Assembly (NCBI RefSeq): GCF_000236865.1
Contig: NZ_HE611014.1
Coordinates: 65,820 to 129,819, forward strand
DNA length: 64,000 nt
DNA from: Senegalimassilia anaerobia JC110
GTDB taxonomy: Bacteria; Actinomycetota; Coriobacteriia; Coriobacteriales; Eggerthellaceae
Direction of reading: 5' to 3'
Within the stretch, counting starts at the first letter, position 1, and each line of letters opens with the position of its first letter. Positions 1 to 64,000 of the stretch are shown here, piece by piece. Under the pieces are notes generated by a model that saw only the letters and a program-made list of their open reading frames with translations, searched no databases and was not told where the DNA came from. Made by a program: the position numbers and the translations under genes.

Positions 1-12
1 CTGATATGGCAT
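1..12 (-). CDS. First codons of a gene that leaves the window
   Basis: Only the first four codons (Met-Pro-Tyr-Gln) are inside the window. A start here is supported by a strong ribosome binding site, AAGGAGG on the minus strand at 21-27, eight bases ahead of the ATG. It lies 31 bases past the stop of the permease gene and in the same direction, so it is probably the next gene of the agmatine operon. In known agmatine deiminase operons a carbamate kinase is the usual missing member, but four residues do not identify it. Confidence 0.5.
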
Positions 13-43
13 AGGGTTTACCTCCTTGCTTGTTTATCGAAAA

Positions 44-1483
44 CTATTCCTTACCGTTCGATTCGATGCCAGCCTTCTCATTAGGCTTCGGGAAACCGCC
101 AATACCTCTCTTCACCAGGAGCAGCTTTCCTAGCACATAGTATGCAAGCGCGCTGAAGACGCACACGGCAGTTGTTGCGTTGCAGTACCTGAAGGCGTCA
201 TGAGGAATGCACAGGAAGGGATCGAAAATTGCAAGATACAGCGCCACCGAAGCTGCGAAAACGCCAATTGCAACCCAGTTGAAGCCACCCCAGAAATAGT
301 ACTTGGAGTTCTTGCCGTTGTTGTAAGCGTCGCGAATGGAAATGTGCTTTTTCCTGAACGCGTAGTAGTCAACCAGCTGCATCATTGCGATAGGAGCGCA
401 GCTCATGCTGGAAATACCCAGGATGATATAGAAATTGTCGTACAGCGGCTCAGCCCAAATCATGCCGACGAAAGCAATCAGGGTAATCAAGCCAGTGCAC
501 TTGCCCCATGGGATTTTCACAAAGGTCTTCACTTGTTTAATGCCAATACCCAGGTTGTACAACATAACGGAGCATGCGGTAATGTCGGCGCAAATCACCA
601 GCAGCAAAGCCGCGGTGCCAAGACCCAGACCGCCCATCGGAATCATCCATGCAGTCGGATCGGAGCTGTTCACCAGCAGAGATGCTGCAACACCCATAAC
701 GGTGCCCAGAGTCGCGGCGAAAACCAATCCGATAACGTTTGGCCAGAAAGCCGCCTTCGTGGTCTTGCACAGCTTCGCAACACCACCCATATTCGGCCAC
801 CAAGAAAAGCCGGCGCCCATACTGAGCTCGAAGACTACCAGGAAGTTCAGCCACTGGTCCTCAAACGGAGCCAAGGGCTTAGCGGACAGAACGGTATCCC
901 AACCGTAGTTCATGCTGACCACAACGAACAGGAAGATCAAAATGATGACGAAAATAGGTGCTACGAAGTTATTGAGCTTCTTCAAGAGCACAGGGCCCTT
1001 CCAGGCGACCATCCAGCAAATCGCGCCGGCAATCACCGAAAGAATGAACACGGGAACACCGGTAGTGATGTCCGTTCCGGTAAACCCAAGCACGATATTG
1101 CCAACGGCCTTCGCCACCATCATACAGAGGATAACCAGCCAAGCAATAACGAATATGGACATCAAAATCAGGAATACCTTCGTGCCTTTGCCACCAAGGA
1201 TGCCTCGCACCGATGTGTATGCGTCGACTCCATATTTTCCCGATATCACCTGCGTCGCAAGCGACATAAGCAATACTGCAACGATGTTGCCGGCAATCGA
1301 GCCAACCAGCGCTGTCGGAACGTCTACATATAGCGCCAGACTTCCTCCGGTGATAAAACACCATGCCGCGCACGCAAAACCCGTGATAACTACCGTGTAA
1401 TCTTTGAAACCATAAGGACGCTCGCTTTTTAGAACAGGCATAGACTCGCTTTGAGCCTCGCTGTTGACATCTGCTTCAGCCAT
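44..1483 (-). CDS. NCS1-family permease (cytosine/purine/allantoin type) in an agmatine operon
   Basis: A 479-residue membrane protein of the nucleobase:cation symporter-1 family. It shows a short polar N-terminus followed by about twelve hydrophobic segments beginning near residue 25, and a short charged tail. Start chosen at the ATG with GGGGAG seven bases upstream; an upstream in-frame codon lacks a site. It follows the 73-residue membrane peptide by 13 bases and ends the visible operon with agmatine deiminase and a carbamoyltransferase. Known agmatine/putrescine exchangers (AguD) belong to the APC amino-acid family, so an NCS1 protein here is unusual. By context it may move agmatine, putrescine or a ureide; family membership alone would suggest a nucleobase or allantoin. 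GC is clearly lower than in the genes after 5 kb. Family sure, substrate unknown. Confidence 0.8.
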   Translation of the reverse strand: MAEADVNSEAQSESMPVLKSERPYGFKDYTVVITGFACAAWCFITGGSLALYVDVPTALVGSIAGNIVAVLLMSLATQVISGKYGVDAYTSVRGILGGKGTKVFLILMSIFVIAWLVILCMMVAKAVGNIVLGFTGTDITTGVPVFILSVIAGAICWMVAWKGPVLLKKLNNFVAPIFVIILIFLFVVVSMNYGWDTVLSAKPLAPFEDQWLNFLVVFELSMGAGFSWWPNMGGVAKLCKTTKAAFWPNVIGLVFAATLGTVMGVAASLLVNSSDPTAWMIPMGGLGLGTAALLLVICADITACSVMLYNLGIGIKQVKTFVKIPWGKCTGLITLIAFVGMIWAEPLYDNFYIILGISSMSCAPIAMMQLVDYYAFRKKHISIRDAYNNGKNSKYYFWGGFNWVAIGVFAASVALYLAIFDPFLCIPHDAFRYCNATTAVCVFSALAYYVLGKLLLVKRGIGGFPKPNEKAGIESNGKE

Positions 1484-1496
1484 AATGCACCTCCCC

Positions 1497-1718
1497 TTAG
1501 AAATACATGACCGCATACCAGATAACAGGCAACACTCCCAGCACGATAAACATTGCGGCTATCAAAATGTTGTCGGCTTTATCCAGTCCAGGAATGAGCT
1601 TTCCCTCGCGTTCTTGCTCTTCGATTTCCGCGATACGCTCGAACAGTTCCCCTTCGTGAGCTTCATCGAAGTTCGTGTTTCCGCTCAGCTCGGACCTGAT
1701 TTCATCTACGGCACTCAT
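1497..1718 (-). CDS. 73-residue single-pass membrane protein paired with the permease
   Basis: A small protein with an acidic, probably helical N-terminal half (residues about 1-45, rich in Glu) and one hydrophobic segment at about 49-70 ending in an aromatic tail. The ribosome binding site AAGGAGG lies nine bases before the ATG, better than most in this window, so the gene is very likely translated. It ends 13 bases before the NCS1 permease start. Several transporter families, for example some sodium:solute symporters and MetP with MetS, depend on a small one-helix partner encoded just upstream; that role is inferred here from position and topology only. No family recognised. Confidence 0.7.
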   Translation of the reverse strand: MSAVDEIRSELSGNTNFDEAHEGELFERIAEIEEQEREGKLIPGLDKADNILIAAMFIVLGVLPVIWYAVMYF

Positions 1719-1977
1719 GGACTACTCCCTCCTTCTGTTATCGAAGTTGGCATCCTACGAAGCGAGCACGGCAACCATTACCGCCACCGGCGTTTTCAAA
1801 AAGGGTCGTTTCTTTCGCACGGTTCCCCTCTTGCGCTTCGTAATCCAAAAGAGAGCGCAAGTCTTACCTCTAGTAAAAACCTACGCCCTCCGTATTCAGA
1901 ACCCATTAACCCTGTTAGCAATTAATGCGAATCATGAATTTATGGGTCAGATGCCTATTTGAAAGTGTTTCCAAGCT

Positions 1978-3174
1978 TTAAGCAGAGGGCTCCTGCTGCG
2001 TGATGCAGTGGATGTTGCCACCGCCGTACACAACCTGGCGAGAGTCAACGCCAACGCACTTGAACACGCCTTCGCCCCACGTCTCGTCGTAAATCTTCTG
2101 CAAGGTTTCTACGGCAAGAGCATCATTAACGTCGCCGTATTGCGGGACGATGCAACCGTGATTGGTTACCAGGTAATTCATGTAGGAAGCAATCTGCGGC
2201 TCGTCCTGCGCGGTACGCGGGTTCACCAGGTCGATGGAATTCGCTTCCTCATCGGACATGAAGCAAGGCTTCTCGGGCATGGGAAGCTTGTAGACCTTCA
2301 GCTTGCGACCCTTAGCATCGGTAGCGTTAACCAAAGTGTCGTAGATTTCATGGCACTGACGATAGAACGGATAGTCCGGATCATCGGTCCAGATGCAGGC
2401 CACAACGCCAGGAGCGATAAAGGTCGCACAGTCGTCAATATGACCGTTAGTAACCTCGGGATCGATGCCTTCCTTAACCCAAATAACCTTCTCAACGCCC
2501 AAGTACTCTTCGAGTTCTTTGGTCATGTAAGCGCGCAGTTCCTCGCTGAAAGGCTCATATTTACGCGGGTACAGCGGCCAATCACCTGCATCAGGCTCAT
2601 GGGCGACCAGCACAGAAGCGGTACGACCACCGGAAAGCAGGCACGAGTCCGTAACGATAAGGGTACCTTCACCATCAACGGTAATAGAACCGCCCTCGAG
2701 AATCACATGGTCGGGACGATACGTGCGAACCCCCACGTAGTCGGCCATTTTACGCGCGATTTTAGCGTCCTTGTCCCAGGGGAAGTACAGGCCGTCCACC
2801 AAGCCACCGTATGCATTGAAGTGCCAGTCAGTAGCAGCCTTGTCGCCCTTGCCATTCACCAAGAACGTGGCGCCGGTATCGCGGAACCAAGCATCGTTGA
2901 TGCTCATCTCCATAACCGTCACGCGCTCGTTATCCTTGAACACAGCCTTGCAGTTGTCGTAGTCGGCCTCGTTGCAGCACATCACAACGGGAGTGAACTC
3001 GGAAATGGCATTCGCAATGCCGGCATAGGTGCGCTGAGCGGGCACGGCGCCGAACGCAAACGTGTCAGGACGGTTCGGCCAGCCCATGAACACGCGGTCT
3101 TGCGGGGCGAATTCGGCCGGCATATAGAAGCCATCGGCTTTAGGAGTGGATTCGGATTCGGTAATCTGACGCAT
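1978..3174 (-). CDS. aguA: Agmatine deiminase
   Basis: A 398-residue agmatine iminohydrolase (PF04371), which converts agmatine to N-carbamoylputrescine and ammonia in the cytoplasm. Diagnostic features are the WFRDTGATF block, NGHIDDCATF with the catalytic His, and the C-terminal GGGNIHCITQQ motif carrying the nucleophile at about Cys390. Length is slightly above the usual 365-380. The start at 3174 has TGGAGG seven bases upstream; the in-frame codon 33 bases earlier does not. It lies downstream of the putrescine carbamoyltransferase gene and is separated from it by a hairpin (3197-3232). The product feeds that transferase, which run in the phosphorolytic direction yields putrescine and carbamoyl phosphate for ATP formation. 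Identification is secure. Confidence 0.95.
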   Translation of the reverse strand: MRQITESESTPKADGFYMPAEFAPQDRVFMGWPNRPDTFAFGAVPAQRTYAGIANAISEFTPVVMCCNEADYDNCKAVFKDNERVTVMEMSINDAWFRDTGATFLVNGKGDKAATDWHFNAYGGLVDGLYFPWDKDAKIARKMADYVGVRTYRPDHVILEGGSITVDGEGTLIVTDSCLLSGGRTASVLVAHEPDAGDWPLYPRKYEPFSEELRAYMTKELEEYLGVEKVIWVKEGIDPEVTNGHIDDCATFIAPGVVACIWTDDPDYPFYRQCHEIYDTLVNATDAKGRKLKVYKLPMPEKPCFMSDEEANSIDLVNPRTAQDEPQIASYMNYLVTNHGCIVPQYGDVNDALAVETLQKIYDETWGEGVFKCVGVDSRQVVYGGGNIHCITQQEPSA

Positions 3175-3196
3175 TTCAGTACCTCCAATGAGTACG

Positions 3197-3232
3197 AAGG
3201 GCTGCATGATCGCTGCCGACCATGCAGCCCTT
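3197..3232 (-). terminator. Hairpin between the carbamoyltransferase and agmatine deiminase genes
   Basis: A perfect 12-bp inverted repeat (3197-3208 with 3221-3232) and a 12-base loop lie inside the agmatine operon, about 20 bases upstream of the agmatine deiminase start. There is no clean U-run, so it could be a weak attenuator or an mRNA processing and stability element rather than a full terminator. Confidence 0.45.
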
Positions 3233-3305
3233 TGCGAAATATGATTGTGCCTTGTTCGATTGACGAGAACTGGGCTAGCGTCAACCGAACGACAAAACTT
3301 ACGCC

Positions 3306-4397
3306 TTAGAAGTCGTAGTTGTGAATGCGCGGGGTCAGCAGATCCTCGACCTTACCGCGGTAGTAGTTCTCCAGATACTCGCTGGTGTTGCGGCGGAGCG
3401 GCCACAGGATGTACACCAGGATACCGCGCTGAGCATACAGACGATTCTCGCCCAGGGGCAGCAGAGCAGACTGTGGGCCATCCCACACTGCGTCAGTCAT
3501 CTCCCAGTTACGGTTACCGGGCAGGTAGTGCATAACCCAAGCGGACTTCGGGGCATGAGCCATGAGCTCTTCGTTGATCTGGTACTTCGGGTAGAACACC
3601 TCGAAGGCTTCCTTCTCGCAAACGCCCATCTTGTGGTAGTTCACGACACCGGTGTAGAAGAAATCGGTTTCGGGAGCGTACTCATAGGGATCCTCGGTGC
3701 AGATGATCTCGCCGTTGCCATCCTCGGCAGCCTGAGCGCGGCACTTTGCCAGCAGCTCGTCGGAGGGCCAGAACTTCTTGGGGGCAGCGCAAATCACGCG
3801 AATGCCCAAGCGCGGGAACAGGGAGAGATGGTCCATGAACACGCAGTCAAAACCGTCAGCGCCATCGCCCAGCCACATGAAGGTGCAATCAGACAGCTTC
3901 TTGCCCTTCGGCTTGCGCTCGATCATCGTGATAAGGTCGGCAATGACCTGCGTGGGATGATGCTGCTCCTGGCTACCAAAGCCATCAGACCGGAACTCGG
4001 CGCAGGACATGCCGCTGATAACCGGTACAGTGGAGTTGGCAACAACCTCATCGATGACGCGCTGAGACAGGCTACGAATCATGATGGCGTCGGCCATGGA
4101 AGAAATAATGGCCGCAGTCTCCGCGATATCCTCTTGGCCAGAGCCGGCATGCAGAGAGCTGCCATCGAGGAACATTGCATGGCCGCCAAACTGGGTCATG
4201 GCCGTCTCGAAGCTTACGCGGGTACGGGTTGACTGCTGGTCGAACATCATAGCAAGGGAGACGTCCTTAAGCAGAGGCAAGCGAACGCCCTTCTCCTCCA
4301 TCTCCTTCAGCAGCAGGCAAACATCAAGCAGTTCGTTGATTTGGTCCACGCTCCAGTCGCTCAGACGGTTCATGTCCATGTAATGCTCGTGCTTCAT
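3306..4397 (-). CDS. Putrescine carbamoyltransferase-like enzyme
   Basis: A 363-residue aspartate/ornithine carbamoyltransferase family protein. The carbamoyl-phosphate loop STRTR is at residues 56-60, followed by a HPTQ motif that binds the carbamoyl group. Next to agmatine deiminase, the natural reaction is phosphorolysis of N-carbamoylputrescine to putrescine and carbamoyl phosphate. The signature that reads HCLP in ornithine and putrescine enzymes reads HYLP here (in MHYLPGNR), so a conserved substrate-contacting Cys is replaced by Tyr. This leaves room for a different amine acceptor. Start at the ATG with AAGGAG eight bases upstream. It is the first gene of the operon; a large palindrome lies about 190 bases upstream. 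Confidence 0.8.
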   Translation of the reverse strand: MKHEHYMDMNRLSDWSVDQINELLDVCLLLKEMEEKGVRLPLLKDVSLAMMFDQQSTRTRVSFETAMTQFGGHAMFLDGSSLHAGSGQEDIAETAAIISSMADAIMIRSLSQRVIDEVVANSTVPVISGMSCAEFRSDGFGSQEQHHPTQVIADLITMIERKPKGKKLSDCTFMWLGDGADGFDCVFMDHLSLFPRLGIRVICAAPKKFWPSDELLAKCRAQAAEDGNGEIICTEDPYEYAPETDFFYTGVVNYHKMGVCEKEAFEVFYPKYQINEELMAHAPKSAWVMHYLPGNRNWEMTDAVWDGPQSALLPLGENRLYAQRGILVYILWPLRRNTSEYLENYYRGKVEDLLTPRIHNYDF

Positions 4398-4584
4398 AAC
4401 CCTCACTCCTTCTTTCTCGCCGTTCGTCTTTCGACGATTCGCTATTGGTTTGAACCCCTCACTTGGGATCCGATGGCTGCCACTTTACGAGCCGCAAGGG
4501 ATAACCCTCAATCGGCTTGCTGTACCATTTATGAAAAGTGCGTGAAGGGATTAGACTAGTTATTGCGTACGGGTTAGAAGGGTG

Positions 4585-4616
4585 CATCTATATAACCTAA
4601 TAGGGTTATATAGATG
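4585..4616. promoter_or_regulatory. Operator-like palindrome upstream of the agmatine operon
   Basis: Two perfect 13-base arms (CATCTATATAACC and its complement) flank a six-base centre. The sequence is AT-rich and stands in otherwise plain intergenic DNA 188 bases upstream of the carbamoyltransferase start. Size and symmetry fit a dimeric repressor or activator site controlling the operon, but no regulator gene is adjacent on this side of the window. With no U-run it is not a good terminator. Confidence 0.45.
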
Positions 4617-4938
4617 TATTGATAGATGGTATGAATGGTTTGAACTGTGAGACCGCTTGTTCTCGCCAATACGAATTACCAATGAGAGGAACTATGCTAT
4701 TGATGATATTGCGGCGCTTTTTTGCAGGTCAACGTGTGTTTTACTGAGTTGAAAACGGGGAAGTTCGGTCTCGAAGGCAAACATGGAAATATGCTCCCGA
4801 GTGCCCGCCAAAGCGAAGCCGACAACCTAATGCAGCACGCGTAACTCTTTTGTAAGTCGCAAATCGCCTGAAGCGAGCGAAAGGGGTCTGCCGTAATTTA
4901 TGGGCGATTTGCTTCCGTATCGCATAATCGACCGCATA

Positions 4939-4988
4939 GCAAACCCCCCGGAACTGAAGCCACACGGCTTTGGTTCCGGGGGGTTTGC
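4939..4988 (-). terminator. Strong hairpin after pdxT
   Basis: A 16-bp perfect stem (4939-4954 with 4973-4988) around an 18-base loop lies 15 bases downstream of the pdxT stop. The stem has six consecutive G-C pairs flanked by three A-T pairs. No long U-run follows on either strand, so termination efficiency is uncertain. Confidence 0.6.
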
Positions 4989-5003
4989 GCTGTTCGCTAG
5001 ATG

Positions 5004-5642
5004 CTAGATCAGGCTCACAAGCAGTTCATGGATGCGCAAGTCGTCGTCGAGCTCCGGGTGGAACGAGACGCCCAGCTGGTTTCCCGAGCGCACGGCCACG
5101 ATGCGATCGTCCACACGCGCCAGGACCTCGGCACCTTCATGCGCCTCCTTGATGAACGGGGCGCGGATGAAGGTCATGGGGATGTCGGCGGTTTCGCCAT
5201 CCGGTACGCCGGGCAAACCCACACACGGGGCGATGGTGCGGAAGCTTCCCAGCTGGCGGCCGTATGCGTTGCGGCGAACCGTCACCGGCAGCGTTCCGAT
5301 GGCGCCCGGCGCGGTCGCGCCCGCGGCAACGGGGCCGTTCGGGTCGCCGGCGGCGGGAACGCCTTCTTCGACGTTTTGCGCCAGCAAAATCAGGCCCGCG
5401 CATGTGCCCAGCACCGGCAGGCCGGCGACCACGCGGGACTTCAGCGTGTCGAGCATGCCAAGCTCGCGCAGCATCTTCGCCTGCGCCGTGCTCTCGCCTC
5501 CCGGCAGAACCAGGGCATCGTAGGGCTGTTCGACATCGGGCCCCTGACGAAGCTCGATGCATTCGCACCCCAGCTTCGCCAGCGCGCGCTCATGCTCGAT
5601 AAACGCCCCCTGAACAGCCAAAACAGCGATTTTCTTTCCCAT
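5004..5642 (-). CDS. pdxT: Pyridoxal 5'-phosphate synthase glutaminase subunit PdxT
   Basis: A 212-residue class I glutamine amidotransferase that releases ammonia from glutamine for the PdxS synthase (R5P-dependent vitamin B6 pathway). It shows the LPGGEST oxyanion region near residue 50, the nucleophile Cys in GTCAGLILLA, and the His-Glu pair in FHPE near the C-terminus. Its ATG overlaps the pdxS stop by one base (TAATG), so the two are translationally coupled and made in similar amounts, as expected for the PdxS12-PdxT12 complex. Slightly longer than the common 185-200 residues. Confidence 0.96.
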   Translation of the reverse strand: MGKKIAVLAVQGAFIEHERALAKLGCECIELRQGPDVEQPYDALVLPGGESTAQAKMLRELGMLDTLKSRVVAGLPVLGTCAGLILLAQNVEEGVPAAGDPNGPVAAGATAPGAIGTLPVTVRRNAYGRQLGSFRTIAPCVGLPGVPDGETADIPMTFIRAPFIKEAHEGAEVLARVDDRIVAVRSGNQLGVSFHPELDDDLRIHELLVSLI

Positions 5643-6532
5643 TACTTGCCGCGCTCTGCCATGAGGAGGGCGATCTCGCTCTCGTTGATGCCGACCATGG
5701 CCTCGCCCAAATCCTCGGAAAGCTCGGCGATGAGCTTGGCGTCGGTGTAGTTCGCCACTGCCTTCACAATCGCCTGCGCGCGCTTCTCGGGGTTGCCGGA
5801 CTTGAAGATGCCGGAGCCCACGAACACGCCCTCGGCGCCCAGCTGCATCATGAGCGCAGCGTCGGCCGGAGTGGCAACGCCGCCGGCGGCGAAGTTCACG
5901 ACGGGCAGCTTGCCGTTCTCATGCACGTATTTCACCAGCTCAACGGGCACCTGCAGCTGCTTGGCGGCCTCGAACAGCTCGTCGGCGCGCAGGTTCTGGA
6001 TGCGGCGGATCTCGGCGTTCATCATGCGCATATGGCGCACGGCCTGCACCACGTCGCCCGTGCCGGGCTCGCCCTTGGTGCGAATCATCGTGGCGCCTTC
6101 GGCGATGCGGCGCAACGCCTCGCCCAGGTCGCGGGCGCCGCAGACGAACGGCACGTTGAACTGGGTCTTGTCGATGTGGTACGTGTCGTCGGCCGGGGAT
6201 AGCACCTCGGACTCGTCGATGTAATCGATGTCGATGGCCTGCAGCACCTGAGCCTCCACGAAGTGGCCGATGCGGCACTTTGCCATAACGGGGATGGACA
6301 CGGCCTCCTGGATGCCCTTGATCATCTTCGGGTCGCTCATGCGGGACACGCCGCCGGCGGCGCGGATGTCGGCGGGAATGCGCTCGAGCGCCATGACGGC
6401 GCAAGCACCCGCCTGCTCGGCGATGTGCGCCTGCTCAGGCGTGGTGACGTCCATGATGACGCCGCCCTTCAGCATCTGGGCAAGCTGGCGGTTCAGGGCA
6501 ACGCGCTCTTCGGCGGTTTGAGGCTCGGTCAT
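5642..6532 (-). CDS. pdxS: Pyridoxal 5'-phosphate synthase subunit PdxS
   Basis: A 296-residue (beta/alpha)8 enzyme that builds PLP from ribose 5-phosphate, glyceraldehyde 3-phosphate and ammonia supplied by PdxT. It contains the near-invariant [19 protein letters not shown]-type N-terminal block and the [20 protein letters not shown] phosphate-binding region. Length is typical. AAGGAG sits upstream of the ATG. It is transcribed divergently from the MocR-type regulator, the classic arrangement for PdxR control of pdxST. Confidence 0.97.
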
Positions 6533-6577
6533 TTCCTACTCCTTCTCTGAGAATGTGAATGCCCGAAGGTTACGCTT

Positions 6578-6629
6578 CATCTGGTTATGGTAGTATCACC
6601 AAAACTGTTTCTTTTTATATGACCAGATG
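6578..6629. promoter_or_regulatory. Candidate PdxR operator in the pdxS-pdxR divergent region
   Basis: An inverted pair CATCTGGTTAT (6578-6588) and ATGACCAGATG (6619-6629) matches at 10 of 11 positions with arm centres 41 bases apart. Inside it lies a second inverted repeat TGGT-N6-ACCA (6588-6601). MocR/PdxR proteins bind repeated sites in exactly this kind of divergent region. The assignment to PdxR rests on position and symmetry. Confidence 0.5.
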
Positions 6630-6643
6630 TTCCACGTGAAACA
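6628..6643. other. parS centromere-like site
   Basis: TGTTCCACGTGAAACA fits the Spo0J/ParB consensus TGTTNCACGTGAAACA at every position. It lies between pdxS and the regulator gene, in non-coding DNA, and overlaps the last two bases of the candidate PdxR operator. ParB-bound parS sites cluster around the replication origin, so the site suggests that this window is origin-proximal. A scan by eye of other CACGTG cores in the window found no second match. Confidence 0.8.
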
Positions 6644-6667
6644 ATCGGGGAAAGCGGTGACGAACAA

Positions 6668-8275
6668 GTGTTCTTCTACGATATGGAATCGCATGGTGAA
6701 CTGGCTCTTTACGAATACTTGTATCGTTGCATCCGTCACGATATCGCGCATGGAAAAGTCGAACCCGGGCAGAAATTGCCGTCGAAACGCGCGCTGGCAA
6801 AGCAGCTGGGCGTCAGCCTGATCACCATCGAGGCCGCATACGACCAGCTTGTCGCCGAAGGCTATATCCGCTCGCGCGAACGCTGCGGCTACTACGCATG
6901 CGACCTCGCGCCCGCTGCCAAGATCGAGGAGCAGGGAAACGTTCGGTTCCGAACCGCGACAGAAACGAGAGCAAACCGCAGGCGCGAGGGTCATGCCTCA
7001 AACCCGAACGGTCCGCAGCCTATTTCGCAAAATGAAGAGCATCTGGAAAGACGAACCGGATATCGTCCATCCGACGCTGACTTCGCCCCGTCGCTCAATG
7101 GCCTTGCACCCCACGCTCGAAACGCCCCGTCCGATGCGCCGCTGCTCGCAGACTTCACGCACAGCACGCTGGCAACCACCATGCTCCCCTACTCCGCTTG
7201 GGCGAAAGCCGTCCGCCGAACGCTTTCGGATGAATCGGCGGCATCGCTGGCCGAAGCCGCTTCCGCAGCAGGGTCGCCCGAACTGCGAAGCGCCATCGCC
7301 GACCATTTGCGGCAATACCGCGGGATGGACGTGTCGCCCGATCAGGTCGTCATAGGCGCCGGGTCGCAAACGTTGTACCAGCTGCTTGTGCAACTGCTAG
7401 GGCGCACAAGGCGCTACGCAGTGGAAGATCCGGGATACCCCCTGCTCACGCGCATGTACGAGCAGCAGGATGCGCAGGTGGCGCATATCGGGCTGGACGA
7501 TTCCGGCATCGACATCGATGCGCTGGAAGCTTCCGACGCATCGGTTGCCCACATCATGCCGTCGCACCAGTTCCCCACCGGGATCGTCACCACGGCGGCC
7601 CGACGTCGCGAGCTTTTGAACTGGGCGCGCGAAAGAGACCGCTATCTGATCGAGGACGACTACGACTCGGAGTTCCGCATGGCCGGGCGACCCATCCCCT
7701 CGCTGTTCGGCATCGATGCCGCCGAACGCGTGCTGTACCTCAACTCGTTCGCAAAAAGCCTGGGCGCGGCGTTTCGCATGGCGTACCTGGTGTTGCCGCC
7801 GCAACTGGCGCAGCGATTCCGCAAGCAACTCGGCTTCTACGCGAACACCGTCAGCCCGCTCGACCAGCTGGCATTGGCTCGCTTCATCGAGCAAGGCCAT
7901 TACGACCGCCATGTGAACCGCCTGCGCACCCACGCACGCAAAACGCAGGACGCCCTGGTCAACGCCCTGCACGAAGCCTTCGGCGATCGCATTGCGTTCG
8001 CCGGCCTCAACGACGGCTTGCATTTCATCATGCAATTGGAGAGTGAACGCGGCGAACGCGAACTTGCCACCGCCGCCGAAGCCGCCGGCATCCGCATCGC
8101 CCCGCTGTCGAGTTTCGCCGGCACAGCTTCGTTAAGCGGCGCCCCGACCGGCACCGAGCCGCAGGCAAACACGGCGAGCGAAACCTCCCCCGCGCGCTTC
8201 ATCCTGCGAAGCGACAGCACCTCGATCGAGGAATCGCCCGCCGTTGCAAACGCGCTTGCGAATGCATGGACATAG
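6668..8275 (+). CDS. pdxR: MocR-family (GntR HTH-aminotransferase) regulator, PdxR-like
   Basis: A 535-residue fusion. Residues about 12-78 form a GntR winged helix (KLPSKRALAKQLGVSLITIE). Residues about 150-520 form a fold-type I aminotransferase-like domain that binds PLP as effector, with EDDYDSEF and the Schiff-base Lys region SFAKSLGAAFRMAY. It is encoded head-to-head with pdxST, so it most likely senses PLP and activates that operon. A Gln/Asn/Arg-rich linker of about 60 residues joins the domains. The start is a GTG with GGTGA seven bases upstream; an ATG five codons later is possible. An unusual feature is the parS site in its 5' leader region. Confidence 0.88.
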   Translation: MFFYDMESHGELALYEYLYRCIRHDIAHGKVEPGQKLPSKRALAKQLGVSLITIEAAYDQLVAEGYIRSRERCGYYACDLAPAAKIEEQGNVRFRTATETRANRRREGHASNPNGPQPISQNEEHLERRTGYRPSDADFAPSLNGLAPHARNAPSDAPLLADFTHSTLATTMLPYSAWAKAVRRTLSDESAASLAEAASAAGSPELRSAIADHLRQYRGMDVSPDQVVIGAGSQTLYQLLVQLLGRTRRYAVEDPGYPLLTRMYEQQDAQVAHIGLDDSGIDIDALEASDASVAHIMPSHQFPTGIVTTAARRRELLNWARERDRYLIEDDYDSEFRMAGRPIPSLFGIDAAERVLYLNSFAKSLGAAFRMAYLVLPPQLAQRFRKQLGFYANTVSPLDQLALARFIEQGHYDRHVNRLRTHARKTQDALVNALHEAFGDRIAFAGLNDGLHFIMQLESERGERELATAAEAAGIRIAPLSSFAGTASLSGAPTGTEPQANTASETSPARFILRSDSTSIEESPAVANALANAWT

Positions 8276-8294
8276 AGCACCAAAACGCAAAAAA

Positions 8295-8325
8295 GCGCGA
8301 GCCGGGCTTCTCACCCGGCTCGCGC
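8295..8325 (-). terminator. Terminator between convergent pdxR and aminotransferase genes
   Basis: A perfect 12-bp stem (8295-8306 with 8314-8325) and a seven-base loop are followed on the minus strand by a run of six T. It serves the aminotransferase gene and probably also blocks readthrough from pdxR. Confidence 0.85.
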
Positions 8326-8348
8326 CTCAACGGCATATCAAGTAAACA

Positions 8349-9539
8349 CTACTCGGCGTCGTAGGACTCCTTGAGCGCCTTCAAGGCCGGCAGGCTGTTC
8401 TCGATGGTCTCGCGGGCGATGCAGTAGCTCATGCGCACCCAGCCCGGGCAGCCGAAGCTGTCTGAAGGCACGATGAGCAGCTCGTGCTGCTTCGCACGGT
8501 CGCTGAACGCCTGGGCGTCGGGCTCCAGAGCGCGCACCCACAGGTAAAACGCGCCGTCAGGCTGCACATACTCGTAGCCCATCTCGTCCAGGGCCTCGGT
8601 GAGGATGCGGCGGTTGGTGGCGTAGGCCTCAACATCGGACGGCTCGTCGACGCACGCAGCAGCAACGCGCTGGAACAGTACCGGCGCGCAGATGTAGCCA
8701 TGCGCACGGCCTGCGCCGGCGACGGCGAAGAACACGCGGTCCGCCTCTTCGGCGTCCATGGTGTCGGAAACGTACACGTAGCCGACACGCTCGCCCGGCA
8801 GGCTGAGCGCCTTGGAATACGAATAGCACACCAACGTGCGGGGATAGATGGTGGGAACGTAGGGAACCTCCACGCCGTAGGTGATCTCGCGATACGGCTC
8901 GTCGCTGATCAGGTAGATCGGATGGCCGATCTCCTTGCCCTTCTCCTCGAGCATGGCGGCCAGCGCCTCCAGGTTCTCGCGCGTATACACCGCGCCCACC
9001 GGGTTGTTCGGCGAGTTGATGATGACAGCCGCGGTCTTCTCGTTGATGGCGGCGCCCATGGCCTCCACGTCAAGCTGGAAGCTGGGAACCTGCGTGGGCA
9101 CCTCGACGATGGAGCAGCCCATGGTCTCGATCCACACCTTGTACTCGGGGAAGTACGGGCTAGGGACGATGACCTCGTCGCCGGCGTTGGTGACGGCGCC
9201 CAGGCTGATGGCGATGGATGCGGCGGCGCCCACCGTCATGTACACGCGACCCGCCTTCGCAGGGATGCCGTAGCGGCGGGCGATGCTGTCGGCGATGGTC
9301 TGACGGACGGCGGGGATGCCGGCAGCGGGCGAATACGCGTGCAGCTCGACCGGCGGCAGCTTCATAAGCTCCTCGATGGTGTCGGCCACCTTCTGCGGCG
9401 CGGGCACGCTGGGGTTGCCGATAGAGTAGTCGAACACCTTGTCCTCGCCGATCTCGGCCTTGCGCTTCAAACCGTAGGCGAACAGCTCGCGAATCGCGGA
9501 GGGCGCATTTCCCAGGCCATACATTCTTTCGTCGATCAT
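8349..9539 (-). CDS. Class I/II pyridoxal-phosphate aminotransferase (aspartate aminotransferase type)
   Basis: A 396-residue fold-type I aminotransferase, cytoplasmic. Visible motifs are SPNNPVGAVY (NPxG, substrate carboxylate and PLP contact), YLISDEPYREI with the PLP Asp, and SYSKALSLPGERVGY with the Schiff-base Lys. The DYSIGNPSVPAP start resembles the branch of aspartate/aromatic aminotransferases common in anaerobic Firmicutes and Actinobacteria. The amino donor cannot be told from sequence alone. The gene stands alone; AAGGAG lies upstream of its ATG. Placement next to the PLP synthase and regulator genes may be coincidental. Confidence 0.88.
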   Translation of the reverse strand: MIDERMYGLGNAPSAIRELFAYGLKRKAEIGEDKVFDYSIGNPSVPAPQKVADTIEELMKLPPVELHAYSPAAGIPAVRQTIADSIARRYGIPAKAGRVYMTVGAAASIAISLGAVTNAGDEVIVPSPYFPEYKVWIETMGCSIVEVPTQVPSFQLDVEAMGAAINEKTAAVIINSPNNPVGAVYTRENLEALAAMLEEKGKEIGHPIYLISDEPYREITYGVEVPYVPTIYPRTLVCYSYSKALSLPGERVGYVYVSDTMDAEEADRVFFAVAGAGRAHGYICAPVLFQRVAAACVDEPSDVEAYATNRRILTEALDEMGYEYVQPDGAFYLWVRALEPDAQAFSDRAKQHELLIVPSDSFGCPGWVRMSYCIARETIENSLPALKALKESYDAE

Positions 9540-9983
9540 AAGGTGCTCCTTGCATGCCGGTGCGCATAACGCACGATGATAGGTTCGCCGTTCAGATTAG
9601 CACTTTCGCACCGCGTTGCCGCCCGCATCGCTGCCAACAAAGTTAGCCGGAGCACGAAAACCGCATTTGGGGAAGCCCGACGGAAAGAGCAGCCGGTCGA
9701 TGCGGCGCGCAACCAGCCCGGCCGGCACTCGCCGAGCATACGGATCGGGCGCCCGCGCGCCGCCGCCCACCTGCACGCTCGACCGTTCGCGCGCAGACCG
9801 CTTCCCCGCCGGGAAACCCTTGGGCAACACCTTGCGCCGAAAGCAAACCGTCACCGCCGGCGGGCGCACATTGCGGTACAATAACCCCAGAACACGGGCG
9901 CGTGATCTCGTGGCACACGCTCGAGCCGACCTGAAAACATCCGCGCAGGCGCCCAAGCGCCGCGCACAACGAAAGGGGTTATC
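9540..9983. other. Divergent intergenic region before the universal stress gene
   Basis: About 440 GC-rich bases between the aminotransferase and the universal stress protein gene, which point away from each other. Only a -10-like TACAAT at 9877-9882 stands out, without a matching -35 element. Open frames crossing it are compositional artefacts. I see nothing else. Confidence 0.4.
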
Positions 9984-10427
9984 ATGGCTTTCGGTTACAA
10001 GCGCATCTTCGCAGCACTCGACGGCGCATCCACCCAGCGAGCGGTCATGGAGCGCGCCATCGCCTTGGCGGAGGAAGAGCATGCAGAGCTCACGTTCGGC
10101 CACGTCATCGACTCCGTGCCCTATGAGGCATCGGGCGTCGACTTCGAGCTTCTGTGCAACGAGGGCAAGATCCGCATCAAGACCGACCTTGCCGACCTGC
10201 TGGAGAAGGCCCGCAATAACGCCGACATCCCCTCCGTGCAGCTGATCGTCCGTGCCGGCCGCATCACCGACACGCTGCAGAAGCAGCTCATCGAGCCCAT
10301 CGAGCCCGACCTGGTCATCTGCGGCGAGCGCGGCCTGAGCAACATCAAGTACGTGTTCGTGGGCAGCGTTTCCACGTACCTCATCCGCAACGTCCGCTGC
10401 GACGTGCTGGTGGTCAAGCAGGACTAA
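9984..10427 (+). CDS. Universal stress protein, UspA family
   Basis: A 147-residue single Usp domain, cytoplasmic. It has the ATP-binding signature G-x2-G-x9-G-S as GERG, nine residues, then GSVS (about residues 113-128), so it probably belongs to the nucleotide-binding branch. Asp14 in ALDGAS is the other conserved contact. Length is typical. AAAGGGG precedes the ATG. Monocistronic, closed by the terminator at 10466-10488. Confidence 0.92.
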   Translation: MAFGYKRIFAALDGASTQRAVMERAIALAEEEHAELTFGHVIDSVPYEASGVDFELLCNEGKIRIKTDLADLLEKARNNADIPSVQLIVRAGRITDTLQKQLIEPIEPDLVICGERGLSNIKYVFVGSVSTYLIRNVRCDVLVVKQD

Positions 10428-10465
10428 CCGCGCAAAGCGAACGGCGAAACAAGCATGAACGGAAA

Positions 10466-10488
10466 AGCGGGGGCCATCGGCCCCCGCT
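10466..10488 (+). terminator. Terminator after the universal stress gene
   Basis: A ten-bp stem with a three-base loop (AGCGGGGGCC, ATC, complement) is followed by TTCGTTT. It lies between convergent genes and, having A residues on its left, may act in both directions. Confidence 0.85.
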
Positions 10489-10507
10489 TTCGTTTCGAGA
10501 TATGATG

Positions 10508-11224
10508 CTACGACGTGACCAGTAAAACGGTGCCGATGACCAGCAGCAACACATACGTCAGCTTCAGGAAGCGCTCCTGGCTGATGCGCTTGGCAAGCTT
10601 GCCGCCCACCACCGTGGCCAGCACGATGAGCGGGACGCAGCACAGCACCATGACCCACACCTCGTGGGTGAAGTGCCCCTGGTACAGCTGCGCGCCGGCG
10701 TACAGCAGGTTGAGGATGGACCATACCGCCGACAGCGTGGCGCGGAACTGATCCTTGTCCGTGAGCTTCTGCACCGCGTAGATGACCAGCAGCGCGCCGC
10801 CCGAAACGAACATGCCCTGGATCAGGCCCGCCGCCGCCAGCACGCCCCACAGCGCCCACTCGGGCAGGAACGACTGCTTGCGCTGCACGAGGTTCTTAAT
10901 GCCCACGGCAAGGATGACCAGGCCGTATATCTTCAGCAGCGCATGCAGCGGCACCACGGAGTCAAGCCAGGCGCCCAGCACCACGAACGGCAGCATGACG
11001 CCCACGATCTTGCCGAGCTCGCGCCAATGGATGCTGCGGATGTTCAGCACGGCCAGCACCGTACAGGCCAGAAAGCCCGTGGCGTTCAAGATGGACACCG
11101 AGCTTTGCAGCCCCAGCGTGAGCGTGCCCACCGGCATGCAGAAGATGTTGCCGGCGAAGCCGGTGATGGCCTGCACGGTGTAGCCGAACAAGAACACCGC
11201 CAGGAATATGACGTTCTTAACCAA
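10508..11224 (-). CDS. TauE/SafE (TSUP) family membrane transporter
   Basis: A 238-residue integral membrane protein with about eight hydrophobic segments. The TSUP pattern is present twice: GYTVQAITGFAGNIF near the N-terminus and AAAGLIQGMFVSGGALLVIY in the middle. Family members export sulfite, sulfoacetate or related organic anions; the substrate here is not evident. The start is a TTG with GAGGG six bases upstream. It diverges from the 5-oxoproline operon, which may be a link, but none is shown. Confidence 0.85.
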   Translation of the reverse strand: MVKNVIFLAVFLFGYTVQAITGFAGNIFCMPVGTLTLGLQSSVSILNATGFLACTVLAVLNIRSIHWRELGKIVGVMLPFVVLGAWLDSVVPLHALLKIYGLVILAVGIKNLVQRKQSFLPEWALWGVLAAAGLIQGMFVSGGALLVIYAVQKLTDKDQFRATLSAVWSILNLLYAGAQLYQGHFTHEVWVMVLCCVPLIVLATVVGGKLAKRISQERFLKLTYVLLLVIGTVLLVTS

Positions 11225-11554
11225 CCGAGACCCTCGCTCCCGTTACCTTGCAATCGGCGAAACGACGCCAAAGGCGCTCCGTTGCCGCATGGTCGTTGCA
11301 ACGACGCCGCAGGCGCGGCAATGCCGCACGCGCTCCACTGCCGCCGACGCCCCGCTGCCGCGCGATGCGCCCCGCTAACCGGAATGCCCACCTGCTCAGC
11401 CGCGCCTTTTGCCGCGTATCCGCGGCTTCATCGTTATCCATGAAATAAGTTGCAAGTATATTACCAAAATGCCTATTTGCGGCTAATTGCCTTAGCATGA
11501 AGGGGAACATCATCTACCATAGGCAAGTACGCAATCCGAAAGCATAGGGGAACA
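11225..11554. other. Divergent intergenic region before pxpB
   Basis: About 330 bases. The left two thirds are GC-rich with repeated GCAAC/GACGC words and no clear feature. The stretch at about 11440-11500 is AT-rich (TTGCAAGTATATT) and is the likely promoter zone of the pxp operon, though I cannot fix a -35/-10 pair. Confidence 0.4.
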
Positions 11555-12283
11555 GTGGCTGGATTCAACATCACCATCGCTGGCGACTCCGCTATCAACT
11601 TGGAGTTCGCCAAAACCATATCGCCGCAAACCAGCGGCATGATCCGCGTTGCGGCGCAGACGCTCACCGACGATCCCATCCCCGGGGTCACCGAGCTGGT
11701 GCCCACGTTCTGCTCGCTCATGGTCACCTACGACCCGTGCGTCATCGGCTACGACGAGCTGTGCCAACGCGTGCAGGGCAAGCTGCGCAACCTGGCCGCC
11801 GCAGAGGCGGGCGTGAAGCGCATCGTGGTCATCCCCGTCTGCTACGGCGGGGAGTTCGGCCCCGACCTGCCCACGGTGGCACACCATGCCGGCATGTCCG
11901 AGCAGGACGTCGTCAGCCTGCACTGCGCGCACGACTACCTTATCGACATGCTGGGCTTCCTGCCCGGCTTCGCCTACCTGGGCGGACTGGACCCGCGGCT
12001 GCACACGCCGCGCCTTTCCGTTCCGCGCACCGAGATCCCCGCAGGCAGCGTGGGCATCGGCGGCGCGCAGACGGGCATCTACCCGCTGGCAAGCCCCGGA
12101 GGCTGGCAGATCATCGGCCGCAGCCCCGTGCGCCCGTATGACCCTGAGCGCGCTCAGCCCATCCTGTACCGCGCCGGCGAATATCTTCGCTTCCAGCCCA
12201 TCACGCAGAAGCAGTACGACGCCATCGAGGCGCAGATCGCCGCAGGCGGCTATGAGTGCGACGTTATCGTAGAGGAGGTCTAG
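11555..12283 (+). CDS. pxpB: 5-oxoprolinase subunit B (KipI family)
   Basis: A 242-residue homologue of B. subtilis KipI and of the first half of the urea-carboxylase carboxyltransferase domain. Diagnostic stretch: VCYGGEFGPDL, then MLGFLPGFAYLGGLD and the VPAG-like VPRTEIPAGSVGIGGAQTG. PxpA, PxpB and PxpC together hydrolyse 5-oxoproline to glutamate at the cost of ATP. GTG start with AGGGG upstream. It opens the six-gene operon and is followed by pxpC after one base, so the pair is probably co-assembled. Confidence 0.92.
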   Translation: MAGFNITIAGDSAINLEFAKTISPQTSGMIRVAAQTLTDDPIPGVTELVPTFCSLMVTYDPCVIGYDELCQRVQGKLRNLAAAEAGVKRIVVIPVCYGGEFGPDLPTVAHHAGMSEQDVVSLHCAHDYLIDMLGFLPGFAYLGGLDPRLHTPRLSVPRTEIPAGSVGIGGAQTGIYPLASPGGWQIIGRSPVRPYDPERAQPILYRAGEYLRFQPITQKQYDAIEAQIAAGGYECDVIVEEV

Positions 12284-12284
12284 C

Positions 12285-13418
12285 ATGGGAGTCACCGCCA
12301 TCAAGCCCGGCATCCTGACCACCGTGCAGGACCGGGGCCGCACCGGCTATCTGGGCAGCGGCTTCAGCCCGTCGGGCGTCATGGACACCCGCGCGCTGCA
12401 CACGGCCAACCTTCTGATCGACAACGACCCCGACGCCCCCGTCCTGGAGTTCTGCCTGGCCGGGCCGACGCTTCGCTTCACCACCAGCACCTACGTCGCC
12501 ATCACCGGCGGCGACTTCCGCCCCACGCTCGACGGCCGCCCCGCGCCCATGTACACCGCGCTTGCCGTGCACCGCGGCAGCGTGCTGGCCTTCGGCGCCC
12601 CGAAAACGGGCATGTACGGCTACCTGGCCATCGCGGGCGGTTCCATCAACGCGCCCGAGGTCATGGGCAGCCGTTCCACCAACTTGAAGTGCGGCATCGG
12701 CGGATGGAAAGGCCGCGCGCTCATCACCGGCGACTACCTGCCGTTCTGCACGCGCAACATCGACTTCATCCCCAACCTGGGCTCGCACACCGTCGACCGG
12801 GACGACGCGTTCTACGGCTTCGACGACCCCGAGATCACGCTGCGCGTGGTGCCCGGCCCGCAGGAGGACATGTTCACGCAAGACGGCGTGGACACCTTCT
12901 ACGGCCAGCCCTACACCACCACCAGCCGCTGCGACCGCATGGGATTCCGCCTGGACGGCCCGGAGATCGAAACGGTGAACGGCAGCGATATCATCTCGGA
13001 CGGCATCGCGCTGGGCGCCGTGCAGATCCCCGCCGACGGCCGCCCCATCATCATGCTCTCCGACCGCCAAACCACCGGCGGCTACGCCAAGATCGGCACC
13101 GTCTGCAGCGTCGACCTGCCCAAGCTGGTGCAGTGCACGCCGGGCCGCATCATCCGCTTCGCCCCCGTCACCATCCAGCAGGCGCAGGACCTGTACCGTC
13201 AGGAAGCGCGCCGCATGGAGGCGCTCGCCAAGATGGTCAGGCGCCCCTGCTACGGCGGCATATCGCCGCGAAGGACGGCGCGAAGGCTGACGCCCATCTT
13301 GGAAGCGCAGGCCCGCGCGCACGCGTCCGGCAGCCAGAAGCTGTGGATCGAACTGAGCAAGACCGAGCAACAACGCTTGCAGCCCGCAGAGCAGCCCGCA
13401 AGCGATCCGAACCGATAG
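12285..13418 (+). CDS. pxpC: 5-oxoprolinase subunit C (KipA family, biotin-dependent carboxyltransferase fold)
   Basis: A 377-residue homologue of KipA and of the second half of the urea-carboxylase carboxyltransferase domain. Recognisable blocks are GILTTVQDRGRTGYLGSGFSP near the start, RVVPGPQEDMF, and SDRMGFRL-like SRCDRMGFRLDGP. The last 60 or so residues are a basic, poorly conserved tail. It works with PxpB and PxpA in ATP-dependent 5-oxoproline cleavage. The biotin carrier gene follows after nine bases. Confidence 0.92.
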   Translation: MGVTAIKPGILTTVQDRGRTGYLGSGFSPSGVMDTRALHTANLLIDNDPDAPVLEFCLAGPTLRFTTSTYVAITGGDFRPTLDGRPAPMYTALAVHRGSVLAFGAPKTGMYGYLAIAGGSINAPEVMGSRSTNLKCGIGGWKGRALITGDYLPFCTRNIDFIPNLGSHTVDRDDAFYGFDDPEITLRVVPGPQEDMFTQDGVDTFYGQPYTTTSRCDRMGFRLDGPEIETVNGSDIISDGIALGAVQIPADGRPIIMLSDRQTTGGYAKIGTVCSVDLPKLVQCTPGRIIRFAPVTIQQAQDLYRQEARRMEALAKMVRRPCYGGISPRRTARRLTPILEAQARAHASGSQKLWIELSKTEQQRLQPAEQPASDPNR

Positions 13419-13427
13419 GAGCACCCC

Positions 13428-13958
13428 ATGACCACGAACGAAACCAACGGCACCGCCGACGCCATGAAGCAGCGCCGCGAGAACATCCTCGACCTTCTCG
13501 ACATCATGGACGAGGGCAACCTGACGGCCCTGCGCTTCAAGGACGGCCAGGTGGAGATCGAGCTCGAGCGCAAGCCCGCCGCCGGCGCGCTGTCCGCTTC
13601 CACCCTGCCCCTCATGGCCGAGCGCGTCGGCCAGCTGCTCAACGCCCGCGAGGACGCCACCGGCGTGGTGGCCGGCGCCGCAAGCGCGCCCGTGGCCGGC
13701 GAGGATGACGCCAGCGTGGTCCGCAGCCCCATGGTGGGCACGTTCTACGCCGGCCCCAGCCCCGACGAGGACCCGTTCGTGAAGGTGGGCCAAGAGGTGC
13801 TGACCGGCCAGACGCTGGCCATCGTGGAGGCCATGAAGATGATGAACGAGATCACCGCCCCCGCGCCGGGCGTCATCACCGAGGTGCTGGCCGCAAACGG
13901 CACGCAGGTCGAGTACGACCAGCCGCTGTTCCGCATCTCCACCAGCGCGAACGCGTAA
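13428..13958 (+). CDS. accB: Biotin carboxyl carrier protein
   Basis: A 176-residue carrier. The C-terminal biotinyl domain (about 95-172) holds the biotinylated Lys in EAMKMMNEI, and a central alanine-rich linker joins it to an N-terminal helical part. As in the AccB family, it shuttles carboxybiotin between a biotin carboxylase and a carboxyltransferase. No accA or accD is present in this window; the neighbouring carboxyltransferase-fold proteins are PxpB and PxpC, which suggests that it serves this operon rather than fatty-acid synthesis. Spacing to accC is 15 bases. Confidence 0.93.
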   Translation: MTTNETNGTADAMKQRRENILDLLDIMDEGNLTALRFKDGQVEIELERKPAAGALSASTLPLMAERVGQLLNAREDATGVVAGAASAPVAGEDDASVVRSPMVGTFYAGPSPDEDPFVKVGQEVLTGQTLAIVEAMKMMNEITAPAPGVITEVLAANGTQVEYDQPLFRISTSANA

Positions 13959-13973
13959 GGCCAGGCGAGCCCC

Positions 13974-15329
<1,356 letters not shown>

Positions 15330-15350
15330 GGATCAACGAAAGGAAGCGTT

Positions 15351-16193
15351 ATGGGAATCGAAATGCCGGTACCCGCAAAGCCCGAAGGCGTCGACGCCGA
15401 GGTGTGGGAGCAGATGCTCCATGCCACGCCGGCTGAGGCGCGCCATCTGATCCGCGAAGGCAAGTTCGCCGCTCCTACGAGCGGCCTGTGCCCGGGTTAT
15501 GCGCAGGCGAACCTGATCATCCTGCCGCGCGAGCAGGCCTATGATTTCCTGTTGTTCGCGCAGCGCAACCCCAAGCCCTGCCCCATCCTGGAGGTCACCG
15601 AGGTGGGCGAGCGCATGACGCACATCTGCGCGAAGGATTGCGACGTTGCCACCGACTTCCCCGGATACCGCATCTACAAGGACGGCGTCATGGTGGACGA
15701 GGTCGACAACGTGGTGGACTACTGGCGCGATGACCTGGTGGCGTTCATCATCGGCTGCTCGTTCAGCTTCGAAAGCGAGCTCATTGAGGCAGGCATCGAA
15801 ATGCGCCACAACACGCAGGGCCGCAACGTGTCCATGTACCTCACCAACCTGGCGTGCGAGCCGGCCGGCTCCATGAGCGGCAACACGGTGGTCAGCATGC
15901 GACCCATCCCCTACGACCAGGTGGTGAAGGCGGTGCAGATCTCCGGCGCCATCCCGAAGGTGCACGGCGCGCCCGTGCATATCGGCGACCCTTCCGTCAT
16001 CGGCATCAAGGACATCGCCAAGCCCGACTTCGGCGACCCGGTGGACATCAACCCCGGCGAGGTGCCGGTGTTCTGGGCATGTGGCGTCACCCCGCAGTCC
16101 ATCGTCATGAACAGCAAGCCGCCGTTCGCCATCACGCACGCCCCCGGCTACATGCTGATCACGGACACCAAGAACGTGGACCTGAAGGGCTAA
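15351..16193 (+). CDS. DUF1445 / YcsI family protein, putative D-glutamate cyclase
   Basis: A 280-residue member of the YcsI family (often labelled putative hydro-lyase). Conserved stretches are [39 protein letters not shown] and WACGVTPQ. The human relative converts D-glutamate to 5-oxo-D-proline; in this operon such an activity would feed the 5-oxoprolinase subunits, giving a D-Glu to 5-oxoproline to Glu route. That is inference from family and context. It lies 21 bases after accC. Confidence 0.85.
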
Positions 16194-16254
16194 CCGGGCA
16201 ATCGCGCCGACCCGCCTAAGGTTGCCCAAGGGGAGAACAACCCGAACCGACGCC

Positions 16255-16286
16255 GTGCGCGGTTGCGGCATGCCGCAACCGCGCAC
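16255..16286. repeat. Perfect 32-bp palindrome between the cyclase-like gene and pxpA
   Basis: Bases 16255-16270 and 16271-16286 are exact complements with no central loop. It lies in the only sizeable gap (125 bases) of the pxp operon, 32 bases before pxpA. As RNA it would form a GC-rich hairpin of about 14 pairs without a U-run. Possible roles are attenuation, mRNA processing or a protein-binding site. Confidence 0.6.
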
Positions 16287-16318
16287 GCTCATGTATATGG
16301 AAATGGAAGTGTTTGAAC

Positions 16319-17074
16319 ATGCCGAGCATCGATCTCAACTCCGACCTGGGAGAAAGCTTCGGGCGATACACGCTTGGGCTTGACGATCAGGTCATCCCGC
16401 TGGTTTCCAGCGTCAACGTGGCGTGCGGCATGCACGCCGGCGATCCGGCGGTCATGCGCCGCACCGTCAAGCTCGCCGCCGAGGCGGGCGTTGCCGTGGG
16501 CGCGCATCCGGGCTACCCCGACCTGCAGGGCTTCGGTCGCCGCGACATCGCCATGTCGCCCGACGAGGCCTACGACTACATCCTGTACCAGATCGGCGCG
16601 CTGCAGGCCTTCTGCCACGCCACCGGCGCGCGCATGCACCACGTGAAGCCGCACGGCCAGCTGTACAACCGCGCCGCCGTGGACCCGGAGCTTGCCCGCG
16701 CCGTGGCCGCCGCCGTGCACGACGCCAACCTGGACCTGGTGCTGGTGGGCCTGGCGAACAGCGAGCTCATCCGCGCGGGCCAGGCGGAGGGAATCCGCAC
16801 TGCGCAGGAATTCTTCGCCGACCGCAACTACACCGACGAGGGCCTGCTGGTGTCGCGCAAGCTCCCCGACGCCGTCATCACCGACGAGGACTTCGCCGTG
16901 GCGCGCGTGGTGCGCGCGGTGAAGGAAGGCGCCATCGAGTCGGCATCGGGCAAGCTGATCACCGTGAAGCCCGACACCATCTGCATCCACGGCGACAACG
17001 TTCACGCGCTCGAGTTCGCCGGTAAGATCCGCACCGCGCTGACCGAGGCCGGCGTCGAGGTGAAGCCCGTGTAG
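16319..17074 (+). CDS. pxpA: 5-oxoprolinase subunit A (LamB/YcsF family)
   Basis: A 251-residue LamB/YcsF protein. Signature: IDLNSDLGESFGRY at the start, NVACGMHAGDP, AHPGYPDLQGFGRR, and HVKPHGQLYN, with the conserved His and Asp residues of the deacetylase-like barrel. It is the hydrolytic or ring-opening partner of PxpBC. I chose the ATG with GGAAG nine bases upstream; a TTG two codons earlier is possible. It ends the operon and is followed by the terminator at 17098-17129. Confidence 0.93.
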   Translation: MPSIDLNSDLGESFGRYTLGLDDQVIPLVSSVNVACGMHAGDPAVMRRTVKLAAEAGVAVGAHPGYPDLQGFGRRDIAMSPDEAYDYILYQIGALQAFCHATGARMHHVKPHGQLYNRAAVDPELARAVAAAVHDANLDLVLVGLANSELIRAGQAEGIRTAQEFFADRNYTDEGLLVSRKLPDAVITDEDFAVARVVRAVKEGAIESASGKLITVKPDTICIHGDNVHALEFAGKIRTALTEAGVEVKPV

Positions 17075-17097
17075 AAATCCACAGCATAGCGAAACGC

Positions 17098-17129
17098 GAA
17101 GAGGGCCGGGTACCAACCCGGCCCTCTTC
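17098..17129 (+). terminator. Terminator after pxpA
   Basis: A 14-bp perfect stem with loop ACCA (17112-17115), followed by TTGCG. It lies between the convergent pxpA and the giant surface-protein gene and closes the pxp operon. Confidence 0.85.
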
Positions 17130-17202
17130 TTGCGTCCCGCCGCCGCCCTATGCAGGTGCGGCAGCGGGTTTTCGTATCCGGCCTTCGCCGGGTTCGGCTG
17201 CG

Positions 17203-20200
17203 CTAGCGCTTATCGCGACGGCGCATGATGAGCAGCGCCGCGATGGAGGCCGCGCCCGCCAGGGCCACTGCCGCAAGCGGCAGGACCAGGGCAAGCTTGT
17301 CGTCGCCCGTCTGCGTCAGCACCTTGCCGATCGGCCCGCGCGGCGTGAAGGTCTTGCCGCCGGGCTGCGTGGGCTGCACGGGCGCCGGAGGCTCGGCGTA
17401 CGTGTTCGTGAACGCGAGCACGTCGGCATCGCCTGCCACCGTTGCGTTCAAGTGGCCGAGCCCGTCATCGACTACCGTCACGGTCGCCTTGTACGCACGC
17501 TTGTCGTACGTCACGTTCGCCTGAGCGTCATCGAGCTCGGTGAGCGCGAACTCGTACGTGCCGGGCTTGTCGAACGTCAACGCCGGGAAGGCGATCTTGC
17601 CGTCGGCGGCGTTCTTCGCCTTCAGCTCGGTACCGTCCGCCGCGGTCAGCATGAACGTGAACTGCCCGTTCTCAAGGTTCTTGCCCACCAGCGTCTTGGT
17701 GGCGCCGATGATCACGGTCGTGGACGTCGCCTGGTAAGCGTTGGCGAAAGCAGCCTCGCGCGCGCCTTCCAGCGCATGGGTCACGCTGAGCGTGCCGTCG
17801 CCGTTGTCCTTCACCGTGGTGACCACGGTGTACGTCGCGCCGTCGTAGGTCACGCCGTTGGCGACGGTGCCGCCCCCGACCTCGTGCAGCGTGTAGCGAT
17901 GCGTGCCGGGCTGCGTGTACTTCACCGCGTTCAGCGTCACGCTGCCGTCGGCGGCGTTAGCGCCGGTCGCCACCACGTCTTCGCCCTCGAGCAGCTCGAA
18001 CGCGAACTCGCCGGCGGCCATATCGCGGCCCGTCAGCGTCTTGGTCACCGTCACCTGATCGGTCACGCTGGAGTTAGCAGGCTCCACCGTGTAGGTGTTG
18101 GCGAAGGAGAACGCCGGGGTTGCCGCATCGCCTTGGCGCTCGACCGTCAGCTTGCCGGCGCCGTCGTCGGTCACCTTGAAGCTGACCGTCTTGGTCGCCG
18201 CGGCGTCGTTGATCACGCCGGGTACGGAACCGCTCTCCGTCACCTTATAAGTGAACACGTGGGAACGGGGCTTGCCGGACTCGGGCTCCGGGCTCGCCGG
18301 CTGGTTGCCGGGGGCAACCTTGTCAACCGTGCCGCTCGCGGCATCGGAAGCCGCCACGGCACCCGCACCCTGCCCGTCGCCTGCCGCGGGCTTGTCGCCC
18401 TGGTCGGCGGCTACGGGCTTGTCGCCCTCGTCGGCCGCCTTAGCGGAAGCGTTATCCGCACCCGCGGCAGCCTTGTCGGCGTCTGCAGCAGCCCTCGATG
18501 CATCGGCATCGGCGTCGGCTTCCTTAGCCGGTGCTGCAGCCTGGTCGGCAGCCTTCGCGACATCCGCTTCGGCCTTATCGGCATTCGCGATAGCCGTCTG
18601 GTCGTTCACGCCCAGGGCGCGGTTGAGGTCGTCCAACGTGAACTCGATGGTGCCGAAGTCCACGCTGCCGTCCGCCGCGTTCTTGGCGGTGGTGCGCTCG
18701 GGCATGGGGGCCGCCGCATCGTCGGAGGTCACCGTGAAGGTGAACTTGCCCTCAATGGAAGCCGGGGCAAGCCCGGGTGCCGCCTGCAGCATCTTCACGC
18801 CGGACAGGCCCACCTGCACCGGATCGCCCGTGGAGTACGTGTTCTCAAACTTCAGACCCTTGTCCAGGTTCGCCGTTGCCGTAAGCGAGCCGTCACCGTT
18901 ATCCACGACCGTCACCGTGAACGGAATCGGCTGCGTCTGCGGCGTGACGCCCTGGCCAGCCAGGCCGTCGGTCTTCTCGTACGCCAGGTAGCTCACCGTC
19001 CATGAAATGACGCCCTGGTCGGAGGTCTTGTAGGCGTTGCCGTCCTTCACCAGGCCCTCAAGCATCTCGGTGGTGTAGTGAAGGCCGTCGAACGTCACGG
19101 TGCCATCGGCCGCGTTCTCGGCCGTCCGCAGGTCGTCCCCGCCCGTTGCGTACTTCACCGCGAAGGTGAATTCGCCGGCGGAAAGCGGACGTCCTGTGAG
19201 CGCCTTGGTCGCCGTCACCTGAGCGGCGGTGCCGCCCGGGTTATCGGTGGAGGCGGCATACGCGTTGGCGAAGGGAACCACTGCGGGGCCCGTGCCAGCA
19301 GCAGACGGGTCTGCGCCGTACACGTACGTCTTGATGCCCTCAGGCCCGGCCACCTCGGTGGTGACCGTCAATGCGGCCTTCTGCGGGTCGTCCCAGGCCA
19401 TCACCGTTACCGTGTACTCCGTCGTGTCGTAGGTGTAGCCATCGGCCGCTGCTTGAACCTCGGTCACCTTATAGGTGTACGTCTTGCCCACGTCGCTCTG
19501 ACGCAGCACCACATGCTGCTCGCCCAGCGCAGACTTCACGGCTTGCGCACCATCGGCAGCTGCGGGCATGGCGATCTCGGCGCCTTCCAGCGGCAGGCCC
19601 AGCGCGTACGCCGACGCCTCGTCGCCAGGGGTCACCTTGATCGTGAACTGCCCCTCAGCCATATCGCGGCCGGTCAGGGTCTTGGCCACGTTCAGGCCGC
19701 CCGCCGCCGTGTAATCGATTTCAGCAGCGTAGCGATTCACGAACCTGATGTTCTCCGCGACCGCAGAGGCCTTGAGCATACCGGAGCCATCGTCGGACAC
19801 CGTCACCTTGATGGTAGCCACGTTGTCGTCGTAATGGATGCCCGGCAGCTTATGGCCATCGGCAGGCACGACCTCGCGCACCTCGTAGGCGAACGTGCGC
19901 TTATGGTCGGGCTCGGCCTTCACCATGTCGGACGTGAACTCGATCGCGCCGAATCCGAAGCTCTCCGCGTTCGCCTTGGTCACCGTCACGTTGGTCACAT
20001 CGTTGCCCGCGGCATCCTTGGGCAGCGGACCGCCATCGAGCGCCTTCAGCTCGAACGTGAAGTTGTCGGCATCGGTCCAATTACGGCCCTCGAGCACCTT
20101 GTTCAGGCCGGCGGTTGCGGTGTCGTAGCTGGTCGGGGTTGCCTGATAGCCGTTCACGAACGCCACGGCCACGAGCTTGGTCGCGGAATCGACGACCTTC

Positions 20201-23200
20201 CCATCCAGCTTGGTGGTCAGCGTCAGATGCTTGTCGGCATCGCCGCTCATACCCACCGTGATCTCGAGCATATGCACGCTCTTGTCGTAGGAGACGCCGG
20301 GTTTAGCATCTGCCGCAGCGGGCACGACCTCGCGCACTTCGTACGCGAACGTTTTGCCGATATCATCCTGCGTGAATGCGACTCCGTTCATCTTCGCCAT
20401 ATCGCACGCGACGCCATCGGCACGCGCAGCGTTGGTGAAGCTGCGGTCGGAATCCGTCAAGCGAGCTTCGGCTTCGGTAGCGGCAACTGCGCCTTCCTTA
20501 TCCACGCCATGGATGCTGAAGGAGAACTCGTCAGCTGCCATATCGCGGCCGTTCAGCATCTTCTGAACGGTGATGCCGGAGAACTGCGCATTCTGCTCGT
20601 ACTTGTTCTCGAACTTCGCCGGCCCATTGTCGTAGCTCACCTCGGCAACCAGCTTGCCCTTATGGTCATCAGTCACCGTGACCGTAACCTTGTGGACGTG
20701 ACGATCGAACACGATGCCGCCGGTTGCGGTGCCCACTTCATCAAGATTGTTGCCGCAGTACTTATCCTCCTGCACCGCGAACGAATACGTGCCGGGCTTC
20801 TTGAACGTCATCTCACCGAAGGAGAACGGAGTCTCAGCACCCGCCTTCGCACCGCTCACCACGACTTCGTCGGCGCCCTGCGAGATGACGATGTTGCCGG
20901 CGACCTTGGCATTCTGCGTAGCGTCATCGGCTGCGCTCAGCTTGAAGCCGAACGTCTCGCCTTCCGCCATATCGCGGCCGGTCAGCACCTTGGTGCCGTG
21001 AATCGCCGTATCGCCCTCGAGCTTGGCGGGCTCGGGGTTGTACGAGTTATCGAAGCTGAACATAGCGCCGGTAATCGGCTCTTCGCTATCGTTCTTGTAG
21101 TACTTGGCGCTCAATTCAAGTTTGCCGCCAACGTCCGCGATGGTTACCTTCGCGGTCCACACCGTCTGGTCGTACACCATGCCGGCCGGGTCGAAGGTCT
21201 TGTCCGCCAGGACGTCTCGCACGGCACGCCATGTATCGTCGACCTTGACCACCTCGACGATCTTGTATTCGAAGGTAGCCTCGGTCGCTCCGGAAGGAAT
21301 ATCGTTAAACGTGAACGTTGCCTGCGGGAACGCGATGCTGCCGCCTGCCTCGACCGTGGTCAGGGCGCCATACCACATCTTGCCGCCCCACTCATGATCA
21401 ACGCGCGTCACGCCTTCGCCCTTGGGCAACGGCGCCTTGACGTTATCCGTGCAAGCTATGACGTGGAACATGTCCGACTTAAGCGGGTTCTCACCCGTTG
21501 CATCCGTATACGTCTTCGTGCCGCTGGGAGTCCACTTCACCTCACGGGTATCGTACTCGTTCACGAACGACGCCGTGTCGTTCTCGACGAGCTGCGGCTT
21601 CTCATATCTCACGCCATCATCGTCTGCCAGCTTCGTCATCTTGGACTTCACCGTCAGCGTGCCGTTGTGGCCCTCGTCGGTTACCGTCACGACGACCTGG
21701 TACAACGCCTGAGATGCGCTCACGCCGGCTCTCAGTTGACTGAGCTCCTCGGATTCCCAAATCTGGTACGTGTACGTACCCGGCTTCGTATAGCCGATGC
21801 TCTCGAAATGGAAGCTCACGGGGACGCCATCCTTGGCATCTTTGCTCGTTACCGTAACGCGCGCCTCGCCCTTGCTGGCGCCCAGAGTGTTGGTCGGCGG
21901 CATCGGCGCCTCAACGGACGTATCGGCATCCTTCATGATGAACACGAACGTATCGGCAAGCCAATCGCGACCGGTGAGCACCTTCTCACCCTTAAGGTAC
22001 TTCTCACCATCCAGCGTGCCGGATGCGGCATACGTGTTCATGTACGTTACCGCGCTCGTCTCGCCAGCAGCGATCTTGCCCTCAGCACCGTCGGCCTCTG
22101 CCATGAAACCATCGCGCGGCGTCTCGCTTACCTTATAGTCCCAGCCTGCGGAAAGCCCGTACACGTACAGGGTCTCGCCCGGCTTCAGAGAATGCTTCGC
22201 CTGGCCGTCCTGGCCGAATGCCAGCACGAACTTATCACCCTGCTGCTCGCCGCTCGCGTTCTTCACCACGGCGTTGAAATTTTTGCCGACGGCATCCTGC
22301 ATCGCAATGGTGAACTCGAAAGACTCGTTCGCGAAATCATCCGCGCTGTACCCAACGGGCAGCGCCAGCTGCTTCGTCACCGTCAGCGTACCGGGCACTT
22401 CGACGCTCAGCTTGCCGTTGTTGCCCAGATAGGCGTTGATCAGCGTTTGCGCGGCGGACTGCTCGATGCCGCTCCACTTCGGGTTCAGCACATCCGCGGC
22501 CGTAGCCGTGCGGTTCTCTTCCTTGACCTTATGCAGCTCGTTGACGTAGGTCAAACGCGGCGTGCCGGACTTGAGATAGCAGGCACCCGCGGAATCCCAG
22601 GCGATAGCGCCCTCGGCTTGCTCGGCGGCGTCGCCGGGGAAGGACACATGCTCGGTCTTCGCAACGGGCTTGCCGTTCTCCATGGCATAGTAGTTGTGCT
22701 TGTAGTAGTACGTGGAGCCGCTCTTCACCGACTTCGCGGGCGTGGTGCATGCCTCGTCGGTGTAGATGTACGTGTCCTGCGTGAAGTAATAGTAGCTATT
22801 GCCCGTTGCCGGCTGGAACGTAGCGACCGCGTCACCCGTTTTCTCGCCGGACCACTTGTTGGCATAGAAGTTCACCTTGCCCGCTGCGTCGGTGTTATTC
22901 GCCATATACTCCTTCATGGCGTCATCGGGGTTCTCCAGCAGATCGAGCGCCGCCGGCTTCACGCCGGAAGAGTACAGCACCGAGATCGGCGTGGTGTTCG
23001 AGACGCTCATGGTGTCCTTCGCCAGGTCGATTGCGAAGTTGCGCAGCGGGATCAAGGACGCGGGCACCTTCACCTGCACCTTGTCGCCCGCCGCAGCATC
23101 GTCCGAACGCGTGACGGTGATCACGACGTCCTTCAGATCGGCAGCGGCCAGACCGGAATGCACGTCGCCGCTGAAATGGTACGTGTCGACGTTCCCGTCC

Positions 23201-24486
23201 GTGGTCTTGGACTTGCAGCCGTACACCGTTCCGTTGTACACGAGCTTGGACAGGTCGGTGACCTGCATGTAATCGCCCAGCTGATCATCGAAGGTGATGT
23301 AGCCGGTTTCGTGCTCGAAGCCTTCGCTCGTCTTCGTGGGATAGCCGGAACCCTTCGAGATCTCCTTGGAGATGTCGTCGAACACGTGCTTCAGCTCATC
23401 GGCGTTGGTCGCGCTCTTGTAGAACGTGGCGTCTTTGCCATCGGAGCCCTTCGCACGATCGCCGAAGTTCCATATATATTCGCCCGACCACCAACTCGTG
23501 CTCTCGTAAGAATACGTAGCAGACGGGTAGTTGCTCGACACGGCGTGCATGAACTTGTTCTCGTTGGAAACGCCCTGCCCATCGGGATACTTTGCCGGAT
23601 AGGCGCCCTGGAAGATGCCGATGGAGTACACCGCAGCACCCGCATCCTTCATAACCTTAGCATGCCCAACGGCGCTCGAGGCGACGGCCGGTTCAAAATC
23701 GCTATATTCCGTCGGCGTGCCATCGGTGAAGAAGATGACGACCTTCTTGGCATCGGAACGACCGGAGGCCTGACCCTTCGCGAGCTCCAAGCCTGCAGCG
23801 GCATTCGTTGCGCCGGCGGGCTTGATGGCGTTCACCTGGGATGAGAAGTCGCCTTTCGTGTCATTGGTGCACGGAGCAAGCGTCTTCATCACCTGGCTGT
23901 AGTTGTACCAATTTCTACCGTCGTAATACGTGTCGTTGCCGACCTTGTCGGTCTTGTCCCCAGCGAATTTAACGATGGCGACCTGATGCTGCTTGGCGGC
24001 ATCCTTGACCGTCGCATTCTGCTTGGCGATCTCATCGATGAACGAGTTCGCCGCGCTCTTGAGCGCGTCGATGCGCTTCGTGTCATCGCCGTCGCCCATA
24101 GGGTCGTCCATCGACCCGGAGGCGTCGAGCACCAACACGATATCAAGCGGCGTGGTCGCCGTATCGGAAAGGTTCGAGGTGGACGACAACGCCGTGAGCG
24201 CGGTCAGGAAGTCCGCACCATTCTCCTTGGATACGGTGATGCCGTTCTTGCTGATCTCATTGTCCGACACGGTCTTGTCAGTCCAGATACGTCCGACGCT
24301 CGACGTGTCATTCTCGACAAGCCCCTGCCAATCCCAAATGGTCGAGGGGTCCGTGACGGCGGTCTTGTTGCCGCTGTACGTTGTCGCCGACGAGTCTTCC
24401 GCGAACGCCGCGCCGCCGAACAGCGGCGACAACGCAAGCACCAGCACAGCGGCTAACGCTGCCTTGAAACGCTTCGTCGATTTCAT
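17203..24486 (-). CDS. Giant cell-surface protein: VWA domain, pilin-type repeats, LPXTG-like anchor
   Basis: A 2427-residue exported protein. Residues 1-29 are a signal peptide. A von Willebrand A domain spans about 113-340 with a complete MIDAS: DASGS at 121-125, GATN and FFTDGTPT downstream. After a linker come roughly ten Spy0128/FctA-like pilin domains, most opening with K-x-L-T-G-R-D-M/W (for example TKTLTGRDMAAGEF); in related proteins such domains form internal isopeptide cross-links. An Ala/Asp-rich insertion of about 110 residues (near 1960-2070) interrupts one domain. The C-terminus is LTQTGD (2390-2395), a hydrophobic segment and MRRRDKR: a sortase signal with Thr in place of Pro. 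No sortase gene is nearby. Start chosen at the ATG with AAGGAGG seven bases upstream. Probable adhesin or pilus-tip-like protein, divergent from a LuxR-type regulator. Confidence 0.88.
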   Translation of the reverse strand: MKSTKRFKAALAAVLVLALSPLFGGAAFAEDSSATTYSGNKTAVTDPSTIWDWQGLVENDTSSVGRIWTDKTVSDNEISKNGITVSKENGADFLTALTALSSTSNLSDTATTPLDIVLVLDASGSMDDPMGDGDDTKRIDALKSAANSFIDEIAKQNATVKDAAKQHQVAIVKFAGDKTDKVGNDTYYDGRNWYNYSQVMKTLAPCTNDTKGDFSSQVNAIKPAGATNAAAGLELAKGQASGRSDAKKVVIFFTDGTPTEYSDFEPAVASSAVGHAKVMKDAGAAVYSIGIFQGAYPAKYPDGQGVSNENKFMHAVSSNYPSATYSYESTSWWSGEYIWNFGDRAKGSDGKDATFYKSATNADELKHVFDDISKEISKGSGYPTKTSEGFEHETGYITFDDQLGDYMQVTDLSKLVYNGTVYGCKSKTTDGNVDTYHFSGDVHSGLAAADLKDVVITVTRSDDAAAGDKVQVKVPASLIPLRNFAIDLAKDTMSVSNTTPISVLYSSGVKPAALDLLENPDDAMKEYMANNTDAAGKVNFYANKWSGEKTGDAVATFQPATGNSYYYFTQDTYIYTDEACTTPAKSVKSGSTYYYKHNYYAMENGKPVAKTEHVSFPGDAAEQAEGAIAWDSAGACYLKSGTPRLTYVNELHKVKEENRTATAADVLNPKWSGIEQSAAQTLINAYLGNNGKLSVEVPGTLTVTKQLALPVGYSADDFANESFEFTIAMQDAVGKNFNAVVKNASGEQQGDKFVLAFGQDGQAKHSLKPGETLYVYGLSAGWDYKVSETPRDGFMAEADGAEGKIAAGETSAVTYMNTYAASGTLDGEKYLKGEKVLTGRDWLADTFVFIMKDADTSVEAPMPPTNTLGASKGEARVTVTSKDAKDGVPVSFHFESIGYTKPGTYTYQIWESEELSQLRAGVSASQALYQVVVTVTDEGHNGTLTVKSKMTKLADDDGVRYEKPQLVENDTASFVNEYDTREVKWTPSGTKTYTDATGENPLKSDMFHVIACTDNVKAPLPKGEGVTRVDHEWGGKMWYGALTTVEAGGSIAFPQATFTFNDIPSGATEATFEYKIVEVVKVDDTWRAVRDVLADKTFDPAGMVYDQTVWTAKVTIADVGGKLELSAKYYKNDSEEPITGAMFSFDNSYNPEPAKLEGDTAIHGTKVLTGRDMAEGETFGFKLSAADDATQNAKVAGNIVISQGADEVVVSGAKAGAETPFSFGEMTFKKPGTYSFAVQEDKYCGNNLDEVGTATGGIVFDRHVHKVTVTVTDDHKGKLVAEVSYDNGPAKFENKYEQNAQFSGITVQKMLNGRDMAADEFSFSIHGVDKEGAVAATEAEARLTDSDRSFTNAARADGVACDMAKMNGVAFTQDDIGKTFAYEVREVVPAAADAKPGVSYDKSVHMLEITVGMSGDADKHLTLTTKLDGKVVDSATKLVAVAFVNGYQATPTSYDTATAGLNKVLEGRNWTDADNFTFELKALDGGPLPKDAAGNDVTNVTVTKANAESFGFGAIEFTSDMVKAEPDHKRTFAYEVREVVPADGHKLPGIHYDDNVATIKVTVSDDGSGMLKASAVAENIRFVNRYAAEIDYTAAGGLNVAKTLTGRDMAEGQFTIKVTPGDEASAYALGLPLEGAEIAMPAAADGAQAVKSALGEQHVVLRQSDVGKTYTYKVTEVQAAADGYTYDTTEYTVTVMAWDDPQKAALTVTTEVAGPEGIKTYVYGADPSAAGTGPAVVPFANAYAASTDNPGGTAAQVTATKALTGRPLSAGEFTFAVKYATGGDDLRTAENAADGTVTFDGLHYTTEMLEGLVKDGNAYKTSDQGVISWTVSYLAYEKTDGLAGQGVTPQTQPIPFTVTVVDNGDGSLTATANLDKGLKFENTYSTGDPVQVGLSGVKMLQAAPGLAPASIEGKFTFTVTSDDAAAPMPERTTAKNAADGSVDFGTIEFTLDDLNRALGVNDQTAIANADKAEADVAKAADQAAAPAKEADADADASRAAADADKAAAGADNASAKAADEGDKPVAADQGDKPAAGDGQGAGAVAASDAASGTVDKVAPGNQPASPEPESGKPRSHVFTYKVTESGSVPGVINDAAATKTVSFKVTDDGAGKLTVERQGDAATPAFSFANTYTVEPANSSVTDQVTVTKTLTGRDMAAGEFAFELLEGEDVVATGANAADGSVTLNAVKYTQPGTHRYTLHEVGGGTVANGVTYDGATYTVVTTVKDNGDGTLSVTHALEGAREAAFANAYQATSTTVIIGATKTLVGKNLENGQFTFMLTAADGTELKAKNAADGKIAFPALTFDKPGTYEFALTELDDAQANVTYDKRAYKATVTVVDDGLGHLNATVAGDADVLAFTNTYAEPPAPVQPTQPGGKTFTPRGPIGKVLTQTGDDKLALVLPLAAVALAGAASIAALLIMRRRDKR

Positions 24487-24984
24487 GTCCTCGCCTCCTT
24501 CCACCGCATCGCGGCCTTCCTTATCCCCTCGCGCTTGCATATGCGCGCTCGGGCTTTTTCGGCACCCTGACGTCTTCATGGGCCCGCTCCTTCCCGCACG
24601 GTTCTCCCATGCCATGGCGTTCGCCAACATCGACACCCCTCGCCAATCGTCGAACGCGCGCACAACCCGTAACCGCGCATCGCGCCAGCGGCGCAGACGG
24701 CGTTTAGCCGTTGCACCTCCTGGTCACATCATCGCCAAAGGGGGACACATGGAACTACGCCGTATATGCGAACGTGCGACCCGGCTATTCCGTTTTCGCA
24801 GGTGGGCGAAGGGGCGTCAGGGGGTCGTATAAACGACCCCCATGGACAATACGGCCAAACTACAAACGCTCCCCGAGAACTCGCGGCCAAAGTTAGCCAT
24901 CTGGGAGAAATTGAAAAACGAAGGAAACGCAACACGGGATACAATAAAGAAAAGGGCATAGACACGCCTGGAAGGAGGAGCGCG
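24487..24984. other. Divergent region between the surface-protein and LuxR-type regulator genes
   Basis: Nearly 500 bases without a credible gene. It contains the inverted repeat GGGGGTCGT-ATAA-complement (24820-24841) and, closer to the regulator, an AT-rich zone with a -10-like TACAAT at 24940-24945. It must hold the promoters of both flanking genes, and the inverted repeat is a plausible shared operator. Confidence 0.45.
24820..24841. promoter_or_regulatory. Inverted repeat in the surface protein / regulator intergenic region
   Basis: Nine-base perfect arms with a four-base centre ATAA, about midway between the two divergent starts. There is no U-run. It could be the binding site of the adjacent LuxR-type protein or a small hairpin in a leader RNA. 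Confidence 0.4.
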
Positions 24985-26619
24985 ATGGGCAACGTGAAAC
25001 GCGAAAATAGACTGCTGTTTTGCGCACTTGCGTTGTTCTTCTTCGTATTCCTTGAGTCGACGCTGTTCTTCCAAGCCAACCTAGCTCAACCTGGAGGGCA
25101 TGGCCCCTTCCTTTCGCAGTTCCCTATTCAGGGTGCCAGCGCCCTGGGCCTGCTGGCTTTTCCCCTTAATAACCGTCTTGTCGGCGAAAAGGGCCGGCCT
25201 GTGTTCATGGGGACCGTCACCGTCCTTGGGGTCGCATCCCTTGTCGGCGTCGTTTTCGCGTCGTCGCCGCTGGTGATCGCATGCATGGGCGCGGTCGGGT
25301 TCTTCCTTATCGGGCTTGCCGGCGCCACCGTGTACTGGGCAACGTGCGTGAGGTCGCGCAGCATCGCGCGGTTCGCAACGTTGATCGGCAGCAGCCACGC
25401 GCTTGGCGTGCTCGCGCAAATCCCCCTGCTCGAATTCACATCGAACCATCTGGTCGAGGCCGTCGTGCTTTCCGCGAGCATCATCGCCCTCGGCGTGATC
25501 AACGCGCGCATATGGCCACCCCGATCCGCGCTTGCAGAATTTTCCGCACAGCGGGAACAGCGCAAAGGCAAGCGCCTCGAAAGCAGCAAGTTCGCCGGAT
25601 GGCGCCTCGATCATATGACCCCTCGCACCGCCGTCATCGTGATTTTCGCCTTGGTGCTGCTTTTCTCCGTGCTGTTCAACACGCTCTACACCTTTATAGA
25701 CATTGGCTCGCCCTGGACCAGCCAATACACCAACATCACGCCGCGCGTTCTGATGGCAGTCGGAGGCTTCGCCGGCGGCGTGTTATTCGACCTGCACCGG
25801 GCGCGTTACCTGGGCATCGCCATGTTCTGGATGATGCTGCTCTCGGTCGGCGCAATGCTCGGGGTGGAGGCAGGCGGGCCGTACGTTGTCGGAGAGGTCG
25901 TCTACTTCCTGGGCTCGGGCGTGTTCATGACGTTCTATACCGCGGTGTTCGTCTGGATAGCGCAGTTCCTGCGCGCACCCGACCTGTGGTGCAGCATGGG
26001 ACGAGCGCTCAACAACGTGACCGCCATCGCGATCGGCGCACCCGCGCTGCTGGCGATCAACCTGACGAGCCCCATAGCCGTTGTCGTGCTGCTGATCCCC
26101 CTGATCATCGGCATCAACGCGCTGCTCTTCGCCGCCGGCATGCTTGATTTAAACCCGCGCCCGAGGGGTGGCGAAACCGGAGGACGTGCCGGAAAGCAAG
26201 CCGGCGCCCCCCCCGGCTCCGCCGGCAACATCACGCCAGGTCAAGCGGCAACAAGCAAGCGCACGCCTGTTGCCAGCGAAGCCGCACATGGCATCGCCAA
26301 TGGCGACATGCCCGTCAAATCGTCAGCAACCGATCATGTGCCGGAAGCCGCGGAAGGCCCGGCACCCGGCGCCGCGCCTTCCGTAGACGATGCCGCCATC
26401 GACCCCGAAGCGCACCTTGCGGATTTCGCCGGCCGTTTCTCGCTCACGCCGCGCGAGACCGAGGTGCTTGCCGCCGTCACCGCCGACGAGCGCCCGCTCA
26501 AGCATGTGGCCGCGGACATGGGCATCTCCCTGCGCGTGCTCCAACGGCACCTGACCTCGCTGTATCAGAAAACCGGCACGCAATCCCGCGTCGGCCTCAC
26601 GAAACTGTTCTGGGAGTAG
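24985..26619 (+). CDS. Membrane-embedded LuxR-type transcriptional regulator
   Basis: A 544-residue protein with about twelve hydrophobic segments (residues 10-400), an Ala/Gly/Pro-rich linker (about 400-475), and a C-terminal LuxR-type helix-turn-helix (about 478-540: FSLTPRETEVLAAV, then SLRVLQRHLTSLYQKTGTQS). Such MFS-like/LuxR fusions are expanded in Eggerthellaceae, where the membrane part is thought to sense a ligand. Start chosen at the ATG with AAGGAGGAG upstream; a longer in-frame extension runs through the operator region. Divergent from the giant surface protein, its likely target. The linker is unusually long. Confidence 0.85.
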   Translation: MGNVKRENRLLFCALALFFFVFLESTLFFQANLAQPGGHGPFLSQFPIQGASALGLLAFPLNNRLVGEKGRPVFMGTVTVLGVASLVGVVFASSPLVIACMGAVGFFLIGLAGATVYWATCVRSRSIARFATLIGSSHALGVLAQIPLLEFTSNHLVEAVVLSASIIALGVINARIWPPRSALAEFSAQREQRKGKRLESSKFAGWRLDHMTPRTAVIVIFALVLLFSVLFNTLYTFIDIGSPWTSQYTNITPRVLMAVGGFAGGVLFDLHRARYLGIAMFWMMLLSVGAMLGVEAGGPYVVGEVVYFLGSGVFMTFYTAVFVWIAQFLRAPDLWCSMGRALNNVTAIAIGAPALLAINLTSPIAVVVLLIPLIIGINALLFAAGMLDLNPRPRGGETGGRAGKQAGAPPGSAGNITPGQAATSKRTPVASEAAHGIANGDMPVKSSATDHVPEAAEGPAPGAAPSVDDAAIDPEAHLADFAGRFSLTPRETEVLAAVTADERPLKHVAADMGISLRVLQRHLTSLYQKTGTQSRVGLTKLFWE

Positions 26620-26811
26620 CGCCCTCCGCTCGGCCACGTCTCCGCACCCGCCCCTTCGCCCGGCCCGGCCCGCACGCAAAGCCTTCGCGCCAACGAGGGT
26701 CGCCAGGAGGCTACGTCATCAGCCGGCAAAACCCCGCGAAACCGTGCGCCCACTTCCCCACCGCGGGCAGTCCTTCTCACCCCGAACGGCGCAGACATCC
26801 CATAACACGCG

Positions 26812-26847
26812 AAAACCCCGCCGCAACCGATGTTGCGACGGGGTTTT
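26812..26847. terminator. Bidirectional terminator between the LuxR-type gene and cstA
   Basis: A 15-pair stem with one G-T wobble (26812-26826 with 26833-26847) and a six-base loop. Four A on the left and four T on the right give a U-run in either direction, as suits these convergent genes. The bases 26620-26811 before it show no gene. Confidence 0.85.
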
Positions 26848-26896
26848 GAATCTCAAAAGGCGCAGTCGCGCGACTTCCCTTTAGTGAAGCACCGGC

Positions 26897-28702
26897 TTAG
26901 GCGGCGTTGCGCTTGGCAGTTGCCACGATGGTCTTCACTCCCTTGACGGCCAGCACCACGGCCAGCACGAACAGCAGCACAGCCAGCAGCGCCTGCACGG
27001 CGGGGGCGAAGATGTCGCCGCCCTTCATGATGAGCAGGGTCTTCTGATAGAACGTGATGCCCAGCGACGTGAGCGTGGCCGCCAGCATGAAGCCCATGGG
27101 CACGAAGAACATCTTGTTGTTGCGGCCCGCGTTGCCCAGCCATGCGCACACGGCCAGCAGCGCCAGGGCGGCCAGCAGCTGGTTGGCGGCACCGAACAGC
27201 GGCCAGATGATGGTGTAGCCGGTCATGCCCAGGAACACGCCGATGACCACGGTGATGATAGTGGCGACATAGGGATTCGTCATGACCTTGCGCACGCCCG
27301 TCAGGTCCTCGTGCTTCACATCGACGGGGGTCCACAGCTCCTGGAACATGTAGCGGGCCAGGCGGGTGGCAGTGTCGAGCGAGGTCAGGCAGAACGCGGA
27401 AACGGCCAGGATGAGCAGCGCATATGCCAAGCCCTGCACGTCGGCCAGGCCGGGGATGCATGCGAGCATCTGGGACAGGCCGTCGGCGAAGACGGCGGTC
27501 GGGGAGGCATAGCCGCCCGCGGCGTACTTGCTCCACACGAAGCCGACGGCGCACAGCGAGATGACCGCCAGCAGGCACTCGATGAGCATGCCGCCGTAGC
27601 CGATGGGCTGCGCTTCCGCTTCCCTATCCAGCTGCTTGGACGTGGTACCGGAAGCGACCAGGCTGTGAAAGCCGGAGATGGCGCCGCAGGCGATGGTGAT
27701 GAACAGCGCCGGGAACAGGAATCCCGATGCGGCGGCCTTGTTCGTGATGGCCTTGCCGGCCTGGTCGACGAGGGCCTGGCCCGTGGAGGCATCGAACGCG
27801 GCGTTCGTGGCGACGAAGCCGGTGAACGCAGGGATCTGCAGGTTCGAGGCGGCGCCCATAAGGGATGCGCCCACGATGCCGATGACGGCCAGCAAGATCA
27901 TGCCGTACAGCAGGTAGCTGGACAGGTAGTCGCGGGGCTGCAGCAGGATCCACACGGGAGCGACCGATGCGATCAGGATGTACACGCCCAGGATGATCAT
28001 CCACGTGTTGTAATCCAGCGACAGGGAGATGCCCATGAGCGGCAGGTTGTAGCCGATGGCCACCATGATGACGATCAGCACGATGGCGGAGGCGATGTTC
28101 ACCGGGCCGGGGATGTTGCGGCCGCGCGTGAGGATGCCGTAGACGACGGCGACGCCGATGAAGATCACCGAGATCATGGCCGTCTGCTGGTTGGCCAGGT
28201 TCGTGGCCGCCTTCGTGCCGTCCAGATCGGGTACCACGGCGAACGTGTTCGCCACGATGGAGGCGAACGCGGCCACCACCAGCAGCAACGTCAGGTACGC
28301 GAAGATGCAGAACAGCTTCTTCGCCGTGTTGTCGATGTTCTCCGCGACCACGACGGCCAGCGTCTGGCCCTTATGGCGCAGCGACGCGAACAAACTGCCG
28401 AAGTCGTGCATGGCACCGAAGAAGATGCCGCCGATGAGCACCCACAGCAGCACGGGCACCCAGCCGAACACGGCCGCCTGGATGGGGCCGTTGATGGGGC
28501 CGGCGCCGGCGATGGACGAGAAATGATGACCCAGCACCACGTACGGCGGCGCGGGAACGTAGTCAACGCCGTCTTCCAGTTCGTGCGCCGGAGTCGGATT
28601 CTTGGGATCGACCCCCCATTGCTTCGCCAGCCATCCGCCATAGAAGATATAGCCGATGACCAAGATGACCGCAGCAACAAGGAGGATAAGCAATGCGTTC
28701 AT
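26897..28702 (-). CDS. cstA: Carbon starvation protein CstA family transporter
   Basis: A 601-residue integral membrane protein with about sixteen hydrophobic segments. The family hallmark GHHFSSIAGAGPI is at about residues 59-71, and FHSLVASGTTSKQLDRE lies in the centre. E. coli relatives CstA and BtsT take up peptides or pyruvate; the actual substrate here is unknown. It is about 100 residues shorter than E. coli CstA, as in clostridial and actinobacterial forms. It lies 30 bases after the unknown gene at 28733, so the two are probably cotranscribed. Confidence 0.92.
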   Translation of the reverse strand: MNALLILLVAAVILVIGYIFYGGWLAKQWGVDPKNPTPAHELEDGVDYVPAPPYVVLGHHFSSIAGAGPINGPIQAAVFGWVPVLLWVLIGGIFFGAMHDFGSLFASLRHKGQTLAVVVAENIDNTAKKLFCIFAYLTLLLVVAAFASIVANTFAVVPDLDGTKAATNLANQQTAMISVIFIGVAVVYGILTRGRNIPGPVNIASAIVLIVIMVAIGYNLPLMGISLSLDYNTWMIILGVYILIASVAPVWILLQPRDYLSSYLLYGMILLAVIGIVGASLMGAASNLQIPAFTGFVATNAAFDASTGQALVDQAGKAITNKAAASGFLFPALFITIACGAISGFHSLVASGTTSKQLDREAEAQPIGYGGMLIECLLAVISLCAVGFVWSKYAAGGYASPTAVFADGLSQMLACIPGLADVQGLAYALLILAVSAFCLTSLDTATRLARYMFQELWTPVDVKHEDLTGVRKVMTNPYVATIITVVIGVFLGMTGYTIIWPLFGAANQLLAALALLAVCAWLGNAGRNNKMFFVPMGFMLAATLTSLGITFYQKTLLIMKGGDIFAPAVQALLAVLLFVLAVVLAVKGVKTIVATAKRNAA

Positions 28703-28732
28703 GGAACCCTCTTCTGTTTTGCGTTTCCGTTG

Positions 28733-29461
28733 CTAGGAACGCGGCAGCAGGTTGGCCTCCAACGTGGTTTTCAGCTGCTTGCCCGCCGCGTTCGTTATCA
28801 CGCGGTTCGCAGAGAGGTCGGCGACGGCCACCCGAAGGTCGGCCCAGCCGCGGATGCCCAGGGCGAAGTTCTTGCGGAAGCGCGTTTTGCGCACCGCCTT
28901 CGCCGCTTCCTGGGTGCAGGAATCCGCAACGATCACCAGGGATATGGCCGAGGACATATGGTTCGGCTTAGGAACCACCTTTTTGAGCCCATCGTGTTCC
29001 ATGAACGACACAAGATCGCGCACCTGAGTTTCGTCCAAGGCATCGGCGAGGACGAAGAACAGATACTCATGCGTGTCGACTTCCCATAGCTTCGCGCTTT
29101 TGACCAGCACATACTTTTCGCCATAGGAATGGAACTCGGCATACCCGGGGAAGGTGCGACCGGCGTACTCGTATCCCCGTCGCACATCGAACCATTGCTC
29201 GTGTGCAGCGAGAATACGCTTCAGCACCAAGTGTTTTTCGTCCTTTGCCCGGGAGGGTTGCTCCTCGGACCGAAGGGCTGGCTCCCCAACGCGCACGGCG
29301 GCCTGTTCCTCCGCCTTGCGCCTGGATTTTCCCGAAGCATCCGTCTGTTCGACTGGATGGCCGGTGCCTTTGACACCTGTCTGAATAGCCGTTCGATCGC
29401 TCAAAAACCCGCAAACTCCTTCAGCATCTTGCCTAGCTCCGCGTCTTGCGTGCTTTTTCAT
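28733..29461 (-). CDS. Conserved-looking protein of unknown function upstream of cstA
   Basis: A soluble protein of about 242 residues. The first 75 residues are basic and low in complexity; the well-formed part starts near KHLVLKRILAAHEQWFDV and contains many aromatic residues (GYEYAGRTFPGYAEFHSYGEKY), then a stretch ending in ALGIRGWADLRVAVADL. I do not recognise a domain. The start is uncertain: the frame stays open upstream, but a terminator (29591-29622) lies in that extension, so I use the first ATG after the AT-rich promoter-like zone at about 29470-29520. No clear ribosome binding site. It lies 30 bases ahead of cstA. Confidence 0.55.
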   Translation of the reverse strand: MKKHARRGARQDAEGVCGFLSDRTAIQTGVKGTGHPVEQTDASGKSRRKAEEQAAVRVGEPALRSEEQPSRAKDEKHLVLKRILAAHEQWFDVRRGYEYAGRTFPGYAEFHSYGEKYVLVKSAKLWEVDTHEYLFFVLADALDETQVRDLVSFMEHDGLKKVVPKPNHMSSAISLVIVADSCTQEAAKAVRKTRFRKNFALGIRGWADLRVAVADLSANRVITNAAGKQLKTTLEANLLPRS

Positions 29462-29590
29462 TGTAGTGCTTTGGTAGGATTTTAAAGACTGAAAAGGTAC
29501 ACGTTTTCCAAAATAATGATGAAAAGCATTCATGGCAAACATTGGGAATCGAAGGGTTTTGCGCATATGCACAAAACCCGGTGAACGCAA

Positions 29591-29622
29591 AAACGCCCGG
29601 AAGGCGAACCTTCCGGGCGTTT
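29591..29622 (-). terminator. Terminator after the class I aldolase gene
   Basis: A perfect 14-bp stem with loop CGAA. On the minus strand the stem ends in a run of five T. It lies about 110 bases beyond the aldolase stop and separates it from the cstA unit. Confidence 0.85.
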
Positions 29623-29730
29623 GGTTATCCGTTGTCGGGGGCCAACGGCCCACCTGCCCGCAAGCTGTGCCGATTCGGCAGGGATGCTTGCGACAACGTT
29701 ATCGGTTTTGCCTTCGATTAGGCGGGACTG

Positions 29731-30681
29731 TTAGTCCTCCCAAGCGAAGTCGGCCTCGCCGTTGAACACCTTCAGGGCATCGGCAACGGTATAGTCGGCC
29801 AGCGTGATGGCGCTGATGGCCTTGGTCAGGCGGACAGCCTCGTCCAGGCTGCGCTGGTGGATGTTGCGGCCGGTGGCGTTGCCGTCTGCGCCGCCCACGT
29901 GGATCTGGTCGTGCAGCTGGGTCAGGAACGTCTCGGCATCAACGGTGGAACCGCCGGCGCAAACCAGGCCCGTGCGGCCTGCTGCCATGGAGGCGACCTT
30001 CAGGGCCTCGGCGGCCGTGCGCTTGTCGTCGCCCTCGGGCTTGGGCGGGTTGACCTTCACGAAGTCGGCGCCCAGGCACAGCGCGACGCCGGCGGCGCCG
30101 GCGATCAGGTCCGGGTCCTTCTCAGCGGTGACGGCCTTGCCGCGCGGGTAGATCCACAGCACGACCAGCAGGCCGTTGGCGTGGGCGGCGGCGATGAGCT
30201 CGCCGGCCTCGGCCAGCATGGTGGACTCGTACTCGCTGCCCAGGTAAATGGTGTAGCCCAGGCCCACGATGTTCACGCCGTTGTCGCGCATGGCGAGCAC
30301 GGCCTCCAGGTCGTACAGCTGCGGGCTGTACGGATCTTCCTGGGCGGTCTTGACCAGGTTGGTCTTGGAGTTCATCTTCACCAGGTAGTTGATGTTGGGG
30401 TAATCGGCGGCATACTGCGCGATAAGACCACGCTGGCCAGCCAAAACGCCGCACACGCCCTGATCGCCGATCTTGAAGAGGTGCTCCGGCTCGGCATCGG
30501 CGATGTCGATGCCCTCGCCGTAGAAGTCCTTGTTCAGGTGCTCAACCTTCTGGTCGCACGCGAACAGCATGAGACGGCCCGTGCCACGGGTTGCCTTCAT
30601 GTAGTTGTCGACGTACGTCTCGCGGACGTCCGCCAGGACGTCGGCAGGTACCTTCACCTGGTCGCGAGTGATCTTGGGCAT
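29731..30681 (-). CDS. Class I aldolase of the archaeal fructose-bisphosphate aldolase / DhnA type
   Basis: A 316-residue (beta/alpha)8 aldolase. Family marks are FACDQKVEHL near residue 40, the WIYPRG motif (YPRG supplies the acid/base Tyr) and GADFVKVNPP with the Schiff-base Lys. Members cleave fructose 1,6-bisphosphate or act in aromatic or sugar-phosphate routes. With the Lys and Tyr intact it should be active; a glycolytic role is likely but not proven. Start at the ATG with AAGGAGG six bases upstream. Monocistronic. Confidence 0.85.
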   Translation of the reverse strand: MPKITRDQVKVPADVLADVRETYVDNYMKATRGTGRLMLFACDQKVEHLNKDFYGEGIDIADAEPEHLFKIGDQGVCGVLAGQRGLIAQYAADYPNINYLVKMNSKTNLVKTAQEDPYSPQLYDLEAVLAMRDNGVNIVGLGYTIYLGSEYESTMLAEAGELIAAAHANGLLVVLWIYPRGKAVTAEKDPDLIAGAAGVALCLGADFVKVNPPKPEGDDKRTAAEALKVASMAAGRTGLVCAGGSTVDAETFLTQLHDQIHVGGADGNATGRNIHQRSLDEAVRLTKAISAITLADYTVADALKVFNGEADFAWED

Positions 30682-30959
30682 GATGTTCCTCCTTATAGGA
30701 TGCAAGTTCCAAGAAAACGGCGCAGCACGCGCCGCATGTCTGGGTTCATTTTAACGAAGCGGCAACCCCGCCGCGCCTATCCACGGAAAAAAGCCGCGAC
30801 CAGCTCGGCAAGCGGCCACTCGCCGGAGCTTTCCCACCGCTGAGGACGCCAGGCGCAAGGGTACCCGGCATAGGCCCTCCCCCAGCAACCTCAGGGGATA
30901 GAAAGCAAAGCTCCCGAGATAGAAACCAAAAACCTCCGGGATGCCAGCAAAGTCAGCGA

Positions 30960-31059
30960 GGGGCCCTGCGGTGCGTCGTATCGCCCTGAAGCAAGCAGGC
31001 ATTGGCCTTTGGGCCATGCCTGCGCAGCTGAAGGGCGAGACGGCGTGCCGCAGGGCCCC
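30960..31059. ncRNA. 100-base multi-stem hairpin, possible structured RNA or repeat element
   Basis: Three nested stems: a perfect 12-bp outer stem (30960-30971 with 31048-31059), a six-bp middle stem (30982-30987 with 31032-31037), and an inner stem of eight plus four pairs with one bulge (30995-31007 with 31012-31023). No U-run follows on either strand and no gene overlaps. It lacks the GNAR-loop core of signal recognition particle RNA and tmRNA features. It may be a small RNA, an mRNA 3' structure or a dispersed palindromic repeat. Confidence 0.4.
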
Positions 31060-31074
31060 GCAACGTCGAGTAAG

Positions 31075-31098
31075 TCCGCTTGCCGACAGGCAAGCGGA
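31075..31098 (-). terminator. Hairpin directly after the TM2 protein gene
   Basis: A ten-bp perfect stem with loop GACA starts five bases beyond the stop codon. There is no U-run, so it may act as a 3' stability hairpin or a weak terminator of the three-gene membrane operon. Confidence 0.5.
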
Positions 31099-31102
31099 AC
31101 AG

Positions 31103-31885
31103 TTAGAACCATTCTCGTTTGTTGATGACGTACATCTGCTCGAATTCGGTTTGGGACTTCGATAGATAGAAGATGCCCTCGACGATGGCGATGACCCAAA
31201 TGGCCCATGAAGCCACCGACAACGTGAGGATGCCGCCCAAGATGGACGTGCCCAGCATGATGAAGCCCGAGGTGTTGTAGCCCAGGTAGAACTTGTGCAC
31301 GCCGAGCCAGCCTAGGAACAGCGCGAGCAAGCCTGCCGCCACATGGTCCTTTTCGCCGACCGCGGGCGCGACGTAGGGCTGTTGGTACCCGTATTGCGCC
31401 TGCTGACCGTACGGGTTCTGCGGCGGCACGGACCCGTAGCCTGGCTGCGCCCCATACGGCTGCTGGGTCGCCTGCGCTTGCGGCTGAGGTTGCGCGTACG
31501 GCGACCCTTGCTGGGGCGCGGCGTACGGCTGGGCCGGCTGCTGGGCGCCGGGTTGCTGCACGTAGGGCTGGCCCTGCGCCTGTTGCGCATCGGGCTGCCA
31601 AGCGGTGGCTGGCGGAGTCGGCTGCTGAGGCTGCGGTTGCGAGCCAAACGATGCCGGCTGAGCAGGCTGAGCGGCATACGACGCCTGCTGCGCCTGAGCA
31701 TACGGCTGCGGCTGCGATTGCGCCCCCTGCGAATCAACGGGCGCGTCCGCAGGCTGCGCGTATGGCTGCGGTTGTTCGGACGCCATGCGCAGACGTGCTG
31801 CGTCGAGGCGTTCCTGTGCGGCCTTCAACTGCGCCTCGGCGGCGGCAAGCTCGTCGGCTGCGCTGCGTTCGTTCATCGAATCCAT
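31103..31885 (-). CDS. TM2-domain membrane protein with long Gln/Pro-rich N-terminus
   Basis: A 260-residue protein. Residues 1-35 form a short helical segment, about 36-185 are a Q/P/A/Y-rich disordered stretch with repeated QPYAQ/QQPYG units, and the TM2 domain follows: HVAAGLLALFLGWLGVHKFY, a polar turn (LGYNTSG) and a second hydrophobic hairpin. TM2 proteins are small two-helix membrane proteins of mostly unknown role. AAAGGA precedes the ATG. Third gene of an operon with the VTT and PRC-barrel genes, gap ten bases. Confidence 0.85.
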   Translation of the reverse strand: MDSMNERSAADELAAAEAQLKAAQERLDAARLRMASEQPQPYAQPADAPVDSQGAQSQPQPYAQAQQASYAAQPAQPASFGSQPQPQQPTPPATAWQPDAQQAQGQPYVQQPGAQQPAQPYAAPQQGSPYAQPQPQAQATQQPYGAQPGYGSVPPQNPYGQQAQYGYQQPYVAPAVGEKDHVAAGLLALFLGWLGVHKFYLGYNTSGFIMLGTSILGGILTLSVASWAIWVIAIVEGIFYLSKSQTEFEQMYVINKREWF

Positions 31886-31895
31886 AGCGTTTCCT

Positions 31896-32777
31896 TTACC
31901 TTTTCTTCCCCAACTTCTCGACCACGCCCATCAGCTGCTCGCGGAAGATCACGCACACCACCGCGACCACAGCCAGCACCGCGAGCATGACGATGCTCTG
32001 CCACACGTTTCCATCAACCAGGCCGCTTGCCGCATACGTGGAGACCAGGATGCCCGGGATGCGGCCGATGTTGGACAGCAGCAGGAACGTGCGCATGCGC
32101 ATATCGGTCAACGGCACCAGGTACGTGAAGATGTCCTTCGGCATACCGGGGATGAGGAACAGCACGAACACGATGAGCTCCAGCTTGCCGGACCGCTCGA
32201 AACGATCGAACTTATCCATCCACTTCTCGGACACCATATCCTTCACGAACGGCGCGCCCAAGCGGTGCACCACCATGAACACGAACGCACTCGACAAGAT
32301 GCTGCCCAGCAAGATGACCAGGCCGCCTATCCAAGGACCGTAGAGCATGCCGGCGGCCATCTGTGTGGCCTCGCCGGGGATGAACGCCACCACGATCTGC
32401 AGGAACTGCAGCGCCAGCAAGATGAGGAAGCCCATGGGACCGGCGTTGCGTACGCTGTCGATGACCTGGTCGATGCCGCCGGGCTCGAACATCATGTGGA
32501 TGTAGGGCCACACCAACCAGCTGACCAGGCTTACAATGCCGACGAACGCCGCCAGGCCCACGATCTTGAAGATATCGCCGCGGCGCACAGGCCTGCCGCG
32601 CACCTGCGTTTCCTCGTTTGCTTTCTGTTGCAGCTCTTCCTTGCGCTCATGCGCGCGCTCGCGAAGACCCTGATGCTGCCTTTGCTCGCGCTTCTTCTTA
32701 CGGGCCGCCTTGTTCTTGCGCTTGACGGCGCCCCTTTTGCGGGTGTTCGATTGCGCTCTTGCTTCCTTGCGCTTCAA
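31896..32777 (-). CDS. TVP38/TMEM64 (VTT, DedA-like) membrane protein
   Basis: A 293-residue integral membrane protein. The first 65 residues are extremely basic (Lys/Arg in about every second position) and probably cytosolic or phosphate-binding. About six membrane segments follow, with the VTT signature VVAFIPGEATQMAAGMLYGP and a second re-entrant motif IPGMPKDIFTYLVPL. Family members are involved in lipid scrambling or membrane homeostasis. The start is a TTG with only a weak GTGGG site, so the N-terminus could be shorter. It lies between the PRC-barrel and TM2 genes. Confidence 0.85.
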   Translation of the reverse strand: MKRKEARAQSNTRKRGAVKRKNKAARKKKREQRQHQGLRERAHERKEELQQKANEETQVRGRPVRRGDIFKIVGLAAFVGIVSLVSWLVWPYIHMMFEPGGIDQVIDSVRNAGPMGFLILLALQFLQIVVAFIPGEATQMAAGMLYGPWIGGLVILLGSILSSAFVFMVVHRLGAPFVKDMVSEKWMDKFDRFERSGKLELIVFVLFLIPGMPKDIFTYLVPLTDMRMRTFLLLSNIGRIPGILVSTYAASGLVDGNVWQSIVMLAVLAVVAVVCVIFREQLMGVVEKLGKKR

Positions 32778-32799
32778 TTAGCCCACTTCGCTTTCCGGC

Positions 32800-33744
32800 T
32801 TAGTCGCCGTTTCGTGCCTTGTCGTACTCGTCTTTGAACGCGGCGAACATGTTCTTCTTTTTCGGGGCGGCCTTCTTCTTGGTGCTCGAGGCCTTGCTCG
32901 AAGAAGATGCCTTGTTTGCGGAAGCGACCTTCTTCTGCCCATCCGACGGAGCCACGGCCTTGTCATATTCGGCTTTGAAGTCCTGGAACATGTGCTTGGA
33001 CTTGCTGATCTGCTTGCCCGTGGCGTACGCGCCCTTGTTGACCGCCTCGCCGGTTGCGGCGGCCGCCTTGCTGACCACGGGTTTCGCCTTGTCGACGGTG
33101 GTTTGCACCTTGTCGACGGCGACGGCGGTTGCAGCGCCGGCCTTCTCGGCCACGCCGCCCTCGCTGTTCAGGTTCGCCACCTGGGGGGAGACGAGCATAG
33201 CGCCAAGCTGCACCTCTTCGCCCTCCATACCCTCGGCGCCCATGTTGGCCAGCGCGGCGCCCATGCCGCGCTTGAAGCCGCGCACCATGTCGGCGGGGAT
33301 GGTGCGCTTGCCCAGCAGGGCGTTCGATGTTGCGCCGTTGTCGGTTTCGAAGCAATCCACCGTGCCCGTGAGGCGGTTGAACGTGACGTTGCCCACGATG
33401 CCGTAGGACTCGCCGTCCTCGCTCATAACGGGAAGGCCCACCCACAGCACGCAGTCGTCCCAGTTCAGGCCTTCTTTCTTGCAATAGGCCTTGCCGCTTG
33501 CGGCGGCATCGGGGCGGATGATGACGCGGCCGTCCACCAGGTCGTAGCCGTCGATGGGGACGAACACGTCGGCGCGATGGAACATCCATAGCAGGTCGGG
33601 GCGCTTCACCACGAAGCCGATGACGCGTTTCTCCTTCGGGTGGAACACGAAGCGGCGGATCTTGCCGATGCGCTTCGTGCCCTTCTTGCCGCCCAGAACG
33701 CGCGTGCCGGTCAGCTCATGGGTGGTGATGAGTTTGCTTGCCAT
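32800..33744 (-). CDS. PRC-barrel domain protein with Lys/Ala-rich tail
   Basis: A 314-residue cytoplasmic protein. Two PRC-barrel-like modules occupy about 1-165 (KRIGKIRRFVFHPKEKRVIGF and SYGIVGNVTFNRLTGTV). The tail is Ala/Lys/Ser-rich and contains the same motif twice: MFQDFKAEYDKA and MFAAFKDEYDKA at the very end. PRC barrels often act in RNA processing or as small adaptors. Start at the ATG with AAGGGG seven bases upstream. First gene of the operon with VTT and TM2 genes; function unknown. Confidence 0.75.
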   Translation of the reverse strand: MASKLITTHELTGTRVLGGKKGTKRIGKIRRFVFHPKEKRVIGFVVKRPDLLWMFHRADVFVPIDGYDLVDGRVIIRPDAAASGKAYCKKEGLNWDDCVLWVGLPVMSEDGESYGIVGNVTFNRLTGTVDCFETDNGATSNALLGKRTIPADMVRGFKRGMGAALANMGAEGMEGEEVQLGAMLVSPQVANLNSEGGVAEKAGAATAVAVDKVQTTVDKAKPVVSKAAAATGEAVNKGAYATGKQISKSKHMFQDFKAEYDKAVAPSDGQKKVASANKASSSSKASSTKKKAAPKKKNMFAAFKDEYDKARNGD

Positions 33745-33765
33745 GGAAATCCCCTTATACAGCAT

Positions 33766-33809
33766 GAAGCGGCGCGCCGAAACCTGCCTAAGGCCGGACA
33801 CGCCGCTTC
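33766..33809 (-). terminator. Hairpin between the YtxH and PRC-barrel genes
   Basis: Nine-bp perfect arms (33766-33774 with 33801-33809) enclose a 26-base loop 24 bases beyond the YtxH stop. The large loop and the absence of a U-run make this a weak terminator candidate. Confidence 0.35.
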
Positions 33810-33832
33810 GGTATCACGATTGGAATAGGATG

Positions 33833-34327
33833 CTATTCGGCCTTCGGCTCCTCGGCCTGCTCAGCTGCCTCGGCGACCGCTTCCGCAGCGGGCTCGACGG
33901 CCTCGGCCACGGCCTCGACGACCTGCTCGGTTGCCTGACCGGTTTCCTCGGCGTTCTTGGCCACCTGGGAAGCGATGCGCTGGCGCGCAGCTTCGATCTT
34001 GTCACGCAGCTCGTCGTTGTCCTGAGTGAAGGACGGCTTCAGGTTGCTGGCCACCTCCTGCACGCGGGCAGCGGCCTGACCGGCCACTTCCTGGCCTTTG
34101 GCCTGCACGGAAGAGACGACCTCCTGGCCGCGGACGGCAGCGCTCTGATACACCTGCTGGGCGTTCACGCCGGCGTCGGCGCTGATGTTCTGCGCCTGAC
34201 CCCAGGCCTCGTTCACCTTTTCGGCAACCATGGTGCGGGCTTCCTGGCCCGTACGGGGAGCGCACAGCAAAGCCGCCACGGCACCAACGGCTCCACCTGC
34301 GAGAAAGATACCAAGTTTGTTGCTCAT
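33833..34327 (-). CDS. YtxH-domain protein
   Basis: A 164-residue protein with one N-terminal membrane helix (about 5-25, LGIFLAGGAVGAVAALLCAP) and the YtxH hallmark LLCAPRTGQEAR, followed by a long, Ala/Glu/Gln-rich coiled-coil-like region. YtxH proteins are small stress-linked envelope proteins in Gram-positives; their biochemical role is unknown. AGGAGG lies just ahead; the ATG is preferred over a GTG one codon upstream because of spacing. Probably monocistronic. Confidence 0.82.
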   Translation of the reverse strand: MSNKLGIFLAGGAVGAVAALLCAPRTGQEARTMVAEKVNEAWGQAQNISADAGVNAQQVYQSAAVRGQEVVSSVQAKGQEVAGQAAARVQEVASNLKPSFTQDNDELRDKIEAARQRIASQVAKNAEETGQATEQVVEAVAEAVEPAAEAVAEAAEQAEEPKAE

Positions 34328-34462
34328 CACGGCCTCCTAAATATGCGGGACGATCATCTGTGCTGCCATTATACGAGCAAGCCAACAAGGACTTGCCGAC
34401 TTTCCAATACCTGCAGAAAAAGGTTGCCTACTTGTTAGATTGCGAAGAGCCCGGATAAAGCT

Positions 34463-34483
34463 CGGGGGCCGCAAAGGCCCCCG
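34463..34483 (-). terminator. Terminator after the ATP-grasp gene
   Basis: An eight-bp GC stem with a five-base loop lies 13 bases beyond the stop of the ATP-grasp gene, followed on the minus strand by AGCTTTATCC. It likely ends the serS operon. Confidence 0.55.
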
Positions 34484-34495
34484 TTATCTGCCGAT

Positions 34496-35488
34496 TTACG
34501 CGTCCAACGCGCTTTCGACCAGCTCATTGAGAAGATTGGGCAACGTAAGGCCCGCGGCTTTGGCCGCCTGCGCGAACGGGGCCTCGGCGGAGAAGCACGG
34601 GTTCGCCACGGCTTCCAAGATGATGGCCTGCGCGCCATCCCAGATCAGGTCGATGCAGCCGCAGTCGCGCATGCCCAGAGCGCGATAGGTTTCCAGCACC
34701 GCGCGCTCGATCTCGGCACGGATGGCCTGGGCATCGGCCTCGCTCGGGGACAGCGACGCGTTGCGCACGGGAACGTGCAGCTCGACGGCGTCAGAGGCCT
34801 GTCGCGCCGCGGCGTCGTACCAGCCCTCCTTCGCCACGATCTCCACTGGGGGCAGCGCGAAGGCGTTCCAACCCGTGCCGATGACGGGCACGCTCAGCTG
34901 CACGCCCTCGGCCCACGGCTGCACGAGCGCCCGCTCGCAGATCTTCAACGCCTCGCGCAGCGCCTCTGCCAGCTGTTCGGCGTCCTCGACGCGGGAAACG
35001 CCATGGGCGGAGCTGCCGGACGCAGGCTTCACACACAGCGGGAAGCTGACAGGAAAACGGCTTTCCACCTGGGAAAGCGCCGCTTCCATGCCCCACAGCT
35101 CGAACGCGCGGCGCGAAAGCGTCAACGTTTGCGGAACCGTTGCCGTGACCAGGTCCTCCGTGAGGTTGTGGTACGCCTGGAGCGCCTCGGCGAGCGCCGC
35201 CTTGTCGTAGGCGAGGCGGCACACCGCCGCGCTGCTGCCAACGCACGGCAGGCCGATCGCGGAGAGCGCGTCCTGGATGTCGCCGGATTCGCCGTCACCG
35301 CCGCGCAGGCAGCTGATGGCCGCATCGGGCTGCGCGCGCAGCAGATCGTCGATGAGGGAGCCGTCCGCCTGGAACAGCTCGGGTTCGTGCTCGGCCTCTT
35401 TCAGCGCCGCCATCACGTCGTTCGCCGCGGCAAGCGAGCGCTCGGCCTCGAACGCGCCGCCTGCGATCACCGCTATCTTCAAGCCCAT
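34496..35488 (-). CDS. Divergent D-alanine-D-alanine-ligase-like ATP-grasp enzyme
   Basis: A 330-residue protein with the Ddl layout: an N-terminal domain (IAVIAGGAFEAERSL, then CLRGGDGESGDIQDAL) and the ATP-grasp fold with CVKPASGSSAHGV. It departs from true Ddl where substrate and magnesium are held: the usual EVNTxPG reads EAVANPCFS. It is therefore probably a paralogue joining another pair of substrates, or an impaired enzyme. AAAGGAGG precedes the ATG. It lies 30 bases after the small CphA-N-like gene, in the operon headed by serS. Confidence 0.75.
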   Translation of the reverse strand: MGLKIAVIAGGAFEAERSLAAANDVMAALKEAEHEPELFQADGSLIDDLLRAQPDAAISCLRGGDGESGDIQDALSAIGLPCVGSSAAVCRLAYDKAALAEALQAYHNLTEDLVTATVPQTLTLSRRAFELWGMEAALSQVESRFPVSFPLCVKPASGSSAHGVSRVEDAEQLAEALREALKICERALVQPWAEGVQLSVPVIGTGWNAFALPPVEIVAKEGWYDAAARQASDAVELHVPVRNASLSPSEADAQAIRAEIERAVLETYRALGMRDCGCIDLIWDGAQAIILEAVANPCFSAEAPFAQAAKAAGLTLPNLLNELVESALDA

Positions 35489-35518
35489 TTCGGGCCTCCT
35501 TTCCCTGTATGTTGCGCG

Positions 35519-36016
35519 TTACCCGCACAACAGCTTGTTGAGAAACGCCACGGAATCCCGCATGGCCCTTAGGGCCACCAAGTCGTCGGCGAAGCTCACG
35601 TCTATGCGGGCGATGCCCGCCGCCTCGTCCAGCCATTCGCTGGTGCCCACGATGGGGCGATCGTGCATTGTGCCCGCCACATGGGGCGACACGCTCGGAG
35701 CGGCACCGGGCAGCGTGAACCACTGCCCCGATTCCGCACGAACTTGCAGGTCAACCACTAGATGTTCCAACAAATGCGGCAGCGGGGTGCAGTCCATGAC
35801 CGCGGCGAACGTGGTGCCGCGCTCGTTGACGCAGGCATGCTGCGCCAACGTGGGGACCATGGCCAGCACGCGCGACATCAGCTGGGGCGAGGTGACGCGC
35901 GGGGCGGCGCCGAACGCCACCCGGCACACCAAGTGCCCGCGCCGCACCTCCATGCACTCGACACGGACGGGGTCCGTCAAAGCGTCCCCGCCCGCGCAGA
36001 CACCGTCATGCATCAT
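35519..36016 (-). CDS. Small protein resembling the cyanophycin-synthetase N-terminal domain
   Basis: A 165-residue soluble protein. The motif LPHLLEHLVVDLQVRAESG followed later by VGTSEWLDEAAGIARIDVSF and a C-terminal helix with alternating Ala/Leu resembles the N-terminal domain of CphA (H-x2-EH-x3-ELQ-x2-AG, then G-x-T/R and GV-x2-V). The likeness is from memory of the family pattern, not a search. Its ATG overlaps the preceding stop (ATGA), giving translational coupling, and the ATP-grasp gene follows after 30 bases. Function unknown; amide-ligase partner is a reasonable guess. Confidence 0.6.
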   Translation of the reverse strand: MMHDGVCAGGDALTDPVRVECMEVRRGHLVCRVAFGAAPRVTSPQLMSRVLAMVPTLAQHACVNERGTTFAAVMDCTPLPHLLEHLVVDLQVRAESGQWFTLPGAAPSVSPHVAGTMHDRPIVGTSEWLDEAAGIARIDVSFADDLVALRAMRDSVAFLNKLLCG

Positions 36017-37650
36017 CGCAACGACCCGTTTTTCAGCTGCTCGAGGGTCACCGCGTTGCTGCCCGCCGATTCGATGCCGCCTTCGGCCACCGCGCCGGTG
36101 AACTCTTGCGAACCGGAGCCTCTGGAGCCATCGGCGGAATCGCCCGTCGCATCCGCGCCGGCAGCTTCGCCGTCAGCGGTTTCGCCATCGGAAGCTTCGC
36201 CGTTGCCCGCGTTGCCCGGCGCGTCGTCCGCGGAGGACGCGTCGGCGTCCTGGGCCGGGGCCGAGCTTGCCGGCGCCGCCACGGCGCCTTCACCCGGCGT
36301 GCGATCGAGCACCGTCACGCCGTCGACGGCCTCCTCGCGCGGGGCTTCCTTGCCCTGCAACCCGGTAATGAGCTGGCCGAACTGCCAGCCGATATCGCTG
36401 AACAGGTTGCCCCAGAACGAGAACCCGTCGCCGTCGGTGATGACCAGCTCGCTGCGGTCGGCGGAGAAGCGGTAGCGCCCCTGCCCCTGCAGGTCCCCGA
36501 ACGTGAACGTGATGGTCTTCGCCCCCGTGTCGAGCGTGTAGCCGTAAGCGACGTCGCTGGTCAGATGGATCTCCTGGCCATCGACCGTGACCAGGGACGT
36601 TGTACCGTTCGCGTACCACGCGCCTTGGAAGTCGGCGGCGTCGTCATAGCGAAGCCAGCGACCCCACGAGAACGAGCCCACCGTGACCACCACCACGGCA
36701 ATCGCCACCAACACGGCGACAACGGGCCAGGTCAGGTGCAGCTCGGACAAGTTGAACGGGAGCTTGCGCGCCGTTTCGCCGGCCTGGGATCCCTCTCCGG
36801 CTTCCCCGCCTTGCGCGACATCGCCTTCGGCAACGCCCTGACCTGCAGCATCGGCGCCTTCGCCTTCTCCGGCGCGCTTGAGCATGCGCTGCCGGCGCTC
36901 CAGCCTGCGTTTAGCGGCCTCACCTGCAATGGCGGCGCGAGCGGCGTCCTTCGCTTGCTCGGCATCGGCCTCGGAGACGGCCCCCTCCATCTGCTTCGCC
37001 TGATCGGAAGCGGTTTTCTCGGCCTTTGCGACCGAGAAGCGCTTCAGACGGCGCTTCAGCGCGGCGCCTTTGCCTTCCGCCGTGGAGGCCTGCTCGGCAG
37101 GCGCAGCGGATTCCCCGGACGCAGACGCCGGGGCGTTCCCGTCACCGCCCGGCTGCACCGAAGGGACGTTCAACGGCTTGCGCGCCTTCGTCGGCTTGCC
37201 GGTTCCGCGTTTCGTCACGGAAGGCCTCGACGGTTGCGAGACCGAAGGCCTGGCAGGCTGCGGGGCGGTTTGCGGGGAAGAAGATCCCGCAGAGGGCCCG
37301 GCAGGCTGCGCAGCGGAAGACCCCACAGGCCGCGGGGCGGGCTGCCGCGCAGATTGCGATGCACCCGTTTCCCCAGCCTGAGCTGGGGCGGCCTGGTTCG
37401 CCGCCTGGTTCTGCTTCAGGCGCGTCGAGCTTTGCGGCATGGCGATGCGCCGCTTGGGCTTGCCCGGTGCCGCCACCTGGGCGCCGGCCTGCTTCGCCGC
37501 GCTCGCGGCGGCGTCGTTCGACCCCGCCGCAGCCGCCTCGGGACGCGCCTCGGGACGGGCGATCGCCTTGCCCTTAACGGAAGGGCGCGCCGGTTTGCCC
37601 GGCGCGCCCTGTTCGTTATTCTGCTTCGGTGGCTTTCGTTTCGTTACCAC
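36013..37650 (-). CDS. Single-pass membrane protein with disordered flanks, unknown function
   Basis: About 545 residues. The first 300 are a basic, Pro/Ala/Ser/Gln-rich disordered region including a Lys/Arg helix (KGAALKRRLKRFSVAKAEK). One membrane helix follows (WPVVAVLVAIAVVVVTVG). After it comes a compact extracytoplasmic domain of about 110 residues with alternating beta-type segments (FQGAWYANGTTSLVTVDGQ, then a GDLQGQGRYRFSADRSELVI block), and then an acidic, Ala/Gly/Asp tail. The beta domain resembles lipocalin-like lipoprotein repeats, uncertain. Start uncertain: GTG with AAGG ten bases upstream, or a TTG two codons earlier. Lies 52 bases after serS. Confidence 0.65.
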   Translation of the reverse strand: MVTKRKPPKQNNEQGAPGKPARPSVKGKAIARPEARPEAAAAGSNDAAASAAKQAGAQVAAPGKPKRRIAMPQSSTRLKQNQAANQAAPAQAGETGASQSARQPAPRPVGSSAAQPAGPSAGSSSPQTAPQPARPSVSQPSRPSVTKRGTGKPTKARKPLNVPSVQPGGDGNAPASASGESAAPAEQASTAEGKGAALKRRLKRFSVAKAEKTASDQAKQMEGAVSEADAEQAKDAARAAIAGEAAKRRLERRQRMLKRAGEGEGADAAGQGVAEGDVAQGGEAGEGSQAGETARKLPFNLSELHLTWPVVAVLVAIAVVVVTVGSFSWGRWLRYDDAADFQGAWYANGTTSLVTVDGQEIHLTSDVAYGYTLDTGAKTITFTFGDLQGQGRYRFSADRSELVITDGDGFSFWGNLFSDIGWQFGQLITGLQGKEAPREEAVDGVTVLDRTPGEGAVAAPASSAPAQDADASSADDAPGNAGNGEASDGETADGEAAGADATGDSADGSRGSGSQEFTGAVAEGGIESAGSNAVTLEQLKNGSLR

Positions 37651-37702
37651 GTGCAAAATACCTTATCTACGTGCAGTTTTCCTTCAGAATGCCGCGCCGG
37701 CT

Positions 37703-38995
37703 TTACGCCTGGTCACCGATGACCTCGACGCCGCCCATGTAGGGGACCAGCACCTCGGGGACCTTGATGGTGCCGTCTGCCTGCTGGTAGTTCTCCATGA
37801 TGGCGGCCATGGTGCGGCCCACCGCCAGGCCGGAGCCGTTGAGAGTGTGGACGTAGCGCGAGCCCTTGAAGTTCTCGGGGTCGCGGTACTTGATGTTCGC
37901 ACGACGCGCCTGGAAGTCGACGCAGTTGGAGCAGGAGCTGATCTCCTTGTAGGCGCCGTAGCTGGGCAGCCAGACCTCCAGGTCGTAGGTCTTGGCGGCG
38001 GAGAACCCGATGTCGCCGGTGCACAGGCTGATCACGCGATACGGCAGGCCCAGCAGCTGCAAGATGTTCTCGGCGTCGTTGACCATGGACTCCAGCTCGT
38101 CGTAGCTTTCCTCGGGCTTGGCGTACTTGACCATCTCCACCTTGTCGAACTGGTGCACGCGGATGAGGCCGCGCGTGTCGCGACCGGCGCTGCCGGCCTC
38201 CTCGCGGAAGCACGGGGTGAACGCGCAGTAGTGAAGCGGCAGGTCAGAGGCCTCGAGCACCTCGCCGGAGTGGATGTTGGTCAGCTGCACCTCGGCCGTG
38301 GGGATCAGGTAGAGGCCCTCACGAGTTTTGAACAGGTCGTCCTCGAACTTGGGCAGCTGGCCGGTGCCGGTCAGCGTGTCGGCGTTGGCCATGGCCGGGC
38401 ACCACCACTCGGTGTAGCCGCGGCTGGTGTGCGTGTCGGCCATGAAGTTGATGATGGCGCGCTCCAGGCGTGCGGCCTGGCCGCGCAGCAGGACGAAGCG
38501 GCTGGCAGCCAGCTTCACGGCACGCTCGGGCTCGAGCATGTGCAGGTCGGCGCCCAGGTCCCAGTGCGGCTTCATCTGGATGCCCTCGGCCTCGAAGTCG
38601 CGCGGGGTGCCCCAGCGGCGCACCTCGGGGTTGTCGTTCTCGTCATCGCCCACGGGGGTGGTGTCGGCCGGCATGTTCGGCGTGCGCAGCAGGATGTCGT
38701 GCAGCTCGGAATCGGCGGCCTCGCGCTTGGCGGAGACGGCGGCCAGCTGGTCGTTGATCTCGCGGACGCGCTCCTTGGCGGCCTCGGCCTTGTCCTTCTC
38801 GCCGGCGGCCATCATCTGGCCGATGCTCTTGGACGTGGCGTTGCGCTCGGCCTGCAGGGCCTCCTCCTCGGTGATGGCGGCACGACGGGCTTCGTCAAGT
38901 TCGGAGAAGCGCGACGCGTCCCATGAAGCATGACGGTTCTTCATCGCCTGGGCGACGGCTTCCTGGTTTTCGCGAACGAACTTAAGATCTAGCAT
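37703..38995 (-). CDS. serS: Seryl-tRNA synthetase
   Basis: A 430-residue class II aminoacyl-tRNA synthetase that charges tRNA-Ser. Residues 1-105 form the long antiparallel coiled-coil arm; motif 2 is [21 protein letters not shown] and motif 3 is the C-terminal [19 protein letters not shown]. The usual length is 420-430. Start at the ATG with GGGGAG five bases upstream. No T-box-like leader was noticed. It heads the operon with three poorly characterised genes. serS lies close to the replication origin in many Gram-positives, in line with the parS site. Confidence 0.97.
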
Positions 38996-39040
38996 TGCGC
39001 GCTCCCCTTCTATAAATCGGTTGTAGTAGAGCAGTTTCCC

Positions 39041-39046
39041 AGTATA
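39041..39046 (-). promoter_or_regulatory. -10 element of serS
   Basis: TATACT on the minus strand lies about 46 bases upstream of the serS start in the region divergent to the molybdopterin oxidoreductase gene. No convincing -35 hexamer is seen at the expected distance. Confidence 0.4.
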
Positions 39047-39190
39047 GCGCAGCGAACGCGCGTGCGGCGTGGGCGATGAGGAGCCTTCACGGGAGCGGCA
39101 TGCGAAGGCGCAGGGATCGCAGCTATGTGATAACAGCGCAATAACAAGCTCATGCAGCAGCGCGCGAAGGGCGCCGGCGATAATGGGGAC

Positions 39191-42055
39191 ATGAAAACGA
39201 TCACGAACATAGCCGACCGGCTGTTCCGCAAGGTGGAGCCGGTCGATTCCGCTTTCGGAAGCGAAGCTGCCGAGGCAGCCGTAGAAGGCGCTGCAGGGGA
39301 AACCGGAGCGCAAGCCAAGTCGCAAACCGGGGCCGTTTTCCCCGCCGAAACCCGCACGCCGGCGTTTTGCGCCATCGACTGCCCGGGTCGCTGCCCGCTT
39401 GAGCTGCACCTGCGCGACGGCGAGCTTGCGCGCGTGTCGGCGAACAAGGCCGCCCCCGCGTGCCACCGCGGGCTGTCCATGCGCGCGTGGGCGAACAGCC
39501 CCGACCGCCTTATGTGGCCCCTTCGCCGCGTCGGGCCGCGCGGCTCCGCGCAATTCGAGCGCGTGACTTGGGACGAAGCGCTTGACGAAATAGCCGACCG
39601 ACTGGCCCGCATCCGCCGCGAGCACGGCAGCGAGTCCATCTACCTGGCTTACACCACCGGGCAATCATGCACCACGGCCGACCCGTTCGAGCGGTTGATG
39701 AACTGCTTCGGCGGCTTCCTCGACCACTACAACAACTATTCGAATCCGCAGATCAACGCCATGGTGCGCAGCATATACGGGCCCGGCGCGCTCTACCCTG
39801 GCGGCAGCGAGCTCGACGCCGCCGCCGATGCGCGGCTCGTGCTGGTGTTCGGCGCTTCGCCAGCGGAAACGGGGACGGGCCGCGCCACCTGGCACGGCGC
39901 CTGGGACCGCGTAGTCGAGCAGGTGGGCGAACGCGACGGGCGCATCGTGATGGTGGACCCCCGCCGCAACGGCTCCATTCCCAAGCGCAAGAAGTCCGCG
40001 AGCAGCGAGCGCGAGGGGCAGGCGTCGGCGGTTTGCGACGCATCGCTGACAGGCAGCAGCACGCACAAGGGACGGCCAGCGGCACCCGCTAGCGGCGGCG
40101 CGCTATCAGCCGATGCCGCGCCAGGCGGGAAAACCGTTTCCTGGTTGCCCATCAACCCTGGGACCGACGGCGCGCTGGCGGCGGCGCTTTTGCATGAGCT
40201 GGCGTTCACGCACAACGCGCTGGACTGGGATTTCCTGCGCGAGCGCTGCATCGGGTTCACCGACAAGACGCTACCCGAACGTCGGCGCGGCCTTGGTCTT
40301 TCCGTAATGGATTACCTGCGCGGCACCGGCTACGAACATGTGGCGAAAACGCCCGCGTGGGCCGCGGCGATCACCGGCATCCCCGCGGACGACATCCGCG
40401 AACTGGCCGCGCAGCTTGCCACTGCACGGCCCGTGTTCATCATGCAGGGCTGGGGTCCGCAGCGTCGCAGCAACGGCGAGATGACCAGCGGCATGATCAT
40501 GATGCTGGCAGCGGCGCTCGGCCAAGTTGGCCTGCCCGGCACGAACAACGGCATGAACATCGCCTGGGGCGGCGGCTTCCTCACGCGTGTTTCCGCAGGT
40601 AAGAATCCTGTTCCCTTCCGCATCCCGGCGTATCGGTTCCTCGATGCCATCGAGAACGGGGAATCGCTGGGCACACGCGAAGGCGTTCGCGGGCTGCCAG
40701 AAGCGGGTTACGTTAATGCGGGGGGATCCGTCTTCGCAGCGGAAGGGAAGCCAGAGCAATCTTCCCCTGGCAAACGTGCAACAGATTCCGTACAACATCA
40801 AGATAGCGCCGCACACCTTCCCAGCAGCATCAAGGCGATCATCTGCCACGGCGGCAACTGCCTGACCAACCAGCACGGCGATGTCAATCGCGCGCACCGC
40901 GTGCTGGGCGACCCTTCGAAGTGCGAGTTCATCCTGAACGTGGACGTGGAGTTCACCGATTCCGCACGCTACGCCGACATCGTGCTACCCGACTTGTTCC
41001 GCATGGAGCAGGAAAGCGCGATGGATGCCGACACCCGGGGCCGGCGCATCGCTGTCAGCACCGGGGAGCTGGGCGCGCGCTTCGAGCGTCGCGGCGCCTG
41101 GAACACGTGCGTTGAGCTGGCGAAACGCTGGGAAATCGAAAACGCGTTCACCGAAGGGCGCACAGAAGGCGAATGGATCCGTCGTCTGTATGAGGGCGAC
41201 CGCGATCGTAGCACCGGGTTGCCAACGTTCGACCGGCTGCTCGAGGATGGGCTCGCCTGGCGGGCCGACCGCGCCGAGCCGTTCGTAGCGCTAGCCGATT
41301 GGCGACACGACCCCGATGCGCATCCGCTGGACACGCCGTCGGGCAAGATCGAGCTGTTCAGCGAACTACTTGCCGCCGCTGCCGAAACGCTACGCGACAC
41401 GCCCGACGAGGGCGCCGTCACGCCCATCCCCACCTACGTACCCGAATGGGGCCCAGCGGAGTTCGCCGTTGAACGGCCCGCAACCGACGGGGCGCAGGAA
41501 CCGGACGCTGAGCTGCGCGCGGACGGCCACGGATGCGAATCGGTCGCATTCCTTCCCGCAGGCGGCCGGGAATGCGAATCGGACGCCGAACTTCCCGCAA
41601 ACGGTCGCAAAAGCGAATCAAACACCGAACCCGCCTGCGACCAGCCGCTTCGCGTGTTCGGCTTCCATAGCGTCGCGCGCATCCATTCGTCATGGGGCAA
41701 CGTGCCCGCCGTTTCGCGGCGCGTGCCGCAGGTCATCTCGATCAACCCCGCGGACGCCGACGCACGGGGCATCGCAACCGGCGACCTGGTGGAGGCGTCG
41801 AACCGTTTCGGCACGCTGCGCCTTCCCGCGCACGTCACCGAAGACGTGATCGCCGGAACCATCGTCATGCCGCAAGGAGCCTGGTGGCAAGCGGAAAGCC
41901 GCGGCACGCAAAACGCACCCGGGGCCACCAGCGCCCGCACCGCCTACCCCGTCGACATCGGCGGCTGCGTCAACACACTCACTACCAGCCGCCCCTCGCC
42001 GCTAGCGTTCGGCAATCCCCAACACACCTGCTGGTGCCGCCTTCGCAAACCCTGA
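39191..42055 (+). CDS. Molybdopterin oxidoreductase (DMSO-reductase family), orphan catalytic subunit
   Basis: About 954 residues. Near residue 70 a [11 protein letters not shown] motif and a fourth Cys (ACHRG) 23 residues later bind an iron-sulfur cluster; [12 protein letters not shown] and the [11 protein letters not shown] region, whose Ser is the likely Mo ligand as in DmsA, follow. The C-terminal dinucleotide-binding domain begins at about [14 protein letters not shown]. Two low-complexity insertions (near 40000-40130 and 41500-41640) are not typical of the family. No Tat signal is visible, and no ferredoxin-like or membrane-anchor subunit is adjacent. Start uncertain: this ATG has GGGG very close, an ATG 39 bases upstream has no site. 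Substrate unknown. Confidence 0.85.
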
Positions 42056-42075
42056 CACCCGGGGACGGAGGCCAT

Positions 42076-42129
42076 CCGTCAGGAACCGTCCACCCTGCCT
42101 GACGGTTCGGACGCTTAGTCCTACGTCCG
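42076..42129 (+). terminator. Two consecutive hairpins after the molybdopterin oxidoreductase gene
   Basis: Eight-bp arms CCGTCAGG / CCTGACGG (42076-42083 with 42098-42105) are followed by CGGACG / CGTCCG (42108-42113 with 42124-42129), starting 21 bases after the stop. The GTCCG/CGTC words recur downstream to about 42150. No U-run is present, so they may be a termination aid or an RNA 3' structure. Confidence 0.4.
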
Positions 42130-42237
42130 ACCAAACCGTCCGACCGTCAGGCCCTCGAGGCCTTCAGACTCTTGCGGTTTGTTGCTAATCGTCGGTTGTT
42201 CTTCGTTCTTGGCGCGACCGGATCGGAAACGGTGTAG

Positions 42238-42243
42238 TATACT
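42238..42243 (+). promoter_or_regulatory. -10 element of the 65-residue membrane protein gene
   Basis: TATACT lies 55 bases upstream of the start in the GTGTAGTATACTTTG context. No good -35 hexamer is present 16-18 bases upstream. Confidence 0.4.
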
Positions 42244-42297
42244 TTGGCTTTGTAATACGCGCCTTCGAGCGCTTGCGAACGAACCGTTAGGAACAGC

Positions 42298-42495
42298 ATG
42301 GATTGGATCGGCCTGTACCACTTTCTTTTCGAGACATATGCCGGCATGGGCATTATGATCGGTGCGGGTCTTGTCATCAGCCTTATCGCATGCATCATCA
42401 TGGAACGTCGCACCCGCAAAACATTCGTCGACCGCCCGAAGGGCAAGGACGACTGGTCCTTCTTCGACGATGACGACGAGGAAGACTCGGAATAA
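42298..42495 (+). CDS. 65-residue membrane protein with acidic tail
   Basis: One hydrophobic helix (about 16-35, GMGIMIGAGLVISLIACIIM) lies between a short aromatic N-terminus and a basic then strongly acidic tail (FFDDDDEEDSE). AGGA precedes the ATG and a good terminator follows, so the gene is real although short. Similar tiny proteins are common in this family of bacteria; no function can be assigned. Confidence 0.7.
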   Translation: MDWIGLYHFLFETYAGMGIMIGAGLVISLIACIIMERRTRKTFVDRPKGKDDWSFFDDDDEEDSE

Positions 42496-42530
42496 CCACG
42501 CGGCGGCCACTCACTCACACCTGCCGCCGA

Positions 42531-42570
42531 ACCGCCCCGCAACGCCAATACGCGGGGCGGTTTCTTTTTT
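42531..42570 (+). terminator. Terminator after the 65-residue membrane protein gene
   Basis: A ten-bp perfect GC-rich stem (42531-42540 with 42552-42561) and an eleven-base loop are followed by TTCTTTTTT: a textbook intrinsic terminator on the plus strand. Confidence 0.9.
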
Positions 42571-42582
42571 GCCCGAACGCAA

Positions 42583-42615
42583 AAGAGCCCGCAAGCACGG
42601 CGCTTGCGGGCTCTT
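42583..42615 (-). terminator. Terminator after the acetamidase-family gene
   Basis: A perfect 14-bp stem (42583-42596 with 42602-42615) with a five-base loop, ending in TTTT on the minus strand, 17 bases beyond the stop of the convergent acetamidase-family gene. Confidence 0.88.
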
Positions 42616-42632
42616 CGTTTCCCGTTTTGAAG

Positions 42633-43529
42633 CTACAGCGCGAAGCCGATGGCATCCAGCACGTACTTCGGCACCATGAAACGCACCGTCTTCTGCGGGT
42701 CCACCATCTGGCACACCTGCACGTCGGCGACCAGCGACAGCAGCATGACCAGGTCGGCCTCGGACTCGTTCGTGCGAGAAGCCAGCAGGTCGACCATCTG
42801 CTGAACGGCCAGCTCAGCGGCCGCATCCAGCGATTCCGCGGACACGATGATGCCGAAATGCGTGTCGTTCTCGATCAGCGGGTTCACCAGCTTCAGCTCG
42901 GGCATGGCCGTCAGCGTGACGGTGGCGTAGCCCGCAACCTCGGCGCCGGAGACGCTGACCTCGCCGTCGCCCATGGCCGCGTGCATGTCGCCGCAGCCGA
43001 ACAGCGCACCGTCGACCGCCACGGGGAAGTACAGCGTGGCGCCGGTGGTGATCGCCGTGTTGTCCATGTTGCCGCCGTGGCTGCCCGGCGTGCCGCAGTT
43101 CACCGGCTCGCCCTCGGGAGCCACGCCGATGACGCCGATCATGGGGCGCAGCGGGATGTTCAGACGCTCATCCCAGGCCAGCGTGTTGCCCTGGATCTTG
43201 CAGTAATGCGTGGCCCACTCGGTGAAGCGGTTGCCGCACACGCCCTCGTCCTGGCCAGTAGCGGAGCAGGTCTGCTCATCGAACTCGATGTTGTCGATGC
43301 GCACCTTCAGCGCGCCGCCCGCCTTCGCGCCCTCGACGAACACCGGGCCGGTTGCCGGGTTGACGGCGTCCCAGTCCAGATCGTCCATGGTGTCCTGAGG
43401 GCCGGTCAGTTGGTTGCTGAAGCAGTCCTTCGTGCGGATGCGCACCGTCTCACCGGACTTCACGGTCAGCACCGGCTCAAGATCGCGGTCGAAGAAGAAC
43501 AACGTCTTATCGTCGTTAAGCTCGATCAT
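42633..43529 (-). CDS. Acetamidase/formamidase family protein
   Basis: A 298-residue FmdA/AmdA family amidase (PF03069) that would hydrolyse a short amide to acid and ammonia. Marks are NPATGPVFVEGA, GSHGGNMD and FGCGDMHAAMGDGEVS, which include the conserved metal-binding His and Asp positions. Typical of the roughly 300-residue bacterial branch. Monocistronic, upstream region short. The natural substrate is unknown. Confidence 0.9.
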   Translation of the reverse strand: MIELNDDKTLFFFDRDLEPVLTVKSGETVRIRTKDCFSNQLTGPQDTMDDLDWDAVNPATGPVFVEGAKAGGALKVRIDNIEFDEQTCSATGQDEGVCGNRFTEWATHYCKIQGNTLAWDERLNIPLRPMIGVIGVAPEGEPVNCGTPGSHGGNMDNTAITTGATLYFPVAVDGALFGCGDMHAAMGDGEVSVSGAEVAGYATVTLTAMPELKLVNPLIENDTHFGIIVSAESLDAAAELAVQQMVDLLASRTNESEADLVMLLSLVADVQVCQMVDPQKTVRFMVPKYVLDAIGFAL

Positions 43530-43627
43530 AGGTTTCCTTCCTATTCATGTAAGGCCGCGGCACCGCGCCGTCGGCCGTTCTTGCGTTATCCCGCAACGCC
43601 GCTTCGTCCTAACGTCAAGGGCGAAAG

Positions 43628-45778
43628 CTATTCGTCGCTCTCGTCATAATACTCGGGGTCGGGCAGAAGATAGGCGGCGAACAGCATAATGCCCGCGGAA
43701 ACGACCAACGAAGCCGCATCGGCAGGATCGGTGAAGGCGGATGCGGAAGGGGCCCCGCAAATCGCCGCCAAAACGAACCCGGCCACCAGCACCGCCGAGC
43801 CCGCCAGTACGCCGAAGGACGCGAACAGCCGCGTGGGGCGCCAACGCAGCAGGGCGCACGCACCCGCCGCAAGCACCCAGCTCGCCGTCATGATCCACGT
43901 GCCCGGTTCCAACAGCATGGCCGCCATCCGGTCGATCACCGCATCGCTTGCAAACGCCGCCGCCGAGAAATGCCAGGTAGCAAGCATATCCCACCCCATG
44001 AACGAGGCGCTTCCCAAGCCTGCCAGCATGAACCCGCATAGCACTTGGAACGCCGCGGTCGCCATCGCCGCAACCGGGCGCAGCGCAAAACCCGCCGCCA
44101 ACGGGCCGAGCGGCCCCAACCCGATCGCGCCGGCAAGCGGCGTCGCCAGCGCGGCGTTCGCGGTCGCGTTGCCCGCGCGGCCCAGGTACCACCACCATAC
44201 GCCGGTGCCCGCCAGCAGCACGCATCCCGCGGCAGGCACGCCGCACATCACCAGCATGGCCGACAGGGAGACGAACCCCAACAGCGCTCCCAGATGAGGG
44301 CGAAGCGCGCCGGCAAGCGCGATGAGCAGCAGCAACCCCCAGAACAGGGGGTTGGCAAACCCTTCGGTCTGCGAGATGTTCTGCAGCGACAAAAACGCCA
44401 GCAGCGCCGACCCCGCCGCGCCACACGCATGCGAGCCGAAGAACACCAGCTCGGGGGTGATGCGATCGCGCAACGGGATGCCCGGCTCGCGAGGCTGCGG
44501 CTCAGGCTCCTCTTCCTCCTCCGGACCGGCCACGATGTCGGCCAGCTCCGCGCGACCCTTCGCCGGATCGCCCAAAAACGGCGAAAGCTCCTCCGCGAAA
44601 TCCGCCACCGACTCGTAGCGTTCCTCGCGCTCAGGGTCCAAAGCGTAGAAGATGGGGTCGTCCGCGGCCGGGTCGAGGTTGTCCCAGCACAGCGACGGCA
44701 GCACCAGCTCGCCGTCCTCGATAGCTTCCTGCGCCTGGAACAGGTTCGGCGCCAAGAAAGGGTTCTCACCCGCCAGCATCTCGTACGTCACCGATGCGAG
44801 CGCCCACTCGTCGCAACGCGCGTCAAGGTTCTCCTGGCGCATCTGCTCAAGCGGCATGTAGCCGATGGTGCCGCCGCCAGCCACGCCGAATCCCTGCGCG
44901 TCCGCCAAGGTCGCCAGACCGAAATCAGTCACCTTCACCTGGCCCGATGCGTTGATGAGGATATTGTCGGGCTTGATGTCCAGATGCAGCACGCCGTTCT
45001 CATGCGCCACCTCAAGCGCATGCGCCACCGCCTCGAACACGGCGGCGACCACATCGAGCGTCAGCCGATCGTCATGGTCGCGCAACAGCTCGGTGAGCGT
45101 CATGCCTTCGACATATTCCATGATCAGGTACGCCGTGGAATCCTGGATCTCGAAGTCGTACACCGCGACGATGCTCGGGTCCGACAGCATGGCCGCCGTA
45201 CGGGCCTCGTCCAATCCGGGGATGCGCGAGAGCGTGCGCACCAGCGGGCGGCTGGCAGGGTCGACCGCATTCGTCAGGCTGACCGACTGACCGGGCAAAA
45301 GCTGGTTAGGGAACGAATCGGCGCTCGGCGGGTCCGCAGAATCGAATCCCGCAAAGCGGGGCCCAACTTCACGGGCGGGAGCGCTCGCCGGCTCCGCCGA
45401 CGCATCGGAGCCGTCGGGGACCCCAGCATCCTCGACCCCCGCAAAACCCGCTTCCTCGGGCAAATCTTCCCAAGGGGGAACGTCCGCCGGATCGATGGCG
45501 GTCGCCGAAGATGCCGCAGAACCCGCCGTATGCGCGCCTGTTACGCCGAAGCTTTGAGAACCAGCCGAGCTTTCGCCATGTTCATCAGGAGAAATATCGA
45601 GCGCATCTGCCCCGGGGAGAGCGGCGCGCAACAACTCGGCCTCGGACAAGGGGATGCACTTGATGGCCACCTTGCGCTGGATGCGCGTATCCCATGCCAC
45701 CTGCACCGTGCCGAAGCCGCCGGCCCCCGCCTTGGCAAGGGGCTTGTATCGATTGAGTATCAGCTGCGTTTTAGTCAT
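43628..45778 (-). CDS. Serine/threonine protein kinase with multi-pass membrane C-terminus
   Basis: 716 residues. The kinase has the Gly loop GAGGFGTV (18-25) and the VAIK Lys at about 39, then an Ala/Ser/Asp-rich insertion of about 160 residues before the helix-C region. The catalytic loop is HLDIKPDN (HLD rather than HRD) with DFGLA downstream, so catalytic residues are present. The C-terminal 280 residues contain about eight hydrophobic segments. The start is the ATG at 45778: TATAAT on the minus strand lies at 45785-45790, placing the transcript start at or next to the ATG, and no ribosome binding site is visible. It is divergent from the nuclease gene. Targets unknown. Confidence 0.85.
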   Translation of the reverse strand: MTKTQLILNRYKPLAKAGAGGFGTVQVAWDTRIQRKVAIKCIPLSEAELLRAALPGADALDISPDEHGESSAGSQSFGVTGAHTAGSAASSATAIDPADVPPWEDLPEEAGFAGVEDAGVPDGSDASAEPASAPAREVGPRFAGFDSADPPSADSFPNQLLPGQSVSLTNAVDPASRPLVRTLSRIPGLDEARTAAMLSDPSIVAVYDFEIQDSTAYLIMEYVEGMTLTELLRDHDDRLTLDVVAAVFEAVAHALEVAHENGVLHLDIKPDNILINASGQVKVTDFGLATLADAQGFGVAGGGTIGYMPLEQMRQENLDARCDEWALASVTYEMLAGENPFLAPNLFQAQEAIEDGELVLPSLCWDNLDPAADDPIFYALDPEREERYESVADFAEELSPFLGDPAKGRAELADIVAGPEEEEEPEPQPREPGIPLRDRITPELVFFGSHACGAAGSALLAFLSLQNISQTEGFANPLFWGLLLLIALAGALRPHLGALLGFVSLSAMLVMCGVPAAGCVLLAGTGVWWWYLGRAGNATANAALATPLAGAIGLGPLGPLAAGFALRPVAAMATAAFQVLCGFMLAGLGSASFMGWDMLATWHFSAAAFASDAVIDRMAAMLLEPGTWIMTASWVLAAGACALLRWRPTRLFASFGVLAGSAVLVAGFVLAAICGAPSASAFTDPADAASLVVSAGIMLFAAYLLPDPEYYDESDE

Positions 45779-45784
45779 GCGCAC

Positions 45785-45790
45785 ATTATA
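45785..45790 (-). promoter_or_regulatory. Perfect -10 box at the kinase start (leaderless promoter)
   Basis: TATAAT ends seven bases before the A of the kinase ATG, the normal distance from a -10 box to the transcription start. The transcript would be leaderless. The -35 position shows no consensus. Confidence 0.55.
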
Positions 45791-45870
45791 TTGCAGGCAC
45801 TTGCGCGCCATAGGTACATCAAATCCATTCGCTACAATCGGCAGCCTAAGCAACAACAGAAAGGCCGCCG

Positions 45871-47034
45871 TTGAAAGATAACCGCACGCTTTCGCTTCCC
45901 CAGCGCATCGCCGCAGCATTAGCCGCCCTGGCGCTGGCGTTCTCGTTCGCACTTCCCGCAACGGGCTGTACCGTCAGCATCGGCGATAACGCCGCTGAAT
46001 CCGGCAGCTCCATCAGCAGCTCAGACGGAAACGCCGGCACGTACGGCGACTCCGGCGACGCGCGATCCGCGCAGGCGACCATCGCCGACATCCCTGCGTA
46101 TACCGGCGCGCTGTGCATCGATATCAACCATGGCATGCCCGGGTTTACGGCGCAGGACGAGGTGCGCGGAACGTTCACGCAGTTCAGCGACCTAGATTTC
46201 GAAGGCCGCTGCGGCACCGCTTTCGCACGCATCGGACCCGACACCGTATGCAACGAGAAGCGCGGCGACATTTCGCAGGTACACCCAAGCGGGTGGGTGC
46301 AGCGCAAATACAGCTTCGTCGACGACGGCATGCTGTACAACCGCAGCCACCTGATCGCGCACCAGCTATGCGGAGAAAATGCCAACGAGAAGAACCTGAT
46401 CACGGGCACGCGCACGTTCAACGCGGTGGGCATGCTGTATTACGAGGAGCTGGTGGGCGACTATGTGCGCAGCACGGGCAACCACGTGCTCTACCGCGTC
46501 ACCCCGCTGTTCGCCGCAAACGACCTGGTGGCGCGCGGGGTTCAGATGGAAGCGAAGTCCGTCGAGGACAACGGCGAGACCATCCAGTTCAACGTGTTCG
46601 TGTACAACGTGGAACCGGGCGTTGCCATCGACTACGTGACCGGCGAAAGCTGGGAATCGTCCGAAACCCCGCAGGTCACCAGCAAAGGCAGCGCCACCAT
46701 CACCACCGCAGCAGCCGCACGAGCGGACAAGGCAGCAGCGGGAAGCGCCAACGGGAGTAAAGCCGACGGCGAGAGTAGCAGCGGGAGCGGCGCCGGCGGG
46801 GCCGGCAGCGAGAGCAACACCAGCGATGCCGATGGAGCCGGCAGCAACAAAGCCAGCAGCCAAGGCGCGTCCGAGCAGCAGGACTACATCTTGAACGTGA
46901 AGAACAAGAAATTCCACAAGCCCGACTGCTCCGCCGCCAGCGACATCTCAAACGCAAACAAGCAAGACTTCACCGGCACCCGCGACCAACTCATAGCCCG
47001 AGGCTACTCCCCCTGCGGCATCTGCAAACCGTGA
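45871..47034 (+). CDS. Exported DNA/RNA non-specific endonuclease
   Basis: A 387-residue protein. An N-terminal hydrophobic segment (about 12-30) ends in ATGC at Cys33, a possible lipoprotein site though the -3 residue is Ala. The nuclease domain (about 75-265) has NRSHLIAHQLCGENANEKN (catalytic His, metal-binding Asn), like the EndA/DNA-entry nucleases. An Ala/Gly/Ser linker (about 280-335) leads to a Cys-containing module (FHKPDCSAAS, YSPCGICKP) seen at the C-terminus of such nucleases. TTG start with AAAGG eight bases upstream. Probably degrades external DNA for nutrient use or defence. Confidence 0.9.
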   Translation: MKDNRTLSLPQRIAAALAALALAFSFALPATGCTVSIGDNAAESGSSISSSDGNAGTYGDSGDARSAQATIADIPAYTGALCIDINHGMPGFTAQDEVRGTFTQFSDLDFEGRCGTAFARIGPDTVCNEKRGDISQVHPSGWVQRKYSFVDDGMLYNRSHLIAHQLCGENANEKNLITGTRTFNAVGMLYYEELVGDYVRSTGNHVLYRVTPLFAANDLVARGVQMEAKSVEDNGETIQFNVFVYNVEPGVAIDYVTGESWESSETPQVTSKGSATITTAAAARADKAAAGSANGSKADGESSSGSGAGGAGSESNTSDADGAGSNKASSQGASEQQDYILNVKNKKFHKPDCSAASDISNANKQDFTGTRDQLIARGYSPCGICKP

Positions 47035-47129
47035 GCTAATACGGAAAGGCCTTGAGAGCCGGAGCAATCAGTCCGATCATCAATGGATTGCAACAGGGCA
47101 AAATCGCTAGCGAAATGGCAAAAAGGCAA

Positions 47130-47174
47130 AGTGTCGTGGCATTCAGCTTCAACTAAGAGGAATGCCACGACACT
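47130..47174 (-). terminator. Terminator between nuclease and HNH endonuclease genes
   Basis: Perfect 15-bp arms (47130-47144 with 47160-47174) and a 15-base loop, starting ten bases beyond the HNH gene stop. The minus-strand continuation TTGCCTTTTTG is U-rich. Confidence 0.75.
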
Positions 47175-47183
47175 CTATCAGGA

Positions 47184-48293
47184 TCAAACGCAACACTTGA
47201 AACGTTTATATTTCGCGATAAGGAAATTCTCGTTCGGACGCAAGGCTTTCTCTTTAGGCAGAAACAACTTCTTGCCATCGAGATCTGCGTACTGCCCGTC
47301 CGAAATCCGCGGACTTGCCTCCAGGCGCATCGAGGCAGGGTTAATGCCCAGCAAATAGCTGTCAAATAGCAAGTGAATATCAGATCGCAGCAAAATGCCG
47401 TTCTCCACAATATTGCTTTGGGTACCGCGGTAATCAAGGATGTGCGCTGCTTGCAACACCTCGTTCGTGTCGAACCCCGTAACCGCGCAATGCCCTTCAT
47501 AAGCCTTGAACAGGTCTTTTCTAAACGCTTGCTGCCCTTGACGCACCATGTGACGAACAACGGAAAAACGGCGGCGGTCCTCTTCCATGCTTTCCGGATC
47601 GCGTATCTCATCTGCTTGAAGATGCTCATCAACCGTTGCCGACTCCCCCATTTCAGCTTGCAGAGTCGCACTGGCAAATAAATGCTCGGTCTCCGGCGTA
47701 ACGGGCCCATGCAAGGTAAACAACTCGTTCTCGGGATTGAACTCCTCAACGAATGCAAGAAAGCGCAGGTACGAACTCGACGACGAGTTCTGCTGAAGAA
47801 ACACGCCAACGGGAACGCCGTCCATCAGGCAATTCACCAGTTTTTGGTTCCAGTGCATATCGGTCGTACCGCCGGAATTATTTTGATGGGCGGAGTAATA
47901 CAAGATCCACGTTCCATCGCCTAAATCAACTCGAGCACCATCGTTGTTATCGCTGTATAAGCTGTTATAAGCAACTGTCACCGTTGCCGCATACCTATGA
48001 CGACTCGGCACATGAATCCCACGTTGCGCCACATGCTTGAATTGAACTCCGGGCAATGTACTGCCATGGAATCGGATGCCTTCATTCCCAGTTTCATTCA
48101 TAAACCACGCATATAGGTTGCGATGGCTTTCTGGATCATCCTCAAGAGGAATCAAACGTAACGCACGCTCGATCGATAAGTTCGTATACGGGAGGAAGTC
48201 GTCAACGCATATCGAACCATCAATGCGCGCCAGAGGGAACGGCACCTCCGCTGTTTCCACCCTAGTCGATATGTTTGCATCTCTCGAAGCCAT
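47184..48293 (-). CDS. HNH endonuclease, restriction-like
   Basis: About 369 residues. The C-terminal HNH module (about 285-345) reads AAHILDYRG, then SNIVENGILLRSDIHLLFD, as in HNH_2 proteins of modification-dependent or stand-alone restriction enzymes. The N-terminal 220 residues contain HVPSRHRYAATVTVAYNSLY and DLGDGTWILYYSAHQNNSGG, suggesting a DNA-reading domain of the SRA-like or similar kind; that is uncertain. No methyltransferase is adjacent. GC near 50 percent against 60-70 percent around it points to acquisition. Start uncertain: ATG at 48293, or a TTG 14 codons upstream; neither has a clear ribosome binding site. Confidence 0.78.
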   Translation of the reverse strand: MASRDANISTRVETAEVPFPLARIDGSICVDDFLPYTNLSIERALRLIPLEDDPESHRNLYAWFMNETGNEGIRFHGSTLPGVQFKHVAQRGIHVPSRHRYAATVTVAYNSLYSDNNDGARVDLGDGTWILYYSAHQNNSGGTTDMHWNQKLVNCLMDGVPVGVFLQQNSSSSSYLRFLAFVEEFNPENELFTLHGPVTPETEHLFASATLQAEMGESATVDEHLQADEIRDPESMEEDRRRFSVVRHMVRQGQQAFRKDLFKAYEGHCAVTGFDTNEVLQAAHILDYRGTQSNIVENGILLRSDIHLLFDSYLLGINPASMRLEASPRISDGQYADLDGKKLFLPKEKALRPNENFLIAKYKRFKCCV

Positions 48294-48415
48294 ACTGCAA
48301 TTCTGCCAGCGTCCGCTTCGTTCGACAACAACCAATTCGGCAGAAGACGCCGAGGCGAAAAGCCGTTGCGCAACAGCAAAAAACTAGCCCGCAACCCCCC
48401 CAAACGACTCACACC

Positions 48416-49120
48416 TTAAAACAACGTCCCCTGCCCAAGCGCTGCCGGGGCTGCCGGTTGCTCCGGGGCCGCCGTCAACGCGAACCCTTCGCGATTTGCT
48501 AGCTTTTGCCAGTTGGCCACCAGGCTGGGCCACGGCGCGCGCAACCACCAACGCGCCTCGGCGAGCGTTAACGCCAGGGGCATACGGTTGTGCACGAGAG
48601 CAACGTTGGCGTTCGGGCGCGTAGTCACCACCGAGAAGCAGCCTTGACCGCATACCGTCGCCAGCAGCAGCGGCGAACCTTCGCCGCTTTCGAAACGATA
48701 CTGCTGCTTGATTCGCCGCCCCGTTTTCGGGCTGCGCACCGTTTGAGTTGCATGCGCCTCGAAGAATCCGCCCGTCACCACGATGCCGCGACCCTGCGCA
48801 ATCGGTTGCTCCCACATGCCCGGGTTCGGCCCCATCGCCGTTTCCAAGCGCGTGTTGTACACGGGGCGTTGCTGCCATTCAACAGGGAATCCCCAGTTCA
48901 AACGTTCAATAGCCAGCTTGCTTTCCGGACCGCGGACGATTACGTCAACGCCCGCGCCAGGGAACGCATCTTCACCCGGCTCAACCTGCGCCGTCGCGGC
49001 TTCACCAGCCATCGGACGCGCAGGCCAATCGAGCTGCGCGTTCACAGGCGAATTCGCCTGCAGCTCGCGCACAATTTCCGCAACCTCATCCCACGTAACG
49101 ACCGTGAACCTTCTGCACAC
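48416..49120 (-). CDS. SOS response-associated peptidase (SRAP, YedK/HMCES family)
   Basis: A 234-residue protein that caps abasic sites in single-stranded DNA through Cys2. It begins MCRRFT, with Cys2 free after Met removal; the Asn and Glu of the active site are in RPVYNTRLET and GGFFEAH, and VHNRMPLAL carries the catalytic His. All key positions are kept although the second motif is MCRRF rather than the common MCGRF. Family length is typical. Three evenly spaced palindromes lie 55-182 bases upstream and could control it. Neighbour of the HNH endonuclease, 80-120 bases away. Confidence 0.9.
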   Translation of the reverse strand: MCRRFTVVTWDEVAEIVRELQANSPVNAQLDWPARPMAGEAATAQVEPGEDAFPGAGVDVIVRGPESKLAIERLNWGFPVEWQQRPVYNTRLETAMGPNPGMWEQPIAQGRGIVVTGGFFEAHATQTVRSPKTGRRIKQQYRFESGEGSPLLLATVCGQGCFSVVTTRPNANVALVHNRMPLALTLAEARWWLRAPWPSLVANWQKLANREGFALTAAPEQPAAPAALGQGTLF

Positions 49121-49174
49121 GATGAACCGCCCCTGCTTCTTCTTAGGGTCCGCCCCGCCGCCATCAACTCTTAG

Positions 49175-49302
49175 TTATACGTTTTCGCGATTCGTATAAA
49201 GAAGGGGCCTGGAATCTCATTTACTTTATACGATTACCGGGATTCGTATAACTTAGCGCGCGTTTTCGAGCGCTTCTTTATACGATTTCGCGTTCCGTAT
49301 AA
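49175..49302. promoter_or_regulatory. Array of three near-identical palindromes at 51-52 base spacing
   Basis: Copies at 49175-49199, 49226-49251 and 49278-49302 each read TTATACG-N11 or N12-CGTATAA; the interiors are also alike (TTTCGCG or TACCGGG core). The stretches between copies are 26 bases each and unrelated. All lie upstream of the SRAP gene and downstream of groEL. The regular phase (about five helical turns) and symmetry fit cooperative binding of a dimeric regulator. I know of no family with this site. Confidence 0.6.
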
Positions 49303-49304
49303 AA

Positions 49305-49330
49305 AACGGGAGCCCCGTAGGGCTCCCGTT
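49305..49330 (-). terminator. Terminator after groEL
   Basis: A perfect 11-bp stem with loop CGTA, followed on the minus strand by a run of six T. It lies 91 bases beyond the groEL stop. Confidence 0.88.
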
Positions 49331-49421
49331 CAGCGTGCTCTATTTGAAAGGACTGGCGAAGCCGAGGCTTCGCGTTGGGGAACCGCTTCCCCAATCAGCG
49401 CGGCAGCTGCTTGCGCGACTG

Positions 49422-51020
49422 TTACTTCTCTTCCTTATCCTTCTTGTCAGCCTCGGTGATGCTGCAGTTGGTGATGAGGATGAGCGAGGCAACGGACGCG
49501 GCGGCCTGCAGGGCCGTGACGGTGACCTTGGCCGGGTCGGCAACGCCCATGGAGATCATGTCGCCATACTCGCCGGTCTCGCAATCCAGGCCGAAGCCGG
49601 GCTGAGCCTCAAGCGCCTTGGCAACCTCGACGTCGCCGTTGTAGCCGGCGTTGCTGCACAGCGCGCGCATGGGCTCCTCGAGTGCCTTGCGCAGGATATC
49701 AACGCCGAAGCGCTCCTCCTCGTTGGCGACTTCCACCTGGTCAAGCGCCTTGGACGCCTGGATCAGGGCAACGCCGCCGCCGGCGAGCAGGCCTTGGCTT
49801 GCGGCCGAGCGCGTTGCGCGCAGGGCGTCCTGGATGCGGCTGCGGATCTCGTTCATCTCGGTCTCGGTTGCAGCACCGACGCTCATGACGGCGATGCCGC
49901 CGGACAGCTTCGCCAAGCGCTCGCGCATGACGTCCAGCTCGTAGTCGGAATGCGGGTTCTTCAGCTCGTTGCGGATGGCCTCGCAGCGCTTCTCGATGGC
50001 CTCCTGCTTGCCCTTGCCGCCGATGATGAGCGTGCGGCTCTTCGTGATCTGCACGCTTGCGGCGCGGCCGAGCATGCTCTTCTTGGCATCGGCCAGCGAC
50101 AGGCCGCGCTCGGGGGAGATGACCTCGCCGCCGGTGAGGATGGCCATGTCCTCCAGCTCGGCCTTGCGGCGCTCCTCGGCGCCGGGGCACATGACGGCTG
50201 CGCTGATGAGCGTGCCCTTCTGGCGATTCATGAGCAGGGAGTTCAGGGACTCGCCGCGCACGTCATCGGCCACGATGAGCAGCGGATGGCCGGACTGCAT
50301 GACCTCCTCCAGCACGGGCACGACGTCCTTGAAGTTGTCTGCCAGGCGCTGGTCGGTGATCAGGATGTAGGGCTGCTCCAGCTCGCCGGTCATGGAACCC
50401 ATGTCGTCGGCCATGTACGGGGAGATGAAGCCGCGGTCGAACAGCATGCCCTTCTTGACTTCCAGGTCGATGCCGAACTTGGTGGACTTCTCAACGGAGA
50501 TGACGCCGTCCTGGCCGATCTCGTCCAGGGCCTCGGCAATCTTCGCGCCGATCTCGGGGTCGCCCGAGGAAACGGTGGCGATCTCGGCCATCTGCTCGCG
50601 CGTGGTCACCTGCGTGGCGGCCTTCAGCAGCTCGTCGGATGCGACGTCGGCGGCCTTCTGGATGCCGCGGCGCAGCGCCAGCGGGTCGTTGCCGGCGGTA
50701 ACGTAGCGCACGCCCTCGCGCACGATGGCATCGGCGAGCAGCGTTGCCGTGGAAGTGCCGTCGCCGGCCTCGTTGTTCGCGGCGGTCGCAGCCTCGCGGA
50801 CCACCTGCAGGCCCATCTTCTCCACATGGTCGTATGCGCCCACGTGCGCGGCAACGGTAGCGCCGTCGTTGGAGACGTTGGGATGGCGCTCGCCCTTCTT
50901 GGTGATGCCGACGTAGCGGCCCTTCGGGCCGATGGTCACGCGCACCGCGTCGGCCAGCTTCGCCACACCGGTCGCAAGCTTCTCGCGCGTCTCGTTGTCG
51001 TATGCGATTTCCTTAGCCAT
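49422..51020 (-). CDS. groEL: Chaperonin GroEL
   Basis: A 532-residue 60-kDa chaperonin subunit that refolds proteins in an ATP-driven double ring. Motifs: VTIGPKGRYVG, GDGTSTATLLADAI with the catalytic Asp, and LLAGGGVALI. The C-terminus is TEADKKDKEEK instead of the usual GGM repeats, and no groES gene is adjacent. The start at 51020 has AAGGGG about eight bases upstream. The CIRCE operator at 51075-51101 indicates HrcA heat-shock control. It is probably one of two chaperonin loci or depends on a distant groES. Confidence 0.95.
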   Translation of the reverse strand: MAKEIAYDNETREKLATGVAKLADAVRVTIGPKGRYVGITKKGERHPNVSNDGATVAAHVGAYDHVEKMGLQVVREAATAANNEAGDGTSTATLLADAIVREGVRYVTAGNDPLALRRGIQKAADVASDELLKAATQVTTREQMAEIATVSSGDPEIGAKIAEALDEIGQDGVISVEKSTKFGIDLEVKKGMLFDRGFISPYMADDMGSMTGELEQPYILITDQRLADNFKDVVPVLEEVMQSGHPLLIVADDVRGESLNSLLMNRQKGTLISAAVMCPGAEERRKAELEDMAILTGGEVISPERGLSLADAKKSMLGRAASVQITKSRTLIIGGKGKQEAIEKRCEAIRNELKNPHSDYELDVMRERLAKLSGGIAVMSVGAATETEMNEIRSRIQDALRATRSAASQGLLAGGGVALIQASKALDQVEVANEEERFGVDILRKALEEPMRALCSNAGYNGDVEVAKALEAQPGFGLDCETGEYGDMISMGVADPAKVTVTALQAAASVASLILITNCSITEADKKDKEEK

Positions 51021-51074
51021 GCTATGAGCCCCTTCCTTGAGCACGTGCATAACGATATTTGCTACCAAAGAAAG

Positions 51075-51101
51075 TTAGCACTCTTTGCCCACGAGTGCTA
51101 G
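51075..51101 (-). promoter_or_regulatory. CIRCE element (HrcA operator) of groEL
   Basis: TTAGCACTC-N9-GAGTGCTAG matches the 9-9-9 CIRCE consensus (TTAGCACTC-N9-GAGTGCTAA) with one mismatch, 55 bases upstream of the groEL start. HrcA bound here represses the gene until heat shock. Confidence 0.92.
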
Positions 51102-51146
51102 ATGCAGGCAGGTATTTATGGGAAACGGAAGCGTTTCGTTACCTAT

Positions 51147-51680
51147 TTACGCTTCCAACCATGCCGCCAGCGGCTCGGGGGAGTCGAACACGTCGCAGTT
51201 GCTGCGCCAGTCGGTAGAGTTGAGACCCGTGGCGGTCGCGCGGTCGAGCATCTCGACCAGCGGGTCGAAATAGCCGCCCACGTTCAGGATGGCGCTCTTC
51301 GCATCCAGCTCGCCGGCCTTCACCTGGGAGACGATGTCGAAGAACTCGTCGAACGTGCCCAGGCCGCCAGGCAAGGTGACGAACGCATCGGCCAGCGAGG
51401 TCATGCGCGTCTTGCGGGTGGCAAGGTCGAATTCGCAGATCAGCTCGGTGCAAGGGTACACGGGGCGTCCCTTCTTGTTCAGGCCCTCGGTGACGACGCC
51501 TATGACGCTGCCGCCCGCATCGCCCACGCCATGCGCCACCGCGCCCATCAGTCCCACATCGTAGCCCCCGAACACCAGGCCGTGCCCGTGCTCGGCCAAC
51601 GTGCGCCCCAGCTCGTAAGCGGCATCGATGTACGGCGCATCCAGATCCCGGCTCGACGAGCCGAACGCGCATATCCTCAT
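51147..51680 (-). CDS. LOG-family protein (nucleoside monophosphate phosphoribohydrolase type)
   Basis: A 177-residue Rossmann-fold protein of the lysine-decarboxylase-like LOG family. It has FGGYDVGLMGAVA and the hallmark LPGGLGTFDEFFD (PGGxGTxxE), which in studied members cleaves nucleoside 5'-monophosphates to base and ribose 5-phosphate. Length typical. Start at the ATG with GGGGTTCGCT upstream; a further in-frame codon 27 bases earlier lacks a better site. Monocistronic. Confidence 0.88.
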   Translation of the reverse strand: MRICAFGSSSRDLDAPYIDAAYELGRTLAEHGHGLVFGGYDVGLMGAVAHGVGDAGGSVIGVVTEGLNKKGRPVYPCTELICEFDLATRKTRMTSLADAFVTLPGGLGTFDEFFDIVSQVKAGELDAKSAILNVGGYFDPLVEMLDRATATGLNSTDWRSNCDVFDSPEPLAAWLEA

Positions 51681-51820
51681 AGCGAACCCCCTTGGTCTTA
51701 AAATCACAGCGCTGCCTAGGGTACACCATCACGGCAAGGGCCCCGGCGCGCAGACGCGCACCGAGGCCCCGAGCTTTTTCATAGGAGTCCCGAGCCTCCA
51801 CCAGAATCCCAAGCCCTTTT

Positions 51821-52008
51821 CAACTTGTGGGCGGTTTTGGAGGCCGAAAACGTCTAAGCGGGTAATCTAGCCATTCATGACCTGGGGTTTTACCGACAGA
51901 ACGCGAAACAGCGCTCGAAATACCGCCCAGAAGACCGGGAACCATGGCGCGAAACGCCCCGTTTTCCTGCAAAACAACCCAGAACCGGTACCCTCCGTGC
52001 AAGCGGGG
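51821..52008 (+). repeat. 188-bp intergenic element, copy A
   Basis: Aligns without gaps to 56823-57010; by hand about 150 of 188 bases agree, including 26 identical bases at 51961-51986. CTGGGGTTTT (51882-51891) can pair with AAAACAACCCAG (51971-51982), and a GGCG-CGAAA-CGCC hairpin (51946-51958) keeps pairing in the other copy through a G-C to G-T change. It lies between the LOG-family gene and the TorD-type gene, antisense to both. The rest of 51681-52034 shows nothing else. Confidence 0.75.
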
Positions 52009-52034
52009 AGGAAAAACTCCCGAAACCTCAAACG

Positions 52035-52742
52035 TTATGCAGCTTGGTCCACGCTATCCAGCAGCTCGTCCAGCACGGCGGCGTCCTCCTCGGCGTAGCC
52101 CATGACCAGCTGGGCCAAGCCCTGATAGAACATGGTGCGCGAGAAGCGGCGCATGTCCTCGGTCATCATGGGCAGCCAGTTCAACAGGTGGTCTTGCGCG
52201 AACGTGCGCTGCGTGCGCAGATGCTCGATGGCCGCGTCCTCGTCGCCGGCGCGCAGGGCGTCGGCGGCGCGCATGGCCATGCGCTGCATGAACTCCAGCT
52301 CAAGGGCGATATGGTCCTCGCCCTCGGTCCAGCTGCCACGCTTGAGATTGTTCTCACGTAGCGTCTGCAACACCTCGGCACGGGCCTCCTGCATCATCAG
52401 ACGACGCTCGGAGGTGTACACGCTCTCGAAGGGGTACGCCGCCGAAAAGCCGTTGACGCCGTGGCCGATGAACGTGCGCACGTAGTCGATGGCCAGCTCG
52501 TTGATGCTGTCGTCCCAGCTGGTGCGCAGGTAGTCGTACAACATGTGGTAGCCCTCGTCCACCTTGGCGTTGCCCGTGGCCGCCGGGAAGCGCATGCCCT
52601 GAAGCTCGGTGAGCGCCGCTTTGTCGACCTCCTTCAAAAACAAGCGCGCCATCAGGCCGTACATACGGGCGCGGCCGTCCATCAACGCAACCAGGTCCGC
52701 TTCCTGCTCGGCGGCCTGCGCCGCGATCATATCCTCAGCCAT
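52035..52742 (-). CDS. TorD/DmsD-family molybdoenzyme maturation chaperone
   Basis: A 235-residue, all-helical TorD-type chaperone. The family stretch ELAIDYVRTFIGHG (YxxLF-like) and AYPFESVYTSERRLMMQEAR are clear, followed by DHIALELEFMQRM. Such proteins hold and help load cofactor into Tat-exported molybdoenzymes. No molybdoenzyme is adjacent; the nearest is 10-13 kb away (39191-42055) and shows no Tat signal. The start lies three bases after the upstream gene, with its binding site (GGGGGAG) inside that gene. Confidence 0.9.
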   Translation of the reverse strand: MAEDMIAAQAAEQEADLVALMDGRARMYGLMARLFLKEVDKAALTELQGMRFPAATGNAKVDEGYHMLYDYLRTSWDDSINELAIDYVRTFIGHGVNGFSAAYPFESVYTSERRLMMQEARAEVLQTLRENNLKRGSWTEGEDHIALELEFMQRMAMRAADALRAGDEDAAIEHLRTQRTFAQDHLLNWLPMMTEDMRRFSRTMFYQGLAQLVMGYAEEDAAVLDELLDSVDQAA

Positions 52743-52745
52743 CGG

Positions 52746-53561
52746 TTACTCCCCCTTCTTCGAAAACGCGGCCTCAACCTCGGGCAGCATGCGGCGGCCC
52801 AGATCGGTCAGCTGCCACGAGCGGTCCTTCCAGCACAGCGCGTCGGTCTTCTCCAGCATGTCGATGAAGTGCCCGCCGAAACGGCGCGGGCTCTGCACCA
52901 CCTCGAACGCGTCGACCAGCTGCTCGATATCGTCCTTCGAGCGCGGACGCTCGTTCACGAACCCCATCACGGCGCGGTATACCTCCAGGTACTTCGCATC
53001 GCGGTCGAACACCATGGTGCGGAAGGCGGAGCCGTCCGTCATCTGCCCGAACACCTCGCGACCCGCGTCGGTGGTGCGCCACACGGGGTCGACGCGCTCC
53101 TTGATCTCCAGGAACTCCACGCCCTCGCCGGCATCCTCGCGCTCCTCGGACGTCTCGGGCATCTCCAGCTCGAGCGCGCCGGCACGTTCGAGCATGCGGC
53201 ACAGCGTGGTGGTGCCGTACACCGAGCGGTTGTCCGCCTGCAGCGCGTCCACCTTCTCGGTCAGCTCGCTGTTCAGGCAACCGCCGTCGCACCAGCCAAG
53301 GATGGAAACCAGCACCGGGCGTCGGGCCGGATTGTGGTCGAACAGGGAAAGCACCGCCTCGACGGCGCCGCCCTGGCGCTCGGGGCTGTACACCGCCTCG
53401 CGCCGCATGTCCTCGGGCATGTTGCGCATCGTGGGGTAGTCGACCGTATCGAGCGGGTTGTCGTCGTCCATGTCCTCCTGGTCGATGTCCAGGTCATCAA
53501 CGGCCAGCGGGTCGAACTCCTCCTCTTCGTCCCACAAGCCGGCAATCTGGTCTTCAGCCAT
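52746..53561 (-). CDS. Protein of unknown function cotranscribed with the TorD-type chaperone
   Basis: A 271-residue soluble protein. The first 45 residues are strongly acidic (WDEEEEFDPLAVDDLDIDQED). Two segments look like winged-helix modules (about 75-165 and 185-265), the second with SWQLTDLGRRMLPEV, the wing-like end typical of helix-turn-helix proteins. It is followed by the torD-type gene after three bases, so a role in molybdoenzyme biogenesis or its control is likely. No family recognised. Confidence 0.7.
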   Translation of the reverse strand: MAEDQIAGLWDEEEEFDPLAVDDLDIDQEDMDDDNPLDTVDYPTMRNMPEDMRREAVYSPERQGGAVEAVLSLFDHNPARRPVLVSILGWCDGGCLNSELTEKVDALQADNRSVYGTTTLCRMLERAGALELEMPETSEEREDAGEGVEFLEIKERVDPVWRTTDAGREVFGQMTDGSAFRTMVFDRDAKYLEVYRAVMGFVNERPRSKDDIEQLVDAFEVVQSPRRFGGHFIDMLEKTDALCWKDRSWQLTDLGRRMLPEVEAAFSKKGE

Positions 53562-53929
53562 CGTGAATCCCCCTGTTCTTCATGTCGAACCTTGCGCGCT
53601 CGGCGCCCAAGGCCGGCCGCCCCTCTTGGAAACGGCGGCCGAATGCCTGCGAACATCCAGGTCGCAGGCGTGTTTCCTCTTCGCTGCCGCCCATTATAGG
53701 AAGCGCGGGGAACAGGCCATCATCCCGCAAACCCTAAAATGGCGAAGTTGTCGCCGCCGGCGCGCCATCCGGGACGCTGATGGCATCATACGCGGGGGCT
53801 GATTCCATGTTTCCCCAGGTCACAGGCTTGCGAATCGGTTGCTTGGACAGCCATGCGCCCGTATACTGCAAACCACGTTGTCGAAAGCGGGGCTTCCATT
53901 CCTCGACTCTTACGAGAAGGGAGGCTCAA
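53562..53929. other. Divergent intergenic region with a promoter for the exported protein
   Basis: About 370 bases. A small inverted repeat GGCCGCC / GGCGGCC (53615-53640) lies near the left gene; the promoter at 53839-53867 is listed separately. I see no gene. Confidence 0.4.
53839..53867 (+). promoter_or_regulatory. Sigma-70-type promoter of the small exported protein gene
   Basis: TTGCTT (53839-53844), a 17-base spacer and TATACT (53862-53867), leaving a leader of about 55 bases before the ATG at 53930. Confidence 0.6.
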
Positions 53930-54391
53930 ATGGCAAACGTATCTTGGGGCAGGAAGCTTCTTGCCATCGCGGTCGCGTGCTGCGCGTGCGCGATGATCGC
54001 CGTGCCGGCCTATGCGTTCTACTACGTCCACAGCGATGAGGGCGTCCAGGTGGAAAGCAAGGGCGTGTACGAGGTCACGTGCGTGCTGGACGAAACCGCC
54101 CAGGGCGGCGCTATCCGTAGCGAGCTGGTCATCGTCCCCGAGGGAAGCACGGTCAAGGACCTGCTGAACGAGGATGTCATGTCCAGCGAGAACCAGAACG
54201 GCCTTGAGGCCATTCACAACTACGACGCCACCAGCCTGGCCGATTACCTGGCCGGCAAGCAGTACACGGCAACCGTGTACGCCGCCGAGACTCAGAAGCC
54301 GGGCACGCAGACCACGCACGACGGTCAGGGCACCACGGGTGATGACACCCAGCTCAACCGTTACGACAACGTGGTCATCAAGGTGGCCTAG
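53930..54391 (+). CDS. Small exported or membrane-anchored protein, unknown
   Basis: 153 residues. A signal sequence or anchor spans about 8-28 (KLLAIAVACCACAMIAVPAYA), leaving a polar domain of about 125 residues with beta-type segments (VYEVTCVLDETAQGG, SELVIVPEGSTVKDLL) and a Thr/Gly/Gln-rich tail ending VVIKVA. Start at the ATG with AAGGGAGG five bases upstream. Monocistronic, with its own promoter. I do not recognise the family. Confidence 0.72.
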   Translation: MANVSWGRKLLAIAVACCACAMIAVPAYAFYYVHSDEGVQVESKGVYEVTCVLDETAQGGAIRSELVIVPEGSTVKDLLNEDVMSSENQNGLEAIHNYDATSLADYLAGKQYTATVYAAETQKPGTQTTHDGQGTTGDDTQLNRYDNVVIKVA

Positions 54392-54625
54392 CGCCCGACG
54401 CGCATACGGGCCGGTCGGCCAGCCGGCCCGCGCGCGGCAAGATCGCGAATGCGGGCGCGCGCGGCAAGATCGATGGAACGCAGCTGCGAACGCGTGCGCA
54501 ATCGAACCGACGGGCAGAACGCAGCGCGCACGGTGGCGAGCGAGGTCGGCGAACGCGCTCGGCCAGACCGATGGAGCTTGGCCGCACGGAGACGCCTCCC
54601 ATGCGAAGCAAACACACTCCGCAGC

Positions 54626-54648
54626 ATCATCCTCCTAGGATGATTTTT
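54626..54648 (+). terminator. Intrinsic terminator upstream of the second LuxR-type gene
   Basis: An eight-bp stem ATCATCCT / AGGATGAT with a three-base loop followed by TTTT. It is 235 bases downstream of the exported-protein stop and could end that transcript. Confidence 0.55.
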
Positions 54649-54678
54649 CCATTTCCGCTGGTCAATAGCCTGACTTTT

Positions 54679-54705
54679 GCAGGGGTGACTCAAAATCACC
54701 CCTGC
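54679..54705. promoter_or_regulatory. Inverted repeat 82 bases upstream of the second LuxR-type gene
   Basis: Perfect ten-base arms GCAGGGGTGA and complement around CTCAAAA. No U-run follows on the plus strand. Like the repeat ahead of the first LuxR-type gene, it could be an autoregulatory site. Confidence 0.4.
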
Positions 54706-54786
54706 ATCACGCGCATCATCCCCCGATCGCCCGGTATCATAGGAACCGAAGAGGATGCACAATGCAATACGGGGAAGGATTTGCGT

Positions 54787-56778
54787 ATGGGGGTACGCGT
54801 TCCAAGAATCACGCTCAATGCCGACTTCGGCGACGAGAGCGCATTCGGCGAGCTGAGCTTGCTGTCGGTCGGCTACGGCTTGCATCAGGCGTGGGTGTAC
54901 GCCACCATGTTCGGCACCGCCTCGGTGTTCGGGCCCATGCCCTGCTTCCAAGGGATCTACGGTAGCAGCGTTACCATCCCCTATCTGATCTCAACCATCG
55001 TCTACGTATTCGCCATGCTGCTCATCGCAGCCACCGACCAGCGCTTCCTGAAGCTGTACACATCTCGCAAGCTGCTCTGCATTGGCGCCGCGCTTTCGTG
55101 CGCGGGCTCGCTGCTGCTCTTGGCGGTTCCCTTCTTCGGAACCCCCTTGGCGGAAACGGCGTCCGGCATCATGACCGGCATCGGCTCCGCCATCCTCATC
55201 GTGTACTGGGGCACGGCGTTCGCCCGCACCGACAGCGCATCGATCGTGCTGAACACCGCCATCGCCATCTCCATCGCCATCGGCCTGTTCGCAACCGTGC
55301 TGCACTACGCGCCCTTCCCCGTGTCCGCCATCGCGATCGCCTGCGTTCCGCTGCTTGAGCTGGCAATATTGCTGAAGAAAACGCCCCAACCCTTTCACGA
55401 ACGCGACGAGGTGCCCATCTTCAAGCCGCTGCCCATCAACCGCGGCAGGTTCGTCGTGCGCTTCGGCGCCCCCGTGCTGGTGCTCGGCATCGCCCTGGGC
55501 ATGCTCCGCACGAACTCGCTGCAAAACCTTGTGATGAAGACCAGCGTGGGCGCGCAGCCGATGCTGCTGCTGGCCGCCGGCTGCGCCACCGTGCTGGTGC
55601 TCGTGACCATCATGGCGCTCGGCGGCGGCGACCGCTGGAGCCGCTTCTTCCAGCCCCTCGTGCCGTTCATCGCCGTCACCGTGTTCATCATGCCCCTCGC
55701 GAGCACTGATCACGCGGCTTTGACCAGCGTGATCATGCTCGTGGGCTTCCTATGCTTCGAGTCGCTCATGTGGATCTTCTTCGCCGACCTGTCGCAACGC
55801 TTCCGCCTGTCGCCCATCTTAGTGTTCGGGCTCGGCCGCGCCATCCTGGCGGTCGCCATCATGTTCGGCGCGCTCGTGCCCGTCGCCCTCGCAAGCTACG
55901 CGCACCTGCTGCCGTTCGGCGAGCAGGCGCTGGTGATCTTGCTGCTGCTCGTCATCGTGTTCGCCTATGCGCTGCTGCCCCGCGAGCGCGAGATCGAGTC
56001 GATCATCATGCCGTGCCCCCTGGTCAAAGCCGTGTCCACAAGCTTCGAGCGCAAAGAGGAATCCCAGCGCGCCGCTGGCAAGCGCAACTGCGGCGCGGCC
56101 AAGGGCATGGAGGCCCTTGAGCAGGGGGCGGCCGAGAGCGCCGAGCGACGCGAACGGGCGGCGGACGACCCGGCAGCAGAAGGCGAGGCATCCGCGCTGG
56201 CGGACGCTTCCTCAGCAGCCGTCGCCGCGACCGCTATCCGCGGGAAAGCCGAAGCGGCTTCTTGCGAAGTTCCCGCTTCAGCCGGCAACGCCGCTGCGGA
56301 CCGCGCCGCGCGCGAAGACGGCGAAGGCACGACGGGCGCAGAGCCGACCGGAGCCGCGAACGGTTCCGAAAACGCGGCGGTTGCGCAATCTGCCGGAACC
56401 GCGAACGGAAACAACCTCGTAGCGGACTCGACCGCAACGCCATCCGCCCCGCCTATCGCGCGCGAACGGCAAGCAACCCAGCCCACACCCGCGGCGGTTG
56501 CCGAAGCGCGCTTCGCGAAACCTGGCGAACCGGCGCGCGGCGGCGGCCGTTTCCGCGGCAAATGCGAGACCGTGGCGAACACGTTCCTCCTGTCTCGTCG
56601 CGAGACCGAGATCCTGTTCTTCCTGGCCAAAGGCCATAACGCCGCCTACATCCAGGAGAAGCTCTACATCTCGGAGGGCACGGCCAAGACGCACATCCGC
56701 CACATCTACCGTAAGTGCGACATCCACAACCAGCAGGACCTCATGCGCATGGTCGAGGACGCGCAGCCGACGGAATAG
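54787..56778 (+). CDS. Membrane-embedded LuxR-type transcriptional regulator with long linker
   Basis: 663 residues. About twelve hydrophobic segments (35-405) form an MFS-like sensor. A low-complexity, Ala/Glu-rich linker of about 180 residues (415-595) joins it to a C-terminal LuxR helix-turn-helix: LSRRETEILFFLAKGHN, then YISEGTAKTHIRHIYRKCDI. The DNA-binding part is a closer match to the LuxR/NarL pattern than in the protein at 24985. Start at the ATG with GGGGAAGGA eight bases upstream. No obvious target gene sits beside it. Confidence 0.87.
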   Translation: MGVRVPRITLNADFGDESAFGELSLLSVGYGLHQAWVYATMFGTASVFGPMPCFQGIYGSSVTIPYLISTIVYVFAMLLIAATDQRFLKLYTSRKLLCIGAALSCAGSLLLLAVPFFGTPLAETASGIMTGIGSAILIVYWGTAFARTDSASIVLNTAIAISIAIGLFATVLHYAPFPVSAIAIACVPLLELAILLKKTPQPFHERDEVPIFKPLPINRGRFVVRFGAPVLVLGIALGMLRTNSLQNLVMKTSVGAQPMLLLAAGCATVLVLVTIMALGGGDRWSRFFQPLVPFIAVTVFIMPLASTDHAALTSVIMLVGFLCFESLMWIFFADLSQRFRLSPILVFGLGRAILAVAIMFGALVPVALASYAHLLPFGEQALVILLLLVIVFAYALLPREREIESIIMPCPLVKAVSTSFERKEESQRAAGKRNCGAAKGMEALEQGAAESAERRERAADDPAAEGEASALADASSAAVAATAIRGKAEAASCEVPASAGNAAADRAAREDGEGTTGAEPTGAANGSENAAVAQSAGTANGNNLVADSTATPSAPPIARERQATQPTPAAVAEARFAKPGEPARGGGRFRGKCETVANTFLLSRRETEILFFLAKGHNAAYIQEKLYISEGTAKTHIRHIYRKCDIHNQQDLMRMVEDAQPTE

Positions 56779-56822
56779 CGGAGCAAGCATCCCGCCGTGC
56801 GAAGGTGCAAGGCTTGTTCGTG

Positions 56823-57010
56823 CAAGTTCTGGGGGGTTTCGGAGGCTGAAAACGCTCAAGCGGGGAATCCGAGCATTCGCGACCTGGGGTTTTACCGAAC
56901 AGTTGCGTTATAGCGCTCGAAAAACCATCCAGAAGGCCGGGACCTATGGCGTGAAATGCCCTGTTTTCCTGCAAAACAACCCAGAACCAGCACCCTGCGT
57001 GCACGCAGGG
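56823..57010 (+). repeat. 188-bp intergenic element, copy B
   Basis: Second copy of the element at 51821-52008, same orientation, same length, no gaps. Both copies are intergenic. The substitutions do not concentrate at third codon positions in either readable frame, which argues for an RNA or DNA element rather than a small protein. Confidence 0.75.
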
Positions 57011-57235
57011 CAAGACACGAGCTCGAGCACCTTGCCCAGCACGGGGCATTACCAGCCAACAGCCTTGGCCGGACGCGAACGCCAGGGGTTCGGCAACGAG
57101 CGCATACGCGAACGCCGGGGCTTCTGCAACGAACGCCCCGGCGATCGCCGCTCCCGCGCCCTAGACCCCCTCCCCCGCTTTCCCGACGCTTCACCTGGCG
57201 ATTCCCCGCTTTCCCCGCTTACAATAAAATGACGA

Positions 57236-57264
57236 TTGCATAAAGTACGCCATCTCGCCATTAT
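57236..57264 (+). promoter_or_regulatory. Probable promoter of the fhaA-pknB operon
   Basis: TTGCAT (57236-57241), a 17-base spacer and CATTAT (57259-57264), 79 bases upstream of the fhaA start. Both hexamers keep the key T/A positions only in part. Confidence 0.45.
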
Positions 57265-57342
57265 GTTTGTGGCATGATGGACCATCGGTAAATTCGCGGC
57301 TTATCGCCGCCATGATATGGAACAGCGTTGCAAGGAGCGGTA

Positions 57343-58533
57343 ATGGGCATCTTCTCGAAGTTCGAAGGCAAAATGGAGGACACGTTCGAGGGCACGGCGG
57401 ACAAGATGTTCGACGCCCCCATCTCCCCCGTTCAGATTGCCAAGAAAGCCGAAAAGCAGATGCGCCGCGAGAAGATGGTCGGCGCCGGCAAACAGTACGC
57501 GCCCACGCTCTACACCGTGCTGGTCAACCCCGACGACGACCGCCGTCTGTTCGGCTACTACCCCACGCTCGCGGGTGAAACGGAAACCTACCTGGCGGCG
57601 AAGGCCTCCGAGCAGGGCCTGACCATGGACGGCCAGCCGCTCGTGCGCTTCATCGTCGACGAAGGCCTCAAGCACGGCAAGTTCGACGTCATCGCCGAAG
57701 CCGTCGCCGCGCCCATCATCTCCCAGCTGCGCAACGAGGAGATGGAGCGCTACGGCCTGGGCGGGGCGAACGCCGGCTACGGCGCAGCCGCCGCATACCC
57801 TGCGCAGCAGTTCGGCCGCGCAGGCGCAGCCATGCCCGACCAGCGCTTCAACCAGTACGACCAATATGACCAGCACGATCAGTACGGTCAGTACGACCAA
57901 TACGATCAGTATGGCAACCAGGGCTATCAGCAGATGCCCGCCGGAAACGGCTGGGAGGCCCAGGGCTATCAGGCTCCTGCGCAGGGATCTTGGGACCAGC
58001 CCGCTGCCGCCCCCGATTACGCTGCGGCGCAGCAGGCCGCGGCCGGTGCGGTCGATCAGTTCAACGCCTACGCCGCCGGCGCCGCCCCTGCGGTAGCCGC
58101 TGCCGGCTACGCCGCAGGTCAGATGGCCAGTGCAGCTCCGCGACCCCAGGCCATGCCGCAGCAGGCGGCGCCCCAGCAGGCCGCCAACACCGTGATGTTC
58201 GCCGGCGCCGGCGTGCCGGGCCAGCAGCCCGCCCAGCCGCAGCAGACCTCCCGCGCCCGCCTGATCGACACGGCCGCCAACCGCGCCATCGACCTGGCAA
58301 GCGCCCGCGTCACGCTCGGCCGCGAGTCGCGCAACGACATCACCATCCCCGACATCAACGTGTCGCGCACCCACGCCGAGATCTCCCTGAGCCCGCAGGG
58401 CGCATGGGTCATCACCGACCTGGGCTCCACCAACGGCACGTACGTCAACGGACGCGCCGTCGCCAGCCAGCCGCTGAACGAGGGCGATCACATCGCCATG
58501 GGGTCCACGAACTTCGTCTTCACGTTGGCCTAA
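57343..58533 (+). CDS. fhaA: FHA-domain protein FhaA type (DUF3662 + FHA)
   Basis: 396 residues, cytoplasmic. Residues 1-120 form the DUF3662 domain (MGIFSKFEGKMEDTFEGTAD at the start); a Tyr/Asp/Gln-rich repeat linker (YDQ/YGQ units near 170-190) and an Ala/Gln/Pro stretch follow; the C-terminal FHA domain (about 303-396) has LGRESRNDI, SRTHAEIS and DLGSTNGTYVNG, the phosphothreonine-binding loops. In mycobacteria FhaA is phosphorylated by PknB and contacts the lipid II flippase MviN. AAGGAG precedes the ATG. First gene of the operon. Confidence 0.93.
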   Translation: MGIFSKFEGKMEDTFEGTADKMFDAPISPVQIAKKAEKQMRREKMVGAGKQYAPTLYTVLVNPDDDRRLFGYYPTLAGETETYLAAKASEQGLTMDGQPLVRFIVDEGLKHGKFDVIAEAVAAPIISQLRNEEMERYGLGGANAGYGAAAAYPAQQFGRAGAAMPDQRFNQYDQYDQHDQYGQYDQYDQYGNQGYQQMPAGNGWEAQGYQAPAQGSWDQPAAAPDYAAAQQAAAGAVDQFNAYAAGAAPAVAAAGYAAGQMASAAPRPQAMPQQAAPQQAANTVMFAGAGVPGQQPAQPQQTSRARLIDTAANRAIDLASARVTLGRESRNDITIPDINVSRTHAEISLSPQGAWVITDLGSTNGTYVNGRAVASQPLNEGDHIAMGSTNFVFTLA

Positions 58534-58554
58534 GCGAAAGCGAGAGGATTCCCC

Positions 58555-58968
58555 GTGATCGATTACGCGCTGCTTCTCATCCGCCTGCTGTTCGTCGCGC
58601 TGCTGTACCTGTTCCTGTTCGCCATCATGAAAACCGGCATCGGAGCGGTGCGCGGCCAGCGCAAACGCGAGCGCACGTGGAGCCTTTCGGTCGAAAAGGG
58701 CCCGAAGGAGCTGCGCGGCGTATCCATCGTGGTGCGCGGCCCGGTCATCGTGGGCCGCAACCCCGGGGCCGACATCGTCATCGGCGCGGGCTACGTCTCC
58801 GGCAGGCATGCCCGATTCAGCCTCATGGGGCAGAACCTGTTCGTGGAGGACCTGGGGTCCACCAATGGCACGGCCGTAAACGGCCAGTTCATCAACGAGC
58901 CCACCGCCTTGCGTAACGGGGACACCGTCAACGTGGGCGACGTGGCCATTCGCGTGAGGTTTGCATAA
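58555..58968 (+). CDS. fhaB: FHA-domain protein FhaB/FipA type
   Basis: 137 residues: an N-terminal membrane helix (about 3-24) and a complete FHA domain (GRNPGADIVI, SGRHARFSL, EDLGSTNGTAVNG). FhaB/FipA proteins link Ser/Thr kinase signals to FtsZ and septal wall synthesis in mycobacteria. GTG start; the stop overlaps the phosphatase ATG by one base (TAATG), so the two are coupled. Confidence 0.92.
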   Translation: MIDYALLLIRLLFVALLYLFLFAIMKTGIGAVRGQRKRERTWSLSVEKGPKELRGVSIVVRGPVIVGRNPGADIVIGAGYVSGRHARFSLMGQNLFVEDLGSTNGTAVNGQFINEPTALRNGDTVNVGDVAIRVRFA

Positions 58969-60188
58969 TGTCCCGTGATAAACGTTCCTACCGCTCCACC
59001 CAACGCACGCGCAGAGGCGCTGTCACCACGTTCGGAAGCCGAACCGACGTCGGCTGCGTGCGCGACCACAACGAGGACAGCCTGGTGGTGGCTCCGCCGC
59101 TGTTCGCCGTCGCCGACGGCATGGGCGGTCACGCCGCAGGCGAGGTCGCTTCCGAGATAGCGGTGAACGTGCTGGCTGAGCTGGCCCCGAAGGACCTCGA
59201 CGGCGCAGCCCTGGAGCACGCCGTGGAAGAAGCGAACCACGAGATCATCCGCGCGGCGCGCGATGGGCGCGGCCGTGAGGGCATGGGCACCACCCTTACC
59301 GCCTGCATGTTGGAAAACGAGCGCCTCGTCATCGCGCAGGTCGGCGACTCGCGCGCCTATCTGCTGCATCACGGCAAGCTGCAGCAGCTTACGCGCGACC
59401 ACAGCCTTATGGCCGACATGATCGAGGCCGGCCAGCTCACCCCCGAGGAAGCGCGCCATCATCCGCAGCGCTCCGTCATCACGCGCGCGCTCGGGTCCGA
59501 CCCCAACACGCGCCCCGATATGTACGAGATAAACGTCGAAACCGGCGATCGCCTGCTCGTATGCTCCGACGGCCTGTCGTCCATGATCGAGGACGAGCAG
59601 ATCGAAGCCGTCATGCGACGCGTACCCGACCCGCAACGCTGCGCATCGCAGCTGGTCAACGAGGCAATCGCCGCCGGCGGCCACGACAACGTCACCGTCA
59701 TCGTCTCCAACGTCACCGGATTCGCCGAGAAGCGCCGCCGCAAGCTGGCGCGCAAGACGAAGTTCTCCGTGGCGCTGGTGCTCGTGCTGTTCCTGGCCAT
59801 CTTGGGCGGCGGTGCATGGGGCGTGCACACGTGGCTCCACACCACCGCGTACCTGGGCGAGGACAACGGCAAGGTCGCCGTCTACGAGGGCATCCCCGCC
59901 GATTTCCTGGGCATGCACTTATATAAGCAACAAGAAGTCACCGACGTGAGCGTCGACAGCCTGCAGCCGGGCACGGCCTCGCGCCTGCAGGAGGGCATCC
60001 GCGTCGACAACATGGATGCCGCGCATAACCTGGTGCAGCAATATCGCGACGAAGCGGCTCAGCGCAGCAAGCCGGAAGGCTCCGAGCAAGCCGCGTCCAC
60101 GCAGGCAAACGGCACCGCGACCACCGGCGACGCCGCGGCAAACGCGCCGGCGGTCGCCTCGCAAACCGGCGCGGGAACCCAGAGGTAG
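58968..60188 (+). CDS. stp: PP2C-type Ser/Thr phosphatase (PstP/Stp)
   Basis: 406 residues. The PP2C domain (about 15-250) has all the metal-binding motifs: VRDHNEDS, ADGMGGHAAGEVA, QVGDSRAYL, CSDGLSSMI and GGHDNVTVIV. A membrane helix (about 263-285) leads to an extracellular region with a poorly conserved, Ala/Gly/Thr-rich end. It reverses phosphorylation by the PknB-type kinase encoded downstream. Compared with mycobacterial PstP the order of domains is the same. Confidence 0.95.
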   Translation: MSRDKRSYRSTQRTRRGAVTTFGSRTDVGCVRDHNEDSLVVAPPLFAVADGMGGHAAGEVASEIAVNVLAELAPKDLDGAALEHAVEEANHEIIRAARDGRGREGMGTTLTACMLENERLVIAQVGDSRAYLLHHGKLQQLTRDHSLMADMIEAGQLTPEEARHHPQRSVITRALGSDPNTRPDMYEINVETGDRLLVCSDGLSSMIEDEQIEAVMRRVPDPQRCASQLVNEAIAAGGHDNVTVIVSNVTGFAEKRRRKLARKTKFSVALVLVLFLAILGGGAWGVHTWLHTTAYLGEDNGKVAVYEGIPADFLGMHLYKQQEVTDVSVDSLQPGTASRLQEGIRVDNMDAAHNLVQQYRDEAAQRSKPEGSEQAASTQANGTATTGDAAANAPAVASQTGAGTQR

Positions 60189-60194
60189 CGCATC

Positions 60195-62990
60195 ATGTCC
60201 CGTCGAAACATAGAACTCGTCCTTCTGCTGGTGGCGGCACCGGTCGTGGCGCTGCTGTTCGCCATGATCGCCATCAACGAGGGCCAGCAGGTCAACGTAG
60301 ATTCGCTCAGCGTGCCCATCGGCATCTTCGCTGCCTTCGTGGTGGCCCACCTTGCCGTGCGCAAGCTCGCACCCGGCGCCGACCCCGCCCTACTGCCCCT
60401 GGCGTTCGGCCTATCGGGCATCGGCATCGCTTTCATCACGCGCATCGCGCCGTTCACGGACGCGCCCAACATGGCGCAAGGCCAGGTGGTCTGGCTGTTC
60501 GTGGGCGTTGCCTGCATGATCGTGGTGCTGGCGCTGTTCCGCAACCTCGATAAGATCGCCAACTACAAATACACCCTCATGCTCGTGGGCATCCTCTTGC
60601 TGCTCTCGCCGATGGTCCCCGGCCTTGGCCAGGAGATCTACGGTAGCCGCATCTGGCTGCACATCGGCGGATTCTCCTTCCAACCAGGTGAGATCGCCAA
60701 GATCGTCATCGTCCTGTTCATGGCAAGCTATCTGGCCGAGAACCGCGAGCTGCTGTCCGTGTTCACCGTCCGCATGGGCCCGTTCCACCTGCCCGACATC
60801 CGATCGCTGCTGCCGCTTCTGCTCATGTGGGGCGTGGCCATGGTCATCGTGGTGTTCGAGAAGGACCTGGGCAGCGCCATGGTGTTCTTCTTCGTGTTCC
60901 TGCTCATGCTTTACGTTGCAACGGGTAAGAAGTTCTACCTGGTGGTGGGCCTGGGCCTGATCACCGTGGGCGCCCTTGCCGCTTACGCGGCGTTCGGCCA
61001 CGTGCAGGTGCGCGTCAACACCTGGCTCGACCCGTTCTCCGATGCGCAGAACACCGGCTATCAGCTGTGCCAGGCGCTCTACTCCATCGCCGACGGCGAC
61101 CTGTTCGGCGTGGGCCTGGGCAACGGCCTTGCGGGCGGCACCGACGCGTTCAACGCCATCCCCGTCGTGGAAAGCGACTTCATCTTCGCCGACATCGCCG
61201 AGGAAATCGGCCTTCTGGGCGCCGCCGGCGTGCTGCTGCTGTTCCTGTGCTTCGCCATCCGCGGCTTCCTGACCGCGGCGCGCGCGAAGTCCGACGTGTC
61301 CAGCTTCGTGGCCGTGGGCCTGACGGGCATGATCGTGCTGCAGGCGTTCATCATCGTGGGCGGCGTCACGCGCCTCATCCCGCTGACCGGCCTCACCCTT
61401 CCCTTCATCAGCCAGGGTGGCTCCTCGCTTTTGGGCAGCTTCATCATCGTGGGCTTCCTGCTGCGCGCGGGCGACGAGGCCACGGGCGTGGGCACGGAGA
61501 TGCTCAACGGCACCACCTCCAGCCTGCACTCCAACAGCGTGCTCGGCCGCATCAGCCTGGGCAAGCGCCTGACCAACGGCATGCTGCTGTGCAGCGCGCT
61601 GTTCGCCCTGCTGGTGGCGAACCTCACCATGATCATGGTGGTGCAGGCCGATTCATACCAGACCATGCCGGGCAACAACCACACGCTCGCCAAGGAAGCG
61701 AAGAGCGAGCGCGGCACCATCTCCACCTACGACGGCATCGTGCTGGCACGCAGCGCCATCGACGACGACGGAAGCTACGAGCGCATCTACCCCGCCGGCG
61801 ACCTGGCCACCCACGTGGTCGGATACGTATCGCAGCAATACGGCACCTCGGGCATCGAAGCCTCGTACAACGAAACCCTGAAGGGCCAGGAGAGCTTCGC
61901 CAGCTGGACCGACGTGCTCAACGACATGGCGGGCGTGGGCACCGCCGGCAACGACGTCACGCTCACCATCAACTCTAAGATCCAGCAGGCTGCCCAGGAC
62001 GCGCTTGCCGGCAACGTGGGCGCAGCGGTGGTCATGGACCCGAAGACCGGCGCCATCCTGGCGCTTGCCAGCGCGCCCACCTACGATGCCGCGGACTTCG
62101 AGCAGGTGATCGCGCAGGCGAACTCCGGCACGGCCGAGACCTCGCTGATCAACCGCGCCACGGGCACGCTGTACGCGCCCGGCTCCACGTTCAAGATGGT
62201 CACCTTGGCCACGGCGATCGAGGACGACGTGGCAAGCGAGTCCACCACGTTCTCGTCTCCGGGAACCATCACCATCGGCAACGCCAGCGTGTCGAACTTC
62301 AACAAGACCAGCTACGGCACGCAAACGCTCGAACAGGCCACATGGTGGTCGGCGAACACCGTCTACGGCCAGCTGGGCGTGCAGATGGGCGCCGATAAGC
62401 TGGTGGAAGGCGCCGAGCGCTTCGGGTTCAACCAGGACCTGGACTTCCCCATCGTCATGTATACGTCGCTCATGGCCGACCCGAGCGAGATGACCGAATG
62501 GGAAACCGCCTGGGCCGCCGCCGGCGAGCCGGTGAACCCCATGAACCATGAAAGCCCCGCCGGCCCGCAGGCCACCGTGCTGCAGATGGCCATGGTGGGA
62601 AGCGCCATCGCCAACGATGGCGTGGAAATGAAGCCCTACCTGGTGGATGGCGTGTACAACGCCAACGGCCAGCGCAGCTTCACGGCACAGCCCGAGAAAC
62701 TGCGCACCTCCATCAGCGCAGACACCGCAAAGCGCGTCCGCGATATCCTCAAGGGCGTTGTCAAGCAAGGCACCGGCACCGCCGCGCAGATCAACGGCGT
62801 GGAAGTGGCCGGCAAGACGGGCACGGCCGAGAAGGCCAACAGCAACGACAGCTGGTTCGTGGGCATGGCGCCCGCAGACAACGCCGGCGTGGTGGTTGCC
62901 GTGGTCATCGAGGACGGCGACGAAGGCGTGGGCACCCAGAAGGCTCATGACATCTTGCAAACAGCTTTGGAAGTTCAGGGGCTTATATAG
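60195..62990 (+). CDS. Fusion of SEDS glycosyltransferase (FtsW/RodA) and class B penicillin-binding protein
   Basis: 931 residues. Residues 1-430 are an FtsW/RodA/SpoVE polymerase with about ten membrane segments (WLDPFSDAQNTGYQLCQAL near 276 and LPFISQGGSSLLGSF near 400). From about 455 a membrane anchor is followed by a transpeptidase with SxxK at Ser664-Lys667 (GSTFKM), SAN at 719-721 and KTG at 874-876 (GKTGTAEK). These are normally two proteins (RodA with PbpA in mycobacteria) that act as a complex; here both activities are on one chain. It lies six bases after stp. Polymerises and cross-links peptidoglycan, presumably under control of the kinase and FHA proteins. Confidence 0.95.
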   Translation: MSRRNIELVLLLVAAPVVALLFAMIAINEGQQVNVDSLSVPIGIFAAFVVAHLAVRKLAPGADPALLPLAFGLSGIGIAFITRIAPFTDAPNMAQGQVVWLFVGVACMIVVLALFRNLDKIANYKYTLMLVGILLLLSPMVPGLGQEIYGSRIWLHIGGFSFQPGEIAKIVIVLFMASYLAENRELLSVFTVRMGPFHLPDIRSLLPLLLMWGVAMVIVVFEKDLGSAMVFFFVFLLMLYVATGKKFYLVVGLGLITVGALAAYAAFGHVQVRVNTWLDPFSDAQNTGYQLCQALYSIADGDLFGVGLGNGLAGGTDAFNAIPVVESDFIFADIAEEIGLLGAAGVLLLFLCFAIRGFLTAARAKSDVSSFVAVGLTGMIVLQAFIIVGGVTRLIPLTGLTLPFISQGGSSLLGSFIIVGFLLRAGDEATGVGTEMLNGTTSSLHSNSVLGRISLGKRLTNGMLLCSALFALLVANLTMIMVVQADSYQTMPGNNHTLAKEAKSERGTISTYDGIVLARSAIDDDGSYERIYPAGDLATHVVGYVSQQYGTSGIEASYNETLKGQESFASWTDVLNDMAGVGTAGNDVTLTINSKIQQAAQDALAGNVGAAVVMDPKTGAILALASAPTYDAADFEQVIAQANSGTAETSLINRATGTLYAPGSTFKMVTLATAIEDDVASESTTFSSPGTITIGNASVSNFNKTSYGTQTLEQATWWSANTVYGQLGVQMGADKLVEGAERFGFNQDLDFPIVMYTSLMADPSEMTEWETAWAAAGEPVNPMNHESPAGPQATVLQMAMVGSAIANDGVEMKPYLVDGVYNANGQRSFTAQPEKLRTSISADTAKRVRDILKGVVKQGTGTAAQINGVEVAGKTGTAEKANSNDSWFVGMAPADNAGVVVAVVIEDGDEGVGTQKAHDILQTALEVQGLI

Positions 62991-63064
62991 AAAAAGTATG
63001 CTGAGCGGGGTACTATGGGTTTTACTCAAATTCCGCCCAGCATGTGACCTAAAGGAGTTCAAAC

Positions 63065-64000
63065 GTGACCGGAAACATGATCGGCAGGGTGTTCAACAAC
63101 CGCTACCAAATCACCGAGCGCATCGGCATCGGCGGCATGGCCGAGGTGTACCGTGCACAAGACAACGTCTTGGGTCGTTTGGTAGCAGTGAAGGTCATGC
63201 TGCCCCAATATGCCGCAGATGAAAGCTTCACGCAGCGCTTCAAGCAGGAAGCCGCTAGCGCCGCCAACCTGCAAAGCCCCTACATCGTCAACGTGTACGA
63301 CTGGGGCCAGGACGAGGGCACGTACTACATCGTCATGGAATACGTGCGCGGCTCCGACCTGAAGACCGCCATCAACCAGCGCGGCGCCATCAACCAGCGC
63401 AAGGTCGCCGAGATCGGCAGCCAGGTATGCCAGGCGCTCTCCGTCGCCCACGGCCTCGACATCATTCATCGCGACATCAAGCCGCAGAACATCATGGTGC
63501 AGCCCGACGGCAACGTGAAGGTCATGGACTTCGGCATCGCACGCGCGAAGAACTCCACGAAGGAGCAGACCTCCAGCGTGCTGGGCACCGCTCACTATAT
63601 CTCCCCCGAGCAGGCGCAGGGCAAGGAGCTCACCGCCGCCAGCGACATCTACTCGCTCGGCATCGTGCTGTACGAGTCCGCCACGGGCAAGCTGCCCTTC
63701 GACGGCCCCGATGCGGTCAGCGTCGCCATGAAGCAGGTTCAGGACGAGCCCGTGCCGCCGCGCGAGCTCAACCCTGAGATCGACCCCTCCCTTGAGGCTA
63801 TCATCCTCAAGGCCATGTCGAAGAACCCCATGGAGCGCTTCGCAACTGCCAAGGACATGCGCTCTGCCCTGAACGATTACCTGGCCGGCCGACCCGTCGC
63901 CCTGGGCGCGGGCTTCACCGGCGCGCAAACGCAGATCATGGGCGGCGTGCCCAACATCGGCCCCATGCCCGACGGCACTGCGGTCATGCCCGCAGTGGGC
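63065..64000 (+). CDS. pknB: Ser/Thr protein kinase, PknB type, 5' part
   Basis: The first 312 residues of a kinase; the gene runs past the window end. Gly loop IGIGGMAEVY (20-29), Lys in VAVKVM, catalytic loop HRDIKPQN, DFGIA and the SPEQAQG activation-segment end are all intact. A membrane helix and PASTA repeats would be expected beyond the window, as in PknB/PrkC. GTG start with AAGGAG seven bases upstream, 74 bases after the SEDS-PBP stop. It presumably phosphorylates the FHA proteins of the same operon. Confidence 0.93.
   Translation, partial: MTGNMIGRVFNNRYQITERIGIGGMAEVYRAQDNVLGRLVAVKVMLPQYAADESFTQRFKQEAASAANLQSPYIVNVYDWGQDEGTYYIVMEYVRGSDLKTAINQRGAINQRKVAEIGSQVCQALSVAHGLDIIHRDIKPQNIMVQPDGNVKVMDFGIARAKNSTKEQTSSVLGTAHYISPEQAQGKELTAASDIYSLGIVLYESATGKLPFDGPDAVSVAMKQVQDEPVPPRELNPEIDPSLEAIILKAMSKNPMERFATAKDMRSALNDYLAGRPVALGAGFTGAQTQIMGGVPNIGPMPDGTAVMPAVG

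Follow-up and report, generated by a model that had tools for sequence, protein, structure and literature searches.

The three palindromes located between groEL and an SRAP gene in the analysed window, a stretch of 64,000 nucleotides from Senegalimassilia anaerobia JC110, probably represent tandem operator sites of the class that belongs to Fic proteins with a winged HTH (Fic-winged-HTH, CccR/SoFic type), in which the unit would be a pair of facing half-sites and the effect on transcription would likely be repressive. We assign the array to this class because of the 26-bp geometry that it shares with Fic promoters and the CccR operator, and because half-sites of this kind track the HTH of the Fic proteins encoded behind them. 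SoFic is an AMPylating, toxin-like anti-phage protein with a DNA-binding tail, and the operator in the window is an orphan, as its genome carries no SoFic gene.

All three TTATACG-N11/12-CGTATAA copies noticed in the sequence-only reading are exact matches, namely palindrome 1 (TTATACG-N11-CGTATAA, 49175..49199, + strand), palindrome 2 (TTATACG-N12-CGTATAA, 49226..49251, +) and palindrome 3 (TTATACG-N11-CGTATAA, 49278..49302, +), with 0.00 expected from 100 dinucleotide shuffles. The reported regularity also holds, since the start-to-start distances are 51 and 52 bp and both intervals measure 26 bp. The description as near-identical copies with similar cores is correct for the arms, which are identical, but not for the cores, which differ and are 11, 12 and 11 bp long. 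Since the asymmetric left half TTATACGWTT is common to all three copies, the array has a single orientation. It spans the region from the groEL terminator, the T-tract side of which adjoins the right arm of palindrome 3 according to a terminator scan, to 55 bp before the SRAP start (49120), and no consensus sigma-70 promoter was found between the array and SRAP.

In the whole genome, exact-arm palindromes are restricted to this one cluster. With 11-bp spacing, no extra copy was found at one or two mismatches, and matches with three mismatches were fewer than for a reversed control pattern (20 vs 34). A dispersed palindromic repeat of the REP/MITE type with many copies per genome, against which the sequence-only reading had wanted its proposal checked, is thereby ruled out. 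Apart from the known arrays of the window's genus (g1), a search for CGTATAA-N25-28-TTATACG in 398 genomes of the class returned only hairpins unrelated to them, in G056 and in G410, and a single match in G131. A dispersed hairpin, GTGTGTCAGGGGG-CGTATAAC..TGACACAC (L431, L432 and L434, ~1501-1542), is a different repeat that has CGTATAA in common by chance; it was seen in two genomes other than that of the window, with two copies in G410.

The first gene behind the array encodes an SRAP protein of 234 aa (48416..49120, − strand; Pfam PF02586, E 6e-20), and a gene for a restriction-type HNH endonuclease of ~383 aa lies at 47184..48335 (− strand; Pfam PF13391; NCBIfam PT-DNA_restrict and PADLOC HNH, both below full-family level). 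Both genes had been named correctly from the sequence alone. The gene that flanks the array on the opposite side is groEL, in the ORF at 49422..51068 (− strand), the translation of which is 92% identical to that of G001; its true start codon is probably located inside this ORF. LexA boxes and the CIRCE element of HrcA are operators that share with the array a palindromic build and a position close to genes for repair or chaperones, but differ from it in sequence and spacing. The LexA boxes GAAC-N4-GTTC and CTGT-N8-ACAG are not matched by the sites, as had already been recognised, and CIRCE (TTAGCACTC-N9-GAGTGCTAA) was rejected because the array sequence differs. A CIRCE-like site, TTAGCACTC-N9-GAGTGCTAG, sits upstream of groEL instead (51075-51101), in line with ordinary HrcA-type control.

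The sequence-only reading had postulated a cooperative regulator of a DNA-damage or defence unit and tied it to SRAP. A regulator acting on SRAP or on DNA repair, which would read a LexA-like or new damage operator, is favoured by the distance of 55 bp between palindrome 1 and the SRAP start and by the array that precedes SRAP also in G001. However, the motif is present in none of 30 other SRAP promoters of the family, none of which adjoins groEL, and a strong palindrome of any kind is found in two of these 30, in both cases with a different sequence. Moreover, a restriction-modification (R-M) system separates the array from SRAP in G002, and in other genera (g74 and g6) related sites lie beside other genes, far from SRAP, which argues against an SRAP-specific motif. 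The SRAP promoters that lack the motif thus largely refute this reading, and from our point of view it is almost certainly wrong. What stays plausible of the proposal is a cooperative regulator of evenly phased sites ahead of a defence-type unit, since the 26-bp facing half-sites fit a dimer footprint already described, the genus has kept the arms, and the genes behind the array are SRAP and HNH in two species and those of a type II R-M system in the third; the tie to SRAP or DNA damage is unsupported.

While no regulator family had been known for such a site, there is now a lead, as the layout matches that of Fic-HTH (CccR/SoFic-type) operators. The aligned sites show an invariant core with covarying flanks, and a covariance model built from them was searched against 396 genomes. 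In many genera, its matches lie just upstream of a gene for a Fic-domain protein of 410-430 aa (Pfam PF02661; PADLOC SoFic, E ~1e-35). Because these proteins fall below the NCBIfam SoFic equivalog cut-off, we term them "SoFic-type" and not "SoFic". The Fic motif HPFYDGNGRTGR is invariant in their alignment, and the AlphaFold2 model of one relative's protein shows a C-terminal winged HTH and a fold like that of SoFic and CbFic2. A candidate for the co-occurring regulator gene that the sequence-only reading had advised to look for is seen in relatives, where SoFic-type genes stand behind such palindromes, but not in the window genome.

Across the Coriobacteriia, palindromes of the same build are located ~50-110 bp upstream of SoFic-type genes. 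A strong palindrome is present within 200 nt upstream of 43 of the 69 Fic genes, while the controls gave 1 in 345 for coding windows and 4 in 690 for shuffled sequence; 26 of the 69 genes have none in these 200 nt. The half-site sequences vary by genus and the symmetry is retained. When the inverted partner of each palindrome's own half-site was sought in 35 non-redundant Fic promoters, one clear peak emerged at a gap of 25-27 bp, with an identity of 0.44 compared with 0.33 in the best other window and a maximum of 0.31 among 1000 shuffles. Between species, half-site similarity follows that of the HTH of the Fic protein once the catalytic part is controlled for (partial r=0.23, p=0.0005); the reverse test, half-site against catalytic part with the HTH held constant, gave r=-0.05 (p=0.78). 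Given this pairing and this tracking, the simplest reading of the sequence data is that the SoFic-type proteins of the Coriobacteriia would bind their own promoters through the HTH. The literature holds no demonstration of DNA binding by SoFic. In the flanks examined in other genera, neither groEL nor SRAP nor R-M genes were found beside SoFic.

A precedent for such a geometry is CccR of Yersinia pseudotuberculosis, a Fic protein with a C-terminal HTH that represses its own gene via the footprinted operator AGATAATCAT-N26-ATGATAATCT and whose dimer, with HTH domains ~70 A apart, explains the spacing (PMC9755527). Like the CccR operator, with its two inverted 10-bp half-sites 26 bp apart in an upstream position, the window contains ATTCGTATAA-N26-TTATACGATT with the same half-site size and gap. 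Unlike the single pair that CccR has before its own gene, the window contains two tandem pairs with another half-site sequence and no adjoining Fic gene. The promoter arrays of the SoFic-type genes in Coriobacteriia share with the window array the A/T-rich arms, the G/C centre, the 25-27-bp partners and related half-site sequences, but they precede a Fic gene, whereas the window array precedes SRAP/HNH. CbFic2 of Coxiella burnetii is a Fic enzyme with a C-terminal winged HTH that binds DNA and that dimerises on DNA; it differs in that no specific operator is known, the assays having used random DNA (PMC10628234).

Of the features that mark a Fic-wHTH operator, the window array thus has inverted half-sites ~26 bp apart and a half-site of the SoFic-promoter kind, as the model finds Fic promoters and the same half-site occurs in G066; it does not lie in the promoter of a Fic-HTH gene, its neighbours being SRAP and groEL. 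Accordingly spaced seats for two dimers are predicted at 49190..49235 and 49242..49287 (unstranded), each consisting of ATTCGTATAA, a 26-bp gap and TTATACGATT (46 bp), which agrees with the size and gap of the CccR footprint and with the 25-27-bp rule of the Fic promoters. In the mechanism that we infer, the functional unit would be two facing half-sites (CGTATAA ... TTATACG) 26 bp apart and not the single palindrome, which would account for the constancy of the 26-bp intervals despite their unrelated sequences, a feature that the sequence-only reading had recorded without explaining it. Both facing half-sites would be spanned by one dimer whose HTH domains lie far apart, and each palindrome would be the meeting point of neighbouring dimers, contributing one half-site to the left and one to the right. 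The three palindromes could hence seat two bridging dimers and leave two outer half-sites upstream of SRAP/HNH, where the bound protein would act most likely as a repressor of these genes. The array itself may have descended from a SoFic locus.

Comparison within the genus concerns the window's genome (G000) and two other species (G001 and G002); the relatives with named public records are Coriobacteriia, one of them being an Eggerthellaceae MAG of the window's genus. G001 has three copies of the palindrome and G002 has two; in both genomes neighbouring copies are 52 bp apart and the position behind groEL is that of the window array. Three species in all keep a spacing of ~52 bp. The gap between facing half-sites is 26 and 26 bp in the window and 27 bp in G001, G002 and G177. 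Between G000 and G001, 42 of 42 arm bases are identical, while the spacers (26/27 bp) are unalignable, with a likeness at the background of shuffled sequence, and the SRAP proteins are 58% identical. Identical arms next to unalignable spacers indicate that the arms are probably under selection, and the sequence comparison suggests that they are probably still read by something. The cargo behind the array changes, as G001 carries SRAP and the same HNH gene as G000, whereas in G002 the MutH/Sau3AI-type endonuclease and the C5 methyltransferase of a type II R-M system are inserted between array and SRAP (L202:1970-4910). This insert suggests that the region behind groEL is a hotspot for defence genes.

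Neither a SoFic-type gene nor an HTH of the SoFic type was found in G000, G001 or G002; the locus holds no SoFic remnant in these genomes, and the window locus no Fic pseudogene. One could therefore regard the array as a relic of a lost SoFic gene without present function, and there are parallels for operators that stay intact after the Fic gene has decayed or been replaced. In genus g59, the locus that holds a SoFic-type gene in G269 and G284 still has the palindrome in G267, with flanks that are 75-95% identical. In G066, the window's half-site AATCGTATAA occurs in an intact palindrome immediately ahead of a decayed Fic gene, of which the first 65-70 codons are missing and which contains an in-frame stop. 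Against this stand the 42 of 42 arm bases kept between species and the 52-bp spacing retained in three of them, and we thus consider a functionless relic improbable. Arms that are too conserved for a plain relic imply that either another protein reads the array or SoFic is present in further strains. It is possible, though less likely than not, that the array is a selected orphan operator with Fic-dimer geometry, through which another factor, or SoFic supplied by strains or phages, would set the expression of a swappable defence cargo.

A further possibility is that the array is read by a resident transcription factor from a different family, the similarity to Fic geometry being either convergent or taken over. 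This factor would control SRAP/HNH in both G000 and G001, and in G002 the R-M genes. The conservation of the arms in a genus without SoFic points in this direction, since some other protein has to read them if SoFic is indeed missing. However, no such factor was found, the profile search for a SoFic-type HTH in g1 having returned only generic MarR, ArsR and LexA proteins, and the covariance model made from window-type sites recovers Fic promoters and not those of another regulator. We hence regard this explanation as unlikely, though less so than a relic.

It is also conceivable that the palindromes act as RNA or ssDNA hairpins, for instance as terminators or attenuators, or that they are a mobile palindromic repeat. 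In support of this, the outer flanks covary, with 21 two-sided changes compared with 9.4 in shuffles, and some Fic-promoter palindromes reach up to 59 nt. Yet the inner arms are invariant in the aligned set, the window copies show little flank complementarity, and there is one cluster per genome with no dispersed copies. Hairpins further give no account of the 25-27-bp pairing between neighbours, and a symmetric specificity change of a dimer could yield the same covariation. This explanation is hence very improbable for the window array. The nearly perfect Fic-promoter palindromes of 59 nt (L325:9150-9217 and L380:8487-8555) are far longer than a protein footprint needs, and flank complementarity beyond any likely protein contact, up to 59 nt in G269, may reflect hairpin selection or quasipalindrome correction.

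Several other origins were considered and dropped. A similarity search for a phage or plasmid origin gave no meaningful match, and the viral-contig matches of a loose pattern scan, in which cores and flanks do not match, are mostly due to chance. The site is located 58-60 kb from dnaA in G000 and G002 and about 48 kb in G177; a chromosomal-site function was dropped as the site in G007 is 854 kb from dnaA. Site-specific recombination (res, dif or loxP-like) and integron-like ideas were dropped as well, no recombinase gene having been seen beside the sites.

The reading as a Fic-winged-HTH operator would connect SoFic-type anti-phage proteins with a precise DNA signature, namely facing half-sites 25-27 bp apart that recur every 51-52 bp. 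For these proteins it predicts autoregulation by a fast-diverging operator/HTH pair, and it would offer a purely sequence-based route to Fic-HTH regulons. A further suggestion is that an operator of this kind can persist after its own gene is gone and stand before other defence genes, which raises the possibility of cross-regulation in a defence hotspot.

Some further palindromes were noticed along the way. No Fic gene lies beside the related sites of g74 and g6; near the g6 sites, a GC-rich stem-loop sequence behind a TACAAT box (L163, ~1340-1450) gave no Rfam match at the gathering threshold and is possibly a small RNA. Related palindromes, again with no adjoining Fic gene, are found directly behind prophage-like amidase (lysin) genes (L006:1501-1525; L242 and L244:1501-1541) and are perhaps accessory loci of prophages. 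Lastly, a second Fic gene of the window genome (415 aa) has a three-palindrome promoter array of its own (contig C3 ~41416-41525; L282:884-993), GGAAGYGAAA..TTYRCTTCC, in which the copies recur every 41 bp and the gaps measure 17 bp; it has the layout of the window array with another sequence and spacing.
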